Assembly: GCA_028287445.1 (NCBI GenBank)
Contig: JAQBPQ010000082.1
Span: forward strand, 1-35,235
Direction: 5' to 3'
DNA from: Cohnella sp.
GTDB lineage: Bacteria; Bacillota; Bacilli; Paenibacillales; Paenibacillaceae
Length of the DNA stretch: 35,235 bases
The position numbers were made by a program, and so were the translations under genes. Shown one piece after another: positions 1 through 35,235 of the stretch. Every line of letters begins with the position of its first letter. Positions within the stretch are counted from its first letter, which is position 1. A model generated the notes under the pieces. That model ran no database searches. It saw only the letters and a list, made by a program, of their open reading frames with translations, and was not told the origin of the DNA.

Positions 1-1354
1 ACCCTGCCTTTTTGAGATGCTCCGGATAACCGTAACTCCCGTGCTCGCTCAAGTCCAGGCCGATAATTTCCTCTTCTTCCGTGACACGGAACCCGATGGC
101 TTTTTTCATGATCCAAAGCACAACGAAGGAAGCTGCAAAAGCATAAGCACCACAGACCACAACCGATTCCAATTGGACCCAAAGTTGTTGCCCTCCGCCG
201 CCGTACAGCAGACCCGGTTGTCCGACACCAACTTTGCCCGCCAACTCTTTCGTAGCAAAAATACCATTCGCCAGTGTACCCCATATCCCTGCCGTACCAT
301 GTACCGATAAAGCGGAAATCGGATCATCCACTCTAAGCTTTTCAAAAAATTTGGCGCTGAAGAACACCAGGACCCCTGCCGCAAAACCAATGACAACCGC
401 AGCCCACGGTTCCACATAAGCGCATGTGGCCGTAATCGCAACCAGTCCGGCCAACGCCCCGTTCAACATGGTGGGAATGTCGGCTTTGCCGCTAAACAGC
501 CAAGATACGAGCAAAGCCGCCACTGCGCCTCCTGCCGCACCCAGTTGGGTGTTAAACGCCACATAGCCGAAAAACCCGTCGCCCACGGCCAGCGCGCTGC
601 CTGCATTAAAGCCGAACCAGCCGACCCATAACAACAAAACCGCAAGAGCTGAAAAAACTTGATTATGGCCCGCGATTTGATTGGAGGAACCATCCTTGTT
701 GTATTTGCCGATCCTCGGTTTAAGCAGAATGGTCGCAGCCAATGCGCCCATCGCACCGGTCAGATGTACGACGGTGGATCCGGCGTAGTCTTGAGCGCCG
801 AGAGCGGCCAACCATCCTCCGCCCCAAATCCAATGGGCAATGATCGGATAGACGACGGACGAGAAGAGAATCGTATAAATGAGGTAAGAAGAAAGTTTTG
901 CGCGTTCGGCGAAACCGCCCCAGGCAATCGAAAGCGATACCGCCACAAAAGCGAGTTGGAAAATGAAAAAGATGGTTTTCGGGTAGCTCTCTCCGGGAGC
1001 GGCGGCCAAAGCCGGATGGAACAGGAAATCGCCGATTCCCATCCATTTGTTCAGCCCGCCGGCCGCCTCCGTACCGAAGGAGAAACCATAGCCGACCGCC
1101 CAGTAAATCAACGAGCACAGACCGACGGTGAAGATCGTCTTACCTGCAACGTGGCCGGCGTTTTTCATCCGCGTGGATCCTGTCTCCAATAGAATGAAGC
1201 CGCCTTGCATCAGAAGTACGAGTACACCTGCGACTAAAATCCAAAGTGCATTCAGCCCCGTGTCCAGTGTGGCGGCTGACGGATCTGCGGCGAATGCCAT
1301 CGTCGGGAAGAGCACCATCAACACTCCCAAAACGAGTAAGCTCTTTTTAACCAT
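1..1354 (-). CDS. amtB: Ammonium transporter (Amt/NrgA family), 3' end cut by window edge
   Basis: The gene starts at 1354 (ATG, with GGAGTG 6 bases upstream) and stays open to base 1, giving 451 visible residues. The N-terminus looks like a cleaved signal segment ending near AFAA, followed by about eleven hydrophobic segments. The twin pore histidines of Amt proteins are visible in VHLTGAMGA and SVHGTAGIWG. The family conducts ammonium/ammonia across the cytoplasmic membrane and is normally made under nitrogen limitation. The sequence agrees with that: a perfect GlnR/TnrA box lies just upstream (1372-1388), below a good sigma-A promoter. The usual partner, a PII (GlnK/NrgB) gene, would lie beyond the left edge and cannot be seen. 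The last residues visible are a charged cytoplasmic tail (EEEEIIGLDLSEHG), so the stop codon is probably only a few codons outside. Confidence 0.95.
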   Translation of the reverse strand, partial: MVKKSLLVLGVLMVLFPTMAFAADPSAATLDTGLNALWILVAGVLVLLMQGGFILLETGSTRMKNAGHVAGKTIFTVGLCSLIYWAVGYGFSFGTEAAGGLNKWMGIGDFLFHPALAAAPGESYPKTIFFIFQLAFVAVSLSIAWGGFAERAKLSSYLIYTILFSSVVYPIIAHWIWGGGWLAALGAQDYAGSTVVHLTGAMGALAATILLKPRIGKYNKDGSSNQIAGHNQVFSALAVLLLWVGWFGFNAGSALAVGDGFFGYVAFNTQLGAAGGAVAALLVSWLFSGKADIPTMLNGALAGLVAITATCAYVEPWAAVVIGFAAGVLVFFSAKFFEKLRVDDPISALSVHGTAGIWGTLANGIFATKELAGKVGVGQPGLLYGGGGQQLWVQLESVVVCGAYAFAASFVVLWIMKKAIGFRVTEEEEIIGLDLSEHGSYGYPEHLKKAG

Positions 1355-1371
1355 CTCGACCACTCCTAATT

Positions 1372-1388
1372 TGTTATGTTTTATAACA
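1372..1388 (-). promoter_or_regulatory. GlnR/TnrA operator upstream of the ammonium transporter
   Basis: TGTTATGTTTTATAACA matches the TGTNAN7TNACA consensus of GlnR/TnrA at every fixed position and is nearly palindromic. It lies between the predicted transcription start (about 1403) and the ribosome binding site (1361-1367), that is, around +15 to +31. This placement suits repression by GlnR when nitrogen is plentiful. Confidence 0.85.
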
Positions 1389-1409
1389 TTTAAAGAAAGA
1401 CATGATGTC

Positions 1410-1438
1410 ATTATAATGAGATTTTTTTCTTTTGACAA
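1410..1438 (-). promoter_or_regulatory. Sigma-A promoter of the ammonium transporter gene
   Basis: On the minus strand TTGTCA (1433-1438) is followed after 17 bases by a consensus TATAAT (1410-1415). Transcription would start near 1403, leaving a leader of about 50 bases that contains the GlnR/TnrA box. Confidence 0.75.
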
Positions 1439-1670
1439 TGACAAATCCACCTTATTTCTGTTTTATATCTGACATATACATCACATTATTGAATGTTGTC
1501 AAATCATGTGTTAAGTATTGTCTCGATATTCTCCATAATTTACACCGGTTATAAATCCACGGTTATTTACGAGATCCGTGCTCCGTTCATTGGGTCCATC
1601 AATGTAAGTTTATATTCCATACTACTGGAGAAATGCCTGCTCATAAGGGATTCGGACATAAGCATAACGT
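1439..1670. other. AT-rich intergenic stretch between two divergent promoters
   Basis: This spacer lies between the ammonium transporter promoter and the MerR-gene promoter. I see no convincing gene, RNA or terminator. A degenerate GlnR-like sequence sits at 1497-1513, but it misses two of the fixed positions. Confidence 0.4.
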
Positions 1671-1699
1671 TTGACTGTATGGTTCTCCGCGCGTATGAT
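1671..1699 (+). promoter_or_regulatory. Sigma-A promoter of the MerR-type regulator gene
   Basis: TTGACT (1671-1676), a 17-base spacer and TATGAT (1694-1699) lie about 40 bases before the ATG at 1740. The spacer has normal length, unlike the 19-base spacers of classical MerR-activated promoters. Confidence 0.7.
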
Positions 1700-1739
1700 A
1701 GAGAGAGAATCTTCATTTTCAGGAAAGAAGGTGTACTCG

Positions 1740-2195
1740 ATGAGGTCTGGATCGATGGAGCCTCCGCGCCTTTATCGGATCGGTGAATTGTCCCGGCTCA
1801 CGGGCATAAGTCCCCGTACGATCGACTATTACACGGGACTAGGCTTGCTGGCTCCGGCTAAGCGGTCTACCGGCAATTATCGGATGTACGATGATGAAAC
1901 CTTGACGCGGATTCGACGTATTGAACATATGAAGGCGCAGAAGTTCACCTTGGAAGAAATCCGCGAACAATTCAGCACCCTTCAGCGAGTATCCCCGCAT
2001 GAAGAAGTAACCCGTAAGTTGGCGGATTTGCAGAGCCATCTCACGCAGTTGGAACGGGAAGTGAAGGAATTGGAACCCGTGCTTGAACAGCTCAAGCCCC
2101 GGCAAGCCAAGCGGTTGTTCCGGGCCATCACGCCCCAAACCGCCGCCTGTGTGGAAGCGCTGATTCTCCTTCTGGGGAAGAGCAACTTGATGTAA
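1740..2195 (+). CDS. MerR family transcriptional regulator
   Basis: 151 residues from an ATG preceded by AAGAAGGTG. The N-terminal winged helix-turn-helix is clear (YRIGELSRLTGISPRTIDYY), followed by the family's GNYRMYDDETL segment. A long helix (about residues 75-125) then forms the usual antiparallel coiled-coil dimer. There is no cysteine cluster or large C-terminal domain, so metal sensing or drug binding is not indicated and the ligand is unknown. The gene has its own promoter, and a metallopeptidase gene follows 36 bases downstream, so the two are probably co-transcribed. An alternative ATG at 1755 has a poorer ribosome binding site. Confidence 0.88.
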   Translation: MRSGSMEPPRLYRIGELSRLTGISPRTIDYYTGLGLLAPAKRSTGNYRMYDDETLTRIRRIEHMKAQKFTLEEIREQFSTLQRVSPHEEVTRKLADLQSHLTQLEREVKELEPVLEQLKPRQAKRLFRAITPQTAACVEALILLLGKSNLM

Positions 2196-2231
2196 GCTTT
2201 CGCCATCAAACAGTAATGGAGGGAACCATCG

Positions 2232-2915
2232 ATGATCTTTTTCACTCCCATTGACTTTCTGATCATTCCCGCGTTTCTGCTCTCTTTGTGGGCATCATTC
2301 CGAGTGCGCGGTACTTTTAATAAATGGTCCAAGGTTCGGGCCATGAGTGGTATGACCGGTTACGATGCGGCTCGCCGGATGCTCGATCGCAACGGCCTGC
2401 ATGATATACCCATTGAACCTGTACCCGGTGCTTTGACCGACCACTACGATCCAGTCAGCCGAGTCGTTCGTCTGTCCGAACCGGTCTATTACGAGAACTC
2501 GATTTCAGCGATTTCCGTGGCATGCCACGAAATCGGCCACGCGATCCAGCATCAGCATCACTATCCGATGCTCGTGCTTCGTCACCGGATGTTTCCGGTC
2601 GTCCGATTCGCCTCGGGAATTGCTCCTTTTATGCTGCTTGCCGGTTTCTTGTTCCACGCCTTGAACCTGATCGGCCTCGGCATCATCTTCTTCTCCGCGG
2701 CTGTCGCTTTCCAACTCGTCACGCTGCCCGTCGAGTTTAACGCCAGTAACCGGGCCCGGCAGATCATGGTCGCGGAAGGTTTTGTCTCCGGTGAAGAAGA
2801 ACGCGGCGTGGCCAAAGTTCTTAATGCAGCAGCTCTGACGTATGTCGCCGCCGCCTTGGTTTCGTTGCTCGAGCTGCTCAAATATGTTTGGCTGTTCACC
2901 AACAATCGCGACTAA
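2232..2915 (+). CDS. Membrane zinc metallopeptidase, YugP family
   Basis: 227 residues, start ATG after GGAGGG. A hydrophobic N-terminal segment (about 5-22) is followed by the zincin motif HEIGH near residues 99-103 (ACHEIGHAIQHQ), then two or three membrane helices (about 125-170 and 200-220). A likely third zinc ligand lies in the conserved LPVEFNASNRA segment. Length and layout match the neutral zinc metallopeptidase family (Pfam Zn_peptidase_2; YugP of B. subtilis). The physiological substrate of the family is not established. It follows the MerR-type gene by 36 bases and ends at a strong two-way terminator. Confidence 0.9.
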   Translation: MIFFTPIDFLIIPAFLLSLWASFRVRGTFNKWSKVRAMSGMTGYDAARRMLDRNGLHDIPIEPVPGALTDHYDPVSRVVRLSEPVYYENSISAISVACHEIGHAIQHQHHYPMLVLRHRMFPVVRFASGIAPFMLLAGFLFHALNLIGLGIIFFSAAVAFQLVTLPVEFNASNRARQIMVAEGFVSGEEERGVAKVLNAAALTYVAAALVSLLELLKYVWLFTNNRD

Positions 2916-2928
2916 GTTGGTTACGATG

Positions 2929-2988
2929 AAAAAGGGGTTGTCCTGCCAGGTCATGAATGACCTGGGGGACAGCCCCTTCGTTTTGTTT
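2929..2988. terminator. Bidirectional intrinsic terminator
   Basis: A long hairpin (arms about 2932-2955 and 2956-2978; AAGGGG pairs with CCCCTT at the base, and AGGTCAT with ATGACCT at the tip) is followed by TTTTGTTT on the plus strand and by TTTTT on the minus strand. It serves the metallopeptidase gene and the converging LysR gene. Confidence 0.85.
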
Positions 2989-3007
2989 AGATTCCTGCGA
3001 TTCGGAT

Positions 3008-3910
3008 TCAACGCGGAGTATACTCATTTTTAAAATAGTCCAATAAGAACGCGTGAAACATTTGGACAATCGTGGGCAGCTTTATGCCATTACGGCGGAT
3101 TAGCCCTACGTTGCGAATCACGTGTGGGTGCCGCACCTTGACTACCGCCGGCATCATGGAGCTCGTCTGATAAAGAGCCATCTCCGGCAGAAGACTGACG
3201 CCCATACCGGCTGAGACCAGTCCCCGGATCGTGTCCGTTTCTTCGCCCTCGAACCCGATTTTGGGCGTGAAGCCCGCTGCAAGGCAAGCTTCCCAAACGA
3301 GCGATCGAAGAGAGTATCCCGGGCTGAACAATACGAACGTTTCGTCCTTCAATTGCTCCAGGTCAATTGCGACCTCCATGGCCAGCGGGTGATTGTCCGG
3401 CAGAATCGCAAAAAGCTCCTCGGTGAGTATGATTTCACCGGTGACCAAATCATTTTTCTCCGGGAAAGGTGAAATAAAAGCAAGATCCACCTCCGACTCC
3501 GCCACATCTTTGATCAAGGACGCGGACATCCCCTGCCGGAAACGAAACTTCACATTCGGGTGTAGTTTGCGGAACGCCGCGACAACCCTTGGCACGAGGT
3601 GGTATCCATGACTGTGGGGAAAGCCGAGACGGATTTCTCCGACCTCCGGATCAAGAAACTCATGGATCTCCATGACCGCGCGGTCCAAATCCGTCAATAA
3701 CGACTCCGCGCGCCGCAGGAACAACTGTCCCACCGCGGTCAATTGGACGTTCCTCCCCTTCTGCATGAACAGTCGAACGCCCAATTCTTCCTCGAGCCGA
3801 TGGATTTGACGGCTGACCGCCGATTGTGCGACATGAAGCACTTCTGCCGCTTTGGTCACATGTTGGAGCTTCGCAACCTTCACGAAATATTGCAGCTGCC
3901 TGAGTTCCAC
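3008..3910 (-). CDS. LysR family regulator, GltC-like
   Basis: 300 residues beginning MELRQLQYFVKVAKLQHVTK. The N-terminal winged helix-turn-helix (about 18-60, AAEVLHVAQSAVSRQIHRLE) is followed by a type 2 periplasmic-binding-like effector domain to the end. Several stretches are close to B. subtilis GltC as I recall it, for example EIHEFLDPEVGEIRLGFPHS and GLVSAGMGVSLLPE. GltC controls glutamate synthase genes, but no gltAB is present here. The gene is divergent from tpx over a 110-base spacer, so local control of tpx is as likely as a remote target. I call the family with confidence but not the regulon. Confidence 0.88.
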   Translation of the reverse strand: MELRQLQYFVKVAKLQHVTKAAEVLHVAQSAVSRQIHRLEEELGVRLFMQKGRNVQLTAVGQLFLRRAESLLTDLDRAVMEIHEFLDPEVGEIRLGFPHSHGYHLVPRVVAAFRKLHPNVKFRFRQGMSASLIKDVAESEVDLAFISPFPEKNDLVTGEIILTEELFAILPDNHPLAMEVAIDLEQLKDETFVLFSPGYSLRSLVWEACLAAGFTPKIGFEGEETDTIRGLVSAGMGVSLLPEMALYQTSSMMPAVVKVRHPHVIRNVGLIRRNGIKLPTIVQMFHAFLLDYFKNEYTPR

Positions 3911-3951
3911 CCGGATGTTGCTCCTTTCCCGCGCGCGGTTCGTGCCATCAA

Positions 3952-3982
3952 TTGGACTTTGTCATTCGCTGACGATTATAAT
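3952..3982 (+). promoter_or_regulatory. Probable tpx promoter
   Basis: A consensus TATAAT (3977-3982) stands 39 bases before the tpx ATG. The -35 is weaker: TTGGAC with 19 bases, or TGGACT with 18. The -10 sits in the near-palindrome ATTATAATGAT, so the reverse strand also carries TATAAT and might serve the divergent LysR gene. Confidence 0.55.
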
Positions 3983-4020
3983 GATTACGGCAAGTCTTAT
4001 CAACGAAGGAGGAGCTTCGA

Positions 4021-4533
4021 ATGGCTCAAGAACGAGGCGCAACACACAAAGGAAATCCGATCACACTTGTGGGACCGGAACTGAAAGCCGGGGACCAAGC
4101 GCCTGATTTCACGATTCAAAAAAGCTTGCTGGAAACAGCCGGTTTGAAGGACTTTGCAGGCAAAGTGAAATTGATCAGCGTAGTTCCTTCCATCGATACC
4201 GGCGTGTGCGATGCACAAACCCGCCGATTCAACGAAGAAGCAACCAAACTTGGCGAGAACGTCGTCGTATTGACGGTCAGCGCCGACCTTCCATTCGCGC
4301 AAGCCCGTTGGTGCGCTGCAGCCGGTGTAGACCGTGTCGTTCTGCTTTCCGATTACAAGGGCAATACCTTCGGCGAGGCTTATGGTGTTTTAATCAAAGA
4401 ATACCGACTCGATATGCGCGCCATTTTTGTTGTGGATGCGCAAGATAAGATCATCTATGTCGAAGTTCTCAAAGAAATGGGAGAACATCCGAACTACGAA
4501 GCTGCTGTTGCGGCAGTCCAACAACTGCTGTAA
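4021..4533 (+). CDS. tpx: Thiol peroxidase (2-Cys peroxiredoxin, Tpx)
   Basis: 170 residues from an ATG with a strong GGAGGAG site. The peroxidatic cysteine is C63 in SIDTGVCDAQTRRF, and the resolving cysteine is C98 in ARWCAAAGVDR. This is the atypical two-cysteine arrangement of Tpx, which reduces hydrogen peroxide and alkyl hydroperoxides using thioredoxin in the cytoplasm. The full-length thioredoxin fold is present and the length is normal. It is a single-gene unit with its own promoter and a strong terminator, divergent from a LysR-type regulator that may control it. Confidence 0.96.
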   Translation: MAQERGATHKGNPITLVGPELKAGDQAPDFTIQKSLLETAGLKDFAGKVKLISVVPSIDTGVCDAQTRRFNEEATKLGENVVVLTVSADLPFAQARWCAAAGVDRVVLLSDYKGNTFGEAYGVLIKEYRLDMRAIFVVDAQDKIIYVEVLKEMGEHPNYEAAVAAVQQLL

Positions 4534-4558
4534 TCGTACCGGGATACCCGGAGAACAA

Positions 4559-4598
4559 CAAAAGCGAGGCAAGGCGCACTGCCTTCCTCGCTTTTTAA
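4559..4598 (+). terminator. Intrinsic terminator of tpx
   Basis: The hairpin AAAGCGAGG (4561-4569) pairs with CCTCGCTTT (4586-4594) and runs into a T tract. On the other strand the hairpin is followed by TTTGTTGTT, so it may also weakly end the converging DUF1499-like gene. Confidence 0.85.
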
Positions 4599-4623
4599 TT
4601 TGGATCCATAATGCCATCAAATC

Positions 4624-5007
4624 TTAATTGCGATAATTGGAAAGCTTACGATCCAGAACCCCGTAAATTTCTTGGATGACCCGGTAGTTCGCTCCGAGGT
4701 CGCCAAGCGATCCGCGGGAGGCCGAATAGATGTCCACGGCCGACGCGCCGGGCGATGTGCCGACAATCTGTACGGTAATATCCATGGTCCGGCCGGACAT
4801 CGTCCGTTTTTCCATGACAATTTCGCCGATCGTTTGCACTTCATGCAAAACCCGGTACCCTTGCATCTTTTTAAGTACGGAACCGACTTCTTCAAAAGCC
4901 CGGTCCTTGGAAAGTCGATAGTAGTGAGACTTGAGCTTGGGGTCTTTCGCTTTGTCGCCGGTATGTTCATGGCTGCGGAGCAAACCGACCAACACTCGCT
5001 TCAACAA
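4624..5007 (-). CDS. DUF1499-like protein of unknown function
   Basis: 127 residues from a TTG start at 5007. This start has GAGGGA seven bases upstream and gives MLKRVLVGLLRSHE. The frame also has a TTG at 5031, but that one would swallow the ribosome binding site. The C-terminal half contains SAVDIYSASRGSLGDLGANY, which resembles the conserved C-terminal part of DUF1499 proteins. There is no signal peptide or membrane segment, so it is probably cytosolic. It lies about 80 bases downstream of the 6S RNA on the same strand. No function is known to me, and the family assignment rests on motif memory. Confidence 0.7.
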   Translation of the reverse strand: MLKRVLVGLLRSHEHTGDKAKDPKLKSHYYRLSKDRAFEEVGSVLKKMQGYRVLHEVQTIGEIVMEKRTMSGRTMDITVQIVGTSPGASAVDIYSASRGSLGDLGANYRVIQEIYGVLDRKLSNYRN

Positions 5008-5089
5008 TACTCTCTCTCCCTCTCGGTGCAACCTGCGTGTACTATCTTATGATACCATGCTTGCCCCGAGGATTAAAGTATGACAATAG

Positions 5090-5270
5090 AAAAAACCCGC
5101 GAATGCCGTCCGACGCGCAAGTTTCTGAACCCGCTCTCGCAGGTGGGTGTCCGCAGCCGAGGTTTTTGACTTCCCTTTTCGGGGGCATGTCAGCCGCCTG
5201 GCGATATAGAACTCCCGTGAAACAGCCATTGGTTCAAAACAATAATTCGTCGTAACGAACATCGCAGGGT
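5090..5270 (-). ncRNA. ssrS: 6S RNA (SsrS), RNA polymerase regulator
   Basis: About 181 bases lie between a strong promoter and a T tract. The 5' end (CCCTGCGATG) and the 3' end (CATTCGCGGG) form the closing stem with small bulges. A second pairing, CGACG with CGTCG, continues it. The 3' strand carries GCGGACACCCACCT followed by GGGTTCAGAAAC, which fits the conserved 3' side of bacterial 6S RNAs, and the middle region is mostly unpaired and opposes a GC-rich arm. The RNA ends in CGCGGG and TTTTTT. 6S RNA mimics an open promoter and binds the sigma-A holoenzyme in stationary phase. The identification rests on structure, length and recalled consensus. Confidence 0.78.
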
Positions 5271-5276
5271 AGTTCT

Positions 5277-5305
5277 ATTATAAGCGGTTTGCGCATCCGA
5301 GGCAA
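5277..5305 (-). promoter_or_regulatory. Sigma-A promoter of the 6S RNA gene
   Basis: On the minus strand TTGCCT (5300-5305), 17 bases and a consensus TATAAT (5277-5282) place the transcription start at about 5270, exactly at the base of the predicted closing stem. Confidence 0.8.
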
Positions 5306-5315
5306 CCGGAGACGA

Positions 5316-6083
5316 CTAGGATTTCATTTCCTGTTCTTCCTCTGCAAGCTTGTCCGCACTTTCGGCATTTTGCGCATTCAACATCATCTTGGTAATGATG
5401 AAGTTGAAATTGTAAAAGGTGAACGTGGCGATCACGCTTCCGAAAAAGAAAGGAATCAAAAACGTAAACCGGCTGCTGATGTAAAGAACGGCCAACGTAC
5501 CCAGCGTGATCATGATGGAACGAATCGGGCGCCCAATGGTCAATACCAGCGCATTCTTCAGCAGCTGCATCGTTTTCATGTGAAAATGAGCCAGCAGCGA
5601 GAAAAAGTGATGGAGGGAAACGACCAACAGCAGCATTAAAGCGATGAACAGGTAGGCGACGATGCCCAACCCGCGGATATTGGTCAGATACACCTGATAA
5701 TCGATGATCAGAATGGCGAACAGCACCGCATAGATGATGCCGCCGACCATCGCTTGTTTGAAGTTCGTTTTATAACTCCGGAAATACGTGCGGAACAGCG
5801 GTACATCGGTGTCGCCCGTCACCCACTTCCGGGCCACGGAAAACATGGCCGAAGTGGCAGGAAAAAAGGTGAACGGAGAAACGATCGCCATCAAGATGAC
5901 GGATTGCTGCAACAAGCTCCGAATTTGATCCGCATTCGTCGTCGATTGCATGGATAGGAAAGCATTGATTCCCAACAACCAAAATGGGATCGAACAAAGG
6001 AGCCACAGCACGTTGATGACAGCCAGTCTCATGATCCATTCGGACAGCTTGTAAAAGCCACCCATCATGCCCCGCATTTCCAC
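5316..6083 (-). CDS. YesL-like (DUF624) membrane protein
   Basis: 255 residues from GTG, with AGGAGG eight bases upstream; an ATG two codons later is the alternative. The start MRGMMGGFYKLSEWIMRLA is typical of YesL/DUF624 proteins. Five or six hydrophobic helices follow (about 15-40, 60-85, 110-130, 140-165, 195-215, 215-235), ending in a charged tail. Family members often sit beside carbohydrate ABC transporters, but their role is not established. Here the gene follows the helicase gene by 33 bases and is probably co-transcribed with it. No sugar genes adjoin it. Confidence 0.8.
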   Translation of the reverse strand: MEMRGMMGGFYKLSEWIMRLAVINVLWLLCSIPFWLLGINAFLSMQSTTNADQIRSLLQQSVILMAIVSPFTFFPATSAMFSVARKWVTGDTDVPLFRTYFRSYKTNFKQAMVGGIIYAVLFAILIIDYQVYLTNIRGLGIVAYLFIALMLLLVVSLHHFFSLLAHFHMKTMQLLKNALVLTIGRPIRSIMITLGTLAVLYISSRFTFLIPFFFGSVIATFTFYNFNFIITKMMLNAQNAESADKLAEEEQEMKS

Positions 6084-6116
6084 CTTTTTATCCTCCTGAC
6101 AACCTCGTCAATAAAC

Positions 6117-7745
6117 TTAGATCTTTACAAAATCTTCGTTCTTTGTACCGTGCGATTCGTCGCGCCGATCGGTCCGGCCTCCGCGGGAAGCGCCCGCGCC
6201 GCTGCCGCTCTCGTCGCGATAACCTCTGCTGCCGCCTCCGCTGTAAGGCTTGCTCCGTTGGCCGCCCTGACCTCCGCTGCCGTAACCTCCGCGTCCTTGT
6301 CCGCCTCCGCCGTAGCCGCCGCGTCCCTGACTGCCTTGGCTGCCTTGACCATACCGGCGGTTACCGCTTTGACCGCTTCCGAAACCTCCGCGGCTGCCTT
6401 CAAACTTGCGCTTCTTGCCGCGAACCGGATCTTCCGGCGTCAAAGCGACATCGACATCTTTCTTGTCGCCGGTGAGCAGTTGCATGGCCGAAGCCAGCAA
6501 TTGTACGGAATCGTATTGCTCCAACAACTGCATCGCGACCCATTTGAACGGGTTTACGTCCTCATCGCCGCTTTTGACGGCTTCCATGATGCGTTCAGCG
6601 ACCAGTTTCTGCTTGCCTTCGATGGCTTCCGACAGCGTAGGAAGAGGTTTTTTGGAGATCCGGTGACGAGTTGCCTTCTCGATGAAATGAAGGTGATCCG
6701 TTTCCCGCGGCGTGACGAAAGTCCACGAAGTACCTTCCTTGCCGGCGCGTCCGGTACGGCCAATCCGGTGAACATAGCTCTCGGGATCCTGCGGCAGGTC
6801 AAAATTAATGACATGCGTAACGCCGCTGACGTCAAGCCCGCGGGCTGCGACATCCGTGGCTACAAGTACATCAATGCTGCCGTCGCGGAATTTACGCATG
6901 ACCGCGTCGCGCTGATTCTGCGACAAGTCGCCGTGCAGGCCGTCGGAAGCATAACCGCGCTTCGACAGCGCTTCGGAAAGTTCTGCGACACGTCGTTTCG
7001 TCCGGCCGAAGATGATGGCCAGCTCCGGCGGTTCCATGTCGAGCAGGCGGCATAAACCGTCAAATTTCATCCGTTCTTGCACTTCAATGTAAAATTGCTG
7101 AATCAAAGGCGCGCTTACCTGCTTCGGAATAACGGAAATATGTTCCGGATTCCGCAGGAATTGCTGCGCAAGCTTCTGGATATTGGCAGGCATTGTCGCC
7201 GAGAACAATAGCGTTTGGCGCTCGTCCGGCACCAGCTTTAGAATCGACTGAATGTCTTCCATGAAGCCCATGTCCAGCATTTCGTCAGCTTCGTCCAGCA
7301 CGACTGTGCGAACGTCGTCAAGGCGGATGGTTTTGCGATTAATATGATCGAGGAGCCGTCCCGGCGTTCCGATGATGATTTGAGGTTTCCGCTTCAAAGA
7401 GCGGATTTGTCGGCTGATGTCCTGGCCACCGTAGATCGCCAAGGAACGCAGTCCCTTAAACCTTCCGAGCTTCTCAATTTCTTCGGCTACCTGAATGGCC
7501 AACTCACGCGTCGGCGCCATAATCAGGGCCACAATCCGGTCTTCGCTTGCCGGAATCTTGTTAATCAGGGGGATGCCGAAGGCAGCGGTTTTGCCGGTGC
7601 CCGTCTGAGCCTGGCCGATCATATCTCTGCCTTCCAGCGCTACTGGAATCGCTATGGCCTGGATCGGCGTCGCTTCTTCAAACCCCATCTCCGAGACGGC
7701 TTGAATAACGTCCTGTCCCAAACCAAATTCTGCAAATGTAGTCAA
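6117..7745 (-). CDS. cshA: DEAD-box ATP-dependent RNA helicase with Gly/Arg-rich tail (CshA-like)
   Basis: 542 residues from a TTG start at 7745, chosen because AAGGAG lies nine bases upstream and the protein then begins [10 protein letters not shown] like CshA proteins. All helicase motifs are visible: Q motif (about 4-29), AQTGTGKT (46-53), PTRELA, TPGR, DEAD, SAT, RGLD and HRIGRTGR. A dimerisation-like region follows the core. The last 100 residues or so are rich in Gly, Arg, Ser and Gln, with repeated GRGGYG units, an RGG-type RNA-binding tail. The family unwinds short RNA duplexes during ribosome assembly, mRNA decay and cold adaptation. It precedes the YesL-like gene. Confidence 0.93.
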
Positions 7746-7806
7746 TTTCTCAAACTCCTTCTGTATTGGGCCATCGTTCACGGCATCCAAAAAAAATAGT
7801 CAAACC

Positions 7807-7815
7807 ATTATAGCA
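7807..7815 (-). promoter_or_regulatory. Extended -10 promoter of the helicase gene
   Basis: The minus strand reads TGC directly followed by TATAAT, an extended -10 about 60 bases before the TTG start. No good -35 hexamer is found at 16-18 bases. The leader is short and U-rich. Confidence 0.5.
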
Positions 7816-7931
7816 TAAAGGTTATAACAAACTCCAGCTTAAGGAAACTTGAATGCACGAATCGCGCGCCTCAACAAGGGGAATCTTTGGTAGAGGAACA
7901 AGAATCGAGCTGAAGCGGGTGACACACATTT

Positions 7932-8777
7932 ATGCCGAAGGTTTGGCGAAAACTTGCCGGAATCGGTCCCATTATAATGATGGTGCTGGGTGGTGCTGCA
8001 GCTGCATGCGGCTTCAATATGCTGCTCATCCCGGTCAAGCTGCTGAGCAGCGGCGTCTCAGGAATTGCCATGATTGTCGGTTATGTGACCGGCTGGAGCA
8101 TCGGCTGGTTGTATTTTACCCTGAACATTCCGATTTTGCTCTGGGGTTATTGGATTTTAGGCCGACGCTTTGTCTATCTGAGCATTGTAAATGTAATATC
8201 CACCACACTGTTTCTCCAGTTTGCCCCAGAGCGCGCGTTTACCGACGACCGGATTCTAGCCGCTGTATTTGGCGGGGTTCTGGTCGGCTTGGGATCGGCT
8301 GTTTGCCTGCGGTTCGGAGGATCATCCGGCGGATTCGATATCGTCGCCTCCATTATTTCCCGGTACCGGGACACGCCCGTTGGTCTTCTCATCGTTCTCT
8401 TCAACACGGGAATCGTAGCGGCGCTCGGTTTGGTCAAACAAGATTGGAATGCGGCTCTTTATTCTATGCTGTCGATTTATTTGTCGGGAAAGGTCATCGA
8501 CTTGGTTCACACTCCTCACCTCAAGGTCACTGCCTTCATCGTGACCAACAAGACCGAAGAACTCGTCTCGCGCCTTCTGATGCTGCCCCGGGGAGTCACC
8601 ATTCTGAAAACGCGCGGTGCCTTCACCAGTGTGGAACGAGATTTGCTGATGACCGTCACGACACGATTCGAGCTGGCTGAGCTGCGTAAAATGATACGCG
8701 GAATCGATCCCAAGGCTTTCGTCAATGTGGTTCAGACGGTGGATGTTATCGGAGAATTTCAACGTCGGCCGCCATAA
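7932..8777 (+). CDS. YitT family membrane protein (DUF161/DUF2179)
   Basis: 281 residues. Five membrane helices fill about residues 10-165 (beginning IGPIIMMVLGGAAAACGFNM, with the family's LLSSGVSGIAMI and FGGSSGGFDI segments). A soluble C-terminal DUF2179 domain (about 215-275) follows, with RGVTILKTRGAFTS and the LMTVTTRFEL strand. The paralogous family is large in Bacillales and most members have no known substrate. The ribosome binding site is weak (AGCGGGTG). The gene stands alone between the divergent helicase operon and the DUF4015 gene. Confidence 0.88.
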   Translation: MPKVWRKLAGIGPIIMMVLGGAAAACGFNMLLIPVKLLSSGVSGIAMIVGYVTGWSIGWLYFTLNIPILLWGYWILGRRFVYLSIVNVISTTLFLQFAPERAFTDDRILAAVFGGVLVGLGSAVCLRFGGSSGGFDIVASIISRYRDTPVGLLIVLFNTGIVAALGLVKQDWNAALYSMLSIYLSGKVIDLVHTPHLKVTAFIVTNKTEELVSRLLMLPRGVTILKTRGAFTSVERDLLMTVTTRFELAELRKMIRGIDPKAFVNVVQTVDVIGEFQRRPP

Positions 8778-8924
8778 CCGGATATTCCCCTCATCTTCCC
8801 TTTACCCGTTTCAGGTCCATTCGCGCCAGGCCATGATCCCTCGGCCCTTCCTCTAGTTCTTCCCACACCGCCGAAATCTGCAAAATCCTACAAAATACCT
8901 CTGTCTCCACTGTTTGAACTCGTT

Positions 8925-8930
8925 TATAAT
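8925..8930 (+). promoter_or_regulatory. Possible -10 of the DUF4015 gene
   Basis: A consensus TATAAT stands 32 bases before the ATG at 8962. The matching -35 position (TGTCTC or CTGTCT) is poor, so the promoter is only a suggestion. Confidence 0.4.
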
Positions 8931-8961
8931 CGGGTTGAAGAGCACAAGGGGAGAGGAATTT

Positions 8962-10131
8962 ATGCAAATTTTCATGATGTTGTTCCTGCTGCTGCAATCG
9001 GTTACCGGCGGCGGTCAACACGAACCGGCGAGCTTGGGGAAAGCATGGAACACCGTGCAATTGGCACTCCATCAACCGCCCGGCCAAACGCTTCCGACTG
9101 CCAGCGGAACGCAATCACCACAAGATGCTAACCCCCAGAAAGATGCTCCTCTAATCAAGGGGATTTACGTCACTGCCCACAGTGCCGGAGGTTCCAGAAT
9201 GGCGAGCCTGCTCGATCTGGTCGATAAGACGGCGTTGAACGCCATGGTCGTCGATTTCAAGGATGACGACGGTTATATTACGTTCAAGACCGATAATGCC
9301 GAATTAACCAAGCTGGGCACCGCTCAACCGTACATTCCAGACATACGCAAACTGATGACGACACTGAAAGATCATAAAATTTATCCGATCGCCCGCATCG
9401 TCGTTTTTAAGGATTCCGTACTGGCCAGGAAACACAAAGAACTCTCCTACCTTAACCCGGACGGTTCAATCTGGAGAAATCCGAAGGGCGCAAGCTTTGT
9501 GAATCCATATCGTAAGGAAGTATGGGATTACAATGTGGCGATCGCGAAGGAAGCCGCCAAACTCGGTTTTAAAGAAATTCAGTTCGATTATGTACGTTTT
9601 CCGGAAGGATTCGAGAACAAAGCCGATCATTTGAAGTTTACCAAAACCGCGCAAAGCCGCGTAGACGTCATTACGGGATTCGTGGATTATGCGCGCAAGC
9701 AGCTCGAACCGTTGGGCGTGCGAGTGTCGGTCGACATTTTCGGCTATGCCGCATCCGTACCTGCCGCTGAAGGAATCGGACAAGATTTCACGAAGATTTC
9801 GCAATCCGTCAATGTCATTTGTCCGATGGTTTATCCGAGCCATTATAGCACAGGTTGGTTCAAGCAGAAGGATCCCGACCGTGCGCCTTACGCCACGATC
9901 AAGGGAGCGATGGATGCTGCGAACGGCAAGCTGAAGCCACTGGGCGCCGCCAAGCCGATTATCCGGCCGTGGATCCAAGATTTCACCGCCAGTTGGCTCG
10001 GCTCCGGCCATTATACCCAATATGGTGCCGCTGAAGTAGCCGCCCAAATCAAAGCTCTTCATGACAGCGGAGTCGAGGAATTCCTGCTCTGGAATGCGGG
10101 CAACAAGTACTCATCTGGCGTTAATTACTAA
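8962..10131 (+). CDS. Putative secreted glycoside hydrolase, DUF4015 family
   Basis: 389 residues from an ATG at 8962 after GGGGAGAGG. A short hydrophobic N-terminus (MQIFMMLFLLLQSVTGGG) suggests export or anchoring, followed by a Pro/Gln/Thr-rich linker to about residue 75. The rest is one TIM-barrel-like domain of the DUF4015 'putative glycosyl hydrolase' family, with GIYVTAHSAG, VVDFKDDDGYI, IQFDYVRFPE, VDIFGY, ICPMVYPSHY and FLLWNAGN in order. The acidic residues in IQFDYVRFPE and the first DFKDDDG strand are candidate active-site residues. The substrate is unknown; a cell-wall or exopolysaccharide sugar is plausible. It is monocistronic with a terminator directly downstream. Confidence 0.87.
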   Translation: MQIFMMLFLLLQSVTGGGQHEPASLGKAWNTVQLALHQPPGQTLPTASGTQSPQDANPQKDAPLIKGIYVTAHSAGGSRMASLLDLVDKTALNAMVVDFKDDDGYITFKTDNAELTKLGTAQPYIPDIRKLMTTLKDHKIYPIARIVVFKDSVLARKHKELSYLNPDGSIWRNPKGASFVNPYRKEVWDYNVAIAKEAAKLGFKEIQFDYVRFPEGFENKADHLKFTKTAQSRVDVITGFVDYARKQLEPLGVRVSVDIFGYAASVPAAEGIGQDFTKISQSVNVICPMVYPSHYSTGWFKQKDPDRAPYATIKGAMDAANGKLKPLGAAKPIIRPWIQDFTASWLGSGHYTQYGAAEVAAQIKALHDSGVEEFLLWNAGNKYSSGVNY

Positions 10132-10148
10132 TTATTTTACGGAAAGGG

Positions 10149-10179
10149 AAAGCCGGTGCGTGAGCGCCGGCTTTTTTGA
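10149..10179 (+). terminator. Intrinsic terminator of the DUF4015 gene
   Basis: AGCCGG and CCGGCT arms surround a short GTGA-containing loop and are followed by six T residues. Confidence 0.88.
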
Positions 10180-10221
10180 TATCTAGAGCGAAGGATGCGT
10201 GCCTCTGGGCACTCTTAAATG

Positions 10222-10250
10222 CAATAAACGGGCCCCCGAAGAAGCCCGCT
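10222..10250 (-). terminator. Terminator at the end of the deo/nup operon
   Basis: On the minus strand CGGGC and GCCCG arms with a loop of about ten bases are followed by TTTATTGCATT. It lies 33 bases after the last permease gene. The T tract is short. Confidence 0.6.
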
Positions 10251-10282
10251 GAAATAAGTCGATACAGCTATGCGTTTGGTTG

Positions 10283-11233
10283 CTATCTTTTGCCGGAATC
10301 GTAAGGCTCTCCCGCCGCTTTAGGGGCCCGGGAAGATTTGGAGAATACCATCAGCGCCAGGAGAGTGACGACATAAGGGAACACCTTCAGAATAATCGGC
10401 GGAACAACCGCAATGGAAGGAATGACTTGAGACACATTCGCCACCGTGGTGGCGAAACCGAAAAACAACGTAGCCGCCAGGACGCCGAGCGGCCTCCATT
10501 GGCCGAAGATCAAGGCCGCGAGAGCCAGAAAACCGAGCCCTGCCACACTGCCGGTAAACTCTCCCGCGTACGTCAAGATGATGACGGCTCCCCCGAGGCC
10601 GGAGAAAGCGCCCGAGATCATAACCCCGATATACCGCATTTTCTTGACATTGACGCCGGCGGCTTCGGCGGCGTGCGGATGTTCACCACAAGCCCGCAGC
10701 CTCAAGCCGAACGCCGTTTTGTAGAGAACAAACGAGCACAGCGCCAAGATCAGCAGGATGAGCCATGTGGTCCAATATGTCTTCGTGAAAAACAAAGGGC
10801 CGAGCACCGGAATATCGGAAAAACCGGGAACATCGAAAGGAGAAAAGCCGTTGACCCGAATGTTTCCGCTGCCGGTCATGTTTCGCGCCATAAAAATCGT
10901 GATCGCGCCGGCGATCATGTTGATCGCGGTACCGCTTATGACCTGATCGGCGCTCAAGTTGATGCTGGCAAAGGCATGCAGCAGCGAGAACAATACGCCG
11001 GCCAGCACGGCAACGAGCAAACCGGCCCACAGAACCCAGCCCTCATTGGGATAAGCAGCCTGCAATTTGAAAATCGTGAAGGCACCGGCAAAAGCTCCGA
11101 CGACCATCAAGCCTTCCAGTCCAATATTGACCACGCCGCTTCTCTCGCTGAACAGTCCGCCCAAGGCTGTAATAAGCAGCGGGATGGTGTAAATAATGGC
11201 GTACGGAAAAATTTGTTCAATCGTGTTCCACAT
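10283..11233 (-). CDS. nupQ: Nucleoside ABC transporter permease (NupQ/YufQ-like)
   Basis: 316 residues with about eight to ten hydrophobic segments. It shows the conserved signature of the branched-chain amino acid/nucleoside permease superfamily (RSGVVNIGLEGLMVVGAFAG near the N-terminus, and ACGEHPHAAEAAGVNVKK in the cytoplasmic loop that contacts the ATPase). It matches the second permease of BMP-type nucleoside importers such as B. subtilis NupNOPQ. Its start overlaps the end of nupP by 17 bases, which implies translational coupling. It is the last gene of the deo/nup operon, with a terminator shortly after. Confidence 0.92.
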   Translation of the reverse strand: MWNTIEQIFPYAIIYTIPLLITALGGLFSERSGVVNIGLEGLMVVGAFAGAFTIFKLQAAYPNEGWVLWAGLLVAVLAGVLFSLLHAFASINLSADQVISGTAINMIAGAITIFMARNMTGSGNIRVNGFSPFDVPGFSDIPVLGPLFFTKTYWTTWLILLILALCSFVLYKTAFGLRLRACGEHPHAAEAAGVNVKKMRYIGVMISGAFSGLGGAVIILTYAGEFTGSVAGLGFLALAALIFGQWRPLGVLAATLFFGFATTVANVSQVIPSIAVVPPIILKVFPYVVTLLALMVFSKSSRAPKAAGEPYDSGKR

Positions 11234-12314
11234 GCGATGATTTCACCTTCCCATCTTGCGACGCGTTCAACTTGGCGTTTGCCCTGCGGCGGATCAGCCA
11301 TCTGATCAGGCGTTCGATCATGATGCTGGTTGCTGAGAAATAAATGATAATGGCGATGATGGAATCCGCGATTTCCGGCGGGATATCGGTCATGGCGTTC
11401 ATGAATCCCCGACCTGAATACAGCAAGCCGAAGAATATCGCGGACAAGAGTACCCCGAGGGGATTGTTCGCGCCCAGCAGGGAGACGGCAATCCCGTCAA
11501 AGCCCTGAGACGGCAAAATCCCGATCTGGATGTTGGACGCGTTGCCGGCATACAGCGCGACTCCGCCCAACCCCGCAATCGCGCCCGAAATCGCCATGGA
11601 AAACACGATGCTCCGGTTGACGGCGATGCCCGCGTACTCCGAAGCGTCCCGGTTGTGCCCTACAGCCTTCAACTCGTAGCCGAACGTCGTTTTGTTAATG
11701 ATGAAGGCGACAACGATGACGACAACTACCGCAACCAACAACCCCAAATTAATGTACGAACCGTGAAACAAGTCAGTCATCCAGTGCGCCTTCAGCGTTG
11801 CGGCTTCCGGAAGCTGCTTGGATTCCGTTTCGCTGGACGGATTTTTGATGTACGATTGAACGCCGTAATACACAGTCCAGAATCCGACCCAGTTCATCAT
11901 GATGGACGAGACGACTTCGTGCACGTTGAATCTCGCCTTTAGAAGACCTGGTATCACCGACCATAACGCGCCGCCCAAAGCTCCGGCAATCAGCATGATC
12001 GGGAGCAGCACGACTTTCGGCAAATCCAGGTTAAGGCCGACGACCGAAGCGCAGAATCCTCCGACAAGCAGCTGGCCGGCTACGCCGATGTTGAACAATC
12101 CCGTCCGGAACGCGAAGGCCACGGCCAGTCCGCTGAAGATCAGCGGACTGGCCGTCGCAAACGTATTGCCGATGCGTTCCGGATTTTTGAGCCCGCCTTG
12201 AAACAAATAGGAATACCCGGTTACCGCATTATGTCCGGTTGCCAGCATTAACACGGCTCCGGCCAACAGTCCGAAGACAACGGCACACAAAGAAATGATG
12301 AGACTGTTTTTCAT
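11217..12314 (-). CDS. nupP: Nucleoside ABC transporter permease (NupP/YufP-like)
   Basis: 365 residues, with a first helix at about 7-27 and roughly ten segments in all. The family features are ATASPLIFSGLAVAFAFRTG, FNIGVAGQLLVGG and the coupling loop AVGHNRDASEYAGIAVNRS. It is the larger of the two permeases of a BMP-type nucleoside importer. The start overlaps the ATPase stop by four bases (ATGA). The protein ends in a basic tail (RWLIRRRANAK). Confidence 0.92.
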   Translation of the reverse strand: MKNSLIISLCAVVFGLLAGAVLMLATGHNAVTGYSYLFQGGLKNPERIGNTFATASPLIFSGLAVAFAFRTGLFNIGVAGQLLVGGFCASVVGLNLDLPKVVLLPIMLIAGALGGALWSVIPGLLKARFNVHEVVSSIMMNWVGFWTVYYGVQSYIKNPSSETESKQLPEAATLKAHWMTDLFHGSYINLGLLVAVVVVIVVAFIINKTTFGYELKAVGHNRDASEYAGIAVNRSIVFSMAISGAIAGLGGVALYAGNASNIQIGILPSQGFDGIAVSLLGANNPLGVLLSAIFFGLLYSGRGFMNAMTDIPPEIADSIIAIIIYFSATSIMIERLIRWLIRRRANAKLNASQDGKVKSSHVEHD

Positions 12315-13837
12315 GCGCCTGCCTCTCTTCTGACGCCGGCCATCATCAAGCCTATTTCGTTTGCGTTCGTGTCCGCTGCGCGAACCACGCCGACCAGCTC
12401 GCCGTTACTCACGACGGCGATCCGGTCGGATACGTTCATGATTTCATCCAGTTCAAGCGAGACAAGCAATACCGCGTTGCCTTTGTCCCGGTGCTCGATC
12501 AGCCGTTTGTGGATGTACTCGATCGACCCGACGTCGAGTCCGCGCGTCGGCTGCACGGCGACGAGCAAAACCGGGTTTCTTTCGATCTCACGGCCGATAA
12601 TCGCCTTTTGCTGATTGCCGCCGGACAATGATCGCACCGTTGAAGCCGCGCTTCCTCCGGAACGGACGTCGAAGCTCTCGATGATATGATCGGCATATTT
12701 GCGGATCGCTTGCTTCTGCAAGATCCCTCTTCGGGAGAACGGTTCCTTATGATACACCTCAAGCACCATGTTCTCCCCAAGAGAGTAATCCAGTACCAAT
12801 CCTCTCCGCTGGCGGTCCTCCGGAATATGTCCGATTCCGCTCTCGATCCGGTCGCGTACCGGAATGCCGGTAATTTCTTCCCCGTACAGATAGATCTTGC
12901 CCGATTCCACTTTTCGAAGGCCGGTAACCGCCTCCACCAGGTCAGATTGCCCGTTGCCTTCAACTCCCGCAATGCCAACGATTTCGCCCGCCCGCACTTC
13001 CAGCGAGAAATTGCTCAGCGCAAGAGACTTCCTGCCACTTCTCACGGTAAGGGAATCCACTTTCAAGACGACCTTTCCAGGATCGCTTTCCGTCTTCTGA
13101 ACTTTAAAAGATACTTGCCGCCCGACCATCATTTCGGCCATCGCGGTTTCGCTGGTCGGAGCCACGTCCACCGTTCCGATCGTCTTCCCCCGGCGGATCA
13201 CCGTGCAACGGTCGGCGAATTCCTTGATCTCCTTCAGCTTGTGCGTAATGAGAATGATCGATTTACCTTCAGCGATCAGGTTTTTCATAATCTTTCCCAA
13301 TTCCTGGATTTCCTGGGGCGTCAATACGCCCGTCGGCTCGTCCAGGATCAATACTTCGGCCTTCCGGTAGAGCATCTTGAGGATTTCGACGCGTTGCTGC
13401 ATACCGACCGATATTTCCTCAATCTTCGCATAAGGATCGACATTCAAGCCGTATCGTTTCGACAGCTCTTCGATTTTTTTGCCCGCTTGTTTCACATCCA
13501 AGACAATGCCCCATTTGCGGGGCTCGCTGCCCAGGACGATGTTCTCGGTCACTGTAAAATTCTCCACCAGCTTGAAGTGCTGGTGCACCATGCCGATCCC
13601 AAGCTGGTTGGCCACGTTCGGATTGGAGATCCGGACTTCCTTGCCGCCCACTTTAATCGTACCTCTATCGGCCTGATACATGCCGAATAGGATGCTCATG
13701 AGCGTTGACTTTCCAGCCCCGTTCTCGCCGAGCAAGGCATGGATTTCTCCCCGCTTCAAACGCAGTGTGATATCGTCGTTCGCCACAATGCCGGTAAATT
13801 CTTTTCTGATGTTCAGCATCTCCACTACGTACTCCAT
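12311..13837 (-). CDS. nupO: Nucleoside ABC transporter ATP-binding protein (NupO/YufO-like)
   Basis: 508 residues with two fused ABC domains. The first has an intact Walker A (GENGAGKST, about 37-45), a non-canonical signature (SVGMQQRVEIL) and Walker B (LILDEPTGVLTP). The second has a degenerate Walker A (GVEGNGQSDL, without lysine), an intact signature (LSGGNQQKAI) and VAVQPTRGLDVGS in place of Walker B. This asymmetry is normal for sugar and nucleoside importers of this type, so only one site is expected to hydrolyse ATP. The start has GGAGGAG just upstream, directly after the tandem hairpin repeat at 13852-13928. Confidence 0.93.
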   Translation of the reverse strand: MEYVVEMLNIRKEFTGIVANDDITLRLKRGEIHALLGENGAGKSTLMSILFGMYQADRGTIKVGGKEVRISNPNVANQLGIGMVHQHFKLVENFTVTENIVLGSEPRKWGIVLDVKQAGKKIEELSKRYGLNVDPYAKIEEISVGMQQRVEILKMLYRKAEVLILDEPTGVLTPQEIQELGKIMKNLIAEGKSIILITHKLKEIKEFADRCTVIRRGKTIGTVDVAPTSETAMAEMMVGRQVSFKVQKTESDPGKVVLKVDSLTVRSGRKSLALSNFSLEVRAGEIVGIAGVEGNGQSDLVEAVTGLRKVESGKIYLYGEEITGIPVRDRIESGIGHIPEDRQRRGLVLDYSLGENMVLEVYHKEPFSRRGILQKQAIRKYADHIIESFDVRSGGSAASTVRSLSGGNQQKAIIGREIERNPVLLVAVQPTRGLDVGSIEYIHKRLIEHRDKGNAVLLVSLELDEIMNVSDRIAVVSNGELVGVVRAADTNANEIGLMMAGVRREAGA

Positions 13838-13851
13838 GGAATGCTCCTCCT

Positions 13852-13928
13852 TAAAGCGTTTCTTTAGAAACGCACTTCGTAAGCATAAACCTAAAGCGTT
13901 TCTTTAGAAACGCACTTCGTAAGCATAA
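13852..13928. repeat. Two direct copies of a 37-bp hairpin repeat
   Basis: Two identical 37-base copies (13852-13888 and 13892-13928, period 40) each hold a perfect hairpin GCGTTTC-TTTA-GAAACGC flanked by CTTCGTAAGCATAA. On the minus strand they form the leader between the operon's internal terminator and the ribosome binding site of nupO. Confidence 0.9.
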
Positions 13929-13956
13929 GTTAAGCAGGACGAAAGGGTAAAGAACC

Positions 13957-13983
13957 AAAAAAAGACGGGAATCCGTCTTTTTT
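13957..13983 (-). terminator. Internal terminator between lipoprotein and ATPase genes
   Basis: A perfect stem AAAAAAAGACGG / CCGTCTTTTTTT with a GAAT loop lies 11 bases after the stop of the binding-protein gene and works on either strand. Partial read-through would give more binding protein than transporter, the usual stoichiometry for such systems. Confidence 0.85.
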
Positions 13984-13993
13984 GGTATTCGAT

Positions 13994-15178
13994 TTACTTG
14001 ATCAGATTTCCTTGTTCGGCAGCAACTTTAATTTCGCCGGATTGCAGCTTTTTGAATACTTCGTCCACTTTCGAAATCGTCTCGGGGCTCAGGTTCGGGT
14101 TATCCTTGGGCAAGCCCACGCCATCGTTCTTGGAATCGAACATCAACGTTTGACCGCCCGGGAATTTGCCCTCCGTCTCCAACTTGACCATATCATAAGC
14201 GGCTTGGTCGATTTTCTTCATCGCCGAAGTCAGGATGATCGATTTACCGTCTTTCTTCATGCCGTCCGCATATTGGTCAACGTCAACGCCAACGATCCAT
14301 ACGTCCTTGCCGCTCTCGCCACGTGTCTTGGCTTCTTTGATGGCGCCTACGCCTACGCCACCGGCTGCCGCGAAGATGACCTTCACGCCTCGGTCGTACA
14401 TTTGCGCCGCGATTTGCTGTCCTGCCGCCACGTCACTGAAAGTACCTTGATAAATCACGTTTTCCTTCTTGATCGTGACTTTTGTTCCCAGGTTGTCGTT
14501 CGCGTATTTCAAACCTTGCTGGAAACCCCAGTTGTATTTCTGCACCGGCGGAATTTCCATACCGCCGATAAAGCCCACTTCGCCTTCCTTCAATTGTAGC
14601 GCAGTAGCGAGACCCGCAACAAATCCGGACTCATGCTCCGCGAAGAAGATCGAAACCGTGTTCGGCTTCACGACAGCCGTCGTATCGTTCGCCTTGTGAG
14701 GAGATCCGTCGATCAAGACGAATTTGGCGTCCGTGTATTTGTCTTGGGCCGCGTAAATTGCCGTTTCGAACTTAAAGCCCGGCGTGACAATGAACTTGTA
14801 GCCTGCGTCGTACAGGTTGCCCATTTCCTGGAGATAATCGGCTTCCGTCGTGCCGGCCGGTTTCAGGTATTTATCCTTCAGACCGAGATCCTGCGTTGCT
14901 TTTTGCAGTCCTTCCCAAGTGCCCTGGTTGAAGGACTTGTCGTCGATCGTGCCGGAGTCCGTGACCATCCCGACCTGGAAGTTGGTGTTGGCGCTGGCCG
15001 CCGGAGAAGCGCTTTGAGTTGCCGCAGGCGAGCTGGCCGCCGGAGAAGCGCTTTGGGTTGCCGCAGGCGAGCTTGCCGTCGGAGAGCTGACCGAACTGTT
15101 GTTGTTGCTTTTGCCGCATGCTGCAAGAACGGAGAATACCAGAGTTAAAATGGCTAACAATACTGCACTTTTTCTCAT
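13994..15178 (-). CDS. nupN: BMP-family nucleoside-binding lipoprotein (NupN/YufN-like)
   Basis: 394 residues, start ATG after GGGAGG. A lipoprotein signal peptide ends in the lipobox LAAC (Cys21). A low-complexity Ser/Ala/Pro/Gln linker containing a 13-residue tandem repeat follows. The BMP domain (about 70-390) shows MVTDSGTIDDKSFNQGTWEG, FVAGLATALQ, VGFIGGMEIP and IFAAAGGVGVGAI, as in the nucleoside-binding lipoproteins NupN and PnrA. It would capture nucleosides outside the membrane for NupOPQ. It starts 20 bases after the purine phosphorylase stop, so it belongs to the deo operon. Purine versus pyrimidine preference cannot be told from sequence. Confidence 0.93.
   Translation of the reverse strand: MRKSAVLLAILTLVFSVLAACGKSNNNSSVSSPTASSPAATQSASPAASSPAATQSASPAASANTNFQVGMVTDSGTIDDKSFNQGTWEGLQKATQDLGLKDKYLKPAGTTEADYLQEMGNLYDAGYKFIVTPGFKFETAIYAAQDKYTDAKFVLIDGSPHKANDTTAVVKPNTVSIFFAEHESGFVAGLATALQLKEGEVGFIGGMEIPPVQKYNWGFQQGLKYANDNLGTKVTIKKENVIYQGTFSDVAAGQQIAAQMYDRGVKVIFAAAGGVGVGAIKEAKTRGESGKDVWIVGVDVDQYADGMKKDGKSIILTSAMKKIDQAAYDMVKLETEGKFPGGQTLMFDSKNDGVGLPKDNPNLSPETISKVDEVFKKLQSGEIKVAAEQGNLIK
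14994..15071. repeat. Tandem 39-bp repeat inside the lipoprotein gene
   Basis: Two copies of 39 bases (14994-15032 and 15033-15071), differing at one base, encode the 13-residue unit SPAATQSASPAAS in the linker after the lipidated cysteine. The in-frame period allows length variation by slippage. Confidence 0.92.
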
Positions 15179-15198
15179 TCCAATTGCCTCCCGATTTG

Positions 15199-16056
15199 TT
15201 AAGTTTTATGTTTTGATAATGTGAAACCTATACCAGGAAACCGTCCGACGATTGCTCTAACCAACGAAATAAATCGCGGTTTGGTCCGGTTGGCGACCTC
15301 GATGACCTGCTCATGAGTGAGCGGCTCGAGCTCTTCGCCAATGGCCATGTCGGTGACGCAGGAAATTCCGATGACTTTCATCCCCGCATGGCTAGCGACA
15401 ATGACTTCCGGCACGGTGGACATGCCGACGGCGTCGCCACCGAGAAGGCGGAGCATCTTAAGCTCGGCAGGAGTCATGTAGGTCGGACCGGAAATACCGG
15501 CATAAACGCCTTCCTTGACATCTATTCCGAGAGATGCAGCCGTCCGCTTGACGAATTCGGCAAGCTCAGGGGTATATGCCCGGCTCATATCCGGAAATCT
15601 CGGACCCAGAGACGATTCGTTCGTTCCAATCAGCGGATTCGCGCCCGTCATATTCAGATGGTCGCGGATAATCATCAGATCGCCGGCCTGGAAAGTCGGA
15701 TTCATGCCTCCACAGGCGTTCGTGACAATCAGCAGTTCAACGCCAAGCGCTTTCATGACGCGAACCGGGTAAGTCACCGCCTGCATCGAATAGCCTTCAT
15801 AATAGTGAAAACGTCCCTGCATGGCGACGACCGGCTTGCCTTCCAGCCTTCCGAACACAAGCTGGCCCGCATGACCTTCCACTGTCGAAACGGGGAAATG
15901 GGGAATATCCTCATAAGCCACGGCCACCGATTCTTCCAACTGTTCGGCGAGTTCACCCAAACCGGAACCGAGAATCAACCCGATCTTCGGTGTGATTGAA
16001 GTCTGGGATTTCAAATATTTGCCGGTCTCTTCCAACTGCTGGATCAACTGACCCAT
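15199..16056 (-). CDS. Purine-nucleoside phosphorylase, trimeric class
   Basis: 285 residues from the ATG at 16056 (AAGGGG eight bases upstream); the GTG at 16065 would touch that site. Family motifs in order: LILGSGLGEL (phosphate loop), VEGHAGQLV, GRFHYYEGY, NACGGMNPTF, SGPTYMTPAE (base-binding Glu region nearby) and DAVGMSTVPE. It cleaves purine (deoxy)nucleosides with phosphate in the cytoplasm, giving base and (deoxy)ribose 1-phosphate. The residue equivalent to Asn243 of human PNP appears to be Asp (SCVTDMAIG), which may affect base choice. It lies between pdp and the transporter genes. Confidence 0.93.
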   Translation of the reverse strand: MGQLIQQLEETGKYLKSQTSITPKIGLILGSGLGELAEQLEESVAVAYEDIPHFPVSTVEGHAGQLVFGRLEGKPVVAMQGRFHYYEGYSMQAVTYPVRVMKALGVELLIVTNACGGMNPTFQAGDLMIIRDHLNMTGANPLIGTNESSLGPRFPDMSRAYTPELAEFVKRTAASLGIDVKEGVYAGISGPTYMTPAELKMLRLLGGDAVGMSTVPEVIVASHAGMKVIGISCVTDMAIGEELEPLTHEQVIEVANRTKPRFISLVRAIVGRFPGIGFTLSKHKT

Positions 16057-16100
16057 CCTGAACACCCCTTCTATGTAATCGGCAAAACGACGATAACACT

Positions 16101-17405
16101 TTACCCTCCCACTACTCCGTAAATAAGCGGCGGCGGCTCGACCGGCTGTGACGAAATGGCGAAGGAATCGTACAGGCTGTTTATGACATCGTCCGCATAC
16201 TCCCGATTCGTGTGAATCGTGGCAAGCGACTCGCCTGCTGCGACACGGTCCCCTATCTTCTTATGCAAGACGATGCCGACGGCCAAGTCGATCTCCGAGT
16301 CCTTGGTGGTCCGGCCGGCTCCCAGCATCATCGCCGCGGTTCCGATGCGTTCGGCTGCAATTCCGGATACATAGCCTTCTTCTCTTGCCGGAACTTCCAT
16401 ACGGAATGCTGCCGTGGGAAGCAAGTCTGGATAGTCCACGACGGAAGCGTCCCCGCCTTGTGCGGCTAAGAAAACTTTAAGCTTTTGCAAAGCTTGCCCG
16501 GATTTTACAGATGCTTCGAGCAGTCCGCGGGCTTCCGTCTCACTCCTCGCCTTGCCCGCCAATACGACCATATGACTGCCGAGCGTAAGGCTGAGCTCAT
16601 ACAAATCCGCAGGGCCTTCCCCTTTCAGGGTCTGGATCGCTTCCTTCACCTCAAGAGCGTTGCCGATAGCGTAACCGAGGGGCTGGCTCATATCGGAAAT
16701 AATTGCGATCGTCCTTCTTCCGACACGATTCCCGATATCGACCATGCAGGCGGCGAGTTCCCGCGTCTCCTGCATTTCCTTCATGAACGCTCCGTCACCG
16801 GTCTTCACATCGAGTACGATGGCATCGGCGCCAGATGCAATCTTCTTGCTCATAATGGAGCTTGCTATGAGCGGAATGGACTCCACCGTCGCGGTCACGT
16901 CTCGCAGGGCGTACAACTTCTTGTCGGCAGGCGTCAAATCGCCGCTCTGGCCGACAACAGCCAGTCCGTTCCGGTTCACGAGCTCGAGAAACTCGTCGTT
17001 ATCGATTTCGACATGAAATCCGGGTATGGATTCCAATTTGTCGACCGTGCCTCCTGTATGGCCGAGTCCGCGCCCGGACATCTTCGCCACCGGCACGCCC
17101 ACCGAAGCCACAAGAGGAGCGAGCACCAATGTCGTCGTATCGCCTACGCCGCCCGTGCTATGTTTGTCAACTTTAACGCCTGCAATGGCGGACAAATCGA
17201 TCCGATCTCCGGATGCCACCATCGCCATCGTCAAGTCTGCCCGTTCTTGCGGCGTCATCCCGCGAAAGTAGATGGCCATAGCCAACGCCGACATTTGATA
17301 GTCCGGAATCGTGCCGTCCGTATAGCCCTGGATCAAATATTCGATTTCGGCCCGGGTCAATTCGCCCCCGTCACGCTTCTTCGCGATCAAATCCACCGTT
17401 CTCAT
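16101..17405 (-). CDS. pdp: Pyrimidine-nucleoside phosphorylase
   Basis: 434 residues from the ATG at 17405, which aligns with the usual MRMVDLI start; an ATG three codons upstream (17414, GGAG seven bases before it) is equally possible. Visible features are an N-terminal helical domain, the phosphate-binding [10 protein letters not shown], the family signature [16 protein letters not shown], the substrate segment [17 protein letters not shown] and a C-terminal domain ending near YAD. The enzyme splits uridine, thymidine and deoxyuridine with phosphate. The length fits Pdp/DeoA. It is third in the deo operon, after deoR and deoC. Confidence 0.95.
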
Positions 17406-17463
17406 GACAGGCATCCTTTCGCTCCGTCCATCTATCCACGCCAGTTTACCGTGTGTCAGTAGC

Positions 17464-18126
17464 CTATACCGTGCCGCCCGTTACGATGGCCACTGAAGCG
17501 CTGGCTCCCAGCCGGGTCGCTCCCGCCTGGGTCAATTCGCGGGCAAACGCGAGATCCCGGACGCCGCCGGACGCCTTAATCCCCATCTCCGGTCCGACGA
17601 CCGAACGGATCAACGCGATATCCTCTACCGTCGCTCCGCCGGTTCCGAATCCCGTTGACGTCTTGACGAAGTTCGCTCCGGCCTCCTTGCAAATCAGGGA
17701 TGCCTCCCGTTTCTCATCGTCCGACAAGTAACAGGTCTCGATGATTACCTTCACCGCAGCCCTGCCCTTGCATGCAGCCACAACGGCTTTCACATCGTGC
17801 AGAACCGCTTCCCGGTCTCCGGACTTCAGCGCTCCCACGTTCATTACCATATCGATCTCCGTTGCGCCGGCCTCTATCGCATCCCGTGCTTCGGCCGCTT
17901 TCACTTCCGTGCGGCTCGCCCCCAAAGGAAAACCGATGACGGTCGTGATCCCGACTCCGCTTCCCGCAAGTTCACGGGCAGCCGTCGGGACCCAGAACGG
18001 ATTCACGCAAACGGTTACAAATCCGTATTGCCGCGCTTCTTCACACACCCTAATAATATCCGTACGCGTACTAATTGCGCTAAGAACAGTATGATCGATC
18101 ATTTTGGCAATGGCTTCCGGGTTCAT
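17464..18126 (-). CDS. deoC: Deoxyribose-phosphate aldolase
   Basis: 220 residues. The Schiff-base lysine is K155 in [13 protein letters not shown], and a second active-site lysine is K184 in [10 protein letters not shown]. The N-terminal MIDHTVLSA replaces the common DHTLLKP, a tolerated variation. The enzyme cleaves 2-deoxyribose 5-phosphate to acetaldehyde and glyceraldehyde 3-phosphate, linking deoxynucleoside breakdown to glycolysis. Its ATG overlaps the deoR stop by four bases, so it is translationally coupled. No phosphopentomutase (deoB/drm) gene lies in the window, and that step must be encoded elsewhere. Confidence 0.95.
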
Positions 18127-19091
18127 GCAGGGTTCGACTCCTGTTGGTCCAATTTGTAAAGCAACGCCCTGGCGGTGATCTGATCCGTGATCAGCGTGTT
18201 GCCGTAACGCCCGCGCAGCGCGCCATAAATGGCGTTCACTTTGGACGCTCCGCCGGCCACCAAGACGGAATGTTCTTTGTCGCGGAGATCGGCCAGTTCG
18301 ATGCCGACCGTTCGCTCATCCAGTTCCGGCAGGCATACCTCACCGTTATCGTCAAAATACCGGGAACAAATATCACCCGCAGCGCCGCTTCGAATCCTTT
18401 CGAGTTCATCTTTTCGGAAATAGTTCGAGCCCAGCAGCACGGAGTCGGGGGTGGGAGCGCCTGCGGTGAATACCGCAATATTGGCCTGTTTGCCCATATC
18501 CATGACATGACGGATGTGACGATCGGTGAGCATCGACTTTTTGACGAGAATATGATCCACAATGGCAGGCAAATACATGAAGTAAGGAGTAACCTGGAAC
18601 GCACGTCCGAACAGATGCACGATTTCTGAAGGGGAAATCCGCACATCGGCATCGCTGACACCCCCGTTCAACTGCACCACCAACGAATTTTTAAGCGTTT
18701 TCGTACGGAGATGCAAGGCGACTTGATACATGGTCGATCCCCACGACGCTCCGATCGTATCGCCGTCCCGGACGATTTCGGCCAAATAGGCTGCCGCGGC
18801 TTGTCCGATATATCTTTTGACGACTTCGTCTTCATAAGCGGGCGTGTAAGCCACAACCACCTGCCGCAGTCGGAATCTCTCGAGGAGGGATTGCTGGAGC
18901 ATCTCAATGTCTTCGCTTGGGTCCTTGATCTCAATACGGACGATGCCTTCGGTTTTGGCTTGCTGCAGCAGCCTGGACACGGTCGGTCTAGATACGCCGA
19001 GCATGTCTGCAATTTGGCTCTGACTGTGGTCTAGTTGATAATAAAGCTTCGCAGCTTCGACTACCTTTTTCATTTTGTCGTTATCCAACAA
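18123..19091 (-). CDS. deoR: DeoR, SorC-family deoxyribonucleoside regulator
   Basis: 322 residues from tandem TTG codons at 19091/19088 behind AGAGGAAAG (spacing about 10); an ATG at 19073 lacks a good site. The N-terminal helix-turn-helix (about 22-50, [20 protein letters not shown]) is followed by a sugar-binding domain of the SorC type (about 60-315) with [12 protein letters not shown] and [13 protein letters not shown]. subtilis DeoR has this architecture and is released from DNA by deoxyribose 5-phosphate. It is first in its operon, and operator-like direct repeats lie between its promoter and start, so it is probably autoregulated. Confidence 0.9.
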
Positions 19092-19118
19092 ATGTCACAC
19101 GCTTTCCTCTTCCGAATT

Positions 19119-19154
19119 TTTGAAATTCTGTTCAGCATGTGTGAAATTTTGTTC
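19119..19154. promoter_or_regulatory. Candidate DeoR operator (two direct repeats, 21 bp apart)
   Basis: TTTGAAATTCTGTTC (19119-19133) and TGTGAAATTTTGTTC (19140-19154) agree at 12 of 15 positions and are offset by 21 bases, two helical turns. They occupy the region just after the predicted transcription start, a natural repressor position. The assignment to DeoR is inference. Confidence 0.6.
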
Positions 19155-19160
19155 GTTGCT

Positions 19161-19189
19161 AGTATAAAGGAAAACCGACATGATTTCAA
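19161..19189 (-). promoter_or_regulatory. Sigma-A promoter of the deo/nup operon
   Basis: On the minus strand TTGAAA (19184-19189), 17 bases and TATACT (19161-19166). Transcription would begin near 19154, at the edge of the repeated operator-like motifs. Confidence 0.75.
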
Positions 19190-19211
19190 TTGAGACGACA
19201 TAACTTTGGAC

Positions 19212-19244
19212 AAATAAAAACAACCTTCCGAATGGAAAAGGCTG
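19212..19244 (-). terminator. Terminator of the FMN reductase gene
   Basis: On the minus strand CAGCCT and AGGTTG (19239-19244 and 19221-19226) with inner TCC/GGA form a hairpin with loop ATTC, followed by TTTTTATTT. It lies just upstream of the deo promoter and insulates it. Confidence 0.7.
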
Positions 19245-19278
19245 CTTGGTTTCACAATGTTCGGTTTTCGCTGGCGGC

Positions 19279-19812
19279 TTACCGCTCAAGATGGGCTGCC
19301 AACCTGGTAAAAGTACCCAAAACCCGCTCCACACGGGAGCGCACCGAAGCGTGCAGCGGCTCGCCTCCGGCATCGAACTGCCGTTGATCGCCGCCGATGG
19401 AAATCCACTCCGGGCAGCTGATGCCATGTACGTTGCGCACGATCACCTGCATGTGCTGGAGCGAGCTGACACCAACCGCTCCGCCGGCCGAACTGATGCT
19501 GAGCACCATTTTACCGTCAAAATGTTCCGTGCCCAAATAATCCAGCGCATTTTTAAGCACACCCGATACGCTGCCATGATATTCCGGCGTGGCCAGCACC
19601 ACCGCATCCGCTACTGCGACAAGCTTCGCGAACGCGCGAGCTCCTTCATGTTCCGTCGTGCCGTCCGGATCGTATAGTGGAAGAGGGTGCACCCGCAGAT
19701 CGAACAGCCGGGCCGAATGCCCCAGCGCAGAAAGTCTTTTCTCGACATATCTGGCCATTTGAGTGCTGGTGGAATGAAGTCGATTGCTTCCCGCAATGAT
19801 GGCGATGTTCAT
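19279..19812 (-). CDS. NADPH-dependent FMN reductase (azobenzene reductase-like)
   Basis: 177 residues, start ATG with GGGAGG eight bases upstream. Flavodoxin-like fold: the phosphate loop AIIAGSNRLHSTSTQMARYV (about 4-23), the FMN-binding segment ATPEYHGSVSGVLKNALDYL (about 73-92) and ISSAGGAVGVSSLQ. These are the hallmarks of the NADPH-dependent FMN reductase family, which reduces quinones, azo dyes, chromate or free flavin. It is monocistronic. An operator-like dyad covers its -10 (19828-19863), so it is probably controlled by a repressor responding to redox or electrophile stress. Confidence 0.9.
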   Translation of the reverse strand: MNIAIIAGSNRLHSTSTQMARYVEKRLSALGHSARLFDLRVHPLPLYDPDGTTEHEGARAFAKLVAVADAVVLATPEYHGSVSGVLKNALDYLGTEHFDGKMVLSISSAGGAVGVSSLQHMQVIVRNVHGISCPEWISIGGDQRQFDAGGEPLHASVRSRVERVLGTFTRLAAHLER

Positions 19813-19827
19813 GGGAAAACCTCCCTT

Positions 19828-19863
19828 GGTGACTTTACATACATTTTAGTATATAAAGTTACC
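19828..19863. promoter_or_regulatory. 36-bp interrupted palindrome covering the -10 of the FMN reductase gene
   Basis: Arms GGT-n-ACTTTA-nn-TAC and GTA-nn-TAAAGT-n-ACC are symmetric about TAAAAT, which is itself the predicted -10. The spacing suggests a dimeric winged-helix repressor (HxlR/MarR type); which one is unknown. Confidence 0.7.
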
Positions 19864-19872
19864 AAACGTCAA
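19843..19872 (-). promoter_or_regulatory. Promoter of the FMN reductase gene
   Basis: On the minus strand TTGACG (19867-19872), 18 bases and TAAAAT (19843-19848). Most of the spacer and the -10 lie inside the dyad at 19828-19863. Confidence 0.55.
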
Positions 19873-19884
19873 CGCATATCACCC

Positions 19885-19983
19885 AGTATAAACGGCTGTC
19901 GCCGTCCTCTTCGCGGCAGTAAACGTTTATGTCGGAGATCATTCAGAGATGAGTGGTGCACACTTATAAATCCTGAATGATCA
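19885..19983 (+). repeat. Dispersed two-stem element, copy 1
   Basis: The element starts GTATAAACGGC. Its first stem pairs ATAAACG with CGTTTAT (with inner CTGTCG/CGGCAG). A linker GTCGGAGA leads to a second stem, GATCATTCAG (19937-19946) with CTGAATGATC (19973-19982), a perfect 10-base pairing. The loop holds GGTGCACACTTATA. The orientation given is that of the GTCGGAGA linker; the true sense strand is unknown. Confidence 0.85.
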
Positions 19984-20080
19984 AGTATAAACGGCTGTCG
20001 CCGTCCTTGGATGGCACATACGTTTATGTCGGAGACGTTTCAGAAAAGTATAGGTGAAAACTTGTACTTTCTGAAACGTG
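19984..20080 (+). repeat. Dispersed two-stem element, copy 2
   Basis: It follows copy 1 head to tail. The first stem and the linker CGTTTATGTCGGAGA are conserved. The second stem has changed on both sides, to ACGTTTCAGAAA-A-GTA (20035-20050) pairing with TACTTTCTGAAACGT (20065-20079). The loop GGTGAAAACTTGTA resembles copy 1. It ends 15 bases from the DUF3906 stop codon. Confidence 0.85.
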
Positions 20081-20094
20081 AATAAAAAAGCGAA

Positions 20095-20295
20095 TTACGT
20101 CTCGATCACGTAACCCGCCCCTTTGTTAGCTCTGCGCTTTTCAACCAGCACGATTTCCTTGATTTCCGGAGTCCCAATGTAGTGCCTGGAAAGATGAACT
20201 TCTACGGAGTCCATCACCTCCTGATCGGAATCTCCCATCAGGATGAGGACCGCATTGCGATCCGAAAGCTGCACCTCAAGCTTGTATAAAAACAC
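20095..20295 (-). CDS. DUF3906 family small protein
   Basis: 66 residues from GTG at 20295, which has GGAG eight bases upstream and gives MFLYKLEVQLSDR. An ATG at 20322 overlaps the pfkA stop (ATGA) but lacks a ribosome binding site. It is a small acidic/basic protein with the pattern VLILMGDSDQEVMDSVEVHL and a C-terminal EKRRANKGAGYVIE, similar to DUF3906 proteins of Bacillales as I recall them. No function is known. It lies directly after pfkA and is surely co-transcribed with it. Confidence 0.75.
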   Translation of the reverse strand: MFLYKLEVQLSDRNAVLILMGDSDQEVMDSVEVHLSRHYIGTPEIKEIVLVEKRRANKGAGYVIET

Positions 20296-20318
20296 CGGCC
20301 TCACTCCGTCCTCCACAT

Positions 20319-21287
20319 TCATTGCGACAGCCGCATGGCCAATTCGTACATTTCGTTGTCAAACGGCTTTTTGGTCGAGCATACCTTCTCGATGTCCGTT
20401 GCCGCGAATTGACCGTTCACAATGCCCAGTGCTTTGCCGGAGTCGCCATCCATCAGCTTCTGCACCGCATAGTCGCCGAGCCGGCTCGCCAATATCCGGT
20501 CGTTGTGCGTCGGAGAGCCGCCGCGCTGGATATGTCCGAGTACCGTGACTCGCGGTTCGATGCCGCTGTGTTCGGTAATTTGACGGGAGATGCTTTCTCC
20601 GCTGCTGACACCTTCCGCGACGACGATGATGCCGTGTCGTTTGCCTCTTTGGAAATTCACCTTCATGTGCAGAGCGATTTCCTTCAGGTCGAACGGGACT
20701 TCCGGAACCAGAATCGCTTCCGCGCCGCTGGCCAGACCGGCATACAAGGCGATGTCTCCGCAGTGCCGGCCCATCACTTCCACCACAGATGAACGTTCAT
20801 GGGAAGTCATCGTATCCCGCAGCTTGTTGATCGCATCGACGACGATGCTGACCGAAGTGTCGAACCCGATCGTGAAATCGGTAAACGGGATGTCGTTGTC
20901 GATCGTACCCGGCAGTGCCATCGTTTTGATGCCCAGCTTGCTCAGCTTAAGCGCTCCTTTGTACGAGCCGTCTCCGCCGATCACAACCAGACCGTCGATG
21001 CCGAACTCCCGCAGCAATTCGGCGCCGCGCTGTTGGCCTTCGTCTGTTAGAAAATCCTTGCAGCGTGCCGTTTGCAGGATGGTACCCCCACGCTGGATAA
21101 TGTCACCCACACTGCGGATGTCCATTTGAAACAGATCCTGATTCAGCAGACCCTGGTATCCCCGTTGAACGCCGTAGACTTCCAGACCGCGGTACAGCGC
21201 GCCGCGTACGACGGCCCGAACGGCCGCGTTCATTCCTTGCGAATCCCCGCCGCTTGTCAGAACGGCGATTTTCTTCACTGCACTCAT
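20319..21287 (-). CDS. pfkA: ATP-dependent 6-phosphofructokinase
   Basis: 322 residues from ATG at 21287; the ATG at 21296 overlaps the GGGGAGG site. It phosphorylates fructose 6-phosphate, the committed step of glycolysis, as a cytosolic tetramer. Visible features are the ATP loop LTSGGDSQGMNAAVRAVV (with SQ where many enzymes have AP), GGDGSYKGA, the catalytic GTIDNDI and MGRHCGDIALYAG. The length fits bacterial PfkA. Upstream lies ytpB and downstream DUF3906, all on one strand with short gaps. The usual partners accA and pyk are not adjacent here. Confidence 0.95.
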   Translation of the reverse strand: MSAVKKIAVLTSGGDSQGMNAAVRAVVRGALYRGLEVYGVQRGYQGLLNQDLFQMDIRSVGDIIQRGGTILQTARCKDFLTDEGQQRGAELLREFGIDGLVVIGGDGSYKGALKLSKLGIKTMALPGTIDNDIPFTDFTIGFDTSVSIVVDAINKLRDTMTSHERSSVVEVMGRHCGDIALYAGLASGAEAILVPEVPFDLKEIALHMKVNFQRGKRHGIIVVAEGVSSGESISRQITEHSGIEPRVTVLGHIQRGGSPTHNDRILASRLGDYAVQKLMDGDSGKALGIVNGQFAATDIEKVCSTKKPFDNEMYELAMRLSQ

Positions 21288-21320
21288 CTCGTTCATTCCT
21301 CCCCGAATCTCTGCTGAGAA

Positions 21321-22397
21321 CTACATGGCCTTGCGTATCCAATGGCTGTTAAACCAGAAAAATAACCTCGTCCACGGGCTTCCCTTCATTAATAGACGGG
21401 CCGTTCTCTGAACGCGCCTCTGTCCCTTCACCTTCGGGTCCGACAAATACAACGCAATCAGTCCTTCGACGATCATCCGGTGAAACGAACGAACCGGCAG
21501 CCGGTCCGCCGCCCGCCTTGCCGCTTGCACCATCAGGAGCATGCGTTCGTCCAGCGTCTCTTGACTGCCGAAGTAGCTGCAGAAATTCAAATCGCCGCCC
21601 TCCTGGTCCTCCGCCTGATCGATCAAATAATCGAGCAGAATGTGCAGTCCGCAAATGGCAGGGAAATAACTCTCTTTGATCAGATCCGCCTGCTCCGGTT
21701 TTAACTCCGGATCGCTTGCCGCCAAAAACAGCATAAACATGCCAAGGGTAGACCCTGTTGCCGCGGCAAATTCGTTCCATTTCAATTCCGGATAAGAAGC
21801 CTTATGCTGATCCCACCAGGCGAGAAGCTCCGCTTCGCGCAGCGGCTTGGCGATATGCTTATATACCTGGAGGTCTCCGTACAGGCCGACCAGCTCGCGG
21901 ACATGCGCTTGTACCCGGCCGTAAGCAGGCAAAGCGGCGGTGCATGCCTGGCATTTCAGGACCAGCGAATGCAGGTAACCGCCGTCTTGCCGCTCATCTC
22001 GAAACGCGTAATAGTCGGTAATCGGCGCTCCGGGTGTAACGGCATCCAGCATGCTCCGGTGCAGCAGACGGAAATCTTCCGCGCTCAGGGAGGTGCTCCG
22101 GTCGCACAAATTGTCCAAATAATCGCTGATCGTCTGAAGGGCCACGATCAGCGGAATGAGTACATCCTTCTTCTCTAAGTTCGCCGCGGCATATACCGCC
22201 CCGCCTTCACAGTGGAACTTCTTCGCATTCATGCTGTCCAGCGCCTGCCTGCGGAGTTCGGCGTCAGGAATCGCCTGCGCCGTCTTACGCCATTCTGCTA
22301 ACTCCGCCCGCACCCCGGGCAGGATGTACTTGTATACTCGCGACATTAGCGTCACCGGCCCGCGAGGGTAACGGTCAGCTATGCTTTTATATTCCAT
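21321..22397 (-). CDS. ytpB: Tetraprenyl-beta-curcumene synthase (YtpB family, DUF2600)
   Basis: 358 residues, start ATG with GGAGG nine bases upstream. This all-helical class IB terpene synthase has the characteristic DYLDNLCDR (near residue 95) in place of a normal DDxxD motif. Further conserved segments are FHCEGGAVYAA, CGLHILLDYLIDQAED and NFCSYFGSQ. The enzyme cyclises tetraprenyl diphosphate to the C35 compound tetraprenyl-beta-curcumene, precursor of sesquarterpenes in Bacillales. In B. subtilis these strengthen spores. No squalene-hopene-cyclase-type partner lies in the window. It is followed closely by pfkA. Confidence 0.9.
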   Translation of the reverse strand: MEYKSIADRYPRGPVTLMSRVYKYILPGVRAELAEWRKTAQAIPDAELRRQALDSMNAKKFHCEGGAVYAAANLEKKDVLIPLIVALQTISDYLDNLCDRSTSLSAEDFRLLHRSMLDAVTPGAPITDYYAFRDERQDGGYLHSLVLKCQACTAALPAYGRVQAHVRELVGLYGDLQVYKHIAKPLREAELLAWWDQHKASYPELKWNEFAAATGSTLGMFMLFLAASDPELKPEQADLIKESYFPAICGLHILLDYLIDQAEDQEGGDLNFCSYFGSQETLDERMLLMVQAARRAADRLPVRSFHRMIVEGLIALYLSDPKVKGQRRVQRTARLLMKGSPWTRLFFWFNSHWIRKAM

Positions 22398-22421
22398 TGG
22401 GAAGGTCCTCCACTTGCTCGT

Positions 22422-22760
22422 TCAACCGTGCCTTCTGTTTTCCTCGTCCAGATCCTGCTGGGTCCGGAACCAGATATTCAGACCGTTGATCCGGCTTGCC
22501 AACTCGGCAATATCCGCGTTTAACCGACAGGAAACGGCGAAATCATCCTCATCGAACAATTTATCCTGTTTGACCGTGATTTGTTCTTCAAATCGCTTGA
22601 CTTGATCCGGAATCGTTCCCCGGATCGTCTCCCAAACTGCCAGAACCGACGTTTGCTCGCTGCGGCTCATCTGCTCCCAGTCACGGTTCAGAGCCGGCAC
22701 CGCGATGCCGAGCCGTTCATTCCAAGCAAACTGACGGTCCAGCCAATCGGAGTCTCCCAT
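22422..22760 (-). CDS. Uncharacterised small acidic protein
   Basis: 112 residues, start ATG with GGAG six bases upstream, so it is probably real. No signal peptide, membrane segment or known motif is visible. It is helical and acidic with several Trp residues (DWLDRQFAWNERLG near the N-terminus, LNIWFRTQQDLDEEN at the C-terminus). The stop lies 24 bases before the ytpB start, so the two genes form one unit. I do not recognise the family. Confidence 0.65.
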   Translation of the reverse strand: MGDSDWLDRQFAWNERLGIAVPALNRDWEQMSRSEQTSVLAVWETIRGTIPDQVKRFEEQITVKQDKLFDEDDFAVSCRLNADIAELASRINGLNIWFRTQQDLDEENRRHG

Positions 22761-22888
22761 GGCAATCTCCGTTTCTTCCGTATCGGCTTTGCTGTTTCGA
22801 CAAATGCGTCATCCTATAATTTATCACTTCGCTGCGGTGAAATCCAGCGCGAATGTTCTGCCAATCTACCGTAGAAATCCGTCGAAAT

Positions 22889-22898
22889 CTGATATAAT
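22889..22898 (+). promoter_or_regulatory. Extended -10 promoter of the transporter pair
   Basis: TG-A-TATAAT (TATAAT at 22893-22898) makes an extended -10 element 54 bases before the ATG at 22952. The -35 region is poor. Confidence 0.5.
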
Positions 22899-22951
22899 AC
22901 TAGCTGTCGCCATACCTGACCGGACAATTACGCGACGGAGGAGCTGAACCG

Positions 22952-24286
22952 ATGAACCCTTCCGACCCCCCCGCCTCGCTGAGACAGATCTTGCTTTTTT
23001 TCATTCCTATGGGCTTATCAGTCGTCCTGATCAACCTGTCGCACGTCATTATTAACGGTACGTTGGCCCGCTCGGATCATCCGGAAACGGTGCTGGCGGG
23101 TTACGCGCTGGCGATGAGCCTGTTGGCCGTGTCGGAAAGACCGGGGGTTCTGCTCCGTCAGACCTGTTCGGCGCTCGTAAGGGACCGCTTGTCTTTCCGG
23201 GCTGTCCGGGTCGTGAGTCTCTTCGTATGTGGAGTGTCGCTGGTGTTCGGGGCTTTGATCGCCTACACCCCTGTCGGCCACTGGGTGTTCGGAGGAGCAT
23301 ATGGCGCGCATTCTGCGGTAGAACGAGAAGCCATCGGGGCCTGGTTCGCCCTAATGTTTTTGACGTTGTTCTCCTGTCTGCGCTGCTTGTTTCAAGGTGT
23401 TATCATTTATAAAATGAGGACGCGTTGGCTGACGGTCGGCATGTTGTTTCGGCTCTCCGGCATGTTCCTGCTCTCCCGGTATTTCCTGCATGTCGGGGTG
23501 ACCAGCGCCTTTCAGGGAGCCGTCATATTCGTGTTCGGGATGATGATCGAATGCCTGCTGAGTTGGCTGGAATGCCGTAAGCTTGTGGGCGCAATGCCGG
23601 AAAAAAAACCGGAAAATGAGATTGTACGGCCGAAACAGGTGCTGCCGTTCTACAATCCGCTTCTCTACTCGTCATTGATTGTTGTTTGGGTGCTTCCGAT
23701 TCTGAATGCCCTGCTGGGCACGACCGAGCGGGCCGCGTTGGCCATCGCCTCGCTCGCCGTGGCGGGCAGCCTCATGAACTTGATGCTCGGATTCTTCACT
23801 TATTTCCATCAAATTGCCTTGCATTTCGGCCGAACCTCTCCCGGCCAAGTGCGCCGTTTCACGCTGATGCTCGGCTTTGTACCGACTGCGCTGCTTGCGC
23901 TTATGTCCTTCACATCCGCCGGTTCATGGATGTTCAGTCATTTGCTCGGCGTTCGCGGCGAGCTTCTTCAGGCCAGCCTACACGCTATGAAAGGTTACTT
24001 GCCTTTCGTACTTGTATTCCCTTGGCTGGATACGTTAAACGGTTTCGTCATGTCGCACGGCGAAACCAAGCTCATGTTCGGCTCGCAAACCGCGAACGCC
24101 GTGATGACGACATTGGCGATAATCCTACTCGCAATCACACTGCCGATGTGGAGCGGGGTTCTGGGCTCCCTGGCGCAATCCGCAGGAGTGATAGCGGAGT
24201 TGGCGCTGCTCGCCTGGTTGTACCGGAGAAACCACAAGCTCCAGCAACGAAGTGGACTGACCTCCCAGATGGAGGTCGGGTCATGA
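22952..24286 (+). CDS. MATE-like (MOP superfamily) membrane transporter
   Basis: 444 residues, start ATG after GGAGGAG, with about twelve hydrophobic segments. The first (FIPMGLSVVLINLSHVIING) and the LFQGVIIYKMRTRWLTVGM region resemble bacterial 'multi antimicrobial extrusion' proteins of the MOP superfamily, which also holds lipid and polysaccharide flippases such as SpoVB. The substrate is unknown. The stop overlaps the start of an MFS gene by four bases (ATGA), so the two transporters are translationally coupled. Confidence 0.75.
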   Translation: MNPSDPPASLRQILLFFIPMGLSVVLINLSHVIINGTLARSDHPETVLAGYALAMSLLAVSERPGVLLRQTCSALVRDRLSFRAVRVVSLFVCGVSLVFGALIAYTPVGHWVFGGAYGAHSAVEREAIGAWFALMFLTLFSCLRCLFQGVIIYKMRTRWLTVGMLFRLSGMFLLSRYFLHVGVTSAFQGAVIFVFGMMIECLLSWLECRKLVGAMPEKKPENEIVRPKQVLPFYNPLLYSSLIVVWVLPILNALLGTTERAALAIASLAVAGSLMNLMLGFFTYFHQIALHFGRTSPGQVRRFTLMLGFVPTALLALMSFTSAGSWMFSHLLGVRGELLQASLHAMKGYLPFVLVFPWLDTLNGFVMSHGETKLMFGSQTANAVMTTLAIILLAITLPMWSGVLGSLAQSAGVIAELALLAWLYRRNHKLQQRSGLTSQMEVGS

Positions 24287-25443
24287 TGAATCGCACTTCT
24301 CACGCCAGCCAGTTGACCCTTCTCCGCTCTCTTCAATTCACCTGGTACGCCGTGATGGTGCTGGTCGTCTCGTATTTCCCTCTCTACTTTTATAGTATAG
24401 GCTTCACGAAGCTGCAAATCGGAGCCATCTACTCCGTCGGTCCCGTTATTTCCATCGGAGCCAATCTGCTGGCCGGCATCATCAGCGATAAAACGAAAAG
24501 CGTCCGGCGGGTTCTCAATCTGTTGTTCGCCGGCCAGATTCTGGCGCTCGCCTTGCTGGTTCCGCAGCACGAGTTCGCCATGATGGCCGTGGTGATGGCC
24601 CTATTTTACCTGTTCCAAACACCGGTGAACTCCATGATGGACAGCGTCACGCTGCTGGCAGCCGATCAGTTGAAACGGAGCTTCCCTTCCATCCGGATGT
24701 TCGGCTCGCTCGGTTACGCCGTCTGCGCGGTGCTCTTCGGCTATTTTCTAAGCAAGTACGGATCCAATTGGACGATTGGATTGGCGCTTGGGGCGGTGAC
24801 GATAACGCTTGTGCTTTCCCTTCTGCTGGAGGATTTCCAGGCGAGGGCCCGAAAATTCGAATTCGGCGGCCTTTGGATTGTCCTTCACCGCCGGGATACA
24901 TTCATTTTCTTCACGCTTATTGGACTCGTATCCGTCGCCCATCGAATGAACGAAGGATTTCTGGCTGTCGCTATGCGTGACTTGGGTGCGAGCGATTCGA
25001 CGATCGGCATTGCTTGGCTGGTTTCGGCCTGCAGCGAAATTCCGATGTTTTTCCTGCTCGCCAAATTCGGCCACCGTTTCCGTGAATTGCCCCTGCTCGC
25101 GGTTGCAAGTTTCATGTACATCGTACGAATGTTGCTGCTCAGCGTCATAACGGAACCATGGGGAATCGTCTTGATCCAAACGATGCACAGCGTAACGTTT
25201 GGTATTTTTTACATTACGGCTCTCCGCTACTTGCAGACCCTGATTCCCGACGAATACCGGTCTTCCGGGCAAGCGATGTTCGCCGTCGTCTGGTCCGGTT
25301 TCGCCGGACTTCTGGCCGGTATTCTGGGCGGGTGGATGTATGACTCGTACGGACTCGCCGCCATTTTTCGGTTAGGCGCCGTTTTCGCACTGACGGCATG
25401 CGCCGGCTTCCTGCTCTTCCATTACCGCCGCACTGAACCTTGA
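24283..25443 (+). CDS. MFS transporter (MFS_1-like, LacY/HcaT-type)
   Basis: 386 residues. The start ATG at 24283 has GGAGG seven bases upstream and overlaps the previous stop. The same frame is open for about 200 codons further upstream inside the MATE gene, but that part is not hydrophobic and is not protein-like. Twelve helices are visible, with the loop 2-3 motif LLAGIISDKTKSVRRVL, which has the acidic and basic residues of the MFS signature. The pattern FPLYFYSIGFTKLQIGAIYS and the C-terminal ALRYLQTLIPDEYRSSGQA fit proton-symport MFS members related to nucleoside and phenylpropionate permeases. The substrate cannot be deduced. Confidence 0.85.
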   Translation: MMNRTSHASQLTLLRSLQFTWYAVMVLVVSYFPLYFYSIGFTKLQIGAIYSVGPVISIGANLLAGIISDKTKSVRRVLNLLFAGQILALALLVPQHEFAMMAVVMALFYLFQTPVNSMMDSVTLLAADQLKRSFPSIRMFGSLGYAVCAVLFGYFLSKYGSNWTIGLALGAVTITLVLSLLLEDFQARARKFEFGGLWIVLHRRDTFIFFTLIGLVSVAHRMNEGFLAVAMRDLGASDSTIGIAWLVSACSEIPMFFLLAKFGHRFRELPLLAVASFMYIVRMLLLSVITEPWGIVLIQTMHSVTFGIFYITALRYLQTLIPDEYRSSGQAMFAVVWSGFAGLLAGILGGWMYDSYGLAAIFRLGAVFALTACAGFLLFHYRRTEP

Positions 25444-25468
25444 TCACCGGGTGCCCCGCCACTATAAT
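25440..25468 (+). promoter_or_regulatory. Sigma-A promoter of the nitroreductase gene
   Basis: TTGATC (25440-25445), 17 bases and a consensus TATAAT (25463-25468). The -35 overlaps the last codons of the MFS gene. Transcription would start near 25475, which rules out the upstream ATG at 25472 as the start. Confidence 0.75.
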
Positions 25469-25495
25469 AGGATGGAAGGAGAGAGAATACAAACG

Positions 25496-26143
25496 ATGGA
25501 ATATACCGAGCTGAAAGAGTTAATCCAAGGACGCCGGAGCATTCGTAAATTCGCGGATCGTCCTGTTTCCCATGAAGACATCCGTGAGTTGATCGACTGC
25601 GCACGTTACGCACCGAGCGATACGAACTCCCAAACCTGGGAATTCGTCGTGGTGACGAACCAAGACAAAATTCGCGAAATTGAAAAGATGACGTGGGGCG
25701 AGCTCCATCGCCGGGCCGAGGAAGCGGAGCAGCGGGGGCTGAGCCGAGAGGCCCGGCTGCTGCTCAAATCGTTCGGCCCCTATGCGACAGCATTCGCCGA
25801 CGCGCCGGCCTTGATCGTTTGTCTGGCTACGCCGTATCAATCGAAATTCCGCGAACGTATTTTTGACCCGATCGGGCTCGTGAATGACGAAGTATGGCGG
25901 GAAGAAGGCATCAAGAGCAGCTGCCTGGCTTCGATGAACCTCATGCTTGCCGCCCATGCCAGAGGACTTGCCACCTGTCCGATGACCGGACCGGTCCTGC
26001 TTGCCGAGAAACCGCTCTGCGAATATCTCGGTATCGAAGAGTCCAAGCAAGTGAACATGGTCATCGCACTCGGGTATCCGTCCGAAACCCCGGGTAAGCT
26101 TGCCCGCAAAGAAGTAGACGAAATTCTCACTATCGTCAGCTGA
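25496..26143 (+). CDS. Nitroreductase family protein
   Basis: 215 residues from ATG at 25496 with AAGGAGA about 13 bases upstream, rather long spacing. The FMN-binding nitroreductase fold is clear: RRSIRKFADRPVSHEDI near the start, CARYAPSDTNSQTWEFVVV with the conserved Ser/Asn/Gln, GIKSSCLASMNLMLAAHARG, and VIALGYPSETP with the following KLARKE at the end. The family reduces nitro compounds, quinones or flavins with NAD(P)H. It has its own promoter and terminator, so it is independent of the transporters before it. Confidence 0.9.
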   Translation: MEYTELKELIQGRRSIRKFADRPVSHEDIRELIDCARYAPSDTNSQTWEFVVVTNQDKIREIEKMTWGELHRRAEEAEQRGLSREARLLLKSFGPYATAFADAPALIVCLATPYQSKFRERIFDPIGLVNDEVWREEGIKSSCLASMNLMLAAHARGLATCPMTGPVLLAEKPLCEYLGIEESKQVNMVIALGYPSETPGKLARKEVDEILTIVS

Positions 26144-26161
26144 ACTGAGCCCCAAACCACA

Positions 26162-26200
26162 AAAACGTCCGATTCCTCCCGGGATCGGACCTTTTTGTCA
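26162..26200. terminator. Bidirectional terminator
   Basis: GTCCGAT and ATCGGAC arms with a loop of about ten bases are flanked by AAAAAC on the left and CTTTTTGT on the right. It serves the nitroreductase gene and the converging GH26-like gene. Confidence 0.85.
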
Positions 26201-26210
26201 TCTGTAACGC

Positions 26211-27752
26211 TTACTTCTGATAAGGAATTTCTTTTGTGACGAGGACACGAAACTTATCATCCAACACCTTGACCGTCAATTTCCCCGAAGCCGGAAGTTG
26301 ATCGAAATCCACTTCCATATCGAAGGGCGGAGCATATGCTCTCTTCAGCAGCAATTTCGATCCGGAGTATAAATGAACCGCATAAGGTTGTTGTCCCAGC
26401 GGGAGTTTGACGTAGGTGAAAAGATTCACCTTTCCGGTCAAATCTCTCACTTGGGAAACGGGCTTGTACGTTACCGGCTGATCCGGCGCAGCAGCATCTT
26501 CAACGGATGTAAGGAAGTAGGGTGCGGATGTAAGTTTAATATATTCATTCAGCATGTCCGGCTTGTCATGCAAGTCGTAATTGTTATTCTGGTTATCATA
26601 GTTGGTTGAGCGCTTGTCCAAGTCGAAATAGGTAATGGCTTTTAACTGCGGAAGCATCCTGGGCATGTATGCGTAGAAATTGGCGAGCTGCCCTACGCCC
26701 CATTGAGTGTAATCTTTGTTCAGCTGATAGCTGTAGAAGGAAACGGCACCCTCGGAAACCATGATCGGCTTTTTGGAATACTTATCGTACAAAGGCTTCA
26801 AATAATCGATCGGATTGCCGCCGAGTTTCAGTTTGCCATGGGAGAACGGAATGATGTAGAGAGAGAAACCCACCCAATCGACATAGTCGTCTCCCGGATA
26901 GTAATCATCGATATTACCCCTTGGCAGAAAATTCGGTGACCATACCATCGCAACGTTAGGCGCTTCTTCCGCCATGATGTCGTGGATCATTCGGAACTTC
27001 TCGATGTATTTGTTCGGATCTCCGTTCCACGGAACCCAATCCCCATTCATCTCGCATGCGTAGCGAAGAAAGATCGGGATGCCGGAAGCTTTGGCTTCTC
27101 GGGCAAACTGGCGTACATACTCATCATCCTGGACGTCATCTAGACCGTTCATCGGTTCCCAGCCGATCTGCAGCGCGCCTCCGAGTTTCGAGACTTCTTC
27201 GGCATAAGCGATCGGGAAGGCGGAGTTCGTTCTGGCGTACAATTGTCTCCAGTGGGTATACGTCAGATAAATGGCGTGTTTCTTGCCGAACGACTGCTCG
27301 GCGTTCGTCGGACTACCCTTGATGACCTTGCCCGCCGGATACAAGCCGACATAAGCACCGGTAAGAGGTTCAAACTTCTCGAGTTTCCTGCCCGGCAGCG
27401 CCGGCAGCTCGGCGTACGTATCCACAACGGTCCGGATATGATCGCCGCGGATCTGACTCGTAATGCCATAATCCGGCCGGCCATACCGGGTCCAATATTG
27501 GTCGGTCAGTGCGTAATACTTGGCGGCTAGATCGTATACTTTGCGGTTATCGTAATTCACGGCGATTTGTCTCGAGTAAGTGGCGGCCTTGCTCCATGAC
27601 TTATACTTGACGGCATTGCTCAGGTGAACAAGGAGCGATTTGACGGTTTTGTCCGGATCCGCAGCCTCGGCCGGGGAGGTTGGGATGCCGGCAAAAAGGA
27701 TAGCGGCGGCTAGTGCGACGGTCAACAGGGATAAGGTTCGGTTTTTCAGCAT
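26211..27752 (-). CDS. Secreted glycoside hydrolase, GH26-like
   Basis: 513 residues. A classical signal peptide (MLKNRTLSLLTVALAAAILF, cleavage probably after PAEAA) is followed by a helical region of about 100 residues. A TIM barrel follows (about 125-400) with RYACEMNGDWVPW, in which Glu is the expected acid/base as in GH26 enzymes, then VGFSLYII and PIMVSEGAVSFY with the likely nucleophile Glu. The C-terminal part (about 420-513) is beta-rich and may bind carbohydrate. GH26 members act on beta-mannans and related glucans; the substrate here is unknown. The ribosome binding site is weak. It is monocistronic. Confidence 0.82.
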   Translation of the reverse strand: MLKNRTLSLLTVALAAAILFAGIPTSPAEAADPDKTVKSLLVHLSNAVKYKSWSKAATYSRQIAVNYDNRKVYDLAAKYYALTDQYWTRYGRPDYGITSQIRGDHIRTVVDTYAELPALPGRKLEKFEPLTGAYVGLYPAGKVIKGSPTNAEQSFGKKHAIYLTYTHWRQLYARTNSAFPIAYAEEVSKLGGALQIGWEPMNGLDDVQDDEYVRQFAREAKASGIPIFLRYACEMNGDWVPWNGDPNKYIEKFRMIHDIMAEEAPNVAMVWSPNFLPRGNIDDYYPGDDYVDWVGFSLYIIPFSHGKLKLGGNPIDYLKPLYDKYSKKPIMVSEGAVSFYSYQLNKDYTQWGVGQLANFYAYMPRMLPQLKAITYFDLDKRSTNYDNQNNNYDLHDKPDMLNEYIKLTSAPYFLTSVEDAAAPDQPVTYKPVSQVRDLTGKVNLFTYVKLPLGQQPYAVHLYSGSKLLLKRAYAPPFDMEVDFDQLPASGKLTVKVLDDKFRVLVTKEIPYQK

Positions 27753-27853
27753 ATTACCATTTTACCGCTTTTCCCTCTCTCGAAAACAGGGAGAAACTGT
27801 AAAATGCTGTCCGAGTTTGTTTGATTTTATCTAAAAGCCATCCGGAGGCAACA

Positions 27854-27952
27854 AGCATAAACGGCTATCGCCGTCCTCTTCACGGCGATAAACGGTTATG
27901 TCGGAGATCATTCAGAGAGGAGTGGTGCAAACTTATAAATCCTGAATGATCA
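27854..27952 (+). repeat. Dispersed two-stem element, copy 3
   Basis: Nearly the same as copy 1 at 19.9 kb: AGCATAAACGG, inner stem TATCGCCG / CGGCGATA (now a perfect eight pairs), linker GTTATGTCGGAGA, and second stem GATCATTCAG / CTGAATGATC. The loop is GGTGCAAACTTATA. It lies between the start of the GH26-like gene and the corC terminator. Confidence 0.88.
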
Positions 27953-27992
27953 AAAAAGCCCACGCTCCGCTGCCGCGTCACATGGGCTTGGT
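27951..27992 (-). terminator. Terminator of the CorC-type gene
   Basis: On the minus strand AAGCCCATG pairs with CGTGGGCTT across a loop of about 16 bases and is followed by TTTTTTG. The T tract abuts the end of the dispersed repeat. Confidence 0.8.
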
Positions 27993-27997
27993 TATGA

Positions 27998-29359
27998 TCA
28001 GCCGGTTTCGGCTTGTGGTTCCCATTCGGCTTCATCCGAGCGGGTAACCATGAGTCGTGAAATACGCAGATGATCGGTTTCTTCGATCATGAAGCGCACT
28101 TCGCCGTTCTGCGATTCGACGATCTGATTTTTTTTGGGCGGAATTTCGATCTGAGAATAGATCCAACCGCCGATCGTGTCATAATCGTCCGTCGGGATGT
28201 CCAAGCTGAACAACTGGTTCACTTCGTCAATCGGCATCATACCGCTGATGGAATAAGTATTGTCATCCCGTCTTTCCACGTCCGGACGTTCCTCGTCGAA
28301 TTCGTCCTGAATTTCTCCGACGATCTCTTCCATGATATCTTCGAGCGTCACCAATCCTGAAGTGCCGCCATATTCGTCGATGAGAATGGCGATCTGCGTC
28401 TTCCGTTTCTGCATCAGCTTGAGCAAAGCGCTGATCGGCATGCTTTCCGGGACGGTTGTGATCGCGCGCATCAAGTCCCGCATATCGTTGATGGTTCCGT
28501 CCTCGACCCTCAGTAAATCCTTGATGTGGACGAACCCGATGATGGTGTCTTTGTCGTTCTCACATACCGGGTAACGAGTATGCATCTCGCGCAGTGCGAT
28601 TTCTTTATTTTCCGCAAAAGAAAGATTGCCATATAGACAACTCATGTCCGTGCGCGGAATCATGATTTCGCGGGCATTCGTCTCGGCGAAATCGAATATG
28701 TTGTCGACCAAGGTCAGTTCGGTTTTATCGATTAGGCCGCTTTTGTGGCTTTCTTTCATCAGAATTCGGATTTCCTCCTCCGTATGAGCCGAAGAAGATA
28801 CCTCGTTCGTATTGATCCCGAAAGGCTTGAGCAGCACGTTGGCCGTACCGTTGAGCAGCCAAATGAACGGACTCATGATTCTACGGAACAGAACCAACGG
28901 TCCCGCGATCCATAAGGTGATCTGCTCCGCTTTGCGGATGGCCACCGATTTGGGTGCAAGTTCACCCAGTATGATATGCAGAACGGTAATGAAGGAAAAA
29001 CCGATCACGAACGCCAGTACATGAATGAGCGAATCGCTCACGTTCATTGCCTCAAAAAGCGGTCGAATCAGGCTTGCGATCGCCGGTTCCCCGATCCAGC
29101 CAAGGCCCAGAGAAGCTAAGGTGATCCCAAGCTGACACACGGACAAATAGGCATCCAGGTGGTTCGTGACATGAGAGGCGGACGCAGCACGCTTGTTCCC
29201 TTCTTGAATGAGCGTGTCGATGCGGGTTCCTCGTACTTTGACCATGGCGAATTCAGCTGCCACGAAAAAACCGTTCATGAATACCAAAAACAAAATGAGG
29301 ACCAAATCCACTCCTAGCGGAAAGGGGTCTCCGTCCAAATAGTCCCTATCTCCGGACAT
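27998..29359 (-). CDS. CNNM/CorC (HlyC)-type membrane protein with CBS domains
   Basis: 453 residues: a DUF21 (CNNM) transmembrane domain (about 15-195, with FFVAAEFAMVKVRGTRI, LGLGWIGEPA and ELAPKSVAIRKAE), a CBS pair (about 215-340, with EIMIPRTDMSCL and ILIDEYGGTSGLVTLEDIME) and a CorC_HlyC C-terminal domain (about 355-440). Bacterial members such as MpfA and CorC act in magnesium or cobalt efflux, or affect it. A stop codon lies in frame just upstream of the AGGAGG, so ATG 29359 is the first possible start. It stands 15 bases from the AGGAGG, inside a hairpin loop. A 270-base spacer with possible leader RNA precedes it. Confidence 0.9.
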   Translation of the reverse strand: MSGDRDYLDGDPFPLGVDLVLILFLVFMNGFFVAAEFAMVKVRGTRIDTLIQEGNKRAASASHVTNHLDAYLSVCQLGITLASLGLGWIGEPAIASLIRPLFEAMNVSDSLIHVLAFVIGFSFITVLHIILGELAPKSVAIRKAEQITLWIAGPLVLFRRIMSPFIWLLNGTANVLLKPFGINTNEVSSSAHTEEEIRILMKESHKSGLIDKTELTLVDNIFDFAETNAREIMIPRTDMSCLYGNLSFAENKEIALREMHTRYPVCENDKDTIIGFVHIKDLLRVEDGTINDMRDLMRAITTVPESMPISALLKLMQKRKTQIAILIDEYGGTSGLVTLEDIMEEIVGEIQDEFDEERPDVERRDDNTYSISGMMPIDEVNQLFSLDIPTDDYDTIGGWIYSQIEIPPKKNQIVESQNGEVRFMIEETDHLRISRLMVTRSDEAEWEPQAETG

Positions 29360-29370
29360 CCAGAGATAGG
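29345..29370 (-). promoter_or_regulatory. Hairpin enclosing the start codon of the CorC-type gene
   Basis: On the mRNA CCUAUCUCUGG and CCGGAGAUAGG form 11 consecutive pairs (one G-U), closed by the tetraloop AUGU. This contains the AUG start codon (29357-29359). The AGGAGG lies just 5' of the stem and stays exposed. Confidence 0.75.
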
Positions 29371-29628
29371 TGCACCTCCTTTATGATCGAAAAAATAAGT
29401 TGGAAAAGATGGTTGAAAAGACTTTATATTAGCTTAGACGTTTTGAAGTCCTCCGTCAAACAATGGGTTCCCCCGTAATACGCCGTAGTACCCATCTGTA
29501 TTCGCCGTTGCCTGCCCCTTATGCCGGATTTTCGGGCAGGACGCTCTGAAATTGCCGATTGTAGATTCAGTAAACCATTTAGGCTCCTTTGAATCGTTTT
29601 GCTGTTCGGCCCACTGACCCCTATCGGG
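29371..29628 (-). other. Intergenic region, possible structured leader of the CorC-type gene
   Basis: Between the rarA stop and the CorC-type gene no protein gene is visible. The minus strand holds two clear hairpins: CCTGCCC / GGGCAGG (within 29512-29541) and ATGGGT / ACCCAT (within 29463-29496, enclosing ACGGGGGAA). An ATATAAAG sequence near 29427-29434 might be a weak -10. No known riboswitch could be assigned with confidence. Confidence 0.4.
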
Positions 29629-30951
29629 TTATTTTCGTTTCGTGCCTCGATTGTGCCGTCTTTCCTGGTTTTGGCGGATCTTGTCTTCCATCCCCTGCTC
29701 GGTGGCTTGATAGAAAACCCGGTCCTTCAGTTTGTCGGGCAAATACTGCTGTTCCACATAATGCCCCGGATAATCATGGGGGTACTGATATCCGACATGG
29801 CCAAGTTTCTTGGCGCCGCTGTAATGACCGTCCCGCAAATGCAGCGGAACCTCCGCCGACTTGGTCGCTTCAAACGATTCCATGATGCGGCCGATCGCCA
29901 TGGCAACGGCGTTGGATTTAGGACTCTCCACAGCGAACAATATGGCTTGGGCCACAATGTATTTGGATTCCGGCCATCCAATCCGGTGATAGGCCTCCAT
30001 CGCACTTACAGCCTGAACCATGGCTTGCGGATTCGCCAAACCAATGTCTTCGCTGCAGGCAACCGTTAAGCGGCGCAGGAATGTCATCGGATCCATACCG
30101 AGCTTCTCCACTGCATACAAAAACCAGTAAAGCGCGGCATCGCTCGAGCCCCGTACGCTCTTATGAAACGCAGACAGCACATCGTATTGCGTAGACTCGT
30201 CAGCCAGCACGGTCGGCTGGCGAATCGATTCCTCCGCCACCTCGAGCGTAATAGGCACGGTGCCGTCCATATCCGATGGCGTCGTTACGGCAGCCAACTC
30301 CAACGCAGTCAAGGCACGCCGAATGTCGCCATTGGCCATCGCAGCGATATGCTCCAGTGCTTCTTCATCCACCGACAGCTTCATAAACCCGAGCCCTTTG
30401 ACCGGATCGGCCAAAGCTCGTCTCATGGCCATCATCGAATGCTCCTTGCCCAGCGGCTCGAGACGGAACAGCGTCGATCGGGACAGCAGGGCTCCGTTTA
30501 CCGAGTGATACGGATTCTCCGTCGTGGCCCCGATGAATATGATGATTCCTTTCTCGACGGCGGGGAGCAGCGCATCCTGCCGGGCGCTGTTAAAGCGATG
30601 CACCTCGTCGAGAAACAGGATCGTTTTGCGTCCATACATGTTTTTGTTCCGCTCGGCCTGCTCAATCACGTCGCGAACATCCTTAACGGACGCATCGACG
30701 GCATTAAGCCGGACGAAGTCGCCCTCCGTCCGTTGGGAGATGATATGCGCCAGCGTCGTTTTGCCGGATCCCGGCGGACCGTACAGCAGGATAGACGTGA
30801 CCGCGTCTCCTTCGATCGCCCGACGCAACAATTTACCCGCCCCCACGATATGCTCCTGTCCAATATATTCTTCCAGCGTTTCCGGCCTCATCCGGTCCGC
30901 CAGAAGACGGTTCCGCGGCTCGGACTCCGCACGGTAACTGAACAAATCCAT
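29629..30951 (-). CDS. rarA: Replication-associated recombination protein A (RarA/MgsA)
   Basis: 440 residues from ATG at 30951. An ATG 30 bases upstream lies before the predicted transcription start and gives an unlikely MMGGEKGG leader. AAA+ ATPase: GPPGSGKT (58-65), Walker B ILFLDEVHRF, sensor 1 GATTENP and arginine finger region LLSRSTLF. A C-terminal tetramerisation domain with DIGLANPQA and HYSGAKKLGHVGYQYPHDYP follows. RarA acts at stalled replication forks with SSB. A very basic tail (ERRHNRGTKRK) ends the protein. It follows the cotH-like gene but has its own probable promoter. Confidence 0.93.
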   Translation of the reverse strand: MDLFSYRAESEPRNRLLADRMRPETLEEYIGQEHIVGAGKLLRRAIEGDAVTSILLYGPPGSGKTTLAHIISQRTEGDFVRLNAVDASVKDVRDVIEQAERNKNMYGRKTILFLDEVHRFNSARQDALLPAVEKGIIIFIGATTENPYHSVNGALLSRSTLFRLEPLGKEHSMMAMRRALADPVKGLGFMKLSVDEEALEHIAAMANGDIRRALTALELAAVTTPSDMDGTVPITLEVAEESIRQPTVLADESTQYDVLSAFHKSVRGSSDAALYWFLYAVEKLGMDPMTFLRRLTVACSEDIGLANPQAMVQAVSAMEAYHRIGWPESKYIVAQAILFAVESPKSNAVAMAIGRIMESFEATKSAEVPLHLRDGHYSGAKKLGHVGYQYPHDYPGHYVEQQYLPDKLKDRVFYQATEQGMEDKIRQNQERRHNRGTKRK

Positions 30952-30976
30952 GCTGCTCCCGCCTTTCTCTCCTCCC

Positions 30977-30985
30977 ATCATATCA
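30977..30985 (-). promoter_or_regulatory. Probable extended -10 promoter of rarA
   Basis: On the minus strand TG-A-TATGAT (TATGAT at 30977-30982) precedes the ATG at 30951 by 25 bases. The -35 region is weak. Confidence 0.45.
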
Positions 30986-31030
30986 GAAAAAACATGGGAT
31001 CGGAAAGATTAGGCGAACGCACGTTCCGTA

Positions 31031-32089
31031 TTATAGATTCTCCAGTTCACGCCCAACGATTTCCCTTCGTTCCCGGACATACTGCCGAATCAAGTCCCTC
31101 TCGCCGGCAAAATCCGCATAAGACCAACGATCCGAACCATAATCATAGATATGGGGCTCCACGGCCGACAACATGCTCTCCGCAAGCGGCATCAGCTTAC
31201 GCTCGGTAAACGGACCTTTCAAAGCCTGCCTTAGAATGTCGCGGTATTGCCGTCTGATCGAACGGCTCTCCAGCAGCTTGTCGGTCAATTGGTTATACCC
31301 GGTTACGGCCACCATCTCGCTGTCCACGATCCGCCCATAGCAATTTCGGCCCCAAGTCCCCTCGTAATCCCATGGAATCATGCAATATTTCCCTGTTCGT
31401 CGATGGCGGTATATGGCGTAATTTTGCTCAAAACCGTCATAATTTCCGGTCAGAACCGCGCCTGCCAGCCATCTGAGATAATTGTCCACGTCCAAATGCT
31501 TTTTTAAATATTCGACCGTCTGCCGCCGGGACTCACCGCGATGTATGCCCCGGAGGAAATCTTCGAATCTCGATTTTTCCCCGGTCCGCCCAAACCGGTA
31601 TTCGTATCCGGACAGCATCGAGGATTTCGCACGTTCCGAATTCGGATCGTTGAGTCCGAAATCGGCTTGTTCGTTCACTGCATAAAACAAGGAGATCGCG
31701 CTGATTCCCCTTCGCCGGAAAAACCGTTTCCCCACACCTTCAATCTCCAAATAAACCCCCAACGGTTCGTCATTCCGATATAGCTGCACATGTTTGGTCC
31801 GCGGTGCAGGCACGCCAAGCATGGGAAAAAAGGCGAACGAGAGCGCATTGCGGATCATCGAAGGATCGTCGAACTCGGCATTATAGTGAAAGGCCTCTCC
31901 GTTCCGAACGACCTCGTACGACCTTTTCGTATATCCCCTTGTATGACCTCCCCGAAACCTCACCTTGATGTTAGCCGTTTGTCCGTTGGTCTTCATCACG
32001 GCCGGTACGAATCGATCGTTCCACAAATTTTTTTCCAAAAGTCTGCTGTTTGTTTCCGTGAGACGTATCGTTCTGACCGGTAATGCCAT
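31031..32089 (-). CDS. CotH-like spore coat protein kinase
   Basis: 352 residues from ATG at 32089 (AAAGGCGG seven bases upstream); a GTG at 32116 is possible but less likely. The CotH kinase fold is indicated by RFRGGHTRGYTKRSYEV (N-lobe, nucleotide side), YLEIEGVGKRFFRRRG, the catalytic-loop-like GNYDGFEQNYAIYR and the metal-binding-like MIPWDYEGTWG. CotH of B. subtilis phosphorylates coat proteins CotB and CotG during spore coat assembly. No CotB/CotG-like substrate is adjacent. It lies between the YheC/YheD-like operon and rarA on the same strand; a terminator separates it from the former. No clear SigK promoter was found. Confidence 0.85.
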   Translation of the reverse strand: MALPVRTIRLTETNSRLLEKNLWNDRFVPAVMKTNGQTANIKVRFRGGHTRGYTKRSYEVVRNGEAFHYNAEFDDPSMIRNALSFAFFPMLGVPAPRTKHVQLYRNDEPLGVYLEIEGVGKRFFRRRGISAISLFYAVNEQADFGLNDPNSERAKSSMLSGYEYRFGRTGEKSRFEDFLRGIHRGESRRQTVEYLKKHLDVDNYLRWLAGAVLTGNYDGFEQNYAIYRHRRTGKYCMIPWDYEGTWGRNCYGRIVDSEMVAVTGYNQLTDKLLESRSIRRQYRDILRQALKGPFTERKLMPLAESMLSAVEPHIYDYGSDRWSYADFAGERDLIRQYVRERREIVGRELENL

Positions 32090-32323
32090 GCCGTATCCGC
32101 CTTTCTCCGGAAGCACGGCAAAAAAGCACAGGCCGCCTGTTCCGTGTTCAGGATGTCATCGACTCCGCACCGATGTGCTTCAGCGTATGACCCGGAGGCT
32201 ATGGCGGAAACGGCATTTGTCTAGTTGTTTTGGAGCGTCACACGTTGAAATGGGTTCCTCTCCGTGATACTCCCGCTTACGAACTTTAAATTTCAGGGAC
32301 AGATCCCGAGGAAAATAAGCGCA

Positions 32324-32361
32324 AAAAAGCTTTTGCCCCTGCAGAAGGGCAAAAACTTTTA
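32324..32361 (-). terminator. Terminator of the YheC/YheD-like operon
   Basis: On the minus strand GTTTTTGCCC pairs with GGGCAAAAGC across a TTCTGCAG loop and runs into TTTTTTG. It lies a few bases after the last gene. The remaining spacer to the cotH-like gene (32090-32323) shows no gene. Confidence 0.85.
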
Positions 32362-32367
32362 TGTTCC

Positions 32368-33141
32368 TTATCCAGACTTCGTTCGTCTCTTTTTGTAGTC
32401 AGCCGCCAAACTTTTGATCTTATTGTAGAACGTTTTATCCTCCAACCGGTCAAACAATTTATAGGAGGGATACGCGAGGTTCACCTCGATAATCCATATC
32501 TTCCCTTTCCGATCGATACCCAAATCAATTCCCGTTTCATGGGAGCGATACCCTTTTTTCCCGGCATATCGAATCAGTTTAAATCCGTCGCTGATCAACT
32601 TATGTTTTACGCTCGCGATTCGTTCGCGGCCATAGCCTAATGATTTGGCTAAAGCATCGTCGATTGTGGTGGCGTACCCTCCACCGCGCCGAACATTGGT
32701 CACTACGCTGCCTTCTCCTGCGACTTTCGCCAGCATTCCCGCATAATGCCATTTTTCTTTCCCGTCCCGCATCAGCATAAGACGAATGGAGAAGGGTCTT
32801 CCTTCAATCATGGGCACATCAATGGTCCTTTGGACAAGAACCGAGCTACTACGGCGTCCGCCTCTGAGTTGTTCATATAAATCATCGATCGATTTGACAT
32901 CTACCGGTTTGCCCTTGACTTTAATGTAACGATAACCTTCTTCTGTTTTCCATGCCTTTATGATTCCTGAGCCTTTATGCTCGTTCTTTCCTTTGATATA
33001 CACCGACTTATATTTATCCAAGTATTTGGAAAGGGAGCTTGGAGTCAGTATCGATGTCGGAGGCAAAAGTTTGCGGAGATCGGAATGTTTGGAATACAAC
33101 CGATGGATCTCCCACTTTGAAGGATCCCATTTTAAGCCCAT
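32368..33141 (-). CDS. YheC/YheD family ATP-grasp protein, third in tandem
   Basis: 257 residues, start ATG with AAGGA eight bases upstream. An N-terminal helical part (STILTPSSLSKYLDKYKSVYI) leads into an ATP-grasp core: YIKGKNEHKGSGIIKAW (nucleotide lysine and glycine loop), SVLVQRTIDVPMIEGRPFSI, a glycine-rich VTNVRRGGGYAT, and the metal site IDLGIDRKGKIWIIEVN. YheC/YheD proteins of Bacillus are associated with the spore coat. Their ligase reaction is unknown. It resembles its two neighbours in layout but is clearly diverged. Terminator follows. Confidence 0.85.
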   Translation of the reverse strand: MGLKWDPSKWEIHRLYSKHSDLRKLLPPTSILTPSSLSKYLDKYKSVYIKGKNEHKGSGIIKAWKTEEGYRYIKVKGKPVDVKSIDDLYEQLRGGRRSSSVLVQRTIDVPMIEGRPFSIRLMLMRDGKEKWHYAGMLAKVAGEGSVVTNVRRGGGYATTIDDALAKSLGYGRERIASVKHKLISDGFKLIRYAGKKGYRSHETGIDLGIDRKGKIWIIEVNLAYPSYKLFDRLEDKTFYNKIKSLAADYKKRRTKSG

Positions 33142-33176
33142 GCCATCATTCCTTTTTCTTTTTTGTTTAATACCGC

Positions 33177-33926
33177 TTATCTTGCTGACTTCCTCAGCCT
33201 TTGAATTTTTCGATAGAGGGTTAGATCCGGCAGCTTCATGAAATTCCCTCTGGTCAACGGTTCGTTATTGACTTCGTAAATCCAGATTCTCTTCCGGCGG
33301 TCAATTCCGATGTCGACGGCGAACTCATACAGATTGGGATACATTCGGCTCACCTGGCGCACGGTTTTCACAATACATAATTCCAATTTCCGATTCATTT
33401 GCTTTTTTTCCTTACCGGTATATTTCAAATGTCGTGTAAAAAGCGTATTGAGCAATGTCGGGGTACCTCCCAAATGCGAGGTTGTCACAATACTTCCCTT
33501 CTCGCCCAATCTACCGCAAATCCCACCGACCTTCCACTTCCCGTTCACTCTCAGGGCATGGCAACGAAGGTCGAAGTGTCTGCCGTCCTTCGTCACACTG
33601 TCTACCGCCCGCTGGACGACATATCTGTTGTCCTCCGTCATCTCTTTCACTTTCGTCCAGAGATCCTTAGAATCGACGTAGGCCAGGCTGGTCCCTTGCC
33701 TGAATTTAAAAAGGTTATCCTTCCATTTCTCAATCCGAATGACGCCCCGAGATTTTCTCCCCCGGTCCGGTTTGAGATAAACTTTGTCATACTTGTTGAT
33801 CATTCTGTGGAACGCGCTTTCCCGCAGCAGATCCGTATCGGGAATATGACCGGACACCTCAGGCGTATGCATGAGCTGGTAGGCCACCGCGAGTTTGCTT
33901 TTCACATGATGTGCCCCAATGGTCAT
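33177..33926 (-). CDS. YheC/YheD family ATP-grasp protein, second in tandem
   Basis: 249 residues, starting four bases after the previous stop, with GGGTGA as a weak ribosome site overlapping that stop; translation is probably coupled. Layout: HHVKSKLAVAYQLMHTPEV, PDTDLLRESAFHRMINKYDK, YLKPDRGRKSRGVIRIEKW (ATP-binding), YVVQRAVDSVTKDGRHFDLR, SIVTTSHLGGTPT and the metal site VDIGIDRRKRIWIYEVN. The segment after the metal site (NEPLTRGNF) differs from its neighbours, which may mean a different acceptor. Cytoplasmic, no signal peptide. Confidence 0.85.
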   Translation of the reverse strand: MTIGAHHVKSKLAVAYQLMHTPEVSGHIPDTDLLRESAFHRMINKYDKVYLKPDRGRKSRGVIRIEKWKDNLFKFRQGTSLAYVDSKDLWTKVKEMTEDNRYVVQRAVDSVTKDGRHFDLRCHALRVNGKWKVGGICGRLGEKGSIVTTSHLGGTPTLLNTLFTRHLKYTGKEKKQMNRKLELCIVKTVRQVSRMYPNLYEFAVDIGIDRRKRIWIYEVNNEPLTRGNFMKLPDLTLYRKIQRLRKSAR

Positions 33927-33930
33927 GAAA

Positions 33931-34644
33931 TCACCCGTCGCGCATTATTTTTTTTGCATTGACATATTTTCGATACAGCCTCCGGTCGAACTTCTCCAAG
34001 CCGATGCAATCCGGTTTGGTATTGGCTTCGATAAACCACACTTTCCCTTTCTTATCGATTCCCATATCTAATCCGAGAATTTCAAGCGGAAAATGGGAAC
34101 TTAGAATTTGTGCGATTTGATGGGAGGAATCCATTAAATCCCGCATGATTGCAGAACTGTCCAAGGATTGATCGATCCCCTTGAGCAATTTGTAAAGATT
34201 GTAATCCTTTGCGCCCTTCGCTACATTCGTGACGATCGATGACCTGTGAGGCGCAACTTTGCCGGACATTAACGTCGCACGCCACCTGCCCAGAGGTTTT
34301 TGCAAAACAACCCGCACATCGAATGGGCGATGCTGATAAGTTGCCAAATCCACCCCTTGTTGAATGATGTATTTCTTATTGGGATTCAGTATCTTTTGGA
34401 TTCGAGAATACACTTTATCCGGTGAGCTCAGGCTCGTGGTTTGTTGATACGAAATCTCACATTTTTTATCGTTAAGCTTCTTGACCCGGATGATTCCAGT
34501 CCCTTTCCTTCCGATATCCGGTTTAATATAAACGCACGCATAGGTTTGCAGCATTTTTTGGAGGGTGGAAACTTCAAACCAATCCGTATCCGGAACATAA
34601 TGTCTCATGATGGGATCTTTCATGATCGGAAGCCCCTTTTTCAT
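33931..34644 (-). CDS. YheC/YheD family ATP-grasp protein, first in tandem (start codon uncertain)
   Basis: 237 residues when started at the first ATG, 34644. That ATG has no ribosome site. Instead a perfect AAGGAGGTGATC lies about 30 bases upstream, seven bases before an in-frame ATC at 34671. Residues encoded between them (IEHTVIRSK) align with the start of the next gene (IGAHHVKSK), so the true protein is probably nine residues longer. Core: IKPDIGRKGTGIIRVKKL, YIIQQGVDLATYQHRPFDVR, SIVTNVAKGAKDY and the metal site LDMGIDKKGKVWFIEANTKP. It follows the aminotransferase gene by about 40 bases. Confidence 0.83.
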   Translation of the reverse strand: MKKGLPIMKDPIMRHYVPDTDWFEVSTLQKMLQTYACVYIKPDIGRKGTGIIRVKKLNDKKCEISYQQTTSLSSPDKVYSRIQKILNPNKKYIIQQGVDLATYQHRPFDVRVVLQKPLGRWRATLMSGKVAPHRSSIVTNVAKGAKDYNLYKLLKGIDQSLDSSAIMRDLMDSSHQIAQILSSHFPLEILGLDMGIDKKGKVWFIEANTKPDCIGLEKFDRRLYRKYVNAKKIMRDG

Positions 34645-34683
34645 CTTGCTGCGAATGACAGTGTGTTCGATACGATCACCTCC

Positions 34684-35235
34684 TTACACTTCCTTAATAA
34701 TCCCGTTTCGCTTCAGATAGTTTTCAAGCAGATTCAAAAATGACTCTATATCTTTGCATGTGATATCACCGATATTTGCGATCCTGAACGTTCTGAATTC
34801 ATCGACTTTGCCGGGGTAAATCGTATAACCTCTGCTATGCAAATAGTCGTACATCTCTTTGAAGTTGTAGCCTTCCGCGTTCGGTTCGAATATCGACGTA
34901 ACCAGCTTGGAATGGAGATTGTCGCTGGCGAGATACTTTAATCCGAGCCGCGTAATGCCGGCGATTAACGTCTCCCAAGATTTCTGATATCGCAGATACC
35001 GTTGGTCGATCCCCTCTTCTTTTAATTCTTCTATCGCTTGTTTAAGTGCATAAAGCGTTTGAACGGGCGGAGTAAACCGGGTTTGGCGGGTTTCGGAGAA
35101 AAAATGATATTGGGCGTACAAATTCAAATAATAATTTTTCGGTTTGGTAAAAGTTTTTCTTTCCAGTAATGCCGTTTCGGCGACGACGAACGATATCCCG
35201 GCCATCGCTTGAAGATTTTTGTTGGAACTGGCCGC
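34684..35235 (-). CDS. 2-aminoethylphosphonate-type aminotransferase, 5' end beyond window
   Basis: The reading frame enters from the right edge and ends at 34684; 184 C-terminal residues are visible. The very first ones, ASSNKNLQAMAGISFV, carry the expected PLP-binding lysine. FTPPVQTLYALKQAIEE, the arginine-containing TFRIANIGDI and the short C-terminal helix follow. These match fold-type I aminotransferases that interconvert phosphonoacetaldehyde and 2-aminoethylphosphonate, in particular those found with PEP mutase in phosphonate biosynthesis. Other small-molecule aminotransferases of the same class remain possible. It leads an operon with three YheC/YheD-like genes. Confidence 0.8.
   Translation of the reverse strand, partial: AASSNKNLQAMAGISFVVAETALLERKTFTKPKNYYLNLYAQYHFFSETRQTRFTPPVQTLYALKQAIEELKEEGIDQRYLRYQKSWETLIAGITRLGLKYLASDNLHSKLVTSIFEPNAEGYNFKEMYDYLHSRGYTIYPGKVDEFRTFRIANIGDITCKDIESFLNLLENYLKRNGIIKEV

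Follow-up and report, generated by a model that had tools for sequence, protein, structure and literature searches.

A dispersed two-hairpin element of Cohnella and other genera of the Paenibacillus order is a probable mobile DNA unit

Several described families offer points of comparison for short, dispersed hairpin repeats. The PATEs of Haloquadratum are characterised in PMC3119063 as non-coding elements of many copies that have no terminal inverted repeats (TIRs), carry palindromes near both ends and show no target duplication. IS200/IS605 transposons such as IS608 and ISDra2 have no TIRs and no target duplication, insert 3' of a short motif and are biased towards the lagging-strand template (PMC6006769 and PMC7290912), and REP tags and REPtrons are also described in PMC6006769. 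In PMC3733652, bcr1 of the Bacillus cereus group is placed among TIR-bearing MITEs. Like bcr1, which belongs to a related class of hosts, the element reported here is repeated at scattered intergenic sites and shows traits of a mobile element; bcr1 has TIRs whereas this element has none, which sets the two apart as far as that description goes. Like the PATEs, this element lacks TIRs and target duplication, has palindromes near both ends, is too short for a transposase and is present in many copies. No account of it was found among the listed titles and abstract openings on Paenibacillus or Cohnella repeats and related elements in the searchable open-licence literature, which is not proof of absence, and the word Paenibacillus has 0 occurrences in PMC3733652, PMC2267715, PMC6006769, PMC12306157 and PMC2817692.

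We analysed a window of 35,235 nucleotides from Cohnella sp. (contig JAQBPQ010000082.1), by which we mean the whole stretch of DNA, and found three copies of the element (Table 1). The family unit is ~98 nt long and reads, on the + strand, CAAG, hairpin 1, the linker GTCGGAGA and hairpin 2. The initial annotation had reported two adjacent copies sharing a first stem and a linker; both are in that place, head to tail with 0 bases between them, and the loop it had noted, GGTGnAnACTTrTA, is present in each. Copy 1 starts with CCAG, a degenerate form of the usual CAAG, and its hairpin 2 (TCATTCAG...CTGAATGA) belongs to subfamily A; hairpin 2 of copy 2 (CGTTTCAG...CTGAAACG) belongs to subfamily B. 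Base 19982, with which copy 2 opens, is also paired with 19937 in the predicted fold of copy 1, and the CAAG of copy 2 (19982-19985) we infer to be the target that copy 1 used. As + strand RNA, the copies fold with z-scores of -5.15 (copy 1) and -6.98 (copy 2), and 0 of 200 dinucleotide shuffles folded as well. Beyond copy 2, 4 nt from its 3' end, a terminator-like hairpin overlaps the end of a small gene (stop at 20095-20097); it was omitted by a simple terminator scan because its T-run is paired. On the other side, the gene preceding copy 1 (19279-19812) is presumably reductase-like.

Table 1. Positions of the element copies and of neighbouring signals in the window (R1, covariance model built from 18 copies).
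Feature	Position	Strand	Evidence and remarks
Element copy 1, subfamily A	19883..19981	+	R1 102.3 bits, fold, alignment
Hairpin 1 of copy 1	19887..19931	+	predicted fold
Hairpin 2 of copy 1	19938..19981	+	predicted fold
Element copy 2, subfamily B	19982..20079	+	R1 116.4 bits, fold
Hairpin 1 of copy 2	19986..20028	+	predicted fold
Hairpin 2 of copy 2	20035..20079	+	predicted fold
Element copy 3, subfamily A	27852..27950	+	R1 104.6 bits; linker with one mismatch
Terminator-like hairpin and T-tract	20084..20124	-	-19.5 kcal/mol, z -5.2
Terminator-like hairpin and T-tract	27951..27989	-	-24.2 kcal/mol, z -4.8; abuts 3' end of copy 3
Promoter-like site of the 19279-19812 gene	19843..19872	-	consensus match only; just outside 5' end of copy 1

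The family is large. The exact linker CGTTTATGTCGGAGA occurs 22 times in the assembly that contains the window (G000; 3.3 Mb in 278 contigs, 78% complete), with 0 occurrences of a reversed-pattern control, and this, with the third copy in the window, bears out the expectation of further copies in the genome. Hairpin 2 comes in two subfamilies that have hairpin 1 in common, a TCATTCAG type (6 of 18 aligned copies) and a CGTTTCAG type (12 of 18). R1 has 71 matches at E <=0.1 in G000, many of the weak ones being opposite-strand shadows of the palindromes. At E <=0.001, with 100 candidates scored per genome, it matched 21 of 40 genomes (own included); matches per genome range from 0 to 95 in the genus (95 in G022, 62 in G024, 61 in G019, 39 in G006, 34 in G021 and 17 in G023). 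A second model, R2, built from 96 copies, matched at E <=1e-4 in 153 of 392 genomes of the Paenibacillus order (own included) and in 20 of 49 genera; its copy numbers are lower bounds because 10 candidates were scored per genome. Copies in G000 are much alike (median best identity 0.94, n=36), those in G024 less so (0.87, n=23). The element was absent at E 1e-3 from a plasmid collection (two queries) and a phage collection (one query). A pattern scan of genome contigs returned at least 112 stretches, mostly from unrelated organisms; 18 of these loci were scored with R1 and, among the matches listed, only three Cohnella loci fell at E <0.01, with one more at 0.59. For flanks and gene context, 36 of 79 matches were used in G000 (dropping opposite-strand shadows, partial or contig-cut copies and weak matches), 96 of 96 outside it, and 23 of 30 in a third set (3 shadows and 4 repeat loci dropped); overlap removal hides the leading member of some tandem pairs, among them window copy 1, and these counts are without it.

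The element is a mobile DNA unit. Its insertion can be read at an orthologous locus of a second genus, which we take from the translated gene ends to be the yvcK-whiA junction. There, 100 genomes were matched and 30 loci fetched, of which 29 were readable: the element is present at 4 (filled) and absent from 25 (empty), two of which carry an unrelated insert. Flank identity to the filled reference is 84-92% and 98-99% for the three nearest empty loci. Where the empty state reads ..TATAACTTATATATATGAATG.., the filled one has ..TATAACTTA, then the unit, then TATATATGAATG.., the unit being the reverse complement of the element and ending in CTTG. The joint is clean at base level, a resolution reached at this one locus: the whole unit was inserted 3' of CTTA on the complementary strand, without target duplication. 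Among 154 copies (155 less one with a short flank), no target-duplication signal emerged over 384 word and offset settings tested by permutation (best z ~2.2), and TIRs are absent, a mean of 3.35 of 15 end positions matching vs 4.12 after shuffling. CAAG is near-invariant at the 5' end, the sequence before it being unconserved, and NAA follows the 3' end, which on the complementary strand is TTN before the unit. The third base of NAA is A in 34/36, 89/96 and 22/23 copies and the second in 25/36, 66/96 and 14/23; both NAA and CAAG fall in columns at the ends of the models, a placement that may favour them. Tandem junctions are exact in 8/8 distinct cases, the foot of hairpin 2 running straight into CAAG under a search pattern that permitted 1-4 bases after its anchor, and look as if the CTTG end of the resident copy had been the target; the spacing of other neighbouring pairs is ~70 to 700 nt. 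The element is missing from G022, G014 and G048 at the site that corresponds to window copies 1 and 2, where the flanks have diverged too far for the joint to be read. The REP/MITE-like hairpin mobilisation offered as one possibility at the outset is thus well supported, by the dispersed copies, filled and empty sites, absence of duplication, end hairpins and the replication-strand polarity described below.

Partial and variant forms were seen as well. Solo remains in G000 consist mainly of hairpin 2, or mainly of hairpin 1 and the linker (L230, L236, L238, L239; L228, L231, L232). Hairpins with another hairpin-1 foot, AAAAACGG...CCGTTTTT, lie within or beside a truncated canonical copy in L021 (1460-1640) and L006 (1426-1553) and stand alone in L237 (715-797). 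Two pairs of G000 loci, L063/L067 (contigs C150, C192) and L078/L034 (C5, C86), hold related copies with the same 5' flank and different 3' flanks; all are near contig ends, so the pattern could equally well stem from mixed strains in the assembly or from a flank that moved along with the copy. In G003, the site that corresponds to copies 1 and 2 holds a different short tandem repeat array with TGTGTAAGAAAGTTRCATAACTC in its units (L312, about 560-860), and the spot may therefore be a repeat hot spot.

Most copies adjoin the T-tract of a terminator-like hairpin, and both window sites have one on the - strand. In the 17 nt after hairpin 2, an A-run of >=4 is found in 29/35 copies of G000 and 72/96 of the others, with T-runs in 0 (n=35) and 1 (n=96), respectively; before the 5' end, T-runs number 2/35 and 10/96 and A-runs 4 and 4. 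On the other strand, 99/154 of the 3' flanks fold at <=-12 kcal/mol, vs 23 when shuffled and 13 of the 5' flanks, and the mean 3' flank fold is -15.5 kcal/mol vs -8.0 with letters shuffled. Relative to the element, the 5'-side and 3'-side genes of the 96 copies outside G000 are antisense/antisense in 50 cases, antisense/sense in 13, sense/antisense in 13 and sense/sense in 8 (12 unresolved); the corresponding counts for the 36 G000 copies are 13, 2, 4 and 2 (15 unresolved). These direction calls are rough, neighbouring genes being taken as the longest open reading frames. The resolved yvcK-whiA site, CTTA/TATATAT, is without a long T-tract and no terminator was seen there by eye; a terminator is therefore preferred and not required.

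The orientation of the element follows replication in some genomes. With the origin placed from dnaA (PF00308 matches) and the terminus assumed opposite, the element points against the fork at 42/43 loci in G024 and 31/35 in G006, both Cohnella genomes, and at 10/11 in G323; in G404, of another genus, the polarity is weak (33/49) and the rule is not universal. Loci here are best-scoring hits with tandems merged (44 of 63 in G024, 35 of 43 in G006, 60 of 142 in G404 and 11 of 36 in G323). An element set against the fork has its complement, with TTN before it and CTTG at its end, as the lagging-strand template. In G024 and G006 together, 32/44 examined loci lie between two antisense genes; polarity is kept at 10/11 loci where the neighbours are not both antisense, and of the genes lying further off in these regions only 21/34 have leading orientation. 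Gene direction and terminator preference thus account for part of the polarity, the sample that separates them being small (11 loci).

Altogether, we find it reasonably probable that the element is a non-autonomous ~98 nt mobile DNA unit that moves as single-stranded DNA and lands in T-rich stretches of the lagging-strand template, served in trans by an unrecognised enzyme. By analogy, single-strand transposition in trans is suggested by the lack of duplication and TIRs, the end hairpins, a target resembling the element's own end and a lagging-strand bias of the kind reported for IS200/IS605. The moving strand would be the reverse complement of +, that is, hairpin 2, the linker TCTCCGAC, hairpin 1 and then CTTG. 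An enzyme of HUH type, or functionally similar, would cut in trans at TTG/TTN beside the hairpin feet and join the single strand into T-rich tracts left exposed in the lagging-strand template, terminator hairpins acting as preferred landing places. The CTTG end of a resident copy could itself serve as target, which would yield arrays, and covariation of the hairpins would follow from an enzyme that reads their shape and foot as the sequence drifts from one subfamily to another. Only tentatively do we advance the fuller and rather doubtful proposition of an order-wide, transposase-less single-stranded DNA element whose enzyme is other than a PF01797 Y1 protein and whose targets are terminator hairpins and its own CTTG.

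As to its relations, we infer a PATE-like mobile element of single-strand type, with terminator preference and fork polarity, that resembles an IS200/IS605 derivative in its working; membership of that group is not claimed. With IS200/IS605, as partially described in the sources, it shares hairpins near both ends and an end motif related to the target (CTTA target, CTTG end). It differs in that the unit is without a transposase gene and that several copy-rich genomes are without a Y1 gene. Unlike in the available description of IS608, there is no room for a 5' guide tetranucleotide, one hairpin starting at the very end of the unit on the putatively active strand. Against the PATE description at hand, it stands out by hairpins at the very ends, a structure kept across 20 genera, its terminator preference and its replication-following orientation. 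In IS91/Helitron rolling-circle transposons, a tetranucleotide of the CTTG/CAAG type stands next to a hairpin at one end and the target is not duplicated, a likeness that we treat as a lead only.

A REP/REPIN-type element moved by a host RAYT (TnpA-REP, PF01797) would share much of this outline: short palindromic intergenic repeats, a tetranucleotide 5' of a hairpin, arrays and locations after genes (PMC6006769, PMC3116915 and PMC3733652, in the portions used). Dispersed intergenic copies and a GGAG or GTAG-like motif 5' of the hairpin foot, which resembles REP tags, speak for it, as does the presence of PF01797 in 12/37 genus genomes, including G022 (95 element matches), G021 (34; PF01797 fragmentary) and G023 (17; PF01797 match weak). 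We nevertheless regard it as unlikely. PF01797 is absent from G000 (78% complete) and from the copy-rich G024 (1 contig; 62 matches), G006 (39) and G019 (61). At 18 PF01797 loci of 12 genomes, with a fetched flank of <=1.5 kb, no element is nearby (best R2 E 0.2), and half-elements there match no better than at 9 control loci; two PF01797 proteins that we read resemble, by eye, ordinary IS200/IS605 TnpA. The transposase of TnpA-REP type named in the initial annotation as a possible partner is accordingly not supported, since G024, G006 and G019 have no PF01797 gene and none of the 18 loci from genomes that have one (G022 among them) lies beside the element, and the REP transposase was set aside as mobiliser. 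Differences in build point the same way, within the sections of the REP literature used: two different hairpins in fixed direct order, a near-invariant CAAG end, no flanked RAYT (18 loci, 12 genomes) and a tag that is not conserved as GT[AG]G and varies among GGAGA, GTAGA, CGAGA, GGTGA and others. In PATEs, the palindromes are akin to those of IS605-type elements resident in the host (PMC3119063). At the 18 PF01797 loci of the genus, a search for a likeness of this kind gave no R2 match below E 0.1 and no parent for this element among them.

A coding version of the element between nearby copies was also looked for: the two wide gaps examined, in L154 and L248, hold repetitive open reading frames, with no transposase by eye. 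The tandem repeats that lie there between element copies (L154 2675-3181, L248 1046-1457) have CFSSLI in common when translated and look like a further repeat family dispersed in Cohnella.

The hairpins are under clear covariation. In an alignment of 95 distinct copies of many species (A4), 93.5% of cells pair and 25/27 pairs show changes on both sides; two-sided cells number 411, vs 125±8 after shuffling (500 rounds) and 25 to 69 after the partners were shifted by 1-3 columns, and at the foot of hairpin 2 two pairs use all four Watson-Crick types. A4 was fitted to the covariance model and so leans towards its structure; relatedness among copies inflates the shuffle control. The evidence for paired change comes from this alignment of many copies, and the lack of covariation that the initial annotation named as refuting its reading was not seen; the second-stem difference between copies 1 and 2 on which that annotation relied is not an independent compensatory event because it separates the two subfamilies.

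Such covariation, with very stable folds, could reflect a functional structured RNA, either an sRNA or a cis-regulatory element, maintained by selection and spread by ordinary duplication. The + strand is asymmetric in its favour, G-U exceeding A-C by 197 vs 49 (A4, 96 copies), 95 vs 12 (A3, 36) and 57 vs 11 (A5, 27); in A4, the excess lies mainly in upper hairpin 1 and the hairpin-2 loop, the long outer helices being about equal. It could mean a role of the + strand as RNA or single-stranded DNA, or hairpin irregularities read by an enzyme on the - strand. In the window copies and L362, the + strand folds more stably than the -, while the putative moving strand is the -. Covariation alone is no proof of an RNA role because template-switch repair of palindromes could also give paired changes, and the new structured RNA first suggested is not needed to explain it, the G-U asymmetry on + still speaking for one. 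Presence or absence at orthologous sites of close species, dozens of copies scattered over a single genome, the lack of any conserved sequence before CAAG, a + strand antisense to both neighbours at 50/96 and 32/44 loci, solo halves and exact tandem arrays all speak against this reading, which we judge improbable. At the element, no Rfam family exceeds its gathering score (6S RNA is the sole one to do so in the window), and at permissive thresholds 19870-20100 gives five low-scoring matches only, all far below gathering scores.

Insertion through RNA or cDNA would have the 3' end of a + strand molecule anneal to a T-tract of the lagging-strand template, the molecule then being incorporated in the manner of an Okazaki fragment or through target-primed reverse transcription. 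Group IIC introns use terminators, and the A-run at the 3' junction, the terminator-like targets, the fold of the + strand and a polarity that makes + the nascent lagging strand would all fit; both ends of the element are sharp, though, and the resolved CTTA/TATATAT site has neither a long T-tract nor a visible terminator, which makes this route very unlikely. A host motif selected relative to the fork, as KOPS and Chi are, or one limiting conflicts between transcription and replication, would match the polarity in G024 and G006 (42/43 and 31/35) but not gain or loss between sister species, 0 to 95 matches within one genus or the weak polarity of G404, and is the least credible of all.

If movement as single-stranded DNA is correct, the element preserves, across the order, a natural record of how single strands insert at replication forks, in which terminators are preferred insertion sites and orientation reads fork direction in some genomes. 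An abundant element with no visible mobiliser points to an unrecognised enzyme, and tests should be easy with a unit this small whose ends are known. The element also accounts for many intergenic hairpins with covariation in these genomes, which annotation might otherwise label regulatory RNAs. Elsewhere in the window, a 6S RNA (RF00013) lies at 5090-5273 on the - strand (98 bits), and three consecutive related open reading frames with GIDRKGK/RxW-type motifs occupy 32368-34644, also on the - strand; we take these to be, possibly, ATP-grasp spore-coat proteins.
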